From the NCBI GenBank assembly GCA_963169695.1, contig CAUJDS010000068.1, positions 1-40,736 of the forward strand: a stretch of 40,736 nucleotides of DNA. The letters are read 5' to 3'. Source of the stretch: Bdellovibrionota bacterium (GTDB lineage Bacteria > Bdellovibrionota > UBA1018 > CAUJDS01). The translations under genes and the position numbers were made by a program. Below, piece by piece: positions 1-40,736 of this stretch. Each line of letters opens with the position of its first letter. Position 1 is the first letter of the stretch. The notes below the pieces were generated by a model. The model was given only the letters and a program-made list of their open reading frames with translations, did no database searches and was not told the origin of the DNA.

Positions 1-1
1 C

Positions 2-169
2 GACGTCAAAGCCTTGATCGGTCAAGCCAACCGAAATCGCGTGATCCGGAACCTCGTTCGAAAGACGATTCAAGAATCTGACGATGCCGTCGATGCTGAA
101 CTCTCAACGCCTAGTGTCCCCGCTATTCCCAAGAGCCCGAAACGCCTGATCAATAGCAAGCCTAACTAA
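2..169 (+). CDS. C-terminal fragment of an unrecognised protein
   Basis: An open frame enters from the left edge and ends at TAA 167-169, giving about 55 residues. The tail is charged and hydrophilic, with a basic first half (RNRVIRNLVRK) and a proline/serine-rich end (PSVPAIPKSPKRL). No domain can be recognised and the start lies outside the window. It converges on the sigma-54 activator gene with only 5 bases between the two stops. That tight spacing and the absence of stops support a real gene end, but the function is unknown. Confidence 0.5.
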   Translation, partial: DVKALIGQANRNRVIRNLVRKTIQESDDAVDAELSTPSVPAIPKSPKRLINSKPN

Positions 170-174
170 GACCC

Positions 175-1236
175 TCAGATATCCGTATCAAAGTCCGAGC
201 CGTCTTCCACTCCCGCTTCTTTTTTCTTAGCGGGAACGATCATTCCACGTTTACGAAGCTTTTCTACCAGCGTAGTCCGATTCATCTGAAGTAATTCACT
301 GGCTTTATTCTTGTTTCCCGAAGTACGCGACAGCGCCTGGTCAATCAAGTGGTTCTCAAATGATGCAACCACATTCTTGAGGTCCAAACCTTGATTTGGA
401 AGAACCATCCTAGGAAAATCCCATTCCGAAATCGCTCCAGCACCCGCTGGCTGTGTTTCGGCATATTTTCTGAAGACTCGCTGAGGAAGGTCTTCCAGGC
501 CAATTCCACCATGACCCTTAAGAATGACCACGCGCTCGATTAAATTCTCTAGCTCGCGAATATTTCCCGGCCAATCATAAGCAAGTAGAGCCTCTAGCAC
601 AGCACCTTCAGGGGCCTGAACCGAGTGACCCGTAATGCGATCAATCTTTTCCACAAAGTGTTTGACCAAGAGCGGAATATCGCTTTTTCGCTCCCGAAGT
701 GGAGGAATCATGACAGGAATCACATTGAGTCGATAGAAAAGATCTTCTCGAAATTCTCGCTTCGCCACCGCCTCTTCCAAATTGCGATTGGTTGCAGCAA
801 TGATACGGACATCGACCGTCCGAGTCTCGGAAGATCCAATTGGCTCAAATTGCTTTGTCTGTATCACTCGAAGCAACTTCACTTGAAGGTGAAGCGGAAT
901 TTCTCCCACTTCATCGAGGAACAAGGTGCCCTCGTGCGCAAGTTCAAAGCGCCCCATGCGATCTTGAGTTGCACCAGTAAAAGAGCCTTTTTTATGTCCA
1001 AAAAGCTCAGCCTCTAAAAGATCGCCTGGAATCGCGCCGCAATTGACGGTTACCATCGGCCGATCCGCGCGCTGAGATTCGAGATGAATAGCGCGAGCAA
1101 CCAACTCTTTGCCCGTACCGCTTTCTCCTGTAATCAGCACCGTGCTATCGGTCTGAGCTACTTTTTGTACTGTTTTTAAAATTTGCTGAATGGCGGGACC
1201 TTCCCCGACCAAAAAAGACGAATGATTTGCGAGCAT
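175..1236 (-). CDS. Sigma-54-dependent transcriptional activator without receiver domain
   Basis: An enhancer-binding protein of the NtrC/PspF class that would use ATP hydrolysis to open sigma-54 RNA polymerase promoters. Visible in its 353 residues: Walker A GESGTGKE (about 37-44), the sigma-54 contact loop GSFTGA (84-89), Walker B around GTLFLDEVGE (103-112), and a C-terminal Fis-type helix-turn-helix (about 306-332, with KASELLQMNRTTLVEKLRKR). The AAA+ module starts almost at residue 10, so there is no receiver, GAF or PAS domain; control must come from a partner protein or from expression level. A TTG lies at 1239, but the ATG at 1236 sits 6 bases after a strong SD (AAGGGGGG) and is preferred. 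The short acidic tail after the HTH is unusual. The family is certain; the target promoters are unknown. Confidence 0.93.
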   Translation of the reverse strand: MLANHSSFLVGEGPAIQQILKTVQKVAQTDSTVLITGESGTGKELVARAIHLESQRADRPMVTVNCGAIPGDLLEAELFGHKKGSFTGATQDRMGRFELAHEGTLFLDEVGEIPLHLQVKLLRVIQTKQFEPIGSSETRTVDVRIIAATNRNLEEAVAKREFREDLFYRLNVIPVMIPPLRERKSDIPLLVKHFVEKIDRITGHSVQAPEGAVLEALLAYDWPGNIRELENLIERVVILKGHGGIGLEDLPQRVFRKYAETQPAGAGAISEWDFPRMVLPNQGLDLKNVVASFENHLIDQALSRTSGNKNKASELLQMNRTTLVEKLRKRGMIVPAKKKEAGVEDGSDFDTDI

Positions 1237-1387
1237 CAATGCCCCCCTTCAACCCTTCCATGAGTTCACAATCCTTGTGATCAGGCGACGGTTCACCGTC
1301 ACCCACCTAAAAATGCTAAGCAAATACTGCCCAGCTGTCAAACAGATGTTTTGAAGATTGAAGAATAATTTTGGGGATACACTCAGA

Positions 1388-1606
1388 CTAGGTAATAAAC
1401 CAACGCACCCAGTGATCTGAGCGGCTATCACCACGATAAAAAAGCCAAAGGAATGACGTCAAAAGAAGAAATCCCGCAATTCCGAAGAAATAGAACTGAG
1501 TCTTCACACGACGCCTTCTAAAGTGCAGCCCCAGTTCAACCAATATCAGAGCGACTGGCACTGCAAAAAAAGGATACAATCGTACAAAGGCATATACCCA
1601 ACGCAT
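1388..1606 (-). CDS. Small two-helix membrane protein, unknown function
   Basis: A 72-residue ORF with two hydrophobic stretches: about residues 11-28 (LYPFFAVPVALILVELGL) and about 39-56 (FYFFGIAGFLLLTSFLWL). They are separated by a basic loop, HFRRRRVK, which would lie on the cytoplasmic side by the positive-inside rule. It lies between metK and the sigma-54 activator in the same direction, 91 bases after metK. No clear SD precedes the ATG, although TATACT about 10 bases upstream could be a -10 element. The hydrophobic pattern looks like a real membrane protein rather than noise, but no family is recognised. Confidence 0.5.
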   Translation of the reverse strand: MRWVYAFVRLYPFFAVPVALILVELGLHFRRRRVKTQFYFFGIAGFLLLTSFLWLFYRGDSRSDHWVRWFIT

Positions 1607-1697
1607 AGTTGGATCAGTATAACTGAATTTCTTTCATTAGAGCGGGACTATTCTTTTGATCGCAGCAAAGGCGTCCCTAACGTTGGGACTGCCCCAA

Positions 1698-2870
1698 TCA
1701 CATCCCTACGACGTCTCGAAGCGCCTGAACTCGGTCTGTCTGCTCCCACGTAAATTCAGGAAGCGAACGACCAAAGTGTCCGTAGGCTGCCGTCTGTGTA
1801 TAAATTGGACGGAGCAGCTTAAGCGACTCGATGATTCCTTGTGGGCGAAGCTGAAACACTTCACGCACCGCTAAGGAAATCTTCTCCGGAGAGATTTTTT
1901 CAGTTCCGTAGGTATTAACCATGACGCTCATTGGCTCAGCGACACCAATCGCATAAGCCAATTGAACCAAGCATCGCTCTGCCAAGCCGGCTGCAACGAT
2001 GTTCTTCGCAACATAGCGACCCATGTAACAGGCTGAACGGTCTACCTTAGATGGATCCTTACCCGAGAAAGCCCCACCACCGTGCGCACCATGGCCACCG
2101 TAAGTGTCTACAATGATCTTTCGACCTGTAAGACCGCAATCTCCATGAGGACCGCCGACTACAAATCGGCCTGTTGGATTGATAAAATACTTCGTCTTAG
2201 CGTCTAAATAATGACGTGGAAGGATTTTTTGAACCACTTCTGAAATCAAAGCTTCTTTGAGTGTTGCATGGTTGACACTTTCTAAGTGCTGAGAGCTGAT
2301 CACCACAGAATCAATACGCTTAGGTGTCCCATTTTCGTACTCTACGGAAACCTGAGTTTTTCCATCTGGGCATAGCCACGGAAGTTCGCCACTTTTTCGC
2401 ACCTTTGAAAGTTGCTGAGCAAGCCGATGAGCCAGACTGATGGACAGTGGCATCAACTCTGGGGTTTCATTAATTGCGTAACCGAACATGATGCCTTGAT
2501 CACCAGCACCTTGTTCTTGTTGATTATGTAAGCCTTTTCCTGCAGTCACACCTTGAGAAATATCAGGCGACTGACTGTCTAAGCTGATCAAAACTGAGCA
2601 AGTTTTGTAATCGAATCCTTTTTCGGAAGCGTCATATCCAATGTTTTTGACAGTGCTTCGAACGACGTCCGACAAATCAACATAAGCCTTGGTAGTCACT
2701 TCGCCAGCAATCATGACGAGACCCGTTGTTGCCAAGGTCTCACAGGCCACACGAGAATGTGGATCCTGAGCTAACATGGCATCTAAGACTGCATCAGAAA
2801 CTTGATCACAGAGCTTATCCGGATGCCCTTCAGTAACGGACTCCGACGTAAATAAATAATTCCCCGACAT
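1698..2870 (-). CDS. metK: S-adenosylmethionine synthetase
   Basis: Makes S-adenosylmethionine from methionine and ATP in the cytoplasm, the main methyl donor of the cell. The 390 residues match the usual family length. Signatures seen: the N-terminal [10 protein letters not shown] (about 10-19), the ATP-site hexapeptide GAGDQG (121-126) and the glycine-rich [17 protein letters not shown] (264-280). The start is well supported by AGGAG 5 bases before the ATG (reverse complement of 2876-2880). It follows the 42-residue basic gene by 43 bases and probably shares its promoter. I see no SAM riboswitch: the promoter at 3065-3093 leaves only a very short leader ahead of the basic gene. A 5-bp hairpin directly after the stop (1683-1697) has no U-tract and is not a convincing terminator. 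Confidence 0.98.
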
Positions 2871-2913
2871 ACGTTCTCCTAGCGGGGCTCTCAGCTAAGT
2901 CTTACTCGATCGA

Positions 2914-3042
2914 CTAACTAGATACGTGAATCGAAAACTTAGGAGTAGTCCCCTTATTTTGTTCAGTCTTCTTGCGTCGTTTTCCTACACGGGTACGCTT
3001 CCAGCGACGAACGATCTCAGTCTTCCTTGTTCTGCCTGCCAT
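2914..3042 (-). CDS. 42-residue highly basic protein upstream of metK
   Basis: The protein begins MAGRTRKTEIVRRWKRTR, continues VGKRRKKTEQNKG and ends TTPKFSIHVSS. About 40% of the first 30 residues are Lys or Arg, the composition of a ribosome-associated or nucleic-acid-binding peptide. The ATG is preceded 5 bases away by an SD (GGAGGA), and a TTGACA promoter lies just upstream (3065-3093). A longer in-frame reading back to 3108 would start upstream of the likely transcription start, so the ATG at 3042 is preferred. The gene lies on the minus strand, 43 bases before metK, and is easily missed because a long plus-strand frame (an N-terminal extension of the secretin ORF) covers it. No named family is recognised with certainty; a small ribosomal-type protein is the best guess. 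Confidence 0.7.
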   Translation of the reverse strand: MAGRTRKTEIVRRWKRTRVGKRRKKTEQNKGTTPKFSIHVSS

Positions 3043-3064
3043 GGGATCCTCCAGCAAAAGCCCA

Positions 3065-3093
3065 CTTTTATCCCCCGACTTCAGGTCTGTCAA
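3065..3093 (-). promoter_or_regulatory. Sigma-70-type promoter for the basic gene and metK
   Basis: Read on the minus strand, a perfect -35 TTGACA (complement of 3088-3093) is followed by exactly 17 bases and then TAAAAG (complement of 3065-3070), a 4/6 match to the -10 consensus. Transcription would start near 3058, about 16 bases before the ATG at 3042. The leader therefore has room for the SD but not for a riboswitch. Confidence 0.65.
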
Positions 3094-3120
3094 GCACAGC
3101 CCTTGCACTTTGACCCCGCT

Positions 3121-4596
3121 ATGTCATTTATCGCATTTCTTTTTGCAACCCTATTGCCCGCCAAATCCAACGTCCCCACCCCCGAAAAGCACTCCAAGCC
3201 TCCCATCGTGCTCTGGCTTGGAGAGCAAAGAGAGCTACAAACAGGCCAAATTCAGCGCTTTTCTGTGGGAAGCGGTGACCTCAGAGTCACCTACCTACCT
3301 CAGAAAAAATCCGTACTAGTTAAGGCCACAAAACCTGGAGCTAGCAGTCTCTGGGTCTGGTTTCCGAACGGCCAGTCAGAGTTGCGATCGGTCTATACCG
3401 TTGCTTCCATCTGGACTCCTCGACTCATGCGTCTGACGCATGCTTTGCAAGACATTCAAGGGGTTGAGTACTTTCCGTTAGAGCAAAAGATCCTCGTACG
3501 GGGTGAACTTAAGGACGCTCGTTCGGCTGGCCTTCTTCAATCCTTGATCAAGACTTCGCAGGACAATTTGGTATCGCAAGCAAGGCTTTCTACCGATTTG
3601 ATACAGACGTATCGCCGAGATTTTCTGCACTGGAAAGAACAACACCCCAAAACGCAACTCGAGTGGACCGACCACCCAACAGAAGCCCAAATCCAAGGGC
3701 AAGTAGACACAGAGTCCGATCTTCGCGCCACACGTACTTGGATGGAGGCGGAGTTTCCCATGCTGACCCATCAAATCAACGTGGGTGGAGAAGAAAAAAA
3801 AGTGGCTCATTTTTCGGTAGTTTTGCTCGAAATTCTATCAAGCAAGGTGAGGAATTTGGGAGTGGAGTGGCCACCCTCGATTCCTGTCAGTCTTCAGCTT
3901 CGACCCTTGAACCTTCAATCACCGCAAGGACTGGAATCTGCCATTCAGGCATTGGCAAGCTCCGGTGATGTCGAAATCCTTGCTCGACCCGAGCTCGTCG
4001 TAAGCGTCCCAGGTCAAGCCAATCTCTTTTCGGGAGGCGAACTCCCGATCAAAATGACCAATAAGCACCAGACCCATATGGAGTGGAAACATTACGGCTT
4101 GAAACTCGATCTCAAAGTAAAAAGCATGGATGCCACACTGCTCTCCTTAGAAGTAAAATCAACGGTCAGTGAATTGGACCCCACCACTGCCATTGGCGAT
4201 GTCCCAGGGCTCCGAAGCAATGAGATGAGCACTGAAGTTCATGCTCCGCTGGGAGAACCCCTTCTCCTTTGTGGTCTTCTTCAGCGCCGCACTACTGAGC
4301 AAAGTCGAGGGGTTCCGGGCCTTCACCAAATTCCGCTCATCGGTTCGCTCTTTGGAGAACATTCAACCAGCGAAATGCAAAGGGAGTTGGTTGCAGTACT
4401 GACCCCCCATCGTCGAGCACCACGAGTCACGGGTGCTCGTCTGCAGGATCCTCGAATGCCCGAAGGTCCTGTGCCCCCTCCGCGCCACTGGCTATCCAAT
4501 CAGGATGTAAAAAACCTAGAAGAAAGTGAAGACTACCCATGGAATTTGTTCAACGATGCTCATCCCTCCAGGCCGTCCTCGAACATCCCCGACTGA
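3121..4596 (+). CDS. CpaC/RcpA-like secretin of a Tad/Flp-type system
   Basis: A 491-residue outer-membrane secretin subunit that would form the gated ring through which a Tad-type pilus or pseudopilus passes. Domain order seen: a short hydrophobic N-terminus (MSFIAFLFATLL); a pilus/secretin N-terminal domain of CpaC type (about 27-95, with FSVGSGDLRVTYLP); a BON-like segment (about 97-165, VEYFPLEQKILVRGEL); and the C-terminal secretin domain (from VVLLEILSSKVRNLGVEW through ILARPELVVSVPGQ and FSGGELPI to the IPLIGSLFG region). The frame is open back to a GTG at 2926, but that extension lies antisense to the basic gene and its promoter, so ATG 3121 is preferred, although it has no obvious SD. 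The next gene starts 58 bases before this one stops, suggesting coupling. Confidence 0.85.
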   Translation: MSFIAFLFATLLPAKSNVPTPEKHSKPPIVLWLGEQRELQTGQIQRFSVGSGDLRVTYLPQKKSVLVKATKPGASSLWVWFPNGQSELRSVYTVASIWTPRLMRLTHALQDIQGVEYFPLEQKILVRGELKDARSAGLLQSLIKTSQDNLVSQARLSTDLIQTYRRDFLHWKEQHPKTQLEWTDHPTEAQIQGQVDTESDLRATRTWMEAEFPMLTHQINVGGEEKKVAHFSVVLLEILSSKVRNLGVEWPPSIPVSLQLRPLNLQSPQGLESAIQALASSGDVEILARPELVVSVPGQANLFSGGELPIKMTNKHQTHMEWKHYGLKLDLKVKSMDATLLSLEVKSTVSELDPTTAIGDVPGLRSNEMSTEVHAPLGEPLLLCGLLQRRTTEQSRGVPGLHQIPLIGSLFGEHSTSEMQRELVAVLTPHRRAPRVTGARLQDPRMPEGPVPPPRHWLSNQDVKNLEESEDYPWNLFNDAHPSRPSSNIPD

Positions 4597-5468
4597 GTGA
4601 CTTCCTTATCAATAATTGTCACGAAACTTATGCAGACCTCGGCGAGGGCCTTCAATCTATTGAATCGCCTTTCGATTCTGAGGAAGCCGTCAAAGCGTGG
4701 GTCCTTCAGTGCATGAAAGAATCCGGCCTCACCTGGAATGCGCGCTACCCTTTTGTCGACTTTGGGTGGCGTGAGCATTTCAGAATTCATGCAGTCTTTC
4801 CACCCATTAGCGCTGGGACGCTCCGGGTGTCGATACGCAAGCATCGCGTCCGAGCGTGGGCGGACAATCCCTGGAACCAAGACCCTTGGATTTCTTTTGC
4901 AAAAAACATCGTCAAAAACCGAGAAAATCTGATTATTTCTGGCGCCACTGGTAGCGGAAAAACCACGCTGATGGAGTACCTTCTCTCCCAGGTACCGGTT
5001 AGCGAGAGGATCTTATCGATTGAAGACTCGCGTGAACTCACTCCCCGCCACCCCCATCACATTGCACTTTGCGTGCGGAAAGAGAATGCAGACGGATTTG
5101 GAGAGATTCAAGCTGAGCAAATCCTAAAGGAAGCCCTTCGCATGCGTCCGGATCGCCTAGTCCTGGGCGAATGCCGAGGCCCCGAAGTCCTCCAGCTCCT
5201 CCAAGCCCTCAACACGGGACACCAAGGCTCTATGGGCACACTTCACGCCAACTCCTGTCGTGAGGCACTTCGGCGCCTAGAAGTCCTCAGTCTCTGGGCC
5301 CTCCAATCAGGCTCTCCCCCCTTGCGATGGATAAGAGAGCTCATATCCGGGTCCCTCCAGTGGATCCTTCAAGTGGAAAAATCTCAAGGAATTCGTAGAA
5401 TTAGCCAAATATGTAAGGTGGAGGGGCTGGAAGGGGATGTGATTATCCTCCGTCCTTTGGTAAAGTAG
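4539..5468 (+). CDS. CpaF/TadA-like secretion ATPase, short form
   Basis: A 309-residue cytoplasmic ATPase of the type II/IV secretion superfamily, expected to power assembly or retraction of the Tad-type fibre. Motifs in order: Walker A GATGSGKT (135-142), Asp box IEDSREL (161-167), Walker B region RLVLGECRG (206-214) and His box GHQGSMGTLHANS (227-239). The order and spacing are those of CpaF. CpaF proteins are usually about 400-500 residues; here the N-terminal region is cut to about 130 residues. The start overlaps the secretin gene by 58 bases, and the next gene begins 5 bases after the stop, so the three are probably one transcript. The ATPase call is secure; assignment to CpaF over other GspE-like ATPases rests on the secretin next door and the motif context. 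Confidence 0.9.
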   Translation: MEFVQRCSSLQAVLEHPRLSDFLINNCHETYADLGEGLQSIESPFDSEEAVKAWVLQCMKESGLTWNARYPFVDFGWREHFRIHAVFPPISAGTLRVSIRKHRVRAWADNPWNQDPWISFAKNIVKNRENLIISGATGSGKTTLMEYLLSQVPVSERILSIEDSRELTPRHPHHIALCVRKENADGFGEIQAEQILKEALRMRPDRLVLGECRGPEVLQLLQALNTGHQGSMGTLHANSCREALRRLEVLSLWALQSGSPPLRWIRELISGSLQWILQVEKSQGIRRISQICKVEGLEGDVIILRPLVK

Positions 5469-5473
5469 CGCGA

Positions 5474-6511
5474 ATGGAGTACTTGAATCCACCCCAAGCC
5501 CTCGAACTTCCCTCCGTGGACGTAAGACCGTTTCAGCGCAGAGGACTCTTCCAGAATTGGCAGATCAAGATCCTCGATGCAGAAAAACGTCAGGGACTCC
5601 TTCTGCGATTGAATCACCTTCAAAGCGAAAACCGATTTCGAAAGGCGGTTCAGGTATTTGCTTTGGCTTACTCCTTTGGTGATGATGATAAAATGCAGCG
5701 AACGCTTTTGCGTGAAGACCTCGTTTTGGATCGAGACCATCAGCTTCACTTCTATGGCGATGATCATATTCAGGTTGGCAATTGCCTCCTCAGTCCACAA
5801 CGAATTCGCGGAAAGATTCAGCACCGTGGACAATTTCTAAAATGGGATTTTGAAGTCGCTTGGTCCAACCGCGCGCATTACAACCTCTACCCACAAGCGC
5901 TGCAACAACTTGGTCTCGTCAAACCCCAGACCCGAACGCTCAACGGCAACCTCATCCTCAATGGTGAAACCATCACGTCTGCCGGCACGCGAGACTGGAA
6001 GTCCGCTCAAGCAACCTTGGGACATACCAATGGCCCCTTCCAATTTCATTCTTGGAGCTGGGCCCACTGTGACCACTTCTTCAACCAGAAAGGAGACAAG
6101 GTGTCCTTTACGTTTGAGGGACTTTGCTTTCGCTCTCGACTCGTAGGACCCGTCACGCTTCCCGAGGTGTCCTCTTTCTTCATCCAATACAAGGACGAGG
6201 TATTTCTTTTCAATACCGTCCGAAGCTGGCTTCGAGTGGACACTAAGCAAGAGGCGTCCTCTTGGGAAGTCATCGCCGATCGCGGAGAATATCAGTTCAG
6301 AATAAAACTCCACACACCAAGCGAGCGTCAGATCGGAAGTATCCAAGAAGATACCGACGGATCGTATATTTATTGTGCCAGCAGCCTTTTTTCTGAAATG
6401 GAAATTCTTATCTTTCGGAACGGTAAGCTCGAGGAGCGCCTGACTTCCGACGCCGCTTCCCACGAGAATGCGACTCGCCAGAAGAGCCCCTACGTAGGCT
6501 ATCCCGTTTAG
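5474..6511 (+). CDS. Lipocalin-like protein of the AttH/CrtC/tocopherol-cyclase type (tentative)
   Basis: 345 residues without a clear signal peptide. Features resembling the CrtC (hydroxyneurosporene synthase), AttH and tocopherol-cyclase group: WDFEVAWSNRAHYNLYP in the middle, a run of Gly/Thr-rich strands, then HSWSWAHCDHF, which resembles the WxWxHCNxF signature of tocopherol cyclases. The second half is rich in beta-strand patterns (VSFTFEGLCFRSRL; EVFLFNTVRSWLRVD). It starts 5 bases after the CpaF-like gene, so it probably belongs to that transcript even though lipocalin-like enzymes are not standard Tad components. The substrate is unknown; a cell-envelope lipid or isoprenoid role would be a guess. 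The ATG has no strong SD, consistent with translational coupling. Confidence 0.5.
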   Translation: MEYLNPPQALELPSVDVRPFQRRGLFQNWQIKILDAEKRQGLLLRLNHLQSENRFRKAVQVFALAYSFGDDDKMQRTLLREDLVLDRDHQLHFYGDDHIQVGNCLLSPQRIRGKIQHRGQFLKWDFEVAWSNRAHYNLYPQALQQLGLVKPQTRTLNGNLILNGETITSAGTRDWKSAQATLGHTNGPFQFHSWSWAHCDHFFNQKGDKVSFTFEGLCFRSRLVGPVTLPEVSSFFIQYKDEVFLFNTVRSWLRVDTKQEASSWEVIADRGEYQFRIKLHTPSERQIGSIQEDTDGSYIYCASSLFSEMEILIFRNGKLEERLTSDAASHENATRQKSPYVGYPV

Positions 6512-6659
6512 ATTTTGGATTCAATTGAGACGCAAGCCAGTAGTTTCCTCCGTCCGGAAAGATCCATGGATTTCCAAAAAGCAAGAGACTGATAGCGACC
6601 CCTAATAAGATCCAGCGCATGACCCATTCAAAAATCACTGAAAGAAATCTCCTGACCAA
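6408..6659 (-). CDS. Possible small membrane protein after the TadB/C-like gene
   Basis: An 83-residue frame overlapping the end of the TadB/C-like gene by 32 bases and the end of the convergent lipocalin-like gene by 104 bases. Residues 6-32 are strongly hydrophobic (VIFEWVMRWILLGVAISLLLF); the rest is Arg/Ser-rich and low in complexity (GKRRRKSGAPRAYRSER). The hydrophobic half falls in the non-overlapping part and could be a real membrane anchor. The basic half looks like antisense read-through of the other gene. No SD is evident. A real gene with a shared 3' end is possible, but so is chance. Confidence 0.25.
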   Translation of the reverse strand: MVRRFLSVIFEWVMRWILLGVAISLLLFGNPWIFPDGGNYWLASQLNPKSKRDSLRRGSSGESHSRGKRRRKSGAPRAYRSER

Positions 6660-7656
6660 ATCCCAAATAAAGGCTCCATGCTAGAAATCCAAGTGTCGCT
6701 GGCAAGACCAGACTGAAGAGTGGAAGCAGACAAACGGACGGAAGTCGTTGGAGTTGAGCCTCCATCTCTCCTCGCATTTGAATTCGAAATGCTCCAAGCG
6801 CCCCTTCGATTCTTTCGACAACACCCATTCCCTCAGCAACACTCCGAAAGATTGCCGACTGCAACCGAGGCCCAAGCCTCAGCGTCTCAAACCTTAGCCC
6901 AACGCCTTTAACCTTTGCTTTTTCTTCTCCAGAATCTGCCCAGAGCTGAGGGCTCCAATGCTCTACCCAACTGGGCTCATAGACCAATAATCGATCGACC
7001 GCCTGACTCCAAGCAAGGTCCCCAGGAGTTCCTGCCCGAATCAATGCAAGCAACTCCTCACCACAAGCAAGACCCTGAATTGGCCACTGTGCTTCGGATG
7101 CACGAAGCCCACCGCGCGAGGCCTTCCCTGCCAATCCATGAACCCAGTATCCAGCCGACGCGCAAAGACCAAACGCCACAATAAACCCTGTGCCCCAAAG
7201 GCTCCACGATTTCAGACCTTCCGGAAAAAGCGTATAGACAGCGATAGCCTCCACCGGAATTAATCCCGCGCAAATCCAAGCTTGCGACCGAGCTTGAGCT
7301 GACTTTCCGTCCGCTAGGACACGACACTCCTCCGAAAAATTTGTCAGATCGACAAATCTCCTTAGGCTAGGAAGAATCTCAGCCCCAGATTTTCTAAGGG
7401 AAATCAAGGAAGCATGGGCTAGCTTTGCAATCCAGTGCTTCTGCTGAGCGAGTCGATCCCATGCCTGATCCGAAACCGCAAAGCCAGTCTGTATCTCCTC
7501 CTGAATATCCAGAAGAAGGATTCCAATGGTTCGAAACTCCGACTCCCTCGCTCGACTTGCGGACCAAGCAACCTGAACTTGTCGAACACAAATCCAAAGG
7601 ACGTACAGGAATACTGCTAGGTAGAGAGAGAACACTCCAACCACAAACAAGCGCAT
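6628..7656 (-). CDS. TadB/TadC-like inner-membrane protein (GspF superfamily)
   Basis: A 342-residue integral membrane protein with an N-terminal helix (about 3-25), two central helices (around WICAGLIPVEAIAVYTLF and LWGTGFIVAFGLCASAGYW) and a C-terminal hydrophobic pair (SVCLLPLFSLVLPATLGFLAW). The soluble part between the central and final helices carries the helical T2SSF-type fold pattern, ending with RIQMRGEMEAQLQRLPSV before the last membrane segment, as in TadB/TadC. These proteins form the inner-membrane platform contacted by the CpaF ATPase. The gene is convergent with the secretin-ATPase transcript, so the set is split over two strands. Only one platform protein is visible, whereas Tad systems normally have both TadB and TadC. 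Start ATG at 7656, with only a weak CAGGG upstream. Confidence 0.65.
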   Translation of the reverse strand: MRLFVVGVFSLYLAVFLYVLWICVRQVQVAWSASRARESEFRTIGILLLDIQEEIQTGFAVSDQAWDRLAQQKHWIAKLAHASLISLRKSGAEILPSLRRFVDLTNFSEECRVLADGKSAQARSQAWICAGLIPVEAIAVYTLFPEGLKSWSLWGTGFIVAFGLCASAGYWVHGLAGKASRGGLRASEAQWPIQGLACGEELLALIRAGTPGDLAWSQAVDRLLVYEPSWVEHWSPQLWADSGEEKAKVKGVGLRFETLRLGPRLQSAIFRSVAEGMGVVERIEGALGAFRIQMRGEMEAQLQRLPSVCLLPLFSLVLPATLGFLAWSLYLGFGQEISFSDF

Positions 7657-7746
7657 ACCCTGCGACTATTCAAGATTGGGGCCAATTTGAAATCGTTTGC
7701 CGAAACTCATCCAACCAAGAGACAATAGGCGCAAGGGGCACCACAC

Positions 7747-9657
7747 TTGAAATTAACAATGAAGATACTGATACCGACTTTTGCCGGAATTCTATTTCTC
7801 ATTTGCCAGCCAACAAGGGCTGCCAAGGAAAATCCGCCCTTCGAAGCATTGATTCAGATGTACCGCGAAGCTCATCACGCTCATCAGAATATCTTCACTT
7901 ATCTAATGTCCAATGCCGAAGCCCTCAGAAAATTCGAAGTCCTGCTTTTTAAGACCTTTAGGAATGATCCACCGAACGAAGACCAAATAAAAGAAATACT
8001 TAGCAAACTCGAGTCTAGACAAAAGCTGGATCCGAGAACCGAAAAACTTGTCCTGCGCGGTGCTAAAAAAAACTACCACCAAGCATTTACGCCAAAAGAC
8101 TCCACCATAACCTACCAGGTAGTAGAAGCCCCACCTTTTATGGCGTTCTTCTTTCCGGACCAACGCTTTAAAGACCTTGAGTTGGAACAATCACTTATTG
8201 CCAATGGCAAATTTTTTCTTCACCTTGATGACAAAGGTTCTCCTCAAGGATTCGAATTCTGGGTTCGAGGCACTTATTCCATCGATAAAAGAGAAGGATG
8301 GCCATTTGATCCGCTCACTGCCCACAAAAGAGTAAACTGGATCCACGTTGAAACTCCAAAGAACCTTCAAGGCCAAGTGGGTGAGGCAAGATACCTGGAC
8401 GCTTGGATGACCACTCACGCTCTAAATTACCGCTATTCAGGCGCAAAATTGGTTCCGGCACGCTACAATTCCGATGCTGGAAAAAACAAAATGAGAGACA
8501 TTCACCCCATGTATTGGGCCAACCCTTATGCTGAAGATCCAAATCTCCTTCGAGATCTCCCCATGAAGAGCCACATTCGGCTTACTGGTGCAAAAGATCC
8601 AAGACTTCTTTATGCCACAAACCTTGGTCTGGGCGGGCTAATGGAAGAAGCGATTGAGACCATACGAGCAACCGAGCAGGGCCGGGAGCCCAAATTCCCA
8701 GGGAACAACTTGCCAAAATTTTTTCAAAATGGAGATTTGCTTGCTGCGCTTCATAGCTCATATACTTACGATAATTTCACAAATCTGAAATACCCAGAAT
8801 TAACCGTAGACGCGACAATGCGGGCGAATCGATTGCCAGAATATTCTGCTTTACACGCCTTGACTCAATTCCCCAAATATATAGACTACTTCAATCGACT
8901 TCCGTCGGAAGAAACACGGGATTTCTTAAGGGAGCTCACGGATCTAGCCATCGATTCACCTTCTCCAAAAATCCGCGGTGCTATATTGAAGATATACCAG
9001 GCTCATCCCGACCTGCTTAAAAGTGGAGGAATCAGACGAATTGCGGATATAAAAATCCGACACCAACTCCTTGCAGGATCAACCATGACAGAAGTATTCC
9101 ACCTCGAAGCAATAAACGACCCAGTCAACCAGCAGGCATTTCAACGAGTCCAGGATCTCGAAAAGAGCATGCGTGAATGGGATCTACGTCCTGAATTGGC
9201 ATTCTATATGGAAGACCCCTGGATTGCCGTTCGCGGGGAAATGTTATTCAAAAATCAGGGAATTAGCGCCATGAGAATTGGTGAAATGGAGGCATCACTC
9301 GAAGTGATGAAACGAGAAGGTATTTCTGCAACCACCGGAATGGAAAAACATCTTGCTGACTTAATCGTTTCAACCAAAAGTTGGAGCTATTTCAACTTGC
9401 CCATTGTTGGCATTCACCATCCAGACACTCCTAGTCTCTCCGGGCGTTTGGTCGATCGACTGAAAATTAAGGCCTTGGAATATATGGAAAAAGTTCCGCC
9501 TTCAGGCAAGACGCTCCAACGCATTCAAGACGCCGCAAAATCAGATGGCAATTTCAAAACTTGGCTGCAAACAAAAGGACCTAATATTTTAAAAATGGCT
9601 CAAAGTTACTGCGACATTGATAAGAAGCTAAAGGACGACCTTCGAGGAGAGCCGTAG
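7747..9657 (+). CDS. Large secreted protein of unknown family
   Basis: About 636 residues with a Sec signal peptide (MKILIPTFAGILFLICQPTRA, likely cleavage after TRA). The mature part is mostly predicted helix, with no recognised domain, no transmembrane segment and no HExxH or catalytic triad that I can identify. Recurrent Asp/Glu/Lys-rich helices (for example IRATEQGREPKFP) and a Trp/Tyr-rich region around DIHPMYWANPYAEDP stand out. Two starts compete: TTG at 7747, 6-10 bases after AAGGGGC, and ATG at 7759, which has no SD of its own. The TTG start would add only four residues before the signal peptide. It diverges from the TadB/C-like gene and converges on tldD. Confidence 0.75.
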   Translation: MKLTMKILIPTFAGILFLICQPTRAAKENPPFEALIQMYREAHHAHQNIFTYLMSNAEALRKFEVLLFKTFRNDPPNEDQIKEILSKLESRQKLDPRTEKLVLRGAKKNYHQAFTPKDSTITYQVVEAPPFMAFFFPDQRFKDLELEQSLIANGKFFLHLDDKGSPQGFEFWVRGTYSIDKREGWPFDPLTAHKRVNWIHVETPKNLQGQVGEARYLDAWMTTHALNYRYSGAKLVPARYNSDAGKNKMRDIHPMYWANPYAEDPNLLRDLPMKSHIRLTGAKDPRLLYATNLGLGGLMEEAIETIRATEQGREPKFPGNNLPKFFQNGDLLAALHSSYTYDNFTNLKYPELTVDATMRANRLPEYSALHALTQFPKYIDYFNRLPSEETRDFLRELTDLAIDSPSPKIRGAILKIYQAHPDLLKSGGIRRIADIKIRHQLLAGSTMTEVFHLEAINDPVNQQAFQRVQDLEKSMREWDLRPELAFYMEDPWIAVRGEMLFKNQGISAMRIGEMEASLEVMKREGISATTGMEKHLADLIVSTKSWSYFNLPIVGIHHPDTPSLSGRLVDRLKIKALEYMEKVPPSGKTLQRIQDAAKSDGNFKTWLQTKGPNILKMAQSYCDIDKKLKDDLRGEP

Positions 9658-9661
9658 TCAC

Positions 9662-11113
9662 TCAGCTAAAATACTGCTCCGCCGGAACCTCGCCACCCAC
9701 CGTAAGTTCTCGTATTCTAAGCGTGGGTTGCGCGGAAGTCACCGGAGCTGCCTGTCCATCCTTGCCACAGGTTCCGGGCTTATAGTTTAAGTCGGTTCCC
9801 ACTCGATCAATCAAGTGCAAGACTTTGGGGCCATTTCCCACGAGCGTTGCACCGCGAATGGGTTCGGCAAGTTTACCATCGCGAATCAAATATCCTTCCG
9901 TCACCGAAAAAACAAAATCACCGCTCGCGGTATTGACCTCACCACCGCCCATGGCTTTGACAAAGATACCGCGGCTCGTTTCTTTGAGGATCGCTTCTGG
10001 CTCTGAGCTTCCCGGCGCAATATAGGTATTGGTCATGCGTACCATTGGCCTATGCCGAAAAGACTCGCGTCTTCCATTTCCCGTAGGCATGAGGTCGTAC
10101 TTCATCGCGGAGATGCGATCGACCAGATAGGATTTGAGCACGCCGTTTTCGATCAGAGTATTCTTCTGAGAGGCATGCCCTTCATCATCAAAATCAAAGC
10201 TGCCTCTGAGGCCCTGAACCGTTCCATCATCCACTACCGTTACGCAATCCGAAGCGACTTTCTGTCCAAGCTTGCCGTTGTAAACAGAGAGGCCCGGACA
10301 TGCGAGGTCCGCTTCTAAGCCGTGCCCCACTGCTTCGTGAATCATAGTGCCGCCTGCATCCGAAGATAGAACCACCGGCAAGATGCCCGCAGGCGCTGGT
10401 AGCGCGGTCAGAAGAATCTTGGCGCGTGCAGCTGCTTTGCGTCCGATCTCTTCGGGGATGGCAGTTTCCAAAAAGCTTGCGCCCATGGCCGCAGCTTCGA
10501 CGTTCTGGCCGGTTTCCATTCGACCGTCCCGAGCGGCAACCACTATGGCCACCAACTGGATGGAAGGCTTCTGCGCAAAAGCAAACATCCCGTCACTATT
10601 GAAGACCCATGACTCGCGATAGGAATCCCTCACGACCGTTGAAATCTGAGCGGCATCCGGACATTCCGCCATTGCTCCGCTTTCGATGCGCCGGACTAAT
10701 TCAATTTTTTGCTTCAGTCCCCAACCTCTCAGGGAGTCGACACCAACAACGCTGGGTTTGCCGGTCGACTCCTGAAACCGAATGGGCTTTTTAGACCCAG
10801 GCGCTTGAGACGGCGCCGAAACTTTGACGGTTGCCGCTATCGTGCGGGCCAAATCCAAAAGCGCTTCTTCTGAAGCTCGCGTCGTATAAGCATAAAGGTA
10901 CCGACCATCTACGATGACCCTCAGTCCTATTCCTTGCTCCGATCCTTCCAAGATACGGTCAACTTTATGACTCTCCCAAGTGACATGCGTGGCTTCACTC
11001 TTCTCAAAGAAGAGCTCGGAGAGGTCACCTCCGTTTTCGAGTGCTGTCCGTAGGATACGGCTGATGGCCGCAGAATCGAGGTTCCACTGGGATTCAAAGG
11101 ATTTTAGGCTCAT
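9662..11113 (-). CDS. tldD: TldD-family zinc metalloprotease
   Basis: TldD, usually paired with TldE/PmbA, degrades unfolded peptides and in enterobacteria matures microcin B17 and degrades the CcdA antitoxin. The 483 residues are the family length. The metal site HEAVGHGLEAD (HExxxH at about 259-264) is intact, and a Cys in YKPGTCGKDG near the C-terminus fits the third zinc ligand. No PmbA/TldE gene is visible in this window, so the partner, if any, is elsewhere. ATG 11113 has GGGGAGA 6 bases upstream; the TTG at 11119 is too close to that SD. The start lies inside the end of the DUF4911 gene (20-base overlap), so the two are translationally coupled. Confidence 0.93.
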   Translation of the reverse strand: MSLKSFESQWNLDSAAISRILRTALENGGDLSELFFEKSEATHVTWESHKVDRILEGSEQGIGLRVIVDGRYLYAYTTRASEEALLDLARTIAATVKVSAPSQAPGSKKPIRFQESTGKPSVVGVDSLRGWGLKQKIELVRRIESGAMAECPDAAQISTVVRDSYRESWVFNSDGMFAFAQKPSIQLVAIVVAARDGRMETGQNVEAAAMGASFLETAIPEEIGRKAAARAKILLTALPAPAGILPVVLSSDAGGTMIHEAVGHGLEADLACPGLSVYNGKLGQKVASDCVTVVDDGTVQGLRGSFDFDDEGHASQKNTLIENGVLKSYLVDRISAMKYDLMPTGNGRRESFRHRPMVRMTNTYIAPGSSEPEAILKETSRGIFVKAMGGGEVNTASGDFVFSVTEGYLIRDGKLAEPIRGATLVGNGPKVLHLIDRVGTDLNYKPGTCGKDGQAAPVTSAQPTLRIRELTVGGEVPAEQYFS

Positions 11114-11333
11114 AGACAATCTCCCCTAATGAGCTTAGCAGCTCACGCAACTCCAACTCAAAATCTTTCGTGTAGCTGAGTTGAATATCTCGATCCGGAC
11201 TGCCCGTGATCGAAGGGAGGGTAGATGGCAACGCGACGCCTTCTAGAGCTTCGAGCAATGCATAGACAAAAGCGGAGTCTTCTTTCTTCACTCTAATAAT
11301 TAGACTTTTTGAGTCAACTGTATGCTCGGTCAA
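11094..11333 (-). CDS. DUF4911-like small protein
   Basis: A 79-residue cytoplasmic protein with the pattern of DUF4911: an N-terminal strand (SLIIRVKKEDSAFVYALLEALEG), then a hydrophobic strand, IQLSYTKDFELELRELLSSL, and a short tail. DUF4911 proteins are common in deltaproteobacteria and have no known function. The start is TTG at 11333 with AGAGG 5 bases upstream. The stop is beyond the start of tldD, so the two are likely made together; this suggests, but does not show, a role linked to TldD. Confidence 0.65.
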   Translation of the reverse strand: MTEHTVDSKSLIIRVKKEDSAFVYALLEALEGVALPSTLPSITGSPDRDIQLSYTKDFELELRELLSSLGEIVYEPKIL

Positions 11334-11355
11334 TTTTGCCTCTTCTGGATTATTC

Positions 11356-11361
11356 TATAAC
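11356..11361 (+). promoter_or_regulatory. Candidate -10 element for the TPR lipoprotein gene
   Basis: TATAAC (5/6 match to TATAAT) lies 50 bases before the lipoprotein ATG, in the short gap between the divergent DUF4911-tldD and lipoprotein-LysM pairs. No good -35 precedes it at normal spacing. The reverse complement gives GTTATA, so the same site could serve the other direction. This is a weak call. Confidence 0.3.
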
Positions 11362-11410
11362 GGTAGTTGCTGAATACGTCCATCCTTCTTATTCTGAAAG
11401 AGAGGGAACT

Positions 11411-12295
11411 ATGCGTATCAGGAAGATCGCGATTCTTTGGGCGAATCTCTGGATTCTATTTGGAGCCATGGGCTGTGCGACAACGCGCTTTGCTACAGAT
11501 CCTTCAAGTACTCCCGCCACTGCTAAGGCTCAAGCTCCAGCAGAGGATGAAGTGACAATCCTGAAGCGCCAGGTACAATCGCTCGACACACAGGTTTCTG
11601 AACTCACTCACCAACTTTCAATGACCCAAATTTCACTTCAAAATGCATTGGGAATAAAAAAGCCCGAACTCAAATCATTACCCGAAGATCCCACCGCTAA
11701 TCGCGGCGCTGCACCCATCGTCCATCTTTCTTCACGAGATCCTGCATCAGGAATGTCTCTCTCGGAAGGTCTCTTGCAATTTCGGCATGCGCGCAGTCTT
11801 ATTGATGCGCAAAAATATCCCGAAGCCGTTTTGGAATTTACGGGATTCCTCAAGGAACACGCAGATCACTTCTTGGCTAGTTCAGCACAATTTCATTTGG
11901 CGGAGTCGTATTTTATTCAGAAAGAGTGGCGTTTGGCTCGCGAGGAATTTGAGCAACTCCTCATTGCCTATGATCGCAGCAGCTACCTTCCGCAGACCTT
12001 TTATCGCTTGAGCCTGATTCACCTGCAACTTCAGGAGCCCGAGAAGGCCAAGAACTACCGCAAGACACTTCTCACCTACTTTCCAAATTCACCCGCCGCT
12101 CAAACGGCGGAGAACTTAGTACTCGAAGACGCTCCTCGATCCGAAGAGCCCAAAGCAGAAGCCAAACCCTCCACTCACGCAAAGGCAAAGTCAGTTAATA
12201 AACCCATCCAAGCTTTTTCTAACCAAGCAGAACTTGACGCGCTTCCCTTTCAGACTGCGCCTCTTCCAGCAACCTTTGTAGGGGACCGTCGATGA
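11411..12295 (+). CDS. YbgF/CpoB-like TPR lipoprotein
   Basis: A 294-residue envelope protein. The start ATG 11411 has an AGAGGGA SD just upstream and gives MRIRKIAILWANLWILFGAMGC, a lipoprotein signal with Cys at residue 22. After a low-complexity linker comes a short coiled coil (VTILKRQVQSLDTQVSELTHQL), then tetratricopeptide-type helices (LSEGLLQFRHARSLIDAQKYPEAV; FHLAESYFIQKEWRLAREEF; FYRLSLIHLQLQEPEKAKNY). This coiled coil plus TPR order is that of YbgF/CpoB, which in Escherichia coli works with Tol-Pal to coordinate peptidoglycan synthesis with outer-membrane constriction. No tol or pal genes are nearby. The final codons overlap the LysM gene start by four bases (ATGA), so the two should be made together. 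Confidence 0.75.
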   Translation: MRIRKIAILWANLWILFGAMGCATTRFATDPSSTPATAKAQAPAEDEVTILKRQVQSLDTQVSELTHQLSMTQISLQNALGIKKPELKSLPEDPTANRGAAPIVHLSSRDPASGMSLSEGLLQFRHARSLIDAQKYPEAVLEFTGFLKEHADHFLASSAQFHLAESYFIQKEWRLAREEFEQLLIAYDRSSYLPQTFYRLSLIHLQLQEPEKAKNYRKTLLTYFPNSPAAQTAENLVLEDAPRSEEPKAEAKPSTHAKAKSVNKPIQAFSNQAELDALPFQTAPLPATFVGDRR

Positions 12296-13905
12296 ATTTC
12301 AAAAAGTCAGCCGGCCTCTGTCTTTCTATCGCACTCACCCCTCTCGTTGCAGGGGCCATGGAAACACCCGAAGCTCGCACACTCAAACTTTCTGAAAAGC
12401 TCAAACCTGTTTCGACTGTTCAATGGAACGCCATTCTCGGCGAGAAGAGCCGCGAGACCTACCAAGTCACCAAAGGTGACACGCTCTATGGCATCTCTGC
12501 CCGTCTATTTGGCGATGGCAACTACTGGCCAAAGATTTGGGCCCTCAATAACCAACGTATCCTCAACCCCCACCTCATCCAGCCTGGAAAGATGATTGCA
12601 TTTTTAGGGGGCAACGGCACCGAGCTACCCGGCTTGGCAATCGAGTCCGAGGCGCCTTCCACCTCGAGCAGTGTCAACGACCTTATTCCGCGCCCCACTA
12701 AGCGTGGTGCAGAATGGAAGACCCTTCCGCGTCAACGCTGGGAATCGGTCCGCATTGGTCTTCCGCCCGAAATTGATCCCGACGGCTTTGATCGCAGAAA
12801 CAAACTTCGATTCAACGATGCTCGAGGCCTCATCCTGCCTGCTACCATGTCTCCGGATGTCCTCGTACCTCTTGGATCCATTGAATCCGCCAAAAAGGCC
12901 GCCGAATATTTAGCCCAAGGAGACACCGTCTTCATCAAGGGCGACGCTTCTTTGGAAGTTGGCCGGTCTTACACCGTCACGGACGAACCGCAGGAAGTCA
13001 AAACATCCGTGCGAGGACGCGCGGGCTATTCCTATGCCAACCTAGGTACCGTAAAAATCGAATCACGAAAAAACGGCGTTTTTGTAGGCTTTATTACGGA
13101 ATCCTCTCACTTCTTTAAGCGCGGGGCACCGATCATTCCCCTCCTCCCTACCATCAAGATTCCTGATCCCACTCCCTCTCCTCAGCGACTTCAGGCGCAA
13201 ATAAGTGTGATTCCTGACACGTCGACTTTTGCCACGGCCCAACACAAAATGGTCTATGTCGATGCAGGCACCAGCGACGGAATCGGAGTGGGAATGGTCT
13301 TTCGAGCTTATCAGCTTAAGGACCTGTCCAACGGCAACACGATTAGTGATGACCCAACCGTAGAACTCGCCAACTTCCTGGTCGTACATGCTGAGCAAGA
13401 TTTCTCTATGACCCTAGTCATCGATAGCAATGACCCGGTGGAAGATGGTCAGGCAGTAGAACTCCTCACTGACGTTTCGGATTTGATTAAAAACGAAAAG
13501 CGTCGAGAGAAACTCGTTCAATTCGAAAAGCCCATGCCTACTGCGCCGGATGAACTCGACGCCCTCGACACGGGCGACCAACTCACGGACCAAGAGAAGC
13601 GCGATCTCAAGCAACTCGAAGGCTGGCAAGAAGATAAGCAAGACACTGCTGAATCCGATACAGAGTTTGACGAAAACGGCGATGACTTTGGCTCGGAAGA
13701 AGAACCTCCGACTGCCGAAGCGCCCAAGGAAGAATTTGCTGAACCACCAAGCGATGATTTCTCAGAAGCGCCCGCTACGGAGCCCGAACCCTCCTTCGAA
13801 GAACCACCCGAGACTCAGTCCCTTAATGATGAGGACCTTGAGTTCGATAATCCCGAAGACGCTTCTTCCTCTACGCTCTCGGATTCAGACTTGGGCTTGG
13901 AGTAG
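12292..13905 (+). CDS. Secreted LysM-domain protein with acidic tail
   Basis: 537 residues: a signal peptide (MNFKKSAGLCLSIALTPLVAGA), then one LysM domain at about 55-103 (YQVTKGDTLYGISARLFGDG and PKIWALNNQRILNPHLIQPG), which binds peptidoglycan. A beta-rich middle region follows (about 140-400), including a repeated-looking YVDAGTSDGIGVGMVFRAY segment. The last 110 residues are extremely acidic (Asp/Glu/Pro-rich), with no predicted fold. The start overlaps the TPR lipoprotein gene by ATGA. The pair probably acts at the cell wall or outer membrane. No catalytic domain is visible, so a structural or scaffolding role is more likely than hydrolysis. Confidence 0.8.
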   Translation: MNFKKSAGLCLSIALTPLVAGAMETPEARTLKLSEKLKPVSTVQWNAILGEKSRETYQVTKGDTLYGISARLFGDGNYWPKIWALNNQRILNPHLIQPGKMIAFLGGNGTELPGLAIESEAPSTSSSVNDLIPRPTKRGAEWKTLPRQRWESVRIGLPPEIDPDGFDRRNKLRFNDARGLILPATMSPDVLVPLGSIESAKKAAEYLAQGDTVFIKGDASLEVGRSYTVTDEPQEVKTSVRGRAGYSYANLGTVKIESRKNGVFVGFITESSHFFKRGAPIIPLLPTIKIPDPTPSPQRLQAQISVIPDTSTFATAQHKMVYVDAGTSDGIGVGMVFRAYQLKDLSNGNTISDDPTVELANFLVVHAEQDFSMTLVIDSNDPVEDGQAVELLTDVSDLIKNEKRREKLVQFEKPMPTAPDELDALDTGDQLTDQEKRDLKQLEGWQEDKQDTAESDTEFDENGDDFGSEEEPPTAEAPKEEFAEPPSDDFSEAPATEPEPSFEEPPETQSLNDEDLEFDNPEDASSSTLSDSDLGLE

Positions 13906-13915
13906 GACCAGGGCT

Positions 13916-16810
13916 TTAGAGCTCCTGGTACCACTTCTTGAACAAGACTTCACGATAAGGGCTTCCATTTGCCATGCGACTAAGAACTTCAGTCTCCGAC
14001 AATTTCAACTCGTGCTTCAAATAGGACACCTCTGCCCTAAATGCGCGCTGTTCGCTTGGTTTTTGTAGGTATTCCCAGTCTTTCTGTAGACTACCGAGCG
14101 TTCTTTCTAGCGTTGAAGAAAACTCACTCTTGGATTCAAATTGAGTTTGCGCTTTTTCGCGCAACTGATTCTGAAGAGCTTCGCGTCTCGCCTCGTCCGC
14201 AGCAGGTTCTTGCGCCAACTGCCTTTGCATTGCATCCTGGATTCGCATACTTACTCTTTGATCTTGCAGATAGGATTCAAATAGATCGCGATAAGTAGCG
14301 CTGTTTCTCAACGCATTCAATACTTCCTCGCGGCCACGCGCCTTGCGTTGATCAGGAGTTTCGTCCTTATTCTTTGCAATCTGCATTCGTGGGTCTTCCA
14401 CTACGCCTTTTGGCAGGGCACGCATTTTCTCTAAATGATGAACCAGCTCATGCATTGCTACGCTTGAATCTGCTTGAGGATCTTGTGCCAAAACAACGAC
14501 ACGGTCGTCACCTTTTTCTTCCATCCATCGCACCATCTCACCGGGCGCTTTCTCCGGGAGCAAATCCTCAAAAACACCACGGGGATTACCATCCGAATAA
14601 CCCTTCAAAGTTCGACTCGGCAATCCAAGTTGTTCTTCTTTATTGGCTATCATCTCTGGAGACACGATGGCCCTTACTTTTAGTTGGTTGAGATCTTCTG
14701 GGAGGTAGCCCATTCGGCGCAAAGCACCTACCATTTTTGGAAAGTCATCAAGGCTCGTAATATCCGTGCGGCTCTGTACTGCTTCTCGGGTGTTCTCTAT
14801 TCCTACCGCAGTCATCCTTAGGGCATCTCCTAGGCTCATTGGATTTGCTCGATCGTCCCATTGCAATAATTTCATAGCGAGGATTTTTCTTGCGCCAATA
14901 TTTGACGTTTTATCTGCAATGAAGGCCAAGGCTGGTCTGCCTCCGGACTCCACGGACTGAATGCGAATCGTAGCTTTGGCTAGGTGGGTCTCTCGATCTC
15001 GAATTTCAAGCCTAAGCTTAGTAGGGTCATCCTTCGATCCCATCAAGGCAGCGTACTCTTTTCCATTTTCCAAAAGTGCTATAGCAGGGGAGTCGCTCTC
15101 CAGGTTTCGGCTCAAACTGTCTTTGATTTTCTCAATTTCTTCTAACCTTGGGGCTTTGGCTTTATCTTGCAGCTTGGATTGCTTTTCACCCAGATCCGAA
15201 AATGACTTGATCCAACCCTGTATTGTGGCGCTAGAGTTGCTCAATCTATTTTTCCAAGTAGTCCAAACGGTTGCCGACTTTCTTAATTGCCCTTTCTTTT
15301 CTACAGCAGCAGGAAGCTCTGATTCAGCTTTTAATCGATTAGCCTCTCTCTCTCTGTACCTGGCAGATGCAGTATCGAGACTTTCCGAAATTTTCTTAAG
15401 ATGCGTCTCAAGAATAGACACATCTGAGATGGCATTCCTTAATTTTTCAGCATGACCGCCCCATTCCTTGAAAGTAGCTTCATCATAGGCTTTTTGAGCT
15501 TTCGTAGCCGCGACTTTTGCTCTTTCCAACGCTTCCTTTAATTGAAACTGTCTTGCCTGAGTTCGTTTAAAATCCTGGGCAATATTCTCTTTGATATATT
15601 GATTGTCACTAAATTCGATTCTTATTCGATATTCCTCGGAATCGGCCACCGCCAGCGCTTCTGTAGCATCCTGGGTTTTCTTTGCCACTGACGTCTCTAT
15701 TTTATTCAGAACGGCATGAGTAAGTCCCAATGCCGCTTTTGCAAGCTTGGTAATCACGGCTGCGTTTTGATCGGCGTAGTTGATCTTTTGGAGTTCCTTT
15801 CGAATCTTTGCAAGCTTTTCACCGTCCATTTTTGCAGTGGGATCTTTTTCAGCAAGGTCAACAAGCTTAGCCAACACCTTAAGCATGGCCTGTCTCCCTG
15901 AGTCTCCATCAAGAAAGGCCAAATCTGCGCCCGGTTCTCCTCGCTGCGCAAACCATTTGCGCTCAATCACCCCAATCGCTGGCTCCGAGATGCCCATCCA
16001 TCGCAGAGCCTGAATAGCACTTCGCAATGGATCCGTTGCAAGGGGGATTTCTTTACTAGCATTTTGAGCTTGCCTAGCCTTACGTGCCGTTTTGGCCGCT
16101 AATGCGTCAGCACGACACTTCATATCTTCGGATTCGACAAGGATTTTTGGCGCCTCGGTTGGTATGTTCGCGCCCGTTTTGCGATTCCAAAGATAAGAAT
16201 TGATTTGAATCTTCTGAGGCTTGCCAGGAATTTGCTCAATGATCACCACTTCTGACAAGTCACTGAAACTAACCGTGTTGGTAGGATTTAAGACTTTCAA
16301 CCCTTTCTGAATTCGCTTTTCATCCTGTATTGCCATGGGTCGGTGCAAGATAATCTTGTCAGCCGTAACTTTGAGAACCGACAAGTATTCTTCACTCGTG
16401 GAAGTTGTAATAGGGCCATGAGCACTTTCTTGCCATTTTTGTTGGATCAGAAGCGTCTGGGCTTCCTCTTGTGCTGGATCATCCTTGGTGAGAGAGAGAC
16501 GGGTTTCGCCGCCTTCACAGTCAAAATAAATCGGCTCCAGTTGGGCTAAGCGAGTGCGCGCCTGGTTTTGCAATTCGAGCTTCTTAGCGAAAGGAAGATC
16601 TTGGTACACGGGGAGGGATCGGAGCAGATCTTCAAGCGATCCGTCCTGGCTTGGGACTGACGGAGAGCAGGTGAGATTCTGAGGCGATAATATTCCGTTC
16701 GTAAGGTCATTGGGACTGAGGGGCAGATCCTGCGCCCAAGCACCTGTTAGGGTGCATGCAAAGACCAGTGCTGACTTCGCCTTCATTCCTCGAAACTTCA
16801 TAATACCCAT
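13916..16810 (-). CDS. Large secreted coiled-coil protein with HExxH metalloprotease motif
   Basis: 964 residues. ATG 16810 has a strong SD (AGAGGAGAG). The N-terminus carries a signal sequence (KAKSALVFACTLTGAWAQ). The middle (about 330-560) is a long run of Lys/Glu/Ala-rich helices typical of coiled coils (for example LKEALERAKVAATKAQKAYD). Toward the C-terminus is HELVHHLE at 787-794, matching the zinc-binding HExxH of metalloproteases, preceded by a strand (DDRVVVLAQDP). A further Glu-rich helix (REEVLNALRN) about 40 residues later could supply a third ligand. The last 150 residues are again helical. No whole-protein family is recognised. It is convergent with the LysM gene and divergent from the next secreted orphan. 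Catalytic activity is inferred from the motif only. Confidence 0.7.
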   Translation of the reverse strand: MGIMKFRGMKAKSALVFACTLTGAWAQDLPLSPNDLTNGILSPQNLTCSPSVPSQDGSLEDLLRSLPVYQDLPFAKKLELQNQARTRLAQLEPIYFDCEGGETRLSLTKDDPAQEEAQTLLIQQKWQESAHGPITTSTSEEYLSVLKVTADKIILHRPMAIQDEKRIQKGLKVLNPTNTVSFSDLSEVVIIEQIPGKPQKIQINSYLWNRKTGANIPTEAPKILVESEDMKCRADALAAKTARKARQAQNASKEIPLATDPLRSAIQALRWMGISEPAIGVIERKWFAQRGEPGADLAFLDGDSGRQAMLKVLAKLVDLAEKDPTAKMDGEKLAKIRKELQKINYADQNAAVITKLAKAALGLTHAVLNKIETSVAKKTQDATEALAVADSEEYRIRIEFSDNQYIKENIAQDFKRTQARQFQLKEALERAKVAATKAQKAYDEATFKEWGGHAEKLRNAISDVSILETHLKKISESLDTASARYREREANRLKAESELPAAVEKKGQLRKSATVWTTWKNRLSNSSATIQGWIKSFSDLGEKQSKLQDKAKAPRLEEIEKIKDSLSRNLESDSPAIALLENGKEYAALMGSKDDPTKLRLEIRDRETHLAKATIRIQSVESGGRPALAFIADKTSNIGARKILAMKLLQWDDRANPMSLGDALRMTAVGIENTREAVQSRTDITSLDDFPKMVGALRRMGYLPEDLNQLKVRAIVSPEMIANKEEQLGLPSRTLKGYSDGNPRGVFEDLLPEKAPGEMVRWMEEKGDDRVVVLAQDPQADSSVAMHELVHHLEKMRALPKGVVEDPRMQIAKNKDETPDQRKARGREEVLNALRNSATYRDLFESYLQDQRVSMRIQDAMQRQLAQEPAADEARREALQNQLREKAQTQFESKSEFSSTLERTLGSLQKDWEYLQKPSEQRAFRAEVSYLKHELKLSETEVLSRMANGSPYREVLFKKWYQEL

Positions 16811-16910
16811 AACAGCTCTCCTCTGGATTCTACCGATTACGTTGCAATACCTAGACCAGAGAGATGACCTTCAACATATTGTTATTATTGAATTATTATG
16901 AATATCAAAT

Positions 16911-16920
16911 GACCTAGGTC
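16911..16920. repeat. 10-bp perfect palindrome in a divergent intergenic region
   Basis: GACCTAGGTC reads the same on both strands. It lies in the 244-base gap between the divergently transcribed coiled-coil/HExxH gene and the secreted orphan at 17055, about 100 bases before the former start and 135 before the latter. It could be an operator shared by both, but a 10-bp palindrome alone is weak evidence. Confidence 0.25.
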
Positions 16921-17054
16921 AGGGGACTAGGTGTTAGGACTCAACACATGTCTATTGAGTAAACAGATCTCCTACCCACTCCCCCGATTGCTTTAACTGA
17001 CAAAATGAGTGCGATTATTGACTGGGTTTGTTATTGAAATCCGCGAGGATATTT

Positions 17055-18185
17055 ATGAACCCCGTAGTGCTGCTTCCATTGCTTTTGCTCAGTCTCGCCA
17101 CCCCTTGTTTTGCGCAAGAGAAAGTGGATTTGCCGCCTATGACAATCGAGGAGGTGCAATCCAAGCTAGCGGATGTCCCAACACTCACCCCAGAAATTCG
17201 AAAGGCCTACTACAAAATCTGGCGTGCCTGGAAGCTTTGGACCGTCCTCCGAGAACAACTCGAAGAAGACACTGACCATCCAGAAGCACGGGAGGGCCTC
17301 GAAAGACTTTCCCCAAGCAAATCCATCGCCTTCCTCACCAAAAAAATCGACCCATATCAGCTACACGCTAAGGTCATGGAAGAACTGGTCCCCTATGATA
17401 TTATCTACTATGTAGGTCTCATTAATTCGACAGAGGCAAATAGACCAATCGCCTTAGTTAATTTTGGAACAGAATCTGAACTTATTGCGATTCGCAACTT
17501 TACCTTAGACCATATTCGGCGCCTCATTTCAGAGGATAGGCTACCGGATGCTAAGAGACTTCTGATAATGGTTCGAGACCTAGAGCCTCTTACCAATCAA
17601 GTTCAACCTCCAATGAGCCGTGAAGCGAAGCTTGATTTAATTGATCTGATCATTTCTCCTAAACATTCTGTCTTTGTACCAAAGAGCTTCGAACTTAAAA
17701 GATACGGTCTCCTTGCGGATTCGATCGCCAAAGCCAACTTCACCGCTGATGTGGCTTCACTCTTCGCTGCACTCGGCGACTTTGACGAGAGCAATCGAAT
17801 CATCTTAGACGCGGTCCTCGGAATTGAAAGCATCCAAGACTTGATCCACTCCACCCAAATGAAAGAATTAGAAATGCTAGCAATAGCTGTCGCTAAGAAA
17901 TCGGGACTTTACCCCTTGAAGGACGACCCATTGTACGAAGCCAAAAAATTCAATTTAGACGATGCCATCTTCAAATGGAACAAACAAATGAAGCACGCGG
18001 CGATGAAAGCGCACACCGCAATCGATCACCAACTAAGAATCATCTATCGAGACCCACGACAACCTCAGGCATCCCAAGCTGAGAGCATATTGAAAGTGAT
18101 GGACTATCGCTACTTGGATTTTCTGCTTCGGTATACCGCTTGGATGAATTCCACTGGTATCCTTCGCACTACCGAGAAGAAATAA
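17055..18185 (+). CDS. Secreted helical protein of unknown family
   Basis: 376 residues. ATG 17055 follows GAGGA at 6-base spacing and starts a clear signal peptide (MNPVVLLPLLLLSLATPCFA, cleavage before QEK). A TTG at 17028 is open in frame but would bury the signal. The mature protein is mostly helical, with charged surfaces (YYKIWRAWKLWTVLREQLEE; VSPKHSVF-like loop) and no cysteines after the signal. No repeats or catalytic motifs are recognised. It is divergent from the HExxH protein and 143 bases upstream of the hydrolase/ankyrin pair in the same direction. Confidence 0.7.
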   Translation: MNPVVLLPLLLLSLATPCFAQEKVDLPPMTIEEVQSKLADVPTLTPEIRKAYYKIWRAWKLWTVLREQLEEDTDHPEAREGLERLSPSKSIAFLTKKIDPYQLHAKVMEELVPYDIIYYVGLINSTEANRPIALVNFGTESELIAIRNFTLDHIRRLISEDRLPDAKRLLIMVRDLEPLTNQVQPPMSREAKLDLIDLIISPKHSVFVPKSFELKRYGLLADSIAKANFTADVASLFAALGDFDESNRIILDAVLGIESIQDLIHSTQMKELEMLAIAVAKKSGLYPLKDDPLYEAKKFNLDDAIFKWNKQMKHAAMKAHTAIDHQLRIIYRDPRQPQASQAESILKVMDYRYLDFLLRYTAWMNSTGILRTTEKK

Positions 18186-18328
18186 AGCTCAATGCTAAGG
18201 TCTCTTCCAGAGGACCGTTTACGACGACATCACCCTCTCCCCTAATTTATTCATTAGCAAGCTGCTGAGCGAGCGAAGGGCAAAAGCGATGGAATTATGA
18301 CTTAGCGCGTGATAATGAGTTTGCCCAT

Positions 18329-18934
18329 ATGAATACTACCCAAATGCAGTCCCTACCTTTTCCTGGACGGCCCGCAAAGCAGTTTAATGAATTCAGTGGA
18401 CTGAACTTTTCAGAACTCACTGCTGTCGTAGTATCGAACGGCTCAACGCATGCCCCCACCCCGAGCAGAAACCATAATCCTTTTGGGCATGCCTTGCTGA
18501 AGGTAGCATCCGTGGACAGAAGTCCGATTTATTTTCATGTGGCGGGACCAGAGAGTGCGGATACGACTTCGTGGGGCACCGTCCATTTTATGAATGCAAA
18601 GGAATACCAAGCGTACATTCAGAATGGTGGCTATCGATTGAATGATTCTCGAATAAAGACATTCCGTATTTATTCCAACCATGAACAGAATGAAGCAAAA
18701 AAGACACTTTTGGAATTGATTCATTCCCCTCATCGGTATTTATTTGGCTGGGACAACTGTCTTACGTTCGTAACTCGTGTTCTTAAGGCCGCAAATATTT
18801 ATGCACTAGATGGCATGCGAGACGTCTTCTATGGATCTGCAAAGGTGGGCTTTGAGCTGATGATTAAAAAAGATTTCAATGACCTCGACCTTCCTACTGT
18901 GGACTTTGATGCTTCCTTCCCTAGAAAGCACTGA
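18329..18934 (+). CDS. Candidate papain-fold or Lnb-type hydrolase (His/Cys motif), cytoplasmic form
   Basis: 201 residues with no signal peptide, and no in-frame start upstream before a stop at 18266. Two conserved-looking motifs: PFGHALLKV (His54) and GWDNCLTFVTRVLKAAN (Cys144). A His-first, NC-later arrangement is seen in permuted NlpC/P60 (LRAT-like) enzymes and in the Lnb N-terminal (DUF4105) family, where FGH and NC are hallmarks. Members of these groups cleave amide or ester bonds in peptidoglycan, proteins or lipids. The ankyrin gene starts on the last base of the stop codon (TGATG), so the pair is translationally coupled. The SD is weak. The enzyme call is by motif only; the substrate is unknown. 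Confidence 0.45.
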   Translation: MNTTQMQSLPFPGRPAKQFNEFSGLNFSELTAVVVSNGSTHAPTPSRNHNPFGHALLKVASVDRSPIYFHVAGPESADTTSWGTVHFMNAKEYQAYIQNGGYRLNDSRIKTFRIYSNHEQNEAKKTLLELIHSPHRYLFGWDNCLTFVTRVLKAANIYALDGMRDVFYGSAKVGFELMIKKDFNDLDLPTVDFDASFPRKH

Positions 18935-20019
18935 TGCGAAAACTATTGAACAGCATTTCATGGCTATTCCTTTCCTGTTCCATAGCGTCCACATCTTTGA
19001 GCTGGACTGCGATGGGGTTCGAAAATCTGGAAGCGCGACCTTTCAATAGACTAGCAAATGTCGCTAAGAAGAAGAGAGTCTATTCTTTGGTAAAGCGGAT
19101 AAGACAAGGCGAGGCAAAGCTTCAAGACCTCGTTGCGCCGTGGAAAGAGGAAAAAGCATATTGGATTCATAACGAAGTATCACCTCCACTTTTTATGGCA
19201 ATCGACTCGGATTTCTTTGGCGAAAAACTCCCTCCGGACCTTGAAATGTTTAAGTACTTTCTTCACGAAGGAGTGGACCCGATGACACCGTGGAACTTAG
19301 GGCCGATGAAGGTACACTATCCTGAAAACAACCGTCAAAGCATTTGGCCGTGGTTGCAAAGTCTTCCATTGGACTTAATTCAAGCATTTGTACTTGCCCA
19401 TAAGGACATCAATGCTGTCGATCAATTTGGAAAAACAATATTAATTAACGCAATTCAAGCTCCTTTAGGAAAGCCTGCAATTCAGTTTATTGTAGATCAT
19501 GGAGCAAAGATAAATCTCGGAACCTCCAATGCCATGTATGAAACCCCGCTCTACGCAGCACTTGCACAACCCAATGGAAGCTGCCAATACCCTATTGCTG
19601 ATTACCTTTTGACCCGTGGGGCTAACTTATGCGGCAATCAGAAAAAGGAAGCAAATGAATACGTTTTACAGATGATGATTAGAAGTTTTGTATTTTGCAC
19701 CAACCTCACGTGGCTTAAACGTGCTCGGGACTGTAACTGGAATTTCGACACTCACACTGATGAAACTCGCGAACAGGGACTTCTCTATACTATCATTGAA
19801 GAATTAGAAAAAATGCTCGATCCCCGCTACGACAAAGATAGTTTTTCAGGAAGTTTTGTGTCGAGGATCTCGGATCTTCGACAGGTCGTCAAAATTCTTG
19901 TCGAGGGAGGCGCCGAGCCCGATAAAAAAGAACCAGGTCAACTGCTTACTCCGCGACAAAAGGCCGAAGCAGTCATACCCAAGCTGGAACTTTTTAAGTT
20001 AGTGCCGGAAAAAAAGTAG
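18934..20019 (+). CDS. Exported ankyrin-repeat protein
   Basis: 361 residues with an N-terminal signal sequence (MRKLLNSISWLFLSCSIAST), so probably periplasmic. Ankyrin-type helix pairs are visible at about 83-118 (PPLFMAIDS and EMFKYFLHEGVDP), 162-195 (DQFGKTILINAIQA and IQFIVDHGAKIN), 199-232 (YETPLYAALAQP and IADYLLTRGANL) and near 315-345 (VVKILVEGGAEPD). Between them are divergent or degenerate repeats. Ankyrin folds bind partner proteins. Being fused by a one-base overlap to a putative hydrolase suggests it binds or inhibits that enzyme. In Bdellovibrio, a periplasmic ankyrin protein (Bd3460) is known to protect the predator from its own peptidoglycan endopeptidases. Whether this one does the same is inference. 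Confidence 0.7.
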   Translation: MRKLLNSISWLFLSCSIASTSLSWTAMGFENLEARPFNRLANVAKKKRVYSLVKRIRQGEAKLQDLVAPWKEEKAYWIHNEVSPPLFMAIDSDFFGEKLPPDLEMFKYFLHEGVDPMTPWNLGPMKVHYPENNRQSIWPWLQSLPLDLIQAFVLAHKDINAVDQFGKTILINAIQAPLGKPAIQFIVDHGAKINLGTSNAMYETPLYAALAQPNGSCQYPIADYLLTRGANLCGNQKKEANEYVLQMMIRSFVFCTNLTWLKRARDCNWNFDTHTDETREQGLLYTIIEELEKMLDPRYDKDSFSGSFVSRISDLRQVVKILVEGGAEPDKKEPGQLLTPRQKAEAVIPKLELFKLVPEKK

Positions 20020-20156
20020 CTCACAAAACCTGCAATATTAATTTAGGCAAATGCCAAAACGATTGTCTGCGCTTTTGAAAATCCACTGAGAAAAAAACTC
20101 GGCTTCAGAACGCCTTTGACTGGTGGAACTTTCTCCTTACAAATCCCCCGCCCGCT

Positions 20157-21455
20157 TCACCGCGCTACGCAGTAGACCTGAAACCCGGCTCGTACATGAT
20201 CGCCCAGCTCACCGTCGAAGTTCTGAAATCCTACTTCCGGCCCTACCTCGATGTCCAAATGCCACCCGCCGGGATTCTGGTTTTTAAGCACATTTCCAAA
20301 TCGACATTGGAATCCCGTCACCCAATCCTGATGGGATACTCGTCCGGTTTGAGAATTCAGCGGTTCGAAGGTATTCGAAATCTGCTCGTATCCTACATAT
20401 GCGGTAACGATATTGGTCGCAGCCATCCAGGCACCTAGGTCTTTCTCTGCAAAAATACTAACTCCTGAAAGGTCATCACCGGACTGATCATGATGAGCGG
20501 CGTGACCAACCAGTCGATCGACGATAGTGGAATTCACTTCATACTGCGCCACAAATTTTTCGCCCCATTGCCCGCGCTCGTTGACTGCCGAGAGGCTAAC
20601 ATCAAATTTGCCACATCGAGACACAGAAACTTCCGCACCCTGGGAGTCTAGCGCATACCATCGCTTTTCTTGACTCCAGTCATCAGCGGACATTAGCAGC
20701 TCCTTATTCAAAAACTCTGCATGATCTCGAATAGGAACCCGCCTATGATACGCCAAACACCTCACTTCGACTCGCAAGGGTTGCCGTGATCCATGCTCGT
20801 CTTCTAGGAACCAAGCGAATCGCATTCCTACTTGACCTGTTGGACCCGCATCATCAATCGCTTCCACGCTATCTGCAAAAACACGAAGGTGTGCAAAGCC
20901 TGTCTTGCCATCACGAGTAGGCAAGCCGAAATGAACCGGCGCCTTACCCGCTTCTACAGTTCCTAGGCTGCGATAGTCCGTACCAAAATCACCCTCTGAA
21001 ACGTGTCGAAACATGGCTTCGGGCAAAAGAGTCTCGGTCTCTGCGTAATGAATGCGATCTTTGGCCGCCGCGAAGATCTGTTCGCCATAGGGATGGTCTC
21101 TGAGTTTGTCGTGAACTTGGCTCTCAGTTTCGTGATTGAGCAAAGCTGGCAAGAATGAAAATCGAACCCTGAGTTCCGCACCAGCTTCACTGCCTCCTAG
21201 ATCCTCGATCCCAAAACGCTTGGGAACATTGAACCTATCTACAGGCTCTGGCTCGTAGTCCCCCCATCCAATCGTGGTACCCGATTGCGAAATGCCAAGG
21301 CCATGTGGATACTTGCTAGGTGACGTAATAAAGAAATCTTCCGTCTGACGCAAATGCAGCTGGCTAGTAGGCGCCTTATTCTGAGCCCACGCGCCGTTGC
21401 ACAATGAACCTAGAGCAAATAATAATATGGAATAAACCCAACCCCGTTTCACCAT
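20157..21455 (-). CDS. Secreted protein of unknown family, probably beta-rich
   Basis: 432 residues. ATG 21455 has a very strong SD (GAGGAGGGG, 7 bases away). The signal peptide is MVKRGWVYSILLFALGSLCNGAWA. The mature sequence is rich in beta-strand patterns and aromatic residues (MRFAWFLEDEHGSRQPLRVEVRCLAY; GWHLDIEVGPEVGFQNFD) and ends with a cysteine three residues from the C-terminus (VYCVAR). No family is recognised. The C-terminal strands could be an outer-membrane or extracellular fold, but there is no terminal Phe typical of barrel proteins. It diverges from dprA by 117 bases. Confidence 0.7.
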   Translation of the reverse strand: MVKRGWVYSILLFALGSLCNGAWAQNKAPTSQLHLRQTEDFFITSPSKYPHGLGISQSGTTIGWGDYEPEPVDRFNVPKRFGIEDLGGSEAGAELRVRFSFLPALLNHETESQVHDKLRDHPYGEQIFAAAKDRIHYAETETLLPEAMFRHVSEGDFGTDYRSLGTVEAGKAPVHFGLPTRDGKTGFAHLRVFADSVEAIDDAGPTGQVGMRFAWFLEDEHGSRQPLRVEVRCLAYHRRVPIRDHAEFLNKELLMSADDWSQEKRWYALDSQGAEVSVSRCGKFDVSLSAVNERGQWGEKFVAQYEVNSTIVDRLVGHAAHHDQSGDDLSGVSIFAEKDLGAWMAATNIVTAYVGYEQISNTFEPLNSQTGRVSHQDWVTGFQCRFGNVLKNQNPGGWHLDIEVGPEVGFQNFDGELGDHVRAGFQVYCVAR

Positions 21456-21572
21456 CGCAAATCCCCTCCTCTATCAAGGACGTCGTAACAGGCTGATGAA
21501 ATTCCGACAAGTAACTGCGGTGAATTTTTAGGTCAGAGCAGGCCGGCACTGTCTTTGCAATAAAAGCTCGCA

Positions 21573-22481
21573 ATGAAAGCAGCCGATGCACCGTTTCAAG
21601 TCCAAATGCCAAGTTGTTTTGCGGCATTGAAGGCCCCTTCGCTTTGGGTCCGATGCCTACCTGAATTTCGAGAGTCGTTTTATCAGACCCTCGGTACACT
21701 TCCCGATCGCGGACTGGCTGTTGTAGGAACCCGAAGACCGCAGTTTCGGTCGCTTAAGTTTCTGCAGGAGCTGCTGCAGTCCCTTCAAAACACAGATCTC
21801 GTCATTCTGTCTGGGCTAGCACTTGGAATTGATACTCATGCGCATGAGTGGGCAATACGGTCTGGACTGAAGACTTGGGGGATCCTTGCGAACGGGCTGG
21901 ATCATATCTATCCCCGCCAGAATACGCCGCTCGCCGAGCAAATCCTTCGCTCAGGTGGCGCTTTGCTCTCGGAGAGTGCCCCGCACCAGCTTGCGCGCCC
22001 CCACCTCTTTCTTCAGCGCAACCGACTGATTGCAGGATTGTCTCAAGCAACCTGTATCCTAGAGGCTGGTCAGCGTTCGGGCGCATTGAATACAGCCTAT
22101 TGGGCAAGAGCCTTGGATCGCAGGTGCTTTGTGATGCCGTGCTTTCCCGGCGAAGTAGCCTATGCAGGCAATCAAAAGCTCCTCGACGAACAACACGCAG
22201 AAATGCTTTGGGGAGCCAAGAGCCTCGGATCTGTCTGGCTTGAATGGGCTTCAGGTTTGCCAATGCAGGCTGATCTTTTTGCTGCTTCACCCGATAATCA
22301 AGCAGCGGCAGCATTTTTAAAAACCTGGATGCTAGAAAATGATCGTGTACCAAGTTTTGCAGAAGCACTAGAGGACTGGATCACGCTCGGAAATACGAAG
22401 GATGGATTGATCCGCGCAACGCGCGAATTGATTCGGTTGGGGCTAATGGCCGGATCGGCTACGGAGTCCAATCACGCTTAA
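21573..22481 (+). CDS. dprA: DNA processing protein DprA (natural transformation)
   Basis: DprA binds incoming single-stranded DNA and loads RecA during natural transformation. The Rossmann-type core is clear in 302 residues: VVGTRRPQFRS, SGLALGIDTHAHEWAI, GILANGLDHIYPRQN, GGALLSE, then the signature FLQRNRLIAGLSQATCILEA followed by GQRSGALNTA. A C-terminal winged-helix-like region is present (KTWMLENDRVPSFAEALEDW and LIRATRELIRLGLMAG). The N-terminal SAM-like domain of many DprA proteins is short or absent. No SD is clear at ATG 21573; ATG 21606 is an alternative. The last 23 bases overlap the convergent ddl. No other competence gene is in the window. Confidence 0.92.
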   Translation: MKAADAPFQVQMPSCFAALKAPSLWVRCLPEFRESFYQTLGTLPDRGLAVVGTRRPQFRSLKFLQELLQSLQNTDLVILSGLALGIDTHAHEWAIRSGLKTWGILANGLDHIYPRQNTPLAEQILRSGGALLSESAPHQLARPHLFLQRNRLIAGLSQATCILEAGQRSGALNTAYWARALDRRCFVMPCFPGEVAYAGNQKLLDEQHAEMLWGAKSLGSVWLEWASGLPMQADLFAASPDNQAAAAFLKTWMLENDRVPSFAEALEDWITLGNTKDGLIRATRELIRLGLMAGSATESNHA

Positions 22482-23562
22482 GCTTGCGCTTGCGATTGGC
22501 ACGCTCCCACGCGAGTTCGATCAGCTCCGTAAGCAATGCCGTATACGAGAGCCCAGACGCCGCCCAAAGTTTGGGATACATGCTAATGGAAGTAAATCCT
22601 GGAAGGGTATTGATCTCGTTGAGGTAGAAGCGCTCAGTGTCCTTGTCCAAAAACAAATCCACTCGCGCCATTCCACTACAGCAGAGGATTCGAAAAGCTT
22701 CTCCTGCAATGCGCTGTGCTTCTTTTTCGAGCGCCGGACTGAATCCTGCTGGAATCTTCAACTGAGCGCCTTCGGGATCGAGGTACTTCGCTTCGTAAGA
22801 ATAGAATTCGTGCCGTGGAATGATCTCGCCTGCCACGCTGATGCGAGCAGGCTTGCCGTCACGAGACTCGAGCGCCGAAAGCTCAATCTCGCGCACTGCA
22901 TAGCCTTTTTCGACGAGGACAAACTCGTCGTATTGAAGCGCGTCTCGAATCGCTGCCTCCAGTTGGCCCGATGCTTTGACCTTGTGCACACCTACACTCG
23001 ATCCCGTATTATTGGGTTTGACGAAAACCGGATAGCCCAGCTCGGATTCAATCTGCTGAGACAAAACCTTTGCGCGTGTCTGCCAATCTCGCCCCTCTAT
23101 TTTTATATAGGGCACAATCGGGACACCCCCTTGTGCAAGGAGGCGTTTACTCACATCCTTGTCCATACCAATAGCTGAACCCAGCACCCCTGCCCCAACG
23201 AAGGCCGCGTCCATGCTTTCCAAAATTCCCTGAAGTGCCCCGTCTTCGTAGAGAGGACCATGAAGAGCCGGAAAAAAGAGATCCACTGCAGCAGCAAGCC
23301 CCTTGCGGTTTCTCCAATGAAATTCAACAGCACCCTTGGCGAGATGGCTTGGCACTGCGACTTCAGCCTCAGCAGAGGGCTGAAAGGAATCGGGACTCAA
23401 CCCTACGTACCATCGTCCCTCACGATCGATACCCATGGGCACCGCTTCGTATTGCGATGCGTCTAAATTTTGAATTACCGAATGAGCGGAACGAAGAGAG
23501 ACCTCGTGTTCACTGGAGCGACCACCAAAGAGCACAGCGACGCGTTTTTTGCCATTTGCCAC
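22459..23562 (-). CDS. ddl: D-alanine--D-alanine ligase
   Basis: Joins two D-alanines with ATP to make the peptidoglycan precursor dipeptide. Family landmarks: KRVAVLFGGRSSEHEVSL at the N-terminus, MDKDVSKRLLAQGGVPIVP, the ATP-grasp segments VFVKPNNTGSSVGVHKV and FYLNEINTLPGFTSISMYP near the C-terminus. I take the GTG at 23562 (367 residues) because it puts the conserved KRVAVLFGG five residues from the start, as in other Ddl proteins. A TTG at 23604 would add 14 residues and lies just upstream of the divergent gdhA. Neither start has a good SD, so the start is uncertain. It is convergent with dprA by 23 bases. Confidence 0.95.
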   Translation of the reverse strand: MANGKKRVAVLFGGRSSEHEVSLRSAHSVIQNLDASQYEAVPMGIDREGRWYVGLSPDSFQPSAEAEVAVPSHLAKGAVEFHWRNRKGLAAAVDLFFPALHGPLYEDGALQGILESMDAAFVGAGVLGSAIGMDKDVSKRLLAQGGVPIVPYIKIEGRDWQTRAKVLSQQIESELGYPVFVKPNNTGSSVGVHKVKASGQLEAAIRDALQYDEFVLVEKGYAVREIELSALESRDGKPARISVAGEIIPRHEFYSYEAKYLDPEGAQLKIPAGFSPALEKEAQRIAGEAFRILCCSGMARVDLFLDKDTERFYLNEINTLPGFTSISMYPKLWAASGLSYTALLTELIELAWERANRKRKLKRDWTP

Positions 23563-23626
23563 CTTTTCAGAATACCACGCTGTGGTAGAAAGCCAAGAGA
23601 CCAACAGGCAAAGGAGCCGTACAACT

Positions 23627-24931
23627 ATGTCGAATCGACATTCTGATCTAGGTTCTCATCTCTGGGATTCCAGCGCGATTTTTCGAAACGCGGTCACGCA
23701 ATTTGAGCAAGCCGCCACTATCATGGGATTGGATCCCAACATCAAGGAACGAATCAAGCACCCCAAACGTGCGTTGATTGTTAGCGTCCCCATTCGATTG
23801 GATGACGGTACGGTCAAAGTATTTGAAGGTTATCGCGTTCAGCACAACATCACCCTTGGACCCGGCAAAGGCGGAATTCGATTTCATCCGCACGTCAATC
23901 TTTCTGAAGTGGCTGGCCTTGCCATGCTGATGACGATGAAGTGTTCCTTGGTTGGACTTCCTTTGGGCGGAGCCAAAGGTGGAATCCGAGTCAACGCAAG
24001 CGACCTCTCTCGACAAGAAGCGCAAGCACTTACTCGCCGATACACCATGGAAATTTCATCGCTGCTTGGACCCGAAAAAGACATCCCCGCTCCAGACATC
24101 GGAACCGACGCGCAAAACATGGCTTGGGTCATGGACACTTATTCGCAACAAAAGGGATATGCCGTTCCTGGCGTTGTAACCGGCAAACCCATTGAAGTGG
24201 GTGGATCTCTTGGACGAGCAGAAAGCACAAGCCGAGGCGTGGTTTACACCTTGGAAGATAGCGTGAAGTACCTCAATGCTAAAGGCCGCGGACCCTTCAG
24301 CGTAGATTCCAAAGCTACGGCAGCCATTCAAGGGTTTGGAAAAGTTGGCGCCATCGCTGCACAAGAGCTACATGATCGCGGTGTAAAAATTATCGCCGTC
24401 AGTGATGTGCAAGGTGCTGTTATCAATCAGCGCGGACTCGATGTTCCTGCTTTGATTCAGTACACCAACAGCAAGGGCACCGTGAAGGGCTTCCCTGGCG
24501 CCGAAGCACTTCCCTTAGAGCAAGTGCTAGAACTCGCCGTTGATTTCTTGATACCCGCAGCTATTGATGGAGCCATTGACGAACACAATGTGAGCCGAGT
24601 CAAAGCCCGAATCATAGCCGAAGGCGCCAATGGCCCTATCACCGCTGATGCGCAGAAGGTTTTGGAAGAAAAAGGCGTCTTTATTATTCCAGATATTCTC
24701 TGTAATGCTGGGGGCGTCATCGTTTCCTACTTTGAGTGGGAGCAAGGGCTTCAGAGCTTCTTTTGGAGCGAGGAAGAGGTCAATAAGCGCCTTCGAGAAG
24801 TATTGGCTCGGGCCTTTACAAAGGTGATTGGATCCTATGAGCATTACCGCTGCGGCATGAAAGAGGCAGCGTTAATCGCTTCTACGGAGACCTTAAGCAA
24901 GGCCATGCTGTATCGAGGCTTATTTCCGTAA
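23627..24931 (+). CDS. gdhA: Glutamate dehydrogenase (hexameric, Glu/Leu/Phe/Val family)
   Basis: Converts glutamate to 2-oxoglutarate and ammonia, or the reverse, linking nitrogen and carbon metabolism in the cytoplasm. Seen in 434 residues: GPGKGGIRFHPHV with the substrate-binding Lys, the catalytic-site LGGAKGGIRV, PAPDIGTDAQNMAWVMD, and the Rossmann loop IQGFGKVG for the nicotinamide cofactor. Length and the GFGKVG loop fit the small-hexamer class; coenzyme preference cannot be told by eye. ATG 23627 follows AAGGAG at 10 bases. The frame is open upstream to 23549, but that region overlaps the ddl start and lacks an SD. Confidence 0.95.
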   Translation: MSNRHSDLGSHLWDSSAIFRNAVTQFEQAATIMGLDPNIKERIKHPKRALIVSVPIRLDDGTVKVFEGYRVQHNITLGPGKGGIRFHPHVNLSEVAGLAMLMTMKCSLVGLPLGGAKGGIRVNASDLSRQEAQALTRRYTMEISSLLGPEKDIPAPDIGTDAQNMAWVMDTYSQQKGYAVPGVVTGKPIEVGGSLGRAESTSRGVVYTLEDSVKYLNAKGRGPFSVDSKATAAIQGFGKVGAIAAQELHDRGVKIIAVSDVQGAVINQRGLDVPALIQYTNSKGTVKGFPGAEALPLEQVLELAVDFLIPAAIDGAIDEHNVSRVKARIIAEGANGPITADAQKVLEEKGVFIIPDILCNAGGVIVSYFEWEQGLQSFFWSEEEVNKRLREVLARAFTKVIGSYEHYRCGMKEAALIASTETLSKAMLYRGLFP

Positions 24932-24985
24932 AGAGCTCCTAACTCTCTGTAAAGCACACTGCAAATTCTGCCGAGAAGCGGTTGT

Positions 24986-25510
24986 ATGGCAAAACGCCTT
25001 GAACCAGCTTCTCGTCCCGCAGGTGGCCTGAGTATAGTGGATCTCGTCGTCTTTTTGACGGTCGGAGCCTTTTTTGGTCATTCACTATTTAAACTTTTTG
25101 GCGACTGGGACCATATGAAGGTGCAAAGCACTGAGCTCTCCATTGCAGCCACTGCGCAAGCGGATGGAAGCGAGGCGCGATCACCTGCAAGTATCACGGT
25201 GTCCTCATTTGCCAATGTTGAATACAATTGTGAAGGTACGTCGGTCACCGAAACCAAAGCCTCTAGGATTCGACTCAGTGGCCCACTCTGTCAAGCGCCT
25301 GAATCTGCGGCTAGTGATGGCTCGGTAGTCAAAACAGAAATCACCAATCAATCAAACCAAATCTCGGCCACCGTCTTTACTGACACAGCTTTGAATCGAT
25401 TTTTGACAGACTATTTGCCACTTGCCGGTGGAGATAACGAAATTCAATTTAAGTTCATATATCGAGATGGAAAATCTCAGACCAAAGAAATCAAAATAAA
25501 AAAAATCTAG
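24986..25510 (+). CDS. Membrane-anchored periplasmic protein, unknown function
   Basis: 174 residues: a basic N-terminus (MAKRLEPASRPAGG), one transmembrane segment at about 15-38 (LSIVDLVVFLTVGAFFGHSLFKLF), then a soluble Ser/Thr/Ala-rich domain of predicted beta strands (ASITVSSFANVEYNCEGTSV; NEIQFKFIYRDG) with two cysteines about 30 residues apart that could form a disulfide. It lies 54 bases after gdhA. The stop overlaps the convergent stop of the next gene by three bases. No family is recognised. Confidence 0.6.
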   Translation: MAKRLEPASRPAGGLSIVDLVVFLTVGAFFGHSLFKLFGDWDHMKVQSTELSIAATAQADGSEARSPASITVSSFANVEYNCEGTSVTETKASRIRLSGPLCQAPESAASDGSVVKTEITNQSNQISATVFTDTALNRFLTDYLPLAGGDNEIQFKFIYRDGKSQTKEIKIKKI

Positions 25511-26451
25511 AACTTCAATCCGTAGAGCAACTCAACCACATTTTCTCCCGATCCAGGTAGATTGGATTTGCCAAGATTAGCTCCCCTTCGGTTCGCAAAT
25601 TGAACTCTCAGATTCTCACTTAGTTCTTTTGAAACCGCAGTAGTCATGATGGTAGTAGAACCACCATAGGTCAGAGAGGTCTTGAGATCCCATAGGGGAA
25701 GACCACGGCTCAAGGACAGGCGATAGGATTCATTGTCCTTTTCGGATGCTGATTTCAAACTCGATGGATCAAAGCTCCAAGGATTGCCGACCTGAACTTC
25801 TACCGATCCATCAACCAAATCGGACCGCATCCAGATGCTGCCCTTTTGTCCAGGAATATCAGCCTTCGTTCCCATCTTAAACTGAAACTGACTCTGCTCG
25901 GTAGACCCTACTGAAAGCGAAGGCTTTACCACTCGCTCCAAGCTTTTCTGTGCAGAAACAATTCCACGTACCGAACTAGAATTTTTTTGAGAATCTTCCA
26001 AACCTTTTTCAACCTGCCGCTTAAAGAGACTCGTCATAACCCAATTGCCGAAGCTCTTCATACGATTCATAAATCCACGATCTTCTTCTTGGGTAGCGAG
26101 ACCGTACTGACTACGCATTTCGTATTCGCGATTGCTATCGTGGAAGTTTTGCTCCACCTCATTGGTCTGCTTCTCATCCCAGATTGCGTCCACGAGCGTC
26201 TTATTATCGAGACCATGCTTGCGATTACTGAGTAGGCTTGCATTGGGACTCTTCACCTGCTCACGACTCAATGACTTCGAGGACTTGGCCCAAGCAGGTC
26301 CAAGCGATTTCAGGCTAGCAGCCGCCCGACTTGCCTGAGGCTGCTCCAGCTCACTGACAGGCGCCACTGCGGGATGGGCCATCGAAGGGCAAAGAGCCAC
26401 CGATGCGGCAAGCGCCCAAATGAGGATCTGGTTTGCGGATTTGAATTTCAT
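25507..26451 (-). CDS. Secreted protein of unknown family
   Basis: 314 residues starting at ATG 26451 (TTGGA a few bases upstream). The signal peptide is MKFKSANQILIWALAASVALC, ending near AHPAVA. An upstream in-frame start at 26502 would bury the signal. The mature N-terminal half is charged and helical (DAIWDEKQTNEVEQNFHDSN). The C-terminal half has alternating strands and ends in VVELLYGLKF, with a terminal aromatic residue as in outer-membrane beta-barrel proteins. Strand-like repeats near the end (SYRLSLSRGLPLWDLKTSLT; LRVQFANRRG) fit a small barrel or a two-strand hairpin array. The outer-membrane idea is inference. Confidence 0.65.
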   Translation of the reverse strand: MKFKSANQILIWALAASVALCPSMAHPAVAPVSELEQPQASRAAASLKSLGPAWAKSSKSLSREQVKSPNASLLSNRKHGLDNKTLVDAIWDEKQTNEVEQNFHDSNREYEMRSQYGLATQEEDRGFMNRMKSFGNWVMTSLFKRQVEKGLEDSQKNSSSVRGIVSAQKSLERVVKPSLSVGSTEQSQFQFKMGTKADIPGQKGSIWMRSDLVDGSVEVQVGNPWSFDPSSLKSASEKDNESYRLSLSRGLPLWDLKTSLTYGGSTTIMTTAVSKELSENLRVQFANRRGANLGKSNLPGSGENVVELLYGLKF

Positions 26452-26570
26452 AGCGTCCAACAGTCTACCACTAAGCAAGAAGGGGACCACTTCTTCAGGC
26501 AAATCGACCCCAAAAAAGTTAATAACTTAATGAAATTACTAATTAAATTCAAAGTCTCACTTCCAAAAAA

Positions 26571-26586
26571 TGTCACGCCCGTGACA
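26571..26586. promoter_or_regulatory. Perfect inverted repeat upstream of the 26451 gene, candidate operator
   Basis: TGTCACG-CC-CGTGACA has two perfect 7-base arms separated by 2 bases. A second, overlapping inverted repeat, GACAG-AGA-CTGTC, occupies 26583-26595. Both lie about 120-145 bases before the start of the secreted protein at 26451 and just beyond the terminator of the upstream lipoprotein gene. Such dyads are typical binding sites for dimeric regulators. The regulator is unknown. Confidence 0.4.
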
Positions 26587-26635
26587 GAGACTGTCTAAGA
26601 TTTTGACAGTTGCGAGGAAGTTCTACAATAAAAAA

Positions 26636-26665
26636 GACCCGAAAGCTTTTGAGGGCTTTCGGGTC
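26636..26665 (-). terminator. Rho-independent terminator of lipoprotein cassette 1
   Basis: Perfect 11-bp stem GACCCGAAAGC / GCTTTCGGGTC around the 8-base loop TTTTGAGG. Read on the minus strand it is followed by a T-run (complement of AATAAAAAA at 26627-26635). It lies 28 bases after the stop of the lipoprotein gene at 26694. Confidence 0.9.
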
Positions 26666-26693
26666 CATTTTGGAAATCACTCGAATAAGAAGC

Positions 26694-27236
26694 TCAATTC
26701 AAACGAGACTTTGTAGTTTGAATATCTTGCTTCATCGCTTCGTAAGAAGTCACAAACTGTTTTCTAATCAGCTCGATACCTTCCTTATCAGGAACGATAA
26801 ATGGAACGTTGTTTTTGCAATCATCCAATTTTTTGCCCGCGCTCAAGGCGAGGCGGTCGGCAATCTTGGCGACCTTAGCTTCTTGAACGGCAACTTCTGA
26901 TTCAAACGCCACTAGCTTGTCCCGATTGCTAGCTACAAATTCTGGATCCGAATGTGGCTTCAAATTTGCTATCTTCATCAATTCAACAGTCGTTATAACT
27001 TTCTTAGAAGATGCTGAAACGCTCTCGTTTAATTCATTGTACTTGGATTGAATGTCATTGAGGCTTTGTGTTGCTTCCTCACAATTCATTTCAGTTAATT
27101 GGGCTGGGGCTGGAGATTCTGCTTGCGAATCTCCTTTATTCATTTTTGCACAAGCAACAAATAGCATGGATACACTTAGTATCGATGCAGCCGATGCTGC
27201 AAATCGCTTTGGTGTTCTTCTTGGTTTCTGACTCAT
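26694..27236 (-). CDS. Lipoprotein, cassette 1 of a tandem paralogous pair
   Basis: 180 residues. ATG 27236 follows the SD GGAGG (4 bases away). The lipoprotein signal ends SMLFVAC with the lipid-carrying Cys at residue 29. The mature part is helical and coiled-coil-like, with two further cysteines 88 residues apart (NCEEATQ and LDDCKNN) that could form a disulfide. It shares EAKVAKIAD with EAKIAD in its neighbour. The gene has its own terminator (26636) and a 67-bp upstream block (27330) nearly identical to that of the neighbour. An in-frame extension to 27347 lacks support. The function is unknown; an envelope location follows from the lipobox. Confidence 0.75.
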   Translation of the reverse strand: MSQKPRRTPKRFAASAASILSVSMLFVACAKMNKGDSQAESPAPAQLTEMNCEEATQSLNDIQSKYNELNESVSASSKKVITTVELMKIANLKPHSDPEFVASNRDKLVAFESEVAVQEAKVAKIADRLALSAGKKLDDCKNNVPFIVPDKEGIELIRKQFVTSYEAMKQDIQTTKSRLN

Positions 27237-27329
27237 AGATCCTCCAAAAAAACCTTTCAGTGTTTCAAAACAACTATTGTTCAAAACATCGGACCAGCTA
27301 TAAGCAAGGTCCGTACCCAATTCAAACTG

Positions 27330-27396
27330 CGAAATCCTTGGGGCCATTTTGAGCGAATGCAGTCCATAGTGACGAATTATGGATTTGACAGTGACG
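27330..27396 (-). repeat. 67-bp conserved upstream block, copy 1
   Basis: Matches 28125-28191 with a single mismatch (27390 versus 28185). It ends 94 bases before the ATG of lipoprotein 1, the same offset as in copy 2. Inside are an inverted repeat TCCATA-N9-TATGGA (27363-27383), extendable to 8 pairs with one G-U, and two direct GTGACG hexamers at 27369 and 27391, 22 bases apart or about two helical turns. This is probably a shared regulatory region. I cannot place a convincing -35/-10 pair in it, though CATAAT (minus strand, complement of 27376-27381) could be a -10. Confidence 0.8.
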
Positions 27397-27439
27397 GTTT
27401 TAGTCCAGATTTTTCAATCTTCTGATGGAAAATAAAAAA

Positions 27440-27469
27440 GGCCCGAAAGCTTTTGAGGGCTTTCGGGCC
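27440..27469 (-). terminator. Rho-independent terminator of lipoprotein cassette 2
   Basis: Perfect 11-bp stem GGCCCGAAAGC / GCTTTCGGGCC with the loop TTTTGAGG. It differs from the cassette-1 terminator only by a compensatory change (A-T to G-C) in the second base pair. A-runs on the upstream side (TAAAAAA) give a U-tract on the minus strand. It lies 27 bases after the stop of the second lipoprotein. A short T-run on the plus side could make it bidirectional. Confidence 0.9.
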
Positions 27470-27496
27470 TTTATGTTGAATTGCTTATTTAAGCGT

Positions 27497-28030
27497 TTAG
27501 TCGACGGATGAATCCGTAGCAACTTCTTCAAGATCAGATTTATTGATCGCAACTTTGCTTAAATTTTTAGCAACGAATCCTTCTAGTTCCGTTCGCTCAA
27601 TATTCTGAGCATCTAAGCTAAGAACATGCAAAGTACTACCGTCCGAACAACCTTCCACATCCGTGTCGGCAATCGGAGCAACCATTGCATAATAATCTGC
27701 AATTTTTGCTTCATGGGCTTTGATTTCAGACTCTGATTTATTCAAAGCTTCGGCTTGAACGAAATTCATCTCTTCACTAATGAGTAGTGGCTGAGAAAGA
27801 TAATCAATTAGGACTGCGTCGATTTTCGACATATTCAAACTCAATCGCATGCTCTCATCGTCGAGTGCACTCTTTGCAGCTGCTATATCGTCACATTTTG
27901 TGTCTTTTTTTACTGCAGTTTCTTCAGCTTTCTGTTCTTGTTTGTTGAATTCATTACACGCCGTTAGGCTGCCTAAGCATGCTGCCATTACAGCAGCTAG
28001 TGCTATGGCTTGGTTACTGTTTCGTTTCAT
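27497..28030 (-). CDS. Lipoprotein, cassette 2 of a tandem paralogous pair
   Basis: 177 residues. ATG 28030 has the same SD and spacer as cassette 1 (GGAGGATCT). The lipobox is SLTAC with Cys at residue 25 (MKRNSNQAIALAAVMAACLG start). The mature part is Glu/Asp/Lys-rich and helical. Two cysteines lie 82 residues apart (KCDDIAA and EGCSDGS), close to the 88 of the paralog. The C-terminal third (TELEGFVAKNLSKVAINKSD) has no match in the paralog. The proteins have diverged strongly while the upstream and terminator DNA stayed nearly identical. Function unknown. Confidence 0.75.
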   Translation of the reverse strand: MKRNSNQAIALAAVMAACLGSLTACNEFNKQEQKAEETAVKKDTKCDDIAAAKSALDDESMRLSLNMSKIDAVLIDYLSQPLLISEEMNFVQAEALNKSESEIKAHEAKIADYYAMVAPIADTDVEGCSDGSTLHVLSLDAQNIERTELEGFVAKNLSKVAINKSDLEEVATDSSVD

Positions 28031-28124
28031 AGATCCTCCAAATAGCCTTTCAGTATTCGAAAGCGATTACCGCCTTCAAACAACGGGAATGCACTTAGCA
28101 AGAGCCGTTCCTACCGAGTATTGC

Positions 28125-28191
28125 CGAAATCCTTGGGGCCATTTTGAGCGAATGCAGTCCATAGTGACGAATTATGGATTTGACTGTGACG
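28125..28191 (-). repeat. 67-bp conserved upstream block, copy 2
   Basis: Second copy of the 27330-27396 block with one mismatch. The inverted repeat is at 28158-28178 and the GTGACG pair at 28164 and 28186. It begins 95 bases before the second lipoprotein ATG and ends 18 bases before the stop of the upstream dolichol-kinase-like gene. The 95-base leaders of both cassettes also align, but with many changes, so the block has been conserved more strictly than the leader or the genes. Confidence 0.8.
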
Positions 28192-28209
28192 ATCCTTGCC
28201 GCGCAAATG

Positions 28210-28872
28210 CTAAACGACAGAAATTCCAAAGAACATTGCGCCAAACCAAAGAGACAATGCAGATGCCACAGGGATTACGAAATTGTCATCCAGCTTCAGT
28301 GGCAAAACTTCAGCAATTCCTGCCGTCATTCCGCCAATAAGAGCCAGAATCCATTGTTGATTAGAATGAAATCCAAAAGCAGCTAGGACAGGAAAGCTCA
28401 CGAGAAAGCTCACTCCTCCACCAGCAAGTGCCCCGATTAGAGACTTTCCGTTGGAAAAGCGGCTGCTTCGGTGGCCATAAAGGATTCCGACTAAGGAAGC
28501 TGCAGGGTCCCCCAACGTCAGATAGAGCAGACTTAATACTGCAATGGAGCGGGGAAATAGCAAAACGACGAGAAACGCGGCCGCAATAAAATAGGGCACA
28601 CCGCTGACTCGATGACGTTCTTCCTCGCGCAAAATGGGTCCCAAGCATCGATGCACAGCGTGATTGAGTCGAGGTATCCTCAATCGAAAAACCTCCATCG
28701 AGATCGAAAACGTCAAAAGAATGGCGAGTACTGTAAGAGAACCGACTCGATCTAGACCGCTGAATACAAAAACGCCAATACCCGTAAGCCCGGCAGACAA
28801 ATGCCAAGCCTTTCTCGCCAAATGAAGATCGGTCCTACGATTCAACCCCACCGCTTCGTCACTTCCTCCCAC
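28210..28872 (-). CDS. Dolichol/phytol-kinase-like CTP-dependent membrane kinase family protein
   Basis: A 220-residue polytopic membrane protein with about six hydrophobic segments. Family features: RKAWHLSAGL near the N-terminus, the GDPAASLVGILYGHR segment, KSLIGALAGG, and the terminal KLDDNFVIPVASALSLW, which match the SEC59/VTE5-type group (dolichol kinase, phytol kinase, related to CDP-diglyceride synthetases). These transfer phosphate from CTP to a lipid alcohol in the membrane. The bacterial substrate is unknown; undecaprenol or another polyprenol is plausible. It is divergent from the MinD-like gene. The start codon is taken as given by the open frame and is not backed by a strong SD. 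Confidence 0.75.
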   Translation of the reverse strand: MGGSDEAVGLNRRTDLHLARKAWHLSAGLTGIGVFVFSGLDRVGSLTVLAILLTFSISMEVFRLRIPRLNHAVHRCLGPILREEERHRVSGVPYFIAAAFLVVLLFPRSIAVLSLLYLTLGDPAASLVGILYGHRSSRFSNGKSLIGALAGGGVSFLVSFPVLAAFGFHSNQQWILALIGGMTAGIAEVLPLKLDDNFVIPVASALSLWFGAMFFGISVV

Positions 28873-28950
28873 TAGTCAAGATTTGCCCATTGACTCTAAA
28901 CGGGACCAAACTCATCCTGATAGTAAGTTCTTGTTTTTAAAGAGGATCCT

Positions 28951-29970
28951 TTGGAACAACTTCTCCCGACTCCGCATAAAAATCAAGTTGAGAATCCCAC
29001 GGAGGACGCGCCGGGTAGCGCGAGCGAAAATCCTTTCTCCATTATACGACCAGTCGGACAAAGAAAAATAAAGCAGATTTGGGCAATAGGTGGAGGCAAA
29101 GGAGGAATCGGCAAGAGCCTCTTGGCTTCTAACTTTGCGATCTCCCTAGCACAACAAGGACATCGTGTTATTGCGGCGGATCTCGACTTCGGTGGAGCCA
29201 ATCTTCATACAGCGCTTGGCGTAGACCTTCCGAAACAAAGCATTGCAGATTTTCTTGGCGGTCGAAGTTTGGAATTGGGTCACTGCGTTTCTCAAACGCG
29301 GGTTCCTAATCTGGAAATACTATCAGGCGCACAAGATCACCTAGGAATTGCAAACCTGTCCTTCGCCGACAAAACAAAAATAATGAATGAGATTCAACGG
29401 CTCAATACAGACTACCTCATCATTGATTTAGGCGCTGGCACGAGTTTTAACACGATAGACTTCTTTCTCTTTGCAGACGTCGGAATTGTTGCCACGCTTC
29501 CCGAACCCACTTCTATTGAGAATGCTTATCGCTTTATTAAAAGTGCGTACTATCGAAAACTCGATCTCTCCGAAGATCTCAAAGAGGCACGTGAATTAAT
29601 CCATACCGCAATGGACCCCAATAATCTTCACGGAATAAGAACTCCAGCAGACCTGTACAAAGCCATTAACCAGAAGAAGCCGGAATTGGCACTGAAGTTT
29701 AAGTCCGAAATCGCAAGTCTCCATTGGTCATTGGTAGTCAATCAGGCCCGAACGCAATCCGATGTAGATTTAGGCTTCTCAGTTAAAAGTGTTTGTAAGA
29801 AATACTTCGGAATAGAAGTCGACTACGTTGGGTACCTCGACTACGACAGTGCTGTATGGCAAGCAGTGCGCCGCAAACGCCCATTGGTTTTGGAATTTCC
29901 AAATTCTCAGCTCTCTACAAGCATTGATCGCATGACTCGCCACTTAGCCAATCTGCAGAGAAATCGCTGA
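28951..29970 (+). CDS. MinD/FlhG-type P-loop ATPase
   Basis: A 339-residue ATPase of the ParA/MinD group, which position proteins at the pole, membrane or flagellum. The deviant Walker A is GGGKGGIGKS (about 47-56). Next come ADLDFGGANLHTALG and the Walker B-type LIIDLGAGTSFNTID. The family's C-terminal amphipathic membrane helix is not obvious. The start is TTG 28951 with GAGGA 6 bases upstream (AGAGGATCC). The first 40 residues are polar and unstructured. The J-like/HTH gene starts on the last base of its stop codon (TGATG), so the two are coupled. Choice between MinD, FlhG and another positioning ATPase is not possible from sequence alone; neither MinC/MinE nor flagellar genes are nearby. 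Confidence 0.85.
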   Translation: MEQLLPTPHKNQVENPTEDAPGSASENPFSIIRPVGQRKIKQIWAIGGGKGGIGKSLLASNFAISLAQQGHRVIAADLDFGGANLHTALGVDLPKQSIADFLGGRSLELGHCVSQTRVPNLEILSGAQDHLGIANLSFADKTKIMNEIQRLNTDYLIIDLGAGTSFNTIDFFLFADVGIVATLPEPTSIENAYRFIKSAYYRKLDLSEDLKEARELIHTAMDPNNLHGIRTPADLYKAINQKKPELALKFKSEIASLHWSLVVNQARTQSDVDLGFSVKSVCKKYFGIEVDYVGYLDYDSAVWQAVRRKRPLVLEFPNSQLSTSIDRMTRHLANLQRNR

Positions 29971-30734
29971 TGCAACTTGCAGAATCGAAACCTAGTTATT
30001 ATGAAATCCTAGAGCTTCAGCCCGGTGCTTCTCCCCAGGAGATTCGAAATGCCTATGTTAGGCTCAAGTCGACCTATGGCAAGGACAGTGCGGCGCTTTA
30101 TTCCATCATGGATTCATCCGAAACACTCAAACTATTGCAGGATATTGAAGAAGCATTTCGGATCCTATCGCATCCTGAAAAACGGCAGGCCTATGACCAT
30201 CAGTCTGGCTACGAAGAGATCAAGCTACAACCACATCAGCCCGCTCCCAGATTTGCTGTTGCAAATGACCGCAAGCCATTTGCCGATGTCGTTTCCATTG
30301 ACCGTCTCCCACCCATGGAGGACTCGGCCGTCACAGAAAACCTCCTTTTGGCCCCCGTCACCGACTTTACTTCTTCCTCACATATTGATGCTGGCATTCA
30401 AGCTCCACTTTCCTCATTGCCCTCTTCCGAGAAGCCTACCTCACCGGAAGAAGTCACTGACCTTGACCATAAAATTCAGGAAGAGAAGGACTGGCGCGGA
30501 AGCTTTCTCCGCGAAATACGAGAATCTCGAAGAATTTCAATCGAAGAACTTGCGGAATATACCAAAATATCTAAAAACTATTTAAAGGCAATTGAAGCCG
30601 AAGACTACGAAGCACTACCCGCGGCTGTATTCGTCCGTGGATTCTTACTTCAACTCGCCCGTCGGCTCCAGATGCCAGCCGAAAAAGTAGCAGCAACCTA
30701 CCTAGCCCGCTATAGGCAAGCTAAGCCAGAATGA
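29970..30734 (+). CDS. J-like domain fused to a RodZ-type HTH
   Basis: 254 residues with two domains. Residues 9-75 have the J-domain pattern (YYEILELQPGASPQEIRNAY, EEAFRILSHPEKRQAYD), but the HPD tripeptide that activates Hsp70 is replaced (GKD), so it probably does not stimulate DnaK. A variable Pro/Ser-rich linker follows (about 80-170). The C-terminal 174-254 is a RodZ/XRE-type helix-turn-helix (FLREIRESRRISIEELAEYT, KISKNYLKAIEAEDYEALP, VRGFLLQLARRLQM). In RodZ that domain binds MreB rather than DNA. It has no transmembrane segment. The one-base overlap with the MinD-like gene suggests the two act together, perhaps in cell-pole or cytoskeletal organisation. The pairing is seen; the role is inferred. 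Confidence 0.8.
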   Translation: MQLAESKPSYYEILELQPGASPQEIRNAYVRLKSTYGKDSAALYSIMDSSETLKLLQDIEEAFRILSHPEKRQAYDHQSGYEEIKLQPHQPAPRFAVANDRKPFADVVSIDRLPPMEDSAVTENLLLAPVTDFTSSSHIDAGIQAPLSSLPSSEKPTSPEEVTDLDHKIQEEKDWRGSFLREIRESRRISIEELAEYTKISKNYLKAIEAEDYEALPAAVFVRGFLLQLARRLQMPAEKVAATYLARYRQAKPE

Positions 30735-30777
30735 GTCTTGGAAATCTTTGCCCCACCTTGGTATAAGGACCGGCACA

Positions 30778-31806
30778 ATGCTTCAATCTTCTACTGAAAC
30801 TTGGCACATCATGGTCCCTGATGGGACTCAAAATGATCGAGCGGATCGAGTCCTGCTCCCGCTCTTGCCCCATTCGATGACAAGGAGCCAGTTTCAGAGG
30901 CTTTTTGAAATGAAGAAGGTTCTCTGCCGTGGTGAAGCCATCCCAGCTCGCTATAAATTAGGTTCGGGTGAAAAGGTCGAAATTCAGAAAGACGCACCTA
31001 CTCCTTCTCCCCTGACCCCTGGGGGAGACCCCCTTCCAGTTTTGTATGAAGATTCGGATGTTGCCGTATTGAATAAGCCGCAGGGGCTAGCCGTCCATAG
31101 TGCAAGCAGCAATCCTAATGCCCCGACGGTAGTGCAGGCGCTTTTGGCCCAGCTCGACGAGCTAAGTGGAATTGGCGGTGAGCTTCGACCTGGAATTGTG
31201 CACCGCTTAGACAAGGATACAAGTGGTGCATTGTTGGTGACTAAAAATGACCGAGCTCACCAAATCATCGCCGAGCAGTTTTCTCTTCGAACCATTGAGA
31301 AAAAGTATTTTGCCCTTTGCTATGGAACCCTAAAGGATGATGCGCTCTCTGTAGATACGATGCTGGGCAGAAGCTTTAAGGATCGAAAGAAAATGGCTTC
31401 TCTTAAATCAGGTGGACGCCAAGCGATTAGCCACTTCAAGGTCGTTGAAAATTACCTTCAAAATGGTCGGTCACTCGTAAGTCTTGTTGAAGTTGAAATA
31501 TTGACGGGTCGAACCCATCAAATTCGTGTGCATGCAGCAGAAAATCATATTTCAGTCGTTGGCGATCCGCTCTATGGAGTGCCAACATCCAGACATACGA
31601 AGTGGCTGCAACTTCCTAAACCTATTCGTGATGCCATTGTGGCTCTGCCCGGACAAATGCTTCATGCGAGGGTGCTCACTTTTATTAGGCCAAGTGACAG
31701 ATCTAGGGTTGAAGCCATTGCGCCTCCATCAGTCGCTTTTTCTCATATGCTGGCGCTTTTGCGCGAAACCTTGGATGTACAATGTCGATCCAAAGCGCCG
31801 TTTTAG
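30778..31806 (+). CDS. RluD-type large-subunit pseudouridine synthase
   Basis: Converts uridine to pseudouridine in RNA, in RluD's case in 23S rRNA helix 69. The 342 residues carry an N-terminal S4 domain (RADRVLLPLLPHSMTRSQFQ, LGSGEKVEI), the catalytic motif HRLDKDTSGALLVTKN with the essential Asp, and TGRTHQIRVHAA. ATG 30778 follows AAGGA at 9 bases; the open frame extends back to a TTG at 30748 without an SD. The last 25 bases overlap pgeF, a pairing often seen between rluD and pgeF (yfiH) in bacteria. That context favours RluD over RluA or RluC, but the exact site is not provable here. Confidence 0.88.
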   Translation: MLQSSTETWHIMVPDGTQNDRADRVLLPLLPHSMTRSQFQRLFEMKKVLCRGEAIPARYKLGSGEKVEIQKDAPTPSPLTPGGDPLPVLYEDSDVAVLNKPQGLAVHSASSNPNAPTVVQALLAQLDELSGIGGELRPGIVHRLDKDTSGALLVTKNDRAHQIIAEQFSLRTIEKKYFALCYGTLKDDALSVDTMLGRSFKDRKKMASLKSGGRQAISHFKVVENYLQNGRSLVSLVEVEILTGRTHQIRVHAAENHISVVGDPLYGVPTSRHTKWLQLPKPIRDAIVALPGQMLHARVLTFIRPSDRSRVEAIAPPSVAFSHMLALLRETLDVQCRSKAPF

Positions 31807-32447
31807 GACGCATCGCCAAAGTTCAACACTTCTTCGGTGACCTAAAACATCCCATTCCGGTTGGAAATGAAATAAATTGGAATCATGCCCCCACTTGGAA
31901 ACAAGTTCATGGGATTGAAATAGCTCAGCTTACTCAAAAGAATCAAGACTTGGGTGAGTGTGATGCTATGATAACTTGCTCCCCAGGTTTGCCACTTGCC
32001 ATACGAACGGCTGATTGTGTTCCTATTTTACTAGCGCGTAAGGACGGTACTCAAATTGGCTCGATCCATGCCGGTTGGCGAGGGAGCCTGGCACGCATTG
32101 TGGCTAAATTTTTTGAGAAAGTGAGTGACCCCGAAAACTGGGTCGCGGCTATTGGCCCTGCCATCTCAGGAAATGCCTACGAAGTAGATGAAGATTTGAT
32201 CTTAAAATTTCAAAGAGAATTCTCCGAACACTCGGCGGAAATGTATTTGCCTAAGCCTCGGCGCCTTGATCTAGCTGCATTGAATCACTTGGAATTGACT
32301 CGCTTGGGTGTCACTGAGGTTGATCAACTTGGTTTATGTACGTTAACCACCAAACAATCTGATGGTGCCTTCCGTTTCGCCAGTTATCGCCGCGAACCCA
32401 GCATTCAGCTTCGTCAATATTCCGTCATTACAATGGTGGCAACATGA
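31782..32447 (+). CDS. pgeF: PgeF/YfiH family (LACC1-type, peptidoglycan editing factor)
   Basis: 221 residues with the full set of family motifs: KQVHG (His43), RTADCVPILL (Cys79), HAGWRG (His96), IGPAISGNAYEV and FRFASYRREPS. The His/Cys/His triad binds one zinc. In Escherichia coli, PgeF corrects faulty insertion of L-serine into the peptidoglycan stem. Related LACC1 proteins have purine-nucleoside activities. It overlaps the pseudouridine synthase gene by 25 bases and is likely cotranscribed with it. Confidence 0.9.
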   Translation: MSIQSAVLGRIAKVQHFFGDLKHPIPVGNEINWNHAPTWKQVHGIEIAQLTQKNQDLGECDAMITCSPGLPLAIRTADCVPILLARKDGTQIGSIHAGWRGSLARIVAKFFEKVSDPENWVAAIGPAISGNAYEVDEDLILKFQREFSEHSAEMYLPKPRRLDLAALNHLELTRLGVTEVDQLGLCTLTTKQSDGAFRFASYRREPSIQLRQYSVITMVAT

Positions 32448-32487
32448 GAAATTTGCCTTTTAAATCAATAGAATAAGCCATCATCAA

Positions 32488-32506
32488 CTTGAATACCCGT
32501 CTCAAG
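32488..32506. promoter_or_regulatory. Inverted repeat with 9-base spacer upstream of lon
   Basis: CTTGA-N9-TCAAG, 102-120 bases before the lon ATG. The 9-base spacing is that of the CIRCE heat-shock operator, but the arms do not match its TTAGCACTC consensus. It could be an operator for a different repressor. The evidence is weak because the arms are only 5 bases. Confidence 0.25.
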
Positions 32507-32577
32507 AAATGACCTATTTTCAGGTGCTTAGGGCCTCAATCAATTCTCAAGATCCCCCCGTTTTACACCGAACAATA

Positions 32578-32598
32578 TTCAAGGTCAGACACCTTGGA
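32578..32598 (+). promoter_or_regulatory. Hairpin that would mask the lon ribosome binding site
   Basis: In the lon leader, CAAGGT (32580-32585) pairs with ACCTTG (32591-32596) around the loop CAGAC. The stem can extend by a U-G pair (32579-32597) and a U-A pair (32578-32598), giving 8 pairs. The SD is GGAGG (32596-32600), 7 bases before ATG 32608. Three of its five bases are in the stem. Such a weak stem over an SD is the design of RNA thermometers; that function is inferred. Confidence 0.4.
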
Positions 32599-32607
32599 GG
32601 CTTTTGA

Positions 32608-35070
32608 ATGGTAACAAACTACGACGGGGAACCAATTGAAATTCCTGAACTGCTACCGATGCTCCCTGTTCGCGACATCGTAGTTTACCCCTACATGATT
32701 ATTCCGCTTTTTGTGGGGCGTGATTCTTCGATCCAAAGTGTTGAAGACGCTTTGGCGCGATCAGACCGATTGATTCTTTTGGCATCTCAAAAGGACATCA
32801 GCGACGAACATCCAGCTCCTGAGAAAATTTACGAACACGGAACCGTGGCAATGATCATGCGCATGCGCAAATTGCCTGACGGCCGTATTAAGATTCTCAC
32901 CCAAGGTCTTTGCAAAGCTCGCATTGAAGAGTACGTCAAAACCACCCCCTACTTTCAAACCCGCATTAGCAAAATTGAAGAAACGACTTCTGGCGTAGCC
33001 AGCGAACACGAAGCTTTGCTTCGCAATGTCCGTGAGCAACTTGAAAAAGTCATTTCACTCGGAAAAGTATTGTCGCCAGACATTCTCATGGTTTTGGAAG
33101 AAATCCACGAGCCAGGACGTCTTGCTGACCTCATTGCATCAAATTTGGGACTCAAAGTATCAGACTCTCAGGACATCTTTGAAACCTTTGATGGATTCAT
33201 TCGCCTCAAGAAAGTCGCTGAACTTTTGGCCAAAGAAATCGAAGTCCTTACCATCCAAGCTAAGATTCGATCTCAGGCCAAAGATGAAATGACTAAATCC
33301 CAGAAGGAATACTTCCTTCGCGAGCAAATCCGAGCCATCAAGAATGAACTCGGCGACGCTGACAATAAAGGTGAAGAGGCAGAAGAACTTCGTGAAAAAG
33401 TACAAATGTCCAAAATGCCTCCCGAAATTGAAAGGGAAGCTCTTAAGCAATTGGGACGCCTTGAGAAAATGCACCCTGAGGCGTCTGAGGCCTCCATGCT
33501 TCGCACCTATATAGACTGGTTGATTGATACCCCTTGGTCTAAGCAGACTAAGGACAACCTAGATCTCAAGCGAGCACTTGAAATCTTAGATGAAGATCAC
33601 TTCAATCTTCAGAAGATTAAAGAACGGATCCTTGAGTATTTAGCGGTTCGAAAGCTAAAGAACAAGATTCGTGGGCCCATTCTGTGCTTTGCCGGCCCTC
33701 CAGGAGTTGGTAAAACTTCTTTAGGTCGATCCATAGCACGCGCATTGGGAAGAAAATTTGTCCGAATTTCTTTGGGCGGAGTGAAAGACGAAGCCGAGAT
33801 TCGTGGTCACCGAAGAACTTATGTTGGTGCCCTTCCAGGAAGAATCATTCAAGGCTTGAAGCAAGCGGGCTCGAACAATCCGGTCTTTGTCTTGGATGAG
33901 ATTGACAAATTGGGAAGCGACTTCCGTGGTGATCCATCTGCGGCTTTGCTCGAGGTCCTAGATCCAGAGCAGAACCACAACTTCAGAGATCATTACCTCA
34001 ATGTTCCGTTTGACGTATCCAGCGTACTTTTTATTGCAACTTGCAATATGGTAGATACGATTCCTTCGGCACTTAAGGATCGATTAGAAATCATTCATCT
34101 CTCTGGGTATATGGAAGAAGAAAAATTCTTCATCGCTGAAAAGCACCTGATACCGAAGCAGATCAATGAAAATGGGTTGGATGACACGCAGATCAGCATT
34201 ACCGATGATGCCGTACAAACTGTGATTTCTCAGTACACTCGTGAGGCTGGATTGAGAAACCTCGAGCGATTCATTGCCACCCTCTGTAGAAAGACCGCAA
34301 GGCTTGTCGCAGAAGGTAAAAAGGAACGCACGATTGTGGACCCCGCAATGGTCGGTAAACTTCTCGGACCTGCTCCCTATATGAAGGAAGAGGAGCAAGA
34401 GAAGGACGAAATTGGGATTGCAACCGGACTTGCTTGGACTTCGGTCGGTGGAGAAATCCTTTATGTCGAAGCTACGGCAACCAAAGGTCGTGGCCAGGTT
34501 CAGATAACTGGCCAATTGGGTGATGTGATGCGAGAGTCTGTGCAAGCTGCACTTGGTTTGATCAAGTGGCGAGCTGCGGATTTTGGAATCTCTGAAGCCA
34601 CGTTTGCAAAAACAGACTTCCATGTTCACTTTCCTGCAGGCGCAGTACCTAAAGACGGGCCATCTGCAGGCATCACGGTTACCTCGGCATTGATTTCGCG
34701 ACTCACGCAGACTCCGATCCGGCGTGATATCGCAATGACCGGCGAAGTAACCCTCACTGGAAGAGTCCTTCCAATCGGTGGTCTAAAAGAGAAGGCGCTT
34801 GCAGCAATGCGGCACGGCATCAAGAAGATCATTATTCCTGAGAAGAACGTCAAGGACTTGGAAGATATTCCAGAAGAGTACCGAGAGAAACTGACTTTCT
34901 ATCCAGTAAAGACCATCGATGATGTGGTAGCCTTGGTCCTACAAGGACCAGCTAAAGGCCGCAAGGGTGGAATTGCTGGAGGAAAATCACGCCGAGGACA
35001 CGGGACTACCAAACGTGCTGCAATCGCAGCGTCGGGTGGAGTAGCGGCAAAGTCTTCGGACAATAAGTGA
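32608..35070 (+). CDS. lon: ATP-dependent Lon protease
   Basis: 820 residues, full length. It degrades damaged and regulatory proteins in the cytoplasm. Domain order: N-terminal substrate domain (PMLPVRDIVVYPYMIIPLFVG), coiled-coil/helical region (about 200-310), AAA+ ATPase with Walker A GPPGVGKT (363-370), then the protease domain with the catalytic dyad Ser686 (KDGPSAGITV) and Lys729 (GGLKEKALAA). A basic glycine-rich tail follows (KGRKGGIAGGKSRRGHG), which is longer than in Escherichia coli Lon. ATG 32608 has GGAGG at 7 bases. The 160-base gap upstream holds the candidate hairpin and inverted repeat. It stands alone, followed by the CNNM genes. Confidence 0.98.
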   Translation: MVTNYDGEPIEIPELLPMLPVRDIVVYPYMIIPLFVGRDSSIQSVEDALARSDRLILLASQKDISDEHPAPEKIYEHGTVAMIMRMRKLPDGRIKILTQGLCKARIEEYVKTTPYFQTRISKIEETTSGVASEHEALLRNVREQLEKVISLGKVLSPDILMVLEEIHEPGRLADLIASNLGLKVSDSQDIFETFDGFIRLKKVAELLAKEIEVLTIQAKIRSQAKDEMTKSQKEYFLREQIRAIKNELGDADNKGEEAEELREKVQMSKMPPEIEREALKQLGRLEKMHPEASEASMLRTYIDWLIDTPWSKQTKDNLDLKRALEILDEDHFNLQKIKERILEYLAVRKLKNKIRGPILCFAGPPGVGKTSLGRSIARALGRKFVRISLGGVKDEAEIRGHRRTYVGALPGRIIQGLKQAGSNNPVFVLDEIDKLGSDFRGDPSAALLEVLDPEQNHNFRDHYLNVPFDVSSVLFIATCNMVDTIPSALKDRLEIIHLSGYMEEEKFFIAEKHLIPKQINENGLDDTQISITDDAVQTVISQYTREAGLRNLERFIATLCRKTARLVAEGKKERTIVDPAMVGKLLGPAPYMKEEEQEKDEIGIATGLAWTSVGGEILYVEATATKGRGQVQITGQLGDVMRESVQAALGLIKWRAADFGISEATFAKTDFHVHFPAGAVPKDGPSAGITVTSALISRLTQTPIRRDIAMTGEVTLTGRVLPIGGLKEKALAAMRHGIKKIIIPEKNVKDLEDIPEEYREKLTFYPVKTIDDVVALVLQGPAKGRKGGIAGGKSRRGHGTTKRAAIAASGGVAAKSSDNK

Positions 35071-35073
35071 CAA

Positions 35074-35103
35074 TTGACGTAGAGTCGCAGCTTAGTACAT
35101 ACT
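35074..35103 (+). promoter_or_regulatory. Candidate sigma-70 promoter for the CNNM/CorC pair
   Basis: TTGACG (35074-35079; 5/6 match) and CATACT (35098-35103; 4/6) are separated by 18 bases, just after the lon stop and 13 bases before ATG 35116. The very short distance to the ATG leaves little leader, which makes the call uncertain. Confidence 0.35.
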
Positions 35104-35115
35104 GCGATCGAAACC

Positions 35116-36171
35116 ATGTCACTGATTGAAGTTCTTTTAGCTATTGCGATTATCATTTCTTCGGCGTTTCTTTCCTCGACTGAGGTTGCACTTTTTAGCC
35201 TTACTCGATTTCAGCTACGACAGCTGCGGGAGAACTTTAAGGTACCCTACCGTAGCATTAAGCAACTCACCTCCGATCCTGCCGGTCTCTTGGTGACTAT
35301 TCTTTCAGCCAATGAGTTCCTCAATATTAGTTTGACCGCCCTCATTGCTTCGTCCATCGAACGCAATTGGGATACTGATTGGATCTGGTTTTCGGAGTGG
35401 ATCCAACACACACCATTCAGGAACTTCCCTATTGGCTTTATTCATTCCTTGGCTGGCACACTCATCATCATGCCCCTGGTGCTCCTTTTCTGTGAGACCA
35501 CTCCAAAAGTTATCGGAGTGCGTGGAAATCAGGCGGTAGCTCCATTGGGAGCAAGAGGGATGCTTGCGGTCTATCATTTACTCCTGCCAATTCGATGGAT
35601 GCTAACGCGATTTATGGGATTCCTCTCTCATTCTGGTGACGAGCCTCGAAGTGGCTCAATGAAAGAAGAAGAATTTCTTCTCTTAGTGGCACAAGGACGC
35701 AAAGAAGGCGCGCTACAACAAACCGAGGAAGAACTTATAAAGAACGTATTTGAATTAGATGATTCAACCGTTGGAGATATTTTCATTCCTATCCAACAAG
35801 TCTATGCAGTGCCTTCAGAAACGCTTCTACAGTCGCTGGTATCAGATTTCGAAAAGCGACGATACACCAGAGTACCTGTCTATTCCGGAAAGAGAAATAA
35901 AGTTATTGGAGTCCTTTATTCCAAAGACTTGCTTAAGGTGAAACAAAACCCTGTGCTCCTCCAAGGCAATGTGGGCCCCTTTGTTAGAGCGCCTTATGTT
36001 GTTCGAGTCGACCTCAAACTCAATCAGTTATTCAAGAGAATGCGCTTGAGACAAGTCCATATGGCAATTGTAGAGAATGAACACGAAGAAGCCATCGGCA
36101 TCGTAACCATGAAGGATGTTTTGGATGAAATTTTTGGGGACTTGCTAGAAGAAAAGGAAAAACGCCAATGA
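35116..36171 (+). CDS. CNNM/CorC-family membrane protein (DUF21 plus CBS pair), short form
   Basis: 351 residues: an N-terminal DUF21 membrane domain with about four helices (LIEVLLAIAIIISSAFLSST; LLVTILSANEFLNISLTALI; LAGTLIIMPLVLLFCETTPKV), then a pair of CBS domains (VGDIFIPIQQVYAVPSETLL; RKNKVIGVLYSKD-like; VHMAIVENEHEEAIGIVTMKDVLDEIFG). The protein stops right after the second CBS, so the C-terminal CorC/HlyC transporter-associated domain is missing. The DUF21 family is tied to magnesium and cobalt efflux or resistance. It overlaps the second family member by four bases (ATGA), so the two are probably partners. Confidence 0.85.
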   Translation: MSLIEVLLAIAIIISSAFLSSTEVALFSLTRFQLRQLRENFKVPYRSIKQLTSDPAGLLVTILSANEFLNISLTALIASSIERNWDTDWIWFSEWIQHTPFRNFPIGFIHSLAGTLIIMPLVLLFCETTPKVIGVRGNQAVAPLGARGMLAVYHLLLPIRWMLTRFMGFLSHSGDEPRSGSMKEEEFLLLVAQGRKEGALQQTEEELIKNVFELDDSTVGDIFIPIQQVYAVPSETLLQSLVSDFEKRRYTRVPVYSGKRNKVIGVLYSKDLLKVKQNPVLLQGNVGPFVRAPYVVRVDLKLNQLFKRMRLRQVHMAIVENEHEEAIGIVTMKDVLDEIFGDLLEEKEKRQ

Positions 36172-37454
36172 GGGAAGTACTGACCAGGTGGGATCTACTC
36201 CCATTTATTCCAGTATTGCTTTTGTTTGAGGCTTTTTTCTCGGGATCAGAGATGGCACTACTTTCTTGCAATAGACTCAACCTCAATCAAAAGGCTCAAA
36301 ATGGCAACCGCGGAGCCGCTCTCGCCCTACGCTTGCTTCAAAATCCAGAAACAATCCTATCTACCACACTGCTTATCACGAGCTTTTGCGTGGTCTCCAT
36401 TACTTCAATTTTGACTTTATTTTTTATGGGGCTCCATCCAGAGAATGGTGAATTGCTTTCCATCATTGTGGCATCACCGTTGATTGTTATTCTGGGTGAG
36501 CTGGTTCCAAAGACACTTTTTCATCGTTACTCAGATCGAATCACGCCCATAATCTCGTACCCTGTTACGATCATGTATTTGACCTGCTATCCCATTACGA
36601 AACTCCTGTCCTACTACTCTTCTTATATTGGAAGATTTATGTCCCCGATTCAAACCCTCTTTATAGGACGAAAGCGTACTACACGTGACGACATCCGAGA
36701 TCTCATCAATTCCAGCAAGCGAGAGACGGAACTGAAAGTCAGTGAAAAGAGAATGATCCGCCGAATCTTAGACTTTAAAGATACCGAAGCGAAGCACGCG
36801 CTCATCCCACTGGTAAGAGTAGAAACCATTGAAGATACCGCCACCGTAGGAGAGGCACTGAGCGCCTTCGAAAAGCACCTTCACTCACGAATGCCTGTCT
36901 ATTCCGAACGCGTAGACAATATGATTGGCTTTATTGAGGCATATGACCTCTTCGCAGCCAAGGACCTTCGAACCCAAAAAATTCAAAGCTTCATCAAACC
37001 TATTCACTACCTCTCAGAAACTCAGAATTTAGAAGACGTTATGATCGAGATGGGAGTCAAGCGCGCTGAGTTTTGCATCGTCGTGGATGAGCATGGCGGC
37101 GCTGTCGGTATCCTTACCCTTGAGGACATTGTTGAAGAGATCGTCGGAAATATTGAAGATGAGTACGACACACATAGCCCTCTGCATCAAGTTATTAGCC
37201 CGTTTCGCTGGATGATTCAGAGCAAAATAGAGCTCCATCAACTCAATGAAGAATTGAAGCTCGCTATACCCGACGGCGACTATGAGACGCTCAGCGGATT
37301 CCTGCTGCAGCAATTTGGACGCATTCCACAAAATGGGGACGAATTGGTCTTTGATACCTCAGCAGGAACCTTGCGATTTGTCATTCGTCAGGCTACCTCT
37401 CGCCGCATTGAAAAAGTGGAGGTTGAAAATATCCGACCCAAGCTCTCCAATTAA
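36168..37454 (+). CDS. CNNM/CorC-family membrane protein (DUF21, CBS pair, CorC/HlyC domain)
   Basis: 428 residues with the complete family layout: DUF21 helices (LPFIPVLLLFEAFFSGSEMA; LLITSFCVVSITSILTLFFM; LLSIIVASPLIVILGELVPK), a CBS pair (DTEAKHALIPLVRVETIEDT; FCIVVDEHGGAVGILTLEDI) and a C-terminal CorC/HlyC domain (FRWMIQSKIELHQLNEELKL; RFVIRQATSRRIEKVEVENI). It differs from its neighbour by keeping that last domain. Tandem CNNM genes of unequal length suggest a heteromeric complex. The start overlaps the first gene by ATGA. Ion specificity is not known. Confidence 0.9.
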   Translation: MREVLTRWDLLPFIPVLLLFEAFFSGSEMALLSCNRLNLNQKAQNGNRGAALALRLLQNPETILSTTLLITSFCVVSITSILTLFFMGLHPENGELLSIIVASPLIVILGELVPKTLFHRYSDRITPIISYPVTIMYLTCYPITKLLSYYSSYIGRFMSPIQTLFIGRKRTTRDDIRDLINSSKRETELKVSEKRMIRRILDFKDTEAKHALIPLVRVETIEDTATVGEALSAFEKHLHSRMPVYSERVDNMIGFIEAYDLFAAKDLRTQKIQSFIKPIHYLSETQNLEDVMIEMGVKRAEFCIVVDEHGGAVGILTLEDIVEEIVGNIEDEYDTHSPLHQVISPFRWMIQSKIELHQLNEELKLAIPDGDYETLSGFLLQQFGRIPQNGDELVFDTSAGTLRFVIRQATSRRIEKVEVENIRPKLSN

Positions 37455-37487
37455 TCAATGAGTGACAATCCGTTGACGCAATGGGGT

Positions 37488-37517
37488 TTGGCCATTTGGC
37501 CATGTTGCCGGTACAAT
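37488..37517 (+). promoter_or_regulatory. Candidate sigma-70 promoter for the CheY gene
   Basis: TTGGCC (37488-37493; 4/6) and TACAAT (37512-37517; 5/6) are separated by 18 bases, 25 bases before ATG 37542. A TTGACG at 37473 is too far away to pair with this -10. Confidence 0.4.
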
Positions 37518-37541
37518 TAATGCCAGGGGGGGGAGACCCGA

Positions 37542-37928
37542 ATGGCAAAGACAGTTCTCGTGGTCGACGACATGAAATTTGTGCGAGACACGCTTAGGGA
37601 GCTTCTCACCGAGGCACACTACGAGGTGCTTGGAGAGGCTGTTAATGGACGAGAGGCCTTTGAAAAATACTTTCGACTTCGACCCGATCTCGTAACAATG
37701 GATGTCGTGATGCCAGAAATGAGCGGGATCGAGGCTTGCCGAAAAATTCTCAAGAAAGATAAGAACGCCCGAATTGTTATCGTATCGGCAATGAATCAAG
37801 AGAGCCTCGTGATGGATGCCATCAATGCAGGCGCAAGAGACTATATTGTGAAGCCGTTTCGCAAAGAAGACATCCTCAAAACATTCGAAAACGTACTCCT
37901 CGACAAATCACTCGAGAAGGAGCTCTGA
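37542..37928 (+). CDS. Stand-alone CheY-like response regulator
   Basis: 128 residues, a single receiver domain with no output domain. The acidic pocket Asp9-Asp10 (VVDDM), phosphoacceptor Asp54 (LVTMDVVMPEMSG), Ser82 (IVIVSAMNQ) and Lys104 (YIVKPF) are all in place. As in CheY it would signal by binding a partner, for example the flagellar switch, or a kinase-phosphatase circuit. The SD is a long poly-G run (eight Gs, 37526-37533) followed by AG. The next gene starts 5 bases after the stop, so the three genes 37542-38697 look like one operon. Confidence 0.92.
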   Translation: MAKTVLVVDDMKFVRDTLRELLTEAHYEVLGEAVNGREAFEKYFRLRPDLVTMDVVMPEMSGIEACRKILKKDKNARIVIVSAMNQESLVMDAINAGARDYIVKPFRKEDILKTFENVLLDKSLEKEL

Positions 37929-37933
37929 CATTC

Positions 37934-38377
37934 ATGTGGGGGGATAAAGATTGGGAAGAGCAATTTAACGACACGCTAGCTAATGGCTTGTCTTTTTATG
38001 ACACTGGCTCAGTTCACCTGACGGAAGCAGAACCCTTTGTACTCGGAGAGGAACATTCCGCAGTGGGATATCGAATCTTTCAAGACGAGGAGCAAGACTC
38101 CAGCTATTTTCTTTTTGTATTTCGAGCAAAGGAAATGACGGATCTCTACTTAGAACTTACCAATACGCTTGCAAGTCGCCTGGCGGGTACCTTTGCTACT
38201 CAAGACAGTGCTTTGATTACTCCACCGCAGATTTGGAATTTCAAGCAGTTTTCAAAAATAGTTGGATTTGCGGACTATCGGAAGCGAATCCTTCACACCA
38301 CCAAACCACAATCGGTCACAATGGAGTTTCTCTTCTTTTCTAATTTTTCAGCCAATAGAAAGGTCGAGAACAAGTGA
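37934..38377 (+). CDS. CheX/CheC-like protein (tentative)
   Basis: 147 residues with no signal peptide. The central helix MTDLYLELTNTLASRLAG contains ExxN (Glu74, Asn77), the arrangement used by CheC/CheX/FliY phosphatases to dephosphorylate CheY. Length and the strand-rich flanks (YFLFVFRAKE; VTMEFLFFSNF) also fit CheX. It directly follows a CheY gene, which favours this reading. But the motif is short and other residues typical of the family cannot be confirmed by eye. Confidence 0.4.
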   Translation: MWGDKDWEEQFNDTLANGLSFYDTGSVHLTEAEPFVLGEEHSAVGYRIFQDEEQDSSYFLFVFRAKEMTDLYLELTNTLASRLAGTFATQDSALITPPQIWNFKQFSKIVGFADYRKRILHTTKPQSVTMEFLFFSNFSANRKVENK

Positions 38378-38697
38378 TTGGGTTCTTTTTTCGAGGCATC
38401 AAAGGGATCCTAATCGTGCTTGCCATTCTCGCAGCCGGACAATGGATTCAATGGGACAGTGCCACTCTATCCGAGCACTTCGGCACTTGGCTCAAGAAAG
38501 CCCAAATCACCCATCGCGTTACACAATGGACCACAAAGGGAAAGGCCCAGCTCAATCAATGGGTCGAAAGCGACCCTGAGCCCGAAGCCTTGCCCAAATT
38601 GAAAGACTCAGTTTCAACGCAACAAGCTCACGAGGAGCAGATCGCTCCATCAGAACAACAACGTCTTAAGAAACTCATTCAACAGTTGAATCAATAA
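38374..38697 (+). CDS. Single-pass membrane protein at the end of the CheY operon
   Basis: 107 residues from a GTG start that overlaps the previous stop (GTGA, 38374-38377). An N-terminal membrane helix (IGFFFRGIKGILIVLAILAAGQWI) is followed by a Gln/Lys/Glu-rich soluble tail. The tail carries a short predicted coil (EQQRLKKLIQQLNQ) at the C-terminus. No family is recognised. Coupling to the CheY and CheX-like genes suggests a membrane tether or sensor for that circuit. Confidence 0.6.
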   Translation: MIGFFFRGIKGILIVLAILAAGQWIQWDSATLSEHFGTWLKKAQITHRVTQWTTKGKAQLNQWVESDPEPEALPKLKDSVSTQQAHEEQIAPSEQQRLKKLIQQLNQ

Positions 38698-38706
38698 GCG
38701 TTCAGC

Positions 38707-38913
38707 TTACCGAGCACGAGCGGCTGACGACTTCACCGTCGACACCACTGGAGCATTGGTAGCAGTACTTGCATTCTTTTGAGCAGCTACCGCATTACAC
38801 TGCACGCCAGCCATATTCATTTGACTGGTAAAACGCTTCTCTCCCGTTGAGGCAAGCGCCTGAAAAGAAGACAAGGCACACACGACAGCCACGATTCCAT
38901 TTAGTACTTTCAT
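38707..38913 (-). CDS. Small secreted protein, unknown function
   Basis: 68 residues with a signal peptide (MKVLNGIVAVVCALSSFQALA, cleavage after ALA) and a Ser/Thr/Ala/Asn-rich mature peptide of about 47 residues ending SSAARAR, with one cysteine (VQCNAV). The SD GAGGAG lies about 7 bases before the ATG. It is convergent with the CheY operon (9 bases between stops). No family is recognised. The strong SD and signal peptide make it a likely real gene. Confidence 0.65.
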   Translation of the reverse strand: MKVLNGIVAVVCALSSFQALASTGEKRFTSQMNMAGVQCNAVAAQKNASTATNAPVVSTVKSSAARAR

Positions 38914-39228
38914 TTTCTCTACTCCTCACAACAGCTACACGACTTAGTCCCGTTATTGAGACCAAACCACACTTCACTGCACAGCCCAGTGGCTGTCTAC
39001 ACACCAGTCATTGCAACCTGGGTGCCACAGGCCACAGGTCCAAAAATACCTTCCTATCTATATGTAATTAAAGGCTTTTATACGATTTTTGCTTTGCGAC
39101 GCACGACTCTCTTTTTGGAAGAGGTGCTTTACAGCTGTCTACTTATTAGACAATTAAAAGGTTGGGACCTCATTGGGCCGCCAAAAAGAAATTGGCACCT
39201 GAGAGGGATCCACGTTAAACCCAATTTG
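38914..39228. other. Intergenic region with one inverted repeat
   Basis: 315 bases between the small secreted gene and the epimerase. The epimerase frame stays open through it, but that extension has no family support. It holds TGTCTA-N5-TAGACA (39136-39152), a perfect 6-base inverted repeat 77 bases before the epimerase ATG. A TTTACA (39128-39133) beside it could be a -35, but no good -10 follows at 16-18 bases. Two CCACAGG repeats occur near 39030. Nothing else is evident. Confidence 0.35.
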
Positions 39229-40209
39229 ATGAGAGTGCTTGTAACCGGAGCCGCCGGATTTATTGCCAGTCACCTTGTGAGGGGCCTTTTAGAGGAAGGA
39301 AACTCCGTAGTGGGCATCGATAACTTCGATCCCTTCTACTCGAGAACCATTAAGGAGCGAAACCTTCAGGAGCTTCAAGGGTTTGCAAAGGCCAAGCATG
39401 CCAATTTTGAGTTCTATGAAATGGACTTAGCGAGCCTTCCAGCACTTCAGAAAGCGACTCAAGCACCAAATCTCGTGATCCACCTTGCGGCAAAGGCGGG
39501 AGTACGCCCATCTATCGAAGACCCCCTCGCTTATGTTCAGGCTAATGTTGCAGGGACCTTAAGCGTACTCGAATTTTGTCGAACCAACGGTGTAGACCAA
39601 CTGCTCTTTGGGTCCTCTTCCTCCGTTTACGGTAATGACTCAAAGGCTCCCTTCCGTGAAGATGCGGGTGCCGTACAACCCATTTCACCCTATGGAGCGA
39701 CTAAGCGATCGGGAGAGCTTTTCTGTTCGACTTACGCCAATCTCTACGGAATGCGAATTGCCAGCTTACGTTTCTTTACCGTTTATGGCCCTCGGCAAAG
39801 GCCCGACCTTGCGATTCATAAATTTACTAGACTCATCCAAGAAAATAAGCCGGTCCCATTTTTTGGCGATGGTAGTACTGCGCGTGACTATACGGAAGTG
39901 AGAGATATCGTGAGCGGAATCCTCAAAGCCAAGACGTGGATTCAAGATTCGCCAAGGGCGACGCACGAAATTTTTAATTTAGGTGGCTCACGGACAACCA
40001 CATTGCTGAGATTGGTCGAATTAATTGAAGGGGCATTGGGTCAATCGGCTATTTTAGATAGAAGACCAGGGCAAGCAGGTGATGTTGAACTGACCTACGC
40101 TGATGTCACAAAAGCCGGCAAAATCCTGGGTTATCATCCCAGCATTGGAATCGAAGAGGGGATTCACTCTTTTTGTCAGAACTACTTAAAAGACCATTCG
40201 AATACCTAA
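39229..40209 (+). CDS. NAD-dependent UDP-sugar epimerase (UDP-glucuronate 4-epimerase type)
   Basis: 326 residues of the short-chain dehydrogenase/epimerase family. The NAD-binding GAAGFIAS lies at the N-terminus (MRVLVTGAAGFIASHLV). The catalytic YxxxK is in SPYGATKRSGELF, and the RFFTVYGPRQRPDLAIHKFT plus FFGDGSTARDYTEVRDIV segments are typical of UDP-glucuronate/UDP-galacturonate 4-epimerases. It would supply a sugar nucleotide for surface polysaccharide. ATG 39229 is the natural family start, but no clear SD precedes it. It is followed 12 bases later by a DUF2079 membrane protein, fitting a surface-glycan gene group. Confidence 0.85.
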   Translation: MRVLVTGAAGFIASHLVRGLLEEGNSVVGIDNFDPFYSRTIKERNLQELQGFAKAKHANFEFYEMDLASLPALQKATQAPNLVIHLAAKAGVRPSIEDPLAYVQANVAGTLSVLEFCRTNGVDQLLFGSSSSVYGNDSKAPFREDAGAVQPISPYGATKRSGELFCSTYANLYGMRIASLRFFTVYGPRQRPDLAIHKFTRLIQENKPVPFFGDGSTARDYTEVRDIVSGILKAKTWIQDSPRATHEIFNLGGSRTTTLLRLVELIEGALGQSAILDRRPGQAGDVELTYADVTKAGKILGYHPSIGIEEGIHSFCQNYLKDHSNT

Positions 40210-40221
40210 GCGAGAGCCTCG

Positions 40222-40736
40222 ATGCCTGTCGGAATATTATTGATCCTAGCCTTTTTGGGTATCTTTTGGAGCCCTGTTCTCATCAACTGGTCAAGGTACT
40301 GTTATCGCGCCTATGACCTAGGAATTTATGCCCAAGCCCTAAATCGTCTATCTCTTACCGACCTCAATCCTTACCTGCCTATTCGCAGTTTGCATATCTT
40401 CAGCGATCACTTCGATCCTATCTTGATTCTCTTTGCCCCATTGGCAAAAATCATAGAATCCTCCCTCGCTATGATCGTCGTAGAACTCGGATTTATCCTT
40501 GCAACTGCTTTGGTTCTCCTCGCTTATATTGCAAAAAAAAAGATAGATCCAAAGCTCGGCAATACTTTGATCCTACTGTTCTTAATGAGCACCGGTACAC
40601 AAACAGCACTACACTTTCCGGGCCATCCCGGAACATGGGTCGTCCTCCCCCTCATCCTCCTTGCAATCACCATGGCTTCGAATCACAGACTTGGCATCCT
40701 TCTATCAGCTGCTTCGCTTTTGCTATTTAAGGAAGA
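40222..40736 (+). CDS. DUF2079 membrane protein, truncated by the window edge
   Basis: The first 171 residues are visible. Features of DUF2079: the first membrane helix (VGILLILAFLGIFWSPVLI), then YDLGIYAQAL, then DHFDPILILFAPLAKI and later FPGHPGTWVVLPLILL. The group resembles GT-C-type glycosyltransferases, and some members sit in polysaccharide gene sets. A run of nine A's (in codons GCA AAA AAA AAG near 40532) is a possible slippage site, but the frame continues correctly after it. The C-terminus lies outside the window. Confidence 0.75.
   Translation, partial: MPVGILLILAFLGIFWSPVLINWSRYCYRAYDLGIYAQALNRLSLTDLNPYLPIRSLHIFSDHFDPILILFAPLAKIIESSLAMIVVELGFILATALVLLAYIAKKKIDPKLGNTLILLFLMSTGTQTALHFPGHPGTWVVLPLILLAITMASNHRLGILLSAASLLLFKE

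Follow-up and report, generated by a model that had tools for sequence, protein, structure and literature searches.

Two divergent lipoprotein genes with near-identical ends

Two adjacent lipoprotein genes in a metagenome-derived Oligoflexia draft genome (2.79 Mb in 82 contigs, 95.6% complete) carry upstream blocks and terminators that are nearly identical to each other, whereas the proteins encoded between these ends have diverged to about 27% identity. The account that we favor, with moderate confidence, is that both genes, products of an ancient duplication, are inserted units in a conserved envelope locus, that they are controlled by sigma-54, and that their block and terminator ends were copied recently. 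Coordinates below refer to the window, i.e., the whole stretch of 40,736 nucleotides that was analyzed. The features of the locus are as follows, from the 5′ to the 3′ border of the inserted interval and into the next gene:

28210..28872, minus strand: conserved gene for a kinase-like membrane protein, 5′ border of the inserted interval
28125..28191, minus strand: block copy 1 (67 bp, upstream of gene 1), about -39 to -105 relative to the predicted sigma-54 start
28097..28112, minus strand: predicted sigma-54 -24/-12 promoter of gene 1, AGGAACGGCTCTTGCT
27497..28030, minus strand: gene 1, encoding P0001, a predicted lipoprotein of 177 aa with lipobox LTAC and a Cys pair 82 residues apart
27431..27467, minus strand: repeated core of the predicted intrinsic terminator of gene 1
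27330..27396, minus strand: block copy 2 (67 bp, upstream of gene 2), about -38 to -104 relative to the predicted start
27303..27318, minus strand: predicted sigma-54 -24/-12 promoter of gene 2, GGGTACGGACCTTGCT
26694..27236, minus strand: gene 2, encoding P0002, a predicted lipoprotein of 180 aa with lipobox FVAC and a Cys pair 88 residues apart
26627..26663, minus strand: repeated core of the predicted intrinsic terminator of gene 2, one compensatory pair changed
26592..26608, minus strand: enhancer dyad TGTCAAAATCTTAGACA of the next gene, conserved in relatives, 3′ border of the inserted interval
26474..26489, minus strand: predicted sigma-54 promoter of the next gene, TGGTCCCCTTCTTGCT
25507..26451, minus strand: conserved gene for an exported protein of 314 aa, ATG start at 26451

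As the preliminary description of this DNA had reported, the two block copies differ by one mismatch (66/67 identical) and the two terminators by one compensatory pair, a G-C to A-U change that is the sole stem difference between them (36/37 identical). Both terminators fold far better than shuffled sequences (z -7.1 and -6.8), and the start context TTTGGAGGATCTATG, comprising the Shine-Dalgarno sequence and spacer already recognized as shared, is the same at both genes. The block lies at a near-identical offset in the two copies, as claimed, although a recount gives 94 and 93 nt to the ATG instead of 94 and 95. When the window was searched with the 33-nt core of the block allowing up to three mismatches, matches were found at the two loci only, with 0 expected from shuffles. 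Furthermore, from block to ATG the two leaders match at only about 65% of positions (62 of 96 columns), indicating that identity falls sharply at the block edge. Each gene would form its own transcription unit, consisting of the 67-bp region, a sigma-54 promoter, a leader of about 55 nt, the coding sequence and an intrinsic terminator, with predicted starts at about 28086 for gene 1 and 27292 for gene 2. An Rfam search of the region returned only matches below gathering scores, mostly over the terminator region.

Both proteins start with a positive N-terminus and a hydrophobic stretch followed by a lipobox ending in cysteine (predicted Cys25 in LTAC for P0001 and Cys29 in FVAC for P0002), and thus qualify as bacterial lipoproteins by the signal peptide and lipobox of their predicted sequences. 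A phenylalanine at lipobox position -3, as in FVAC, is atypical. The signal peptides themselves differ, and what the two proteins have in common was correctly described earlier: the lipobox, the cysteine pair and an EAKIA/EAKVA stretch. P0001 and P0002 are probably homologous, if weakly related, with a BLASTP E value of 0.07 and a global alignment score (z 4.7) matched by none of 1000 shuffles. Over aligned codons, their coding sequences share about 42% identity, and the same codon is used at 11 of the 45 identical residues, below the 17.7 expected from codon usage, which points to saturated synonymous sites. The claim that the flanks are better conserved than the genes was thereby borne out at both levels, as the block remains 66/67 identical. 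Neither lipoprotein had a credible match in Pfam, NCBIfam, PHROGs or PDB sequences, and their structures were poorly predicted (pLDDT 58 and 39).

The pair as an insertion in a conserved gene order

Relatives of the locus were found through the MinD/FlhG-like gene among Oligoflexia and Bdellovibrionales MAGs. Most of them share the gene order MutS2-like, exported gene, kinase-like membrane protein, MinD/FlhG-like and DnaJ/RodZ-like, in which the MutS2-like and kinase-like labels are our own reading of the sequences and not database matches. Only the promoter region separates the kinase-like and exported genes in these relatives, the distance from the kinase stop to the enhancer dyad being 13-64 bp, compared with 1.6 kb in the window. 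It is exactly this expanded interval that the lipoprotein pair occupies; judged by gene order, the pair is an insertion of about 1.6 kb. The product of the conserved exported gene, which has no Pfam or NCBIfam match, is probably located in the outer membrane. Since the sigma-54 promoter lies inside a longer ORF with a TTG start (25507-26502), the gene probably starts at the ATG at 26451. Immediately beneath this gene's enhancer dyad lies a second dyad, TGTCACGGGCGTGACA, with six T after it (26571-26586, minus strand), which might be an operator or a terminator-like element.

An insertion missing from relatives, in which two direct repeats 795 bp apart flank one gene, might also suggest a mobile gene cassette of the integron or Xer type, with the repeats as attachment or recombination sites and the lipoprotein as cargo. 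We consider this very unlikely, as no recombinase was recognized among the listed ORFs of the window, searches of plasmids, viral contigs and phages gave no match, and the repeats occur in only two copies in the genome, show no attC- or dif-like layout by eye and stand at a fixed distance from the promoters. It is harder still to attribute the arrangement to repeats misjoined during assembly of the metagenome-derived draft. The genome is in 82 contigs and short repeats can mislead assembly, but a repeat of 67 bp is short relative to modern reads, the flanking genes keep the conserved order, and the two interiors differ throughout.

Copies and relatives elsewhere

The preliminary description had suggested that the unit could be a repeating cassette spread elsewhere in the genome. 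This was not supported, since neither the block nor the terminator has a further copy in the 2.79-Mb draft genome beyond the two loci. The block is also absent from 57 relatives, so that genome and relatives together yielded the two loci only, which is half of one outcome set beforehand as counting against that description. The lone block match among the 57 relatives (E 0.01) is at chance level and falls at the 3′ end of another gene. Three block-like matches were discarded: the one on contig C47 of the genome itself (G000) lies inside a prolyl-tRNA-synthetase-like ORF and is not a block relative, and those at G000:C11 and G030:C36 are short and at chance level.

One further paralogue of the lipoproteins was found in the genome, within G000:C60:174800-175276 (L012, L018), where the related protein is encoded around 174890-175276 and has a cysteine pair 81 apart. 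Its similarity to the gene 2 protein is clear (z 6.5), while that to the gene 1 protein is not above chance. This copy lacks a signal peptide, the block and the shared terminator, and looks like a 5′-truncated remnant; its open frame begins antisense within a VapB-type antitoxin gene. A profile built from the three members of this genome and run across the order matched only these three and found relatives in 0 of 54 other genomes, so the lipoprotein family seems confined to its own lineage. Protein matches in G010 and G013 (E ~0.003) were rejected as coiled-coil-level similarity, the G010 match being a longer lipoprotein of another type.

Predicted sigma-54 control of both genes

Both genes carry, as far as sequence can tell, the -24 GG/-12 GC element of sigma-54 units, and their GG-N10-GC cores both end 66 nt 5′ of the ATG. 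In a scan of 81,442 window positions using consensus weights that were hand-set after the sites had been seen, the gene 2 promoter ranked first and the gene 1 promoter third. With a matrix derived from the promoters of seven relatives, the gene 2 promoter ranked 5, that of the exported gene 32 and that of gene 1 109, making the gene 1 promoter the weaker claim. Moreover, the two promoters are homologous and therefore do not constitute independent evidence. The genome encodes RpoN, as indicated by a Sigma54_DBD match at G000:C55:22143-22622 (E 1.7e-64). In most relatives with a readable upstream region, the exported gene has a -24/-12 promoter (e.g., TGGTATGTGGATTGCT), often with the dyad TGTCWAANNNTTWGACA 68-120 bp above it, and the exported gene of the window likewise combines promoter TGGTCCCCTTCTTGCT with a perfect TGTC-N9-GACA dyad. 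Both lipoprotein genes thus look to be under the sigma-54 switch used here for other cell-surface genes, and the presence of a predicted promoter at the same offset in both makes their co-regulation, already proposed in the preliminary description, probable.

RpoN-containing RNA polymerase would remain at the -24/-12 element until an enhancer-binding protein, acting from upstream DNA, lets it initiate. At many sigma-54 promoters, the activator binding sites lie about 70-150 bp upstream (PMC3844500), and each block spans about -38 to -105, directly upstream of its predicted promoter, which places it in the usual enhancer position. The block may accordingly be read as a putative enhancer; as it sits where the activator would be expected to bind, both lipoproteins should switch on together, and the pair would join the other exported proteins of the genome's sigma-54 envelope regulon. 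The full dyad is absent from the block, the best dyad scores of the two upstream regions being no better than those of shuffles (p 0.10 and 0.45), and no more than one of its half-sites can be recognized there. This half-site, CTGTCAAA, is intact in copy 2 (p 0.006 within the block), and the sole block mismatch turns it into CAGTCAAA in copy 1. With no full dyad and a half-site broken in one copy, the block may bind another protein or none. At 175-1239 (minus strand), the window encodes a sigma-54 enhancer-binding protein with AAA+ and Fis-type HTH domains, in an ORF without a receiver domain, which is a candidate activator.

An alternative is that the sigma-54 matches arise by coincidence and that the block represents a promoter of the sigma-70 type or belongs to a transcribed 5′ leader. 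By eye, CTGTCA can be found 17 bp 5′ of TATGGA, and an ATG at the block end opens a frame running into the lipoprotein in gene 2. However, a consensus scan passed no sigma-70 site on this strand, the same frame is a 15-codon ORF in copy 1 and lacks a Shine-Dalgarno sequence, a search for the block as structured RNA found no structure (z +0.8), and the sigma-54 cores rank first and third in the window. We therefore regard this alternative as improbable and retain sigma-54 control as the working assignment.

Probable recent copying of the block and terminator ends

The near-identity of the ends was compared with what sigma-54 control ordinarily preserves. In 136 ortholog pairs of upstream regions with sigma-54 promoters, the best 67-mer without gaps was 37/67 whatever the protein identity (pairs with L075, whose protein stretch is very short, are to be ignored for identity classes), a benchmark that applies between species, whereas the two blocks at 66/67 share one cell. 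Comparable upstream regions under sigma-54 retain nothing beyond enhancer dyad and promoter core. Since enhancer constraint ordinarily keeps no more than 37/67, recent homogenization or flank-anchored cassette exchange is needed to explain the blocks, and the sequences suggest that blocks and terminators were probably copied recently relative to the coding parts.

Pure purifying selection would instead require that all bases of the block be functional, for example, through several activator dimers and a bending protein, and that they have stayed identical since the old duplication without exchange. The enhancer position of the block and the compensatory nature of the terminator difference, which preserves the stem, are consistent with such a scenario. 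Yet other sigma-54 upstream regions of the order show no comparable constraint, the terminator loop is identical too, though loops are normally free to vary, and the only block mismatch falls in the one recognizable half-site. We consider this explanation unlikely, and strong selection on the regulatory DNA alone is disfavored. Thus, where the preliminary description had left a choice between selection and conversion acting on the flanks, an old duplication followed by gene conversion or an equivalent recent exchange is supported, and strong selection by itself is the less likely cause.

We infer exchange between the copies from their identity in one strain, and likewise the recombination route and the activity of the promoters from sequence. 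Recent copying of the ends could have occurred by two routes. Two short gene conversions may have taken place, one per end; alternatively, one unit may have been duplicated recently and its interior then swapped for a divergent cassette via the shared ends. The second route would account for both ends by one kind of event and, by analogy, fits the erp loci (ospE/ospF/elp) of Borrelia burgdorferi, in which promoter/operator DNA is strongly conserved while coding parts are divergent, a pattern attributed to recombination, and different coding sequences have been argued to have entered one conserved site (PMC6719511, PMC10016077). The likeness to this upstream homology box lies in the conserved upstream DNA (66/67) next to divergent, here saturated, coding sequence. 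In contrast, erp copies reside on many cp32 prophage plasmids, whereas the present pair is tandem, in a conserved neighborhood of chromosomal type and without plasmid match; erp genes keep their leader peptide, while the signal peptides differ here; the terminator is conserved here as well; and erp promoters are of housekeeping or RpoS type, the predicted sigma-54 control being a new element relative to the Borrelia loci. The pair may therefore be said to work like the Borrelia upstream-homology-box loci but not to be a member of them, a likeness drawn from published descriptions of those loci.

A bolder proposal, which we find doubtful, is that the locus acts as a sigma-54 expression socket, in which the identical ends serve as recombination handles and divergent lipoprotein interiors are swapped between strains. 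If true, it would represent a chromosomal, activator-controlled counterpart of the erp loci. In any case, the pair is a clear example of regulatory ends that seem to evolve together, unlike the genes between them, and flank-anchored exchange would be a testable route by which uncultured relatives of predatory bacteria could diversify their cell-surface proteins.

A dyad and promoter module before exported genes across the order

The lipoprotein pair led us to a module of TGTC-N9-GACA plus a -24/-12 element before exported and lipoprotein genes across this Oligoflexia order (loci L088-L132 in the genome and its order relatives). With at most one mismatch allowed, the dyad occurs at nine places in the genome; at most of these a sigma-54-like element lies downstream and genes for exported proteins or lipoproteins come next, at two of them on both sides. 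Promoter scores this high turn up at about 1-8% of random positions, according to the threshold chosen. In this genome, the module of dyad TGTCWAANNNTTWGACA and -24/-12 promoter stands upstream of some ten genes for exported proteins or lipoproteins. Across the order, the combined pattern gave 33 matches in 17 of 55 genomes, compared with 0 for a reversed control. A signal sequence, called by a crude rule, was found in 19 of 29 genes 3′ of the module versus a baseline of 16 of 81 (Fisher p ~1e-5); the dyad had, however, been learnt from promoters of the conserved exported gene, and a few of the 29 are that gene or near-identical sisters.

This dyad resembles the QseF/GlrR enhancers of enterobacteria (glmY, rpoE), described as TGTC-N10-GACA above sigma-54 promoters tied to envelope homeostasis (PMC8745638) and also written TGT-N12-ACA (PMC6075780). 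The spacer is N10 in that system but N9 here, where the targets are exported proteins and lipoproteins, and the full dyad is found upstream of the neighboring exported gene and not in the 67-bp block. A limited search of open-access text found no paper on such a regulon in this Oligoflexia order. The core ranking second in the window scan is itself dyad-linked: TGGCACCCAGGTTGCA (39012-39027, minus strand) and a dyad at 39136-39152 (minus strand) precede an exported 68-aa ORF at 38707-38913 (minus strand).
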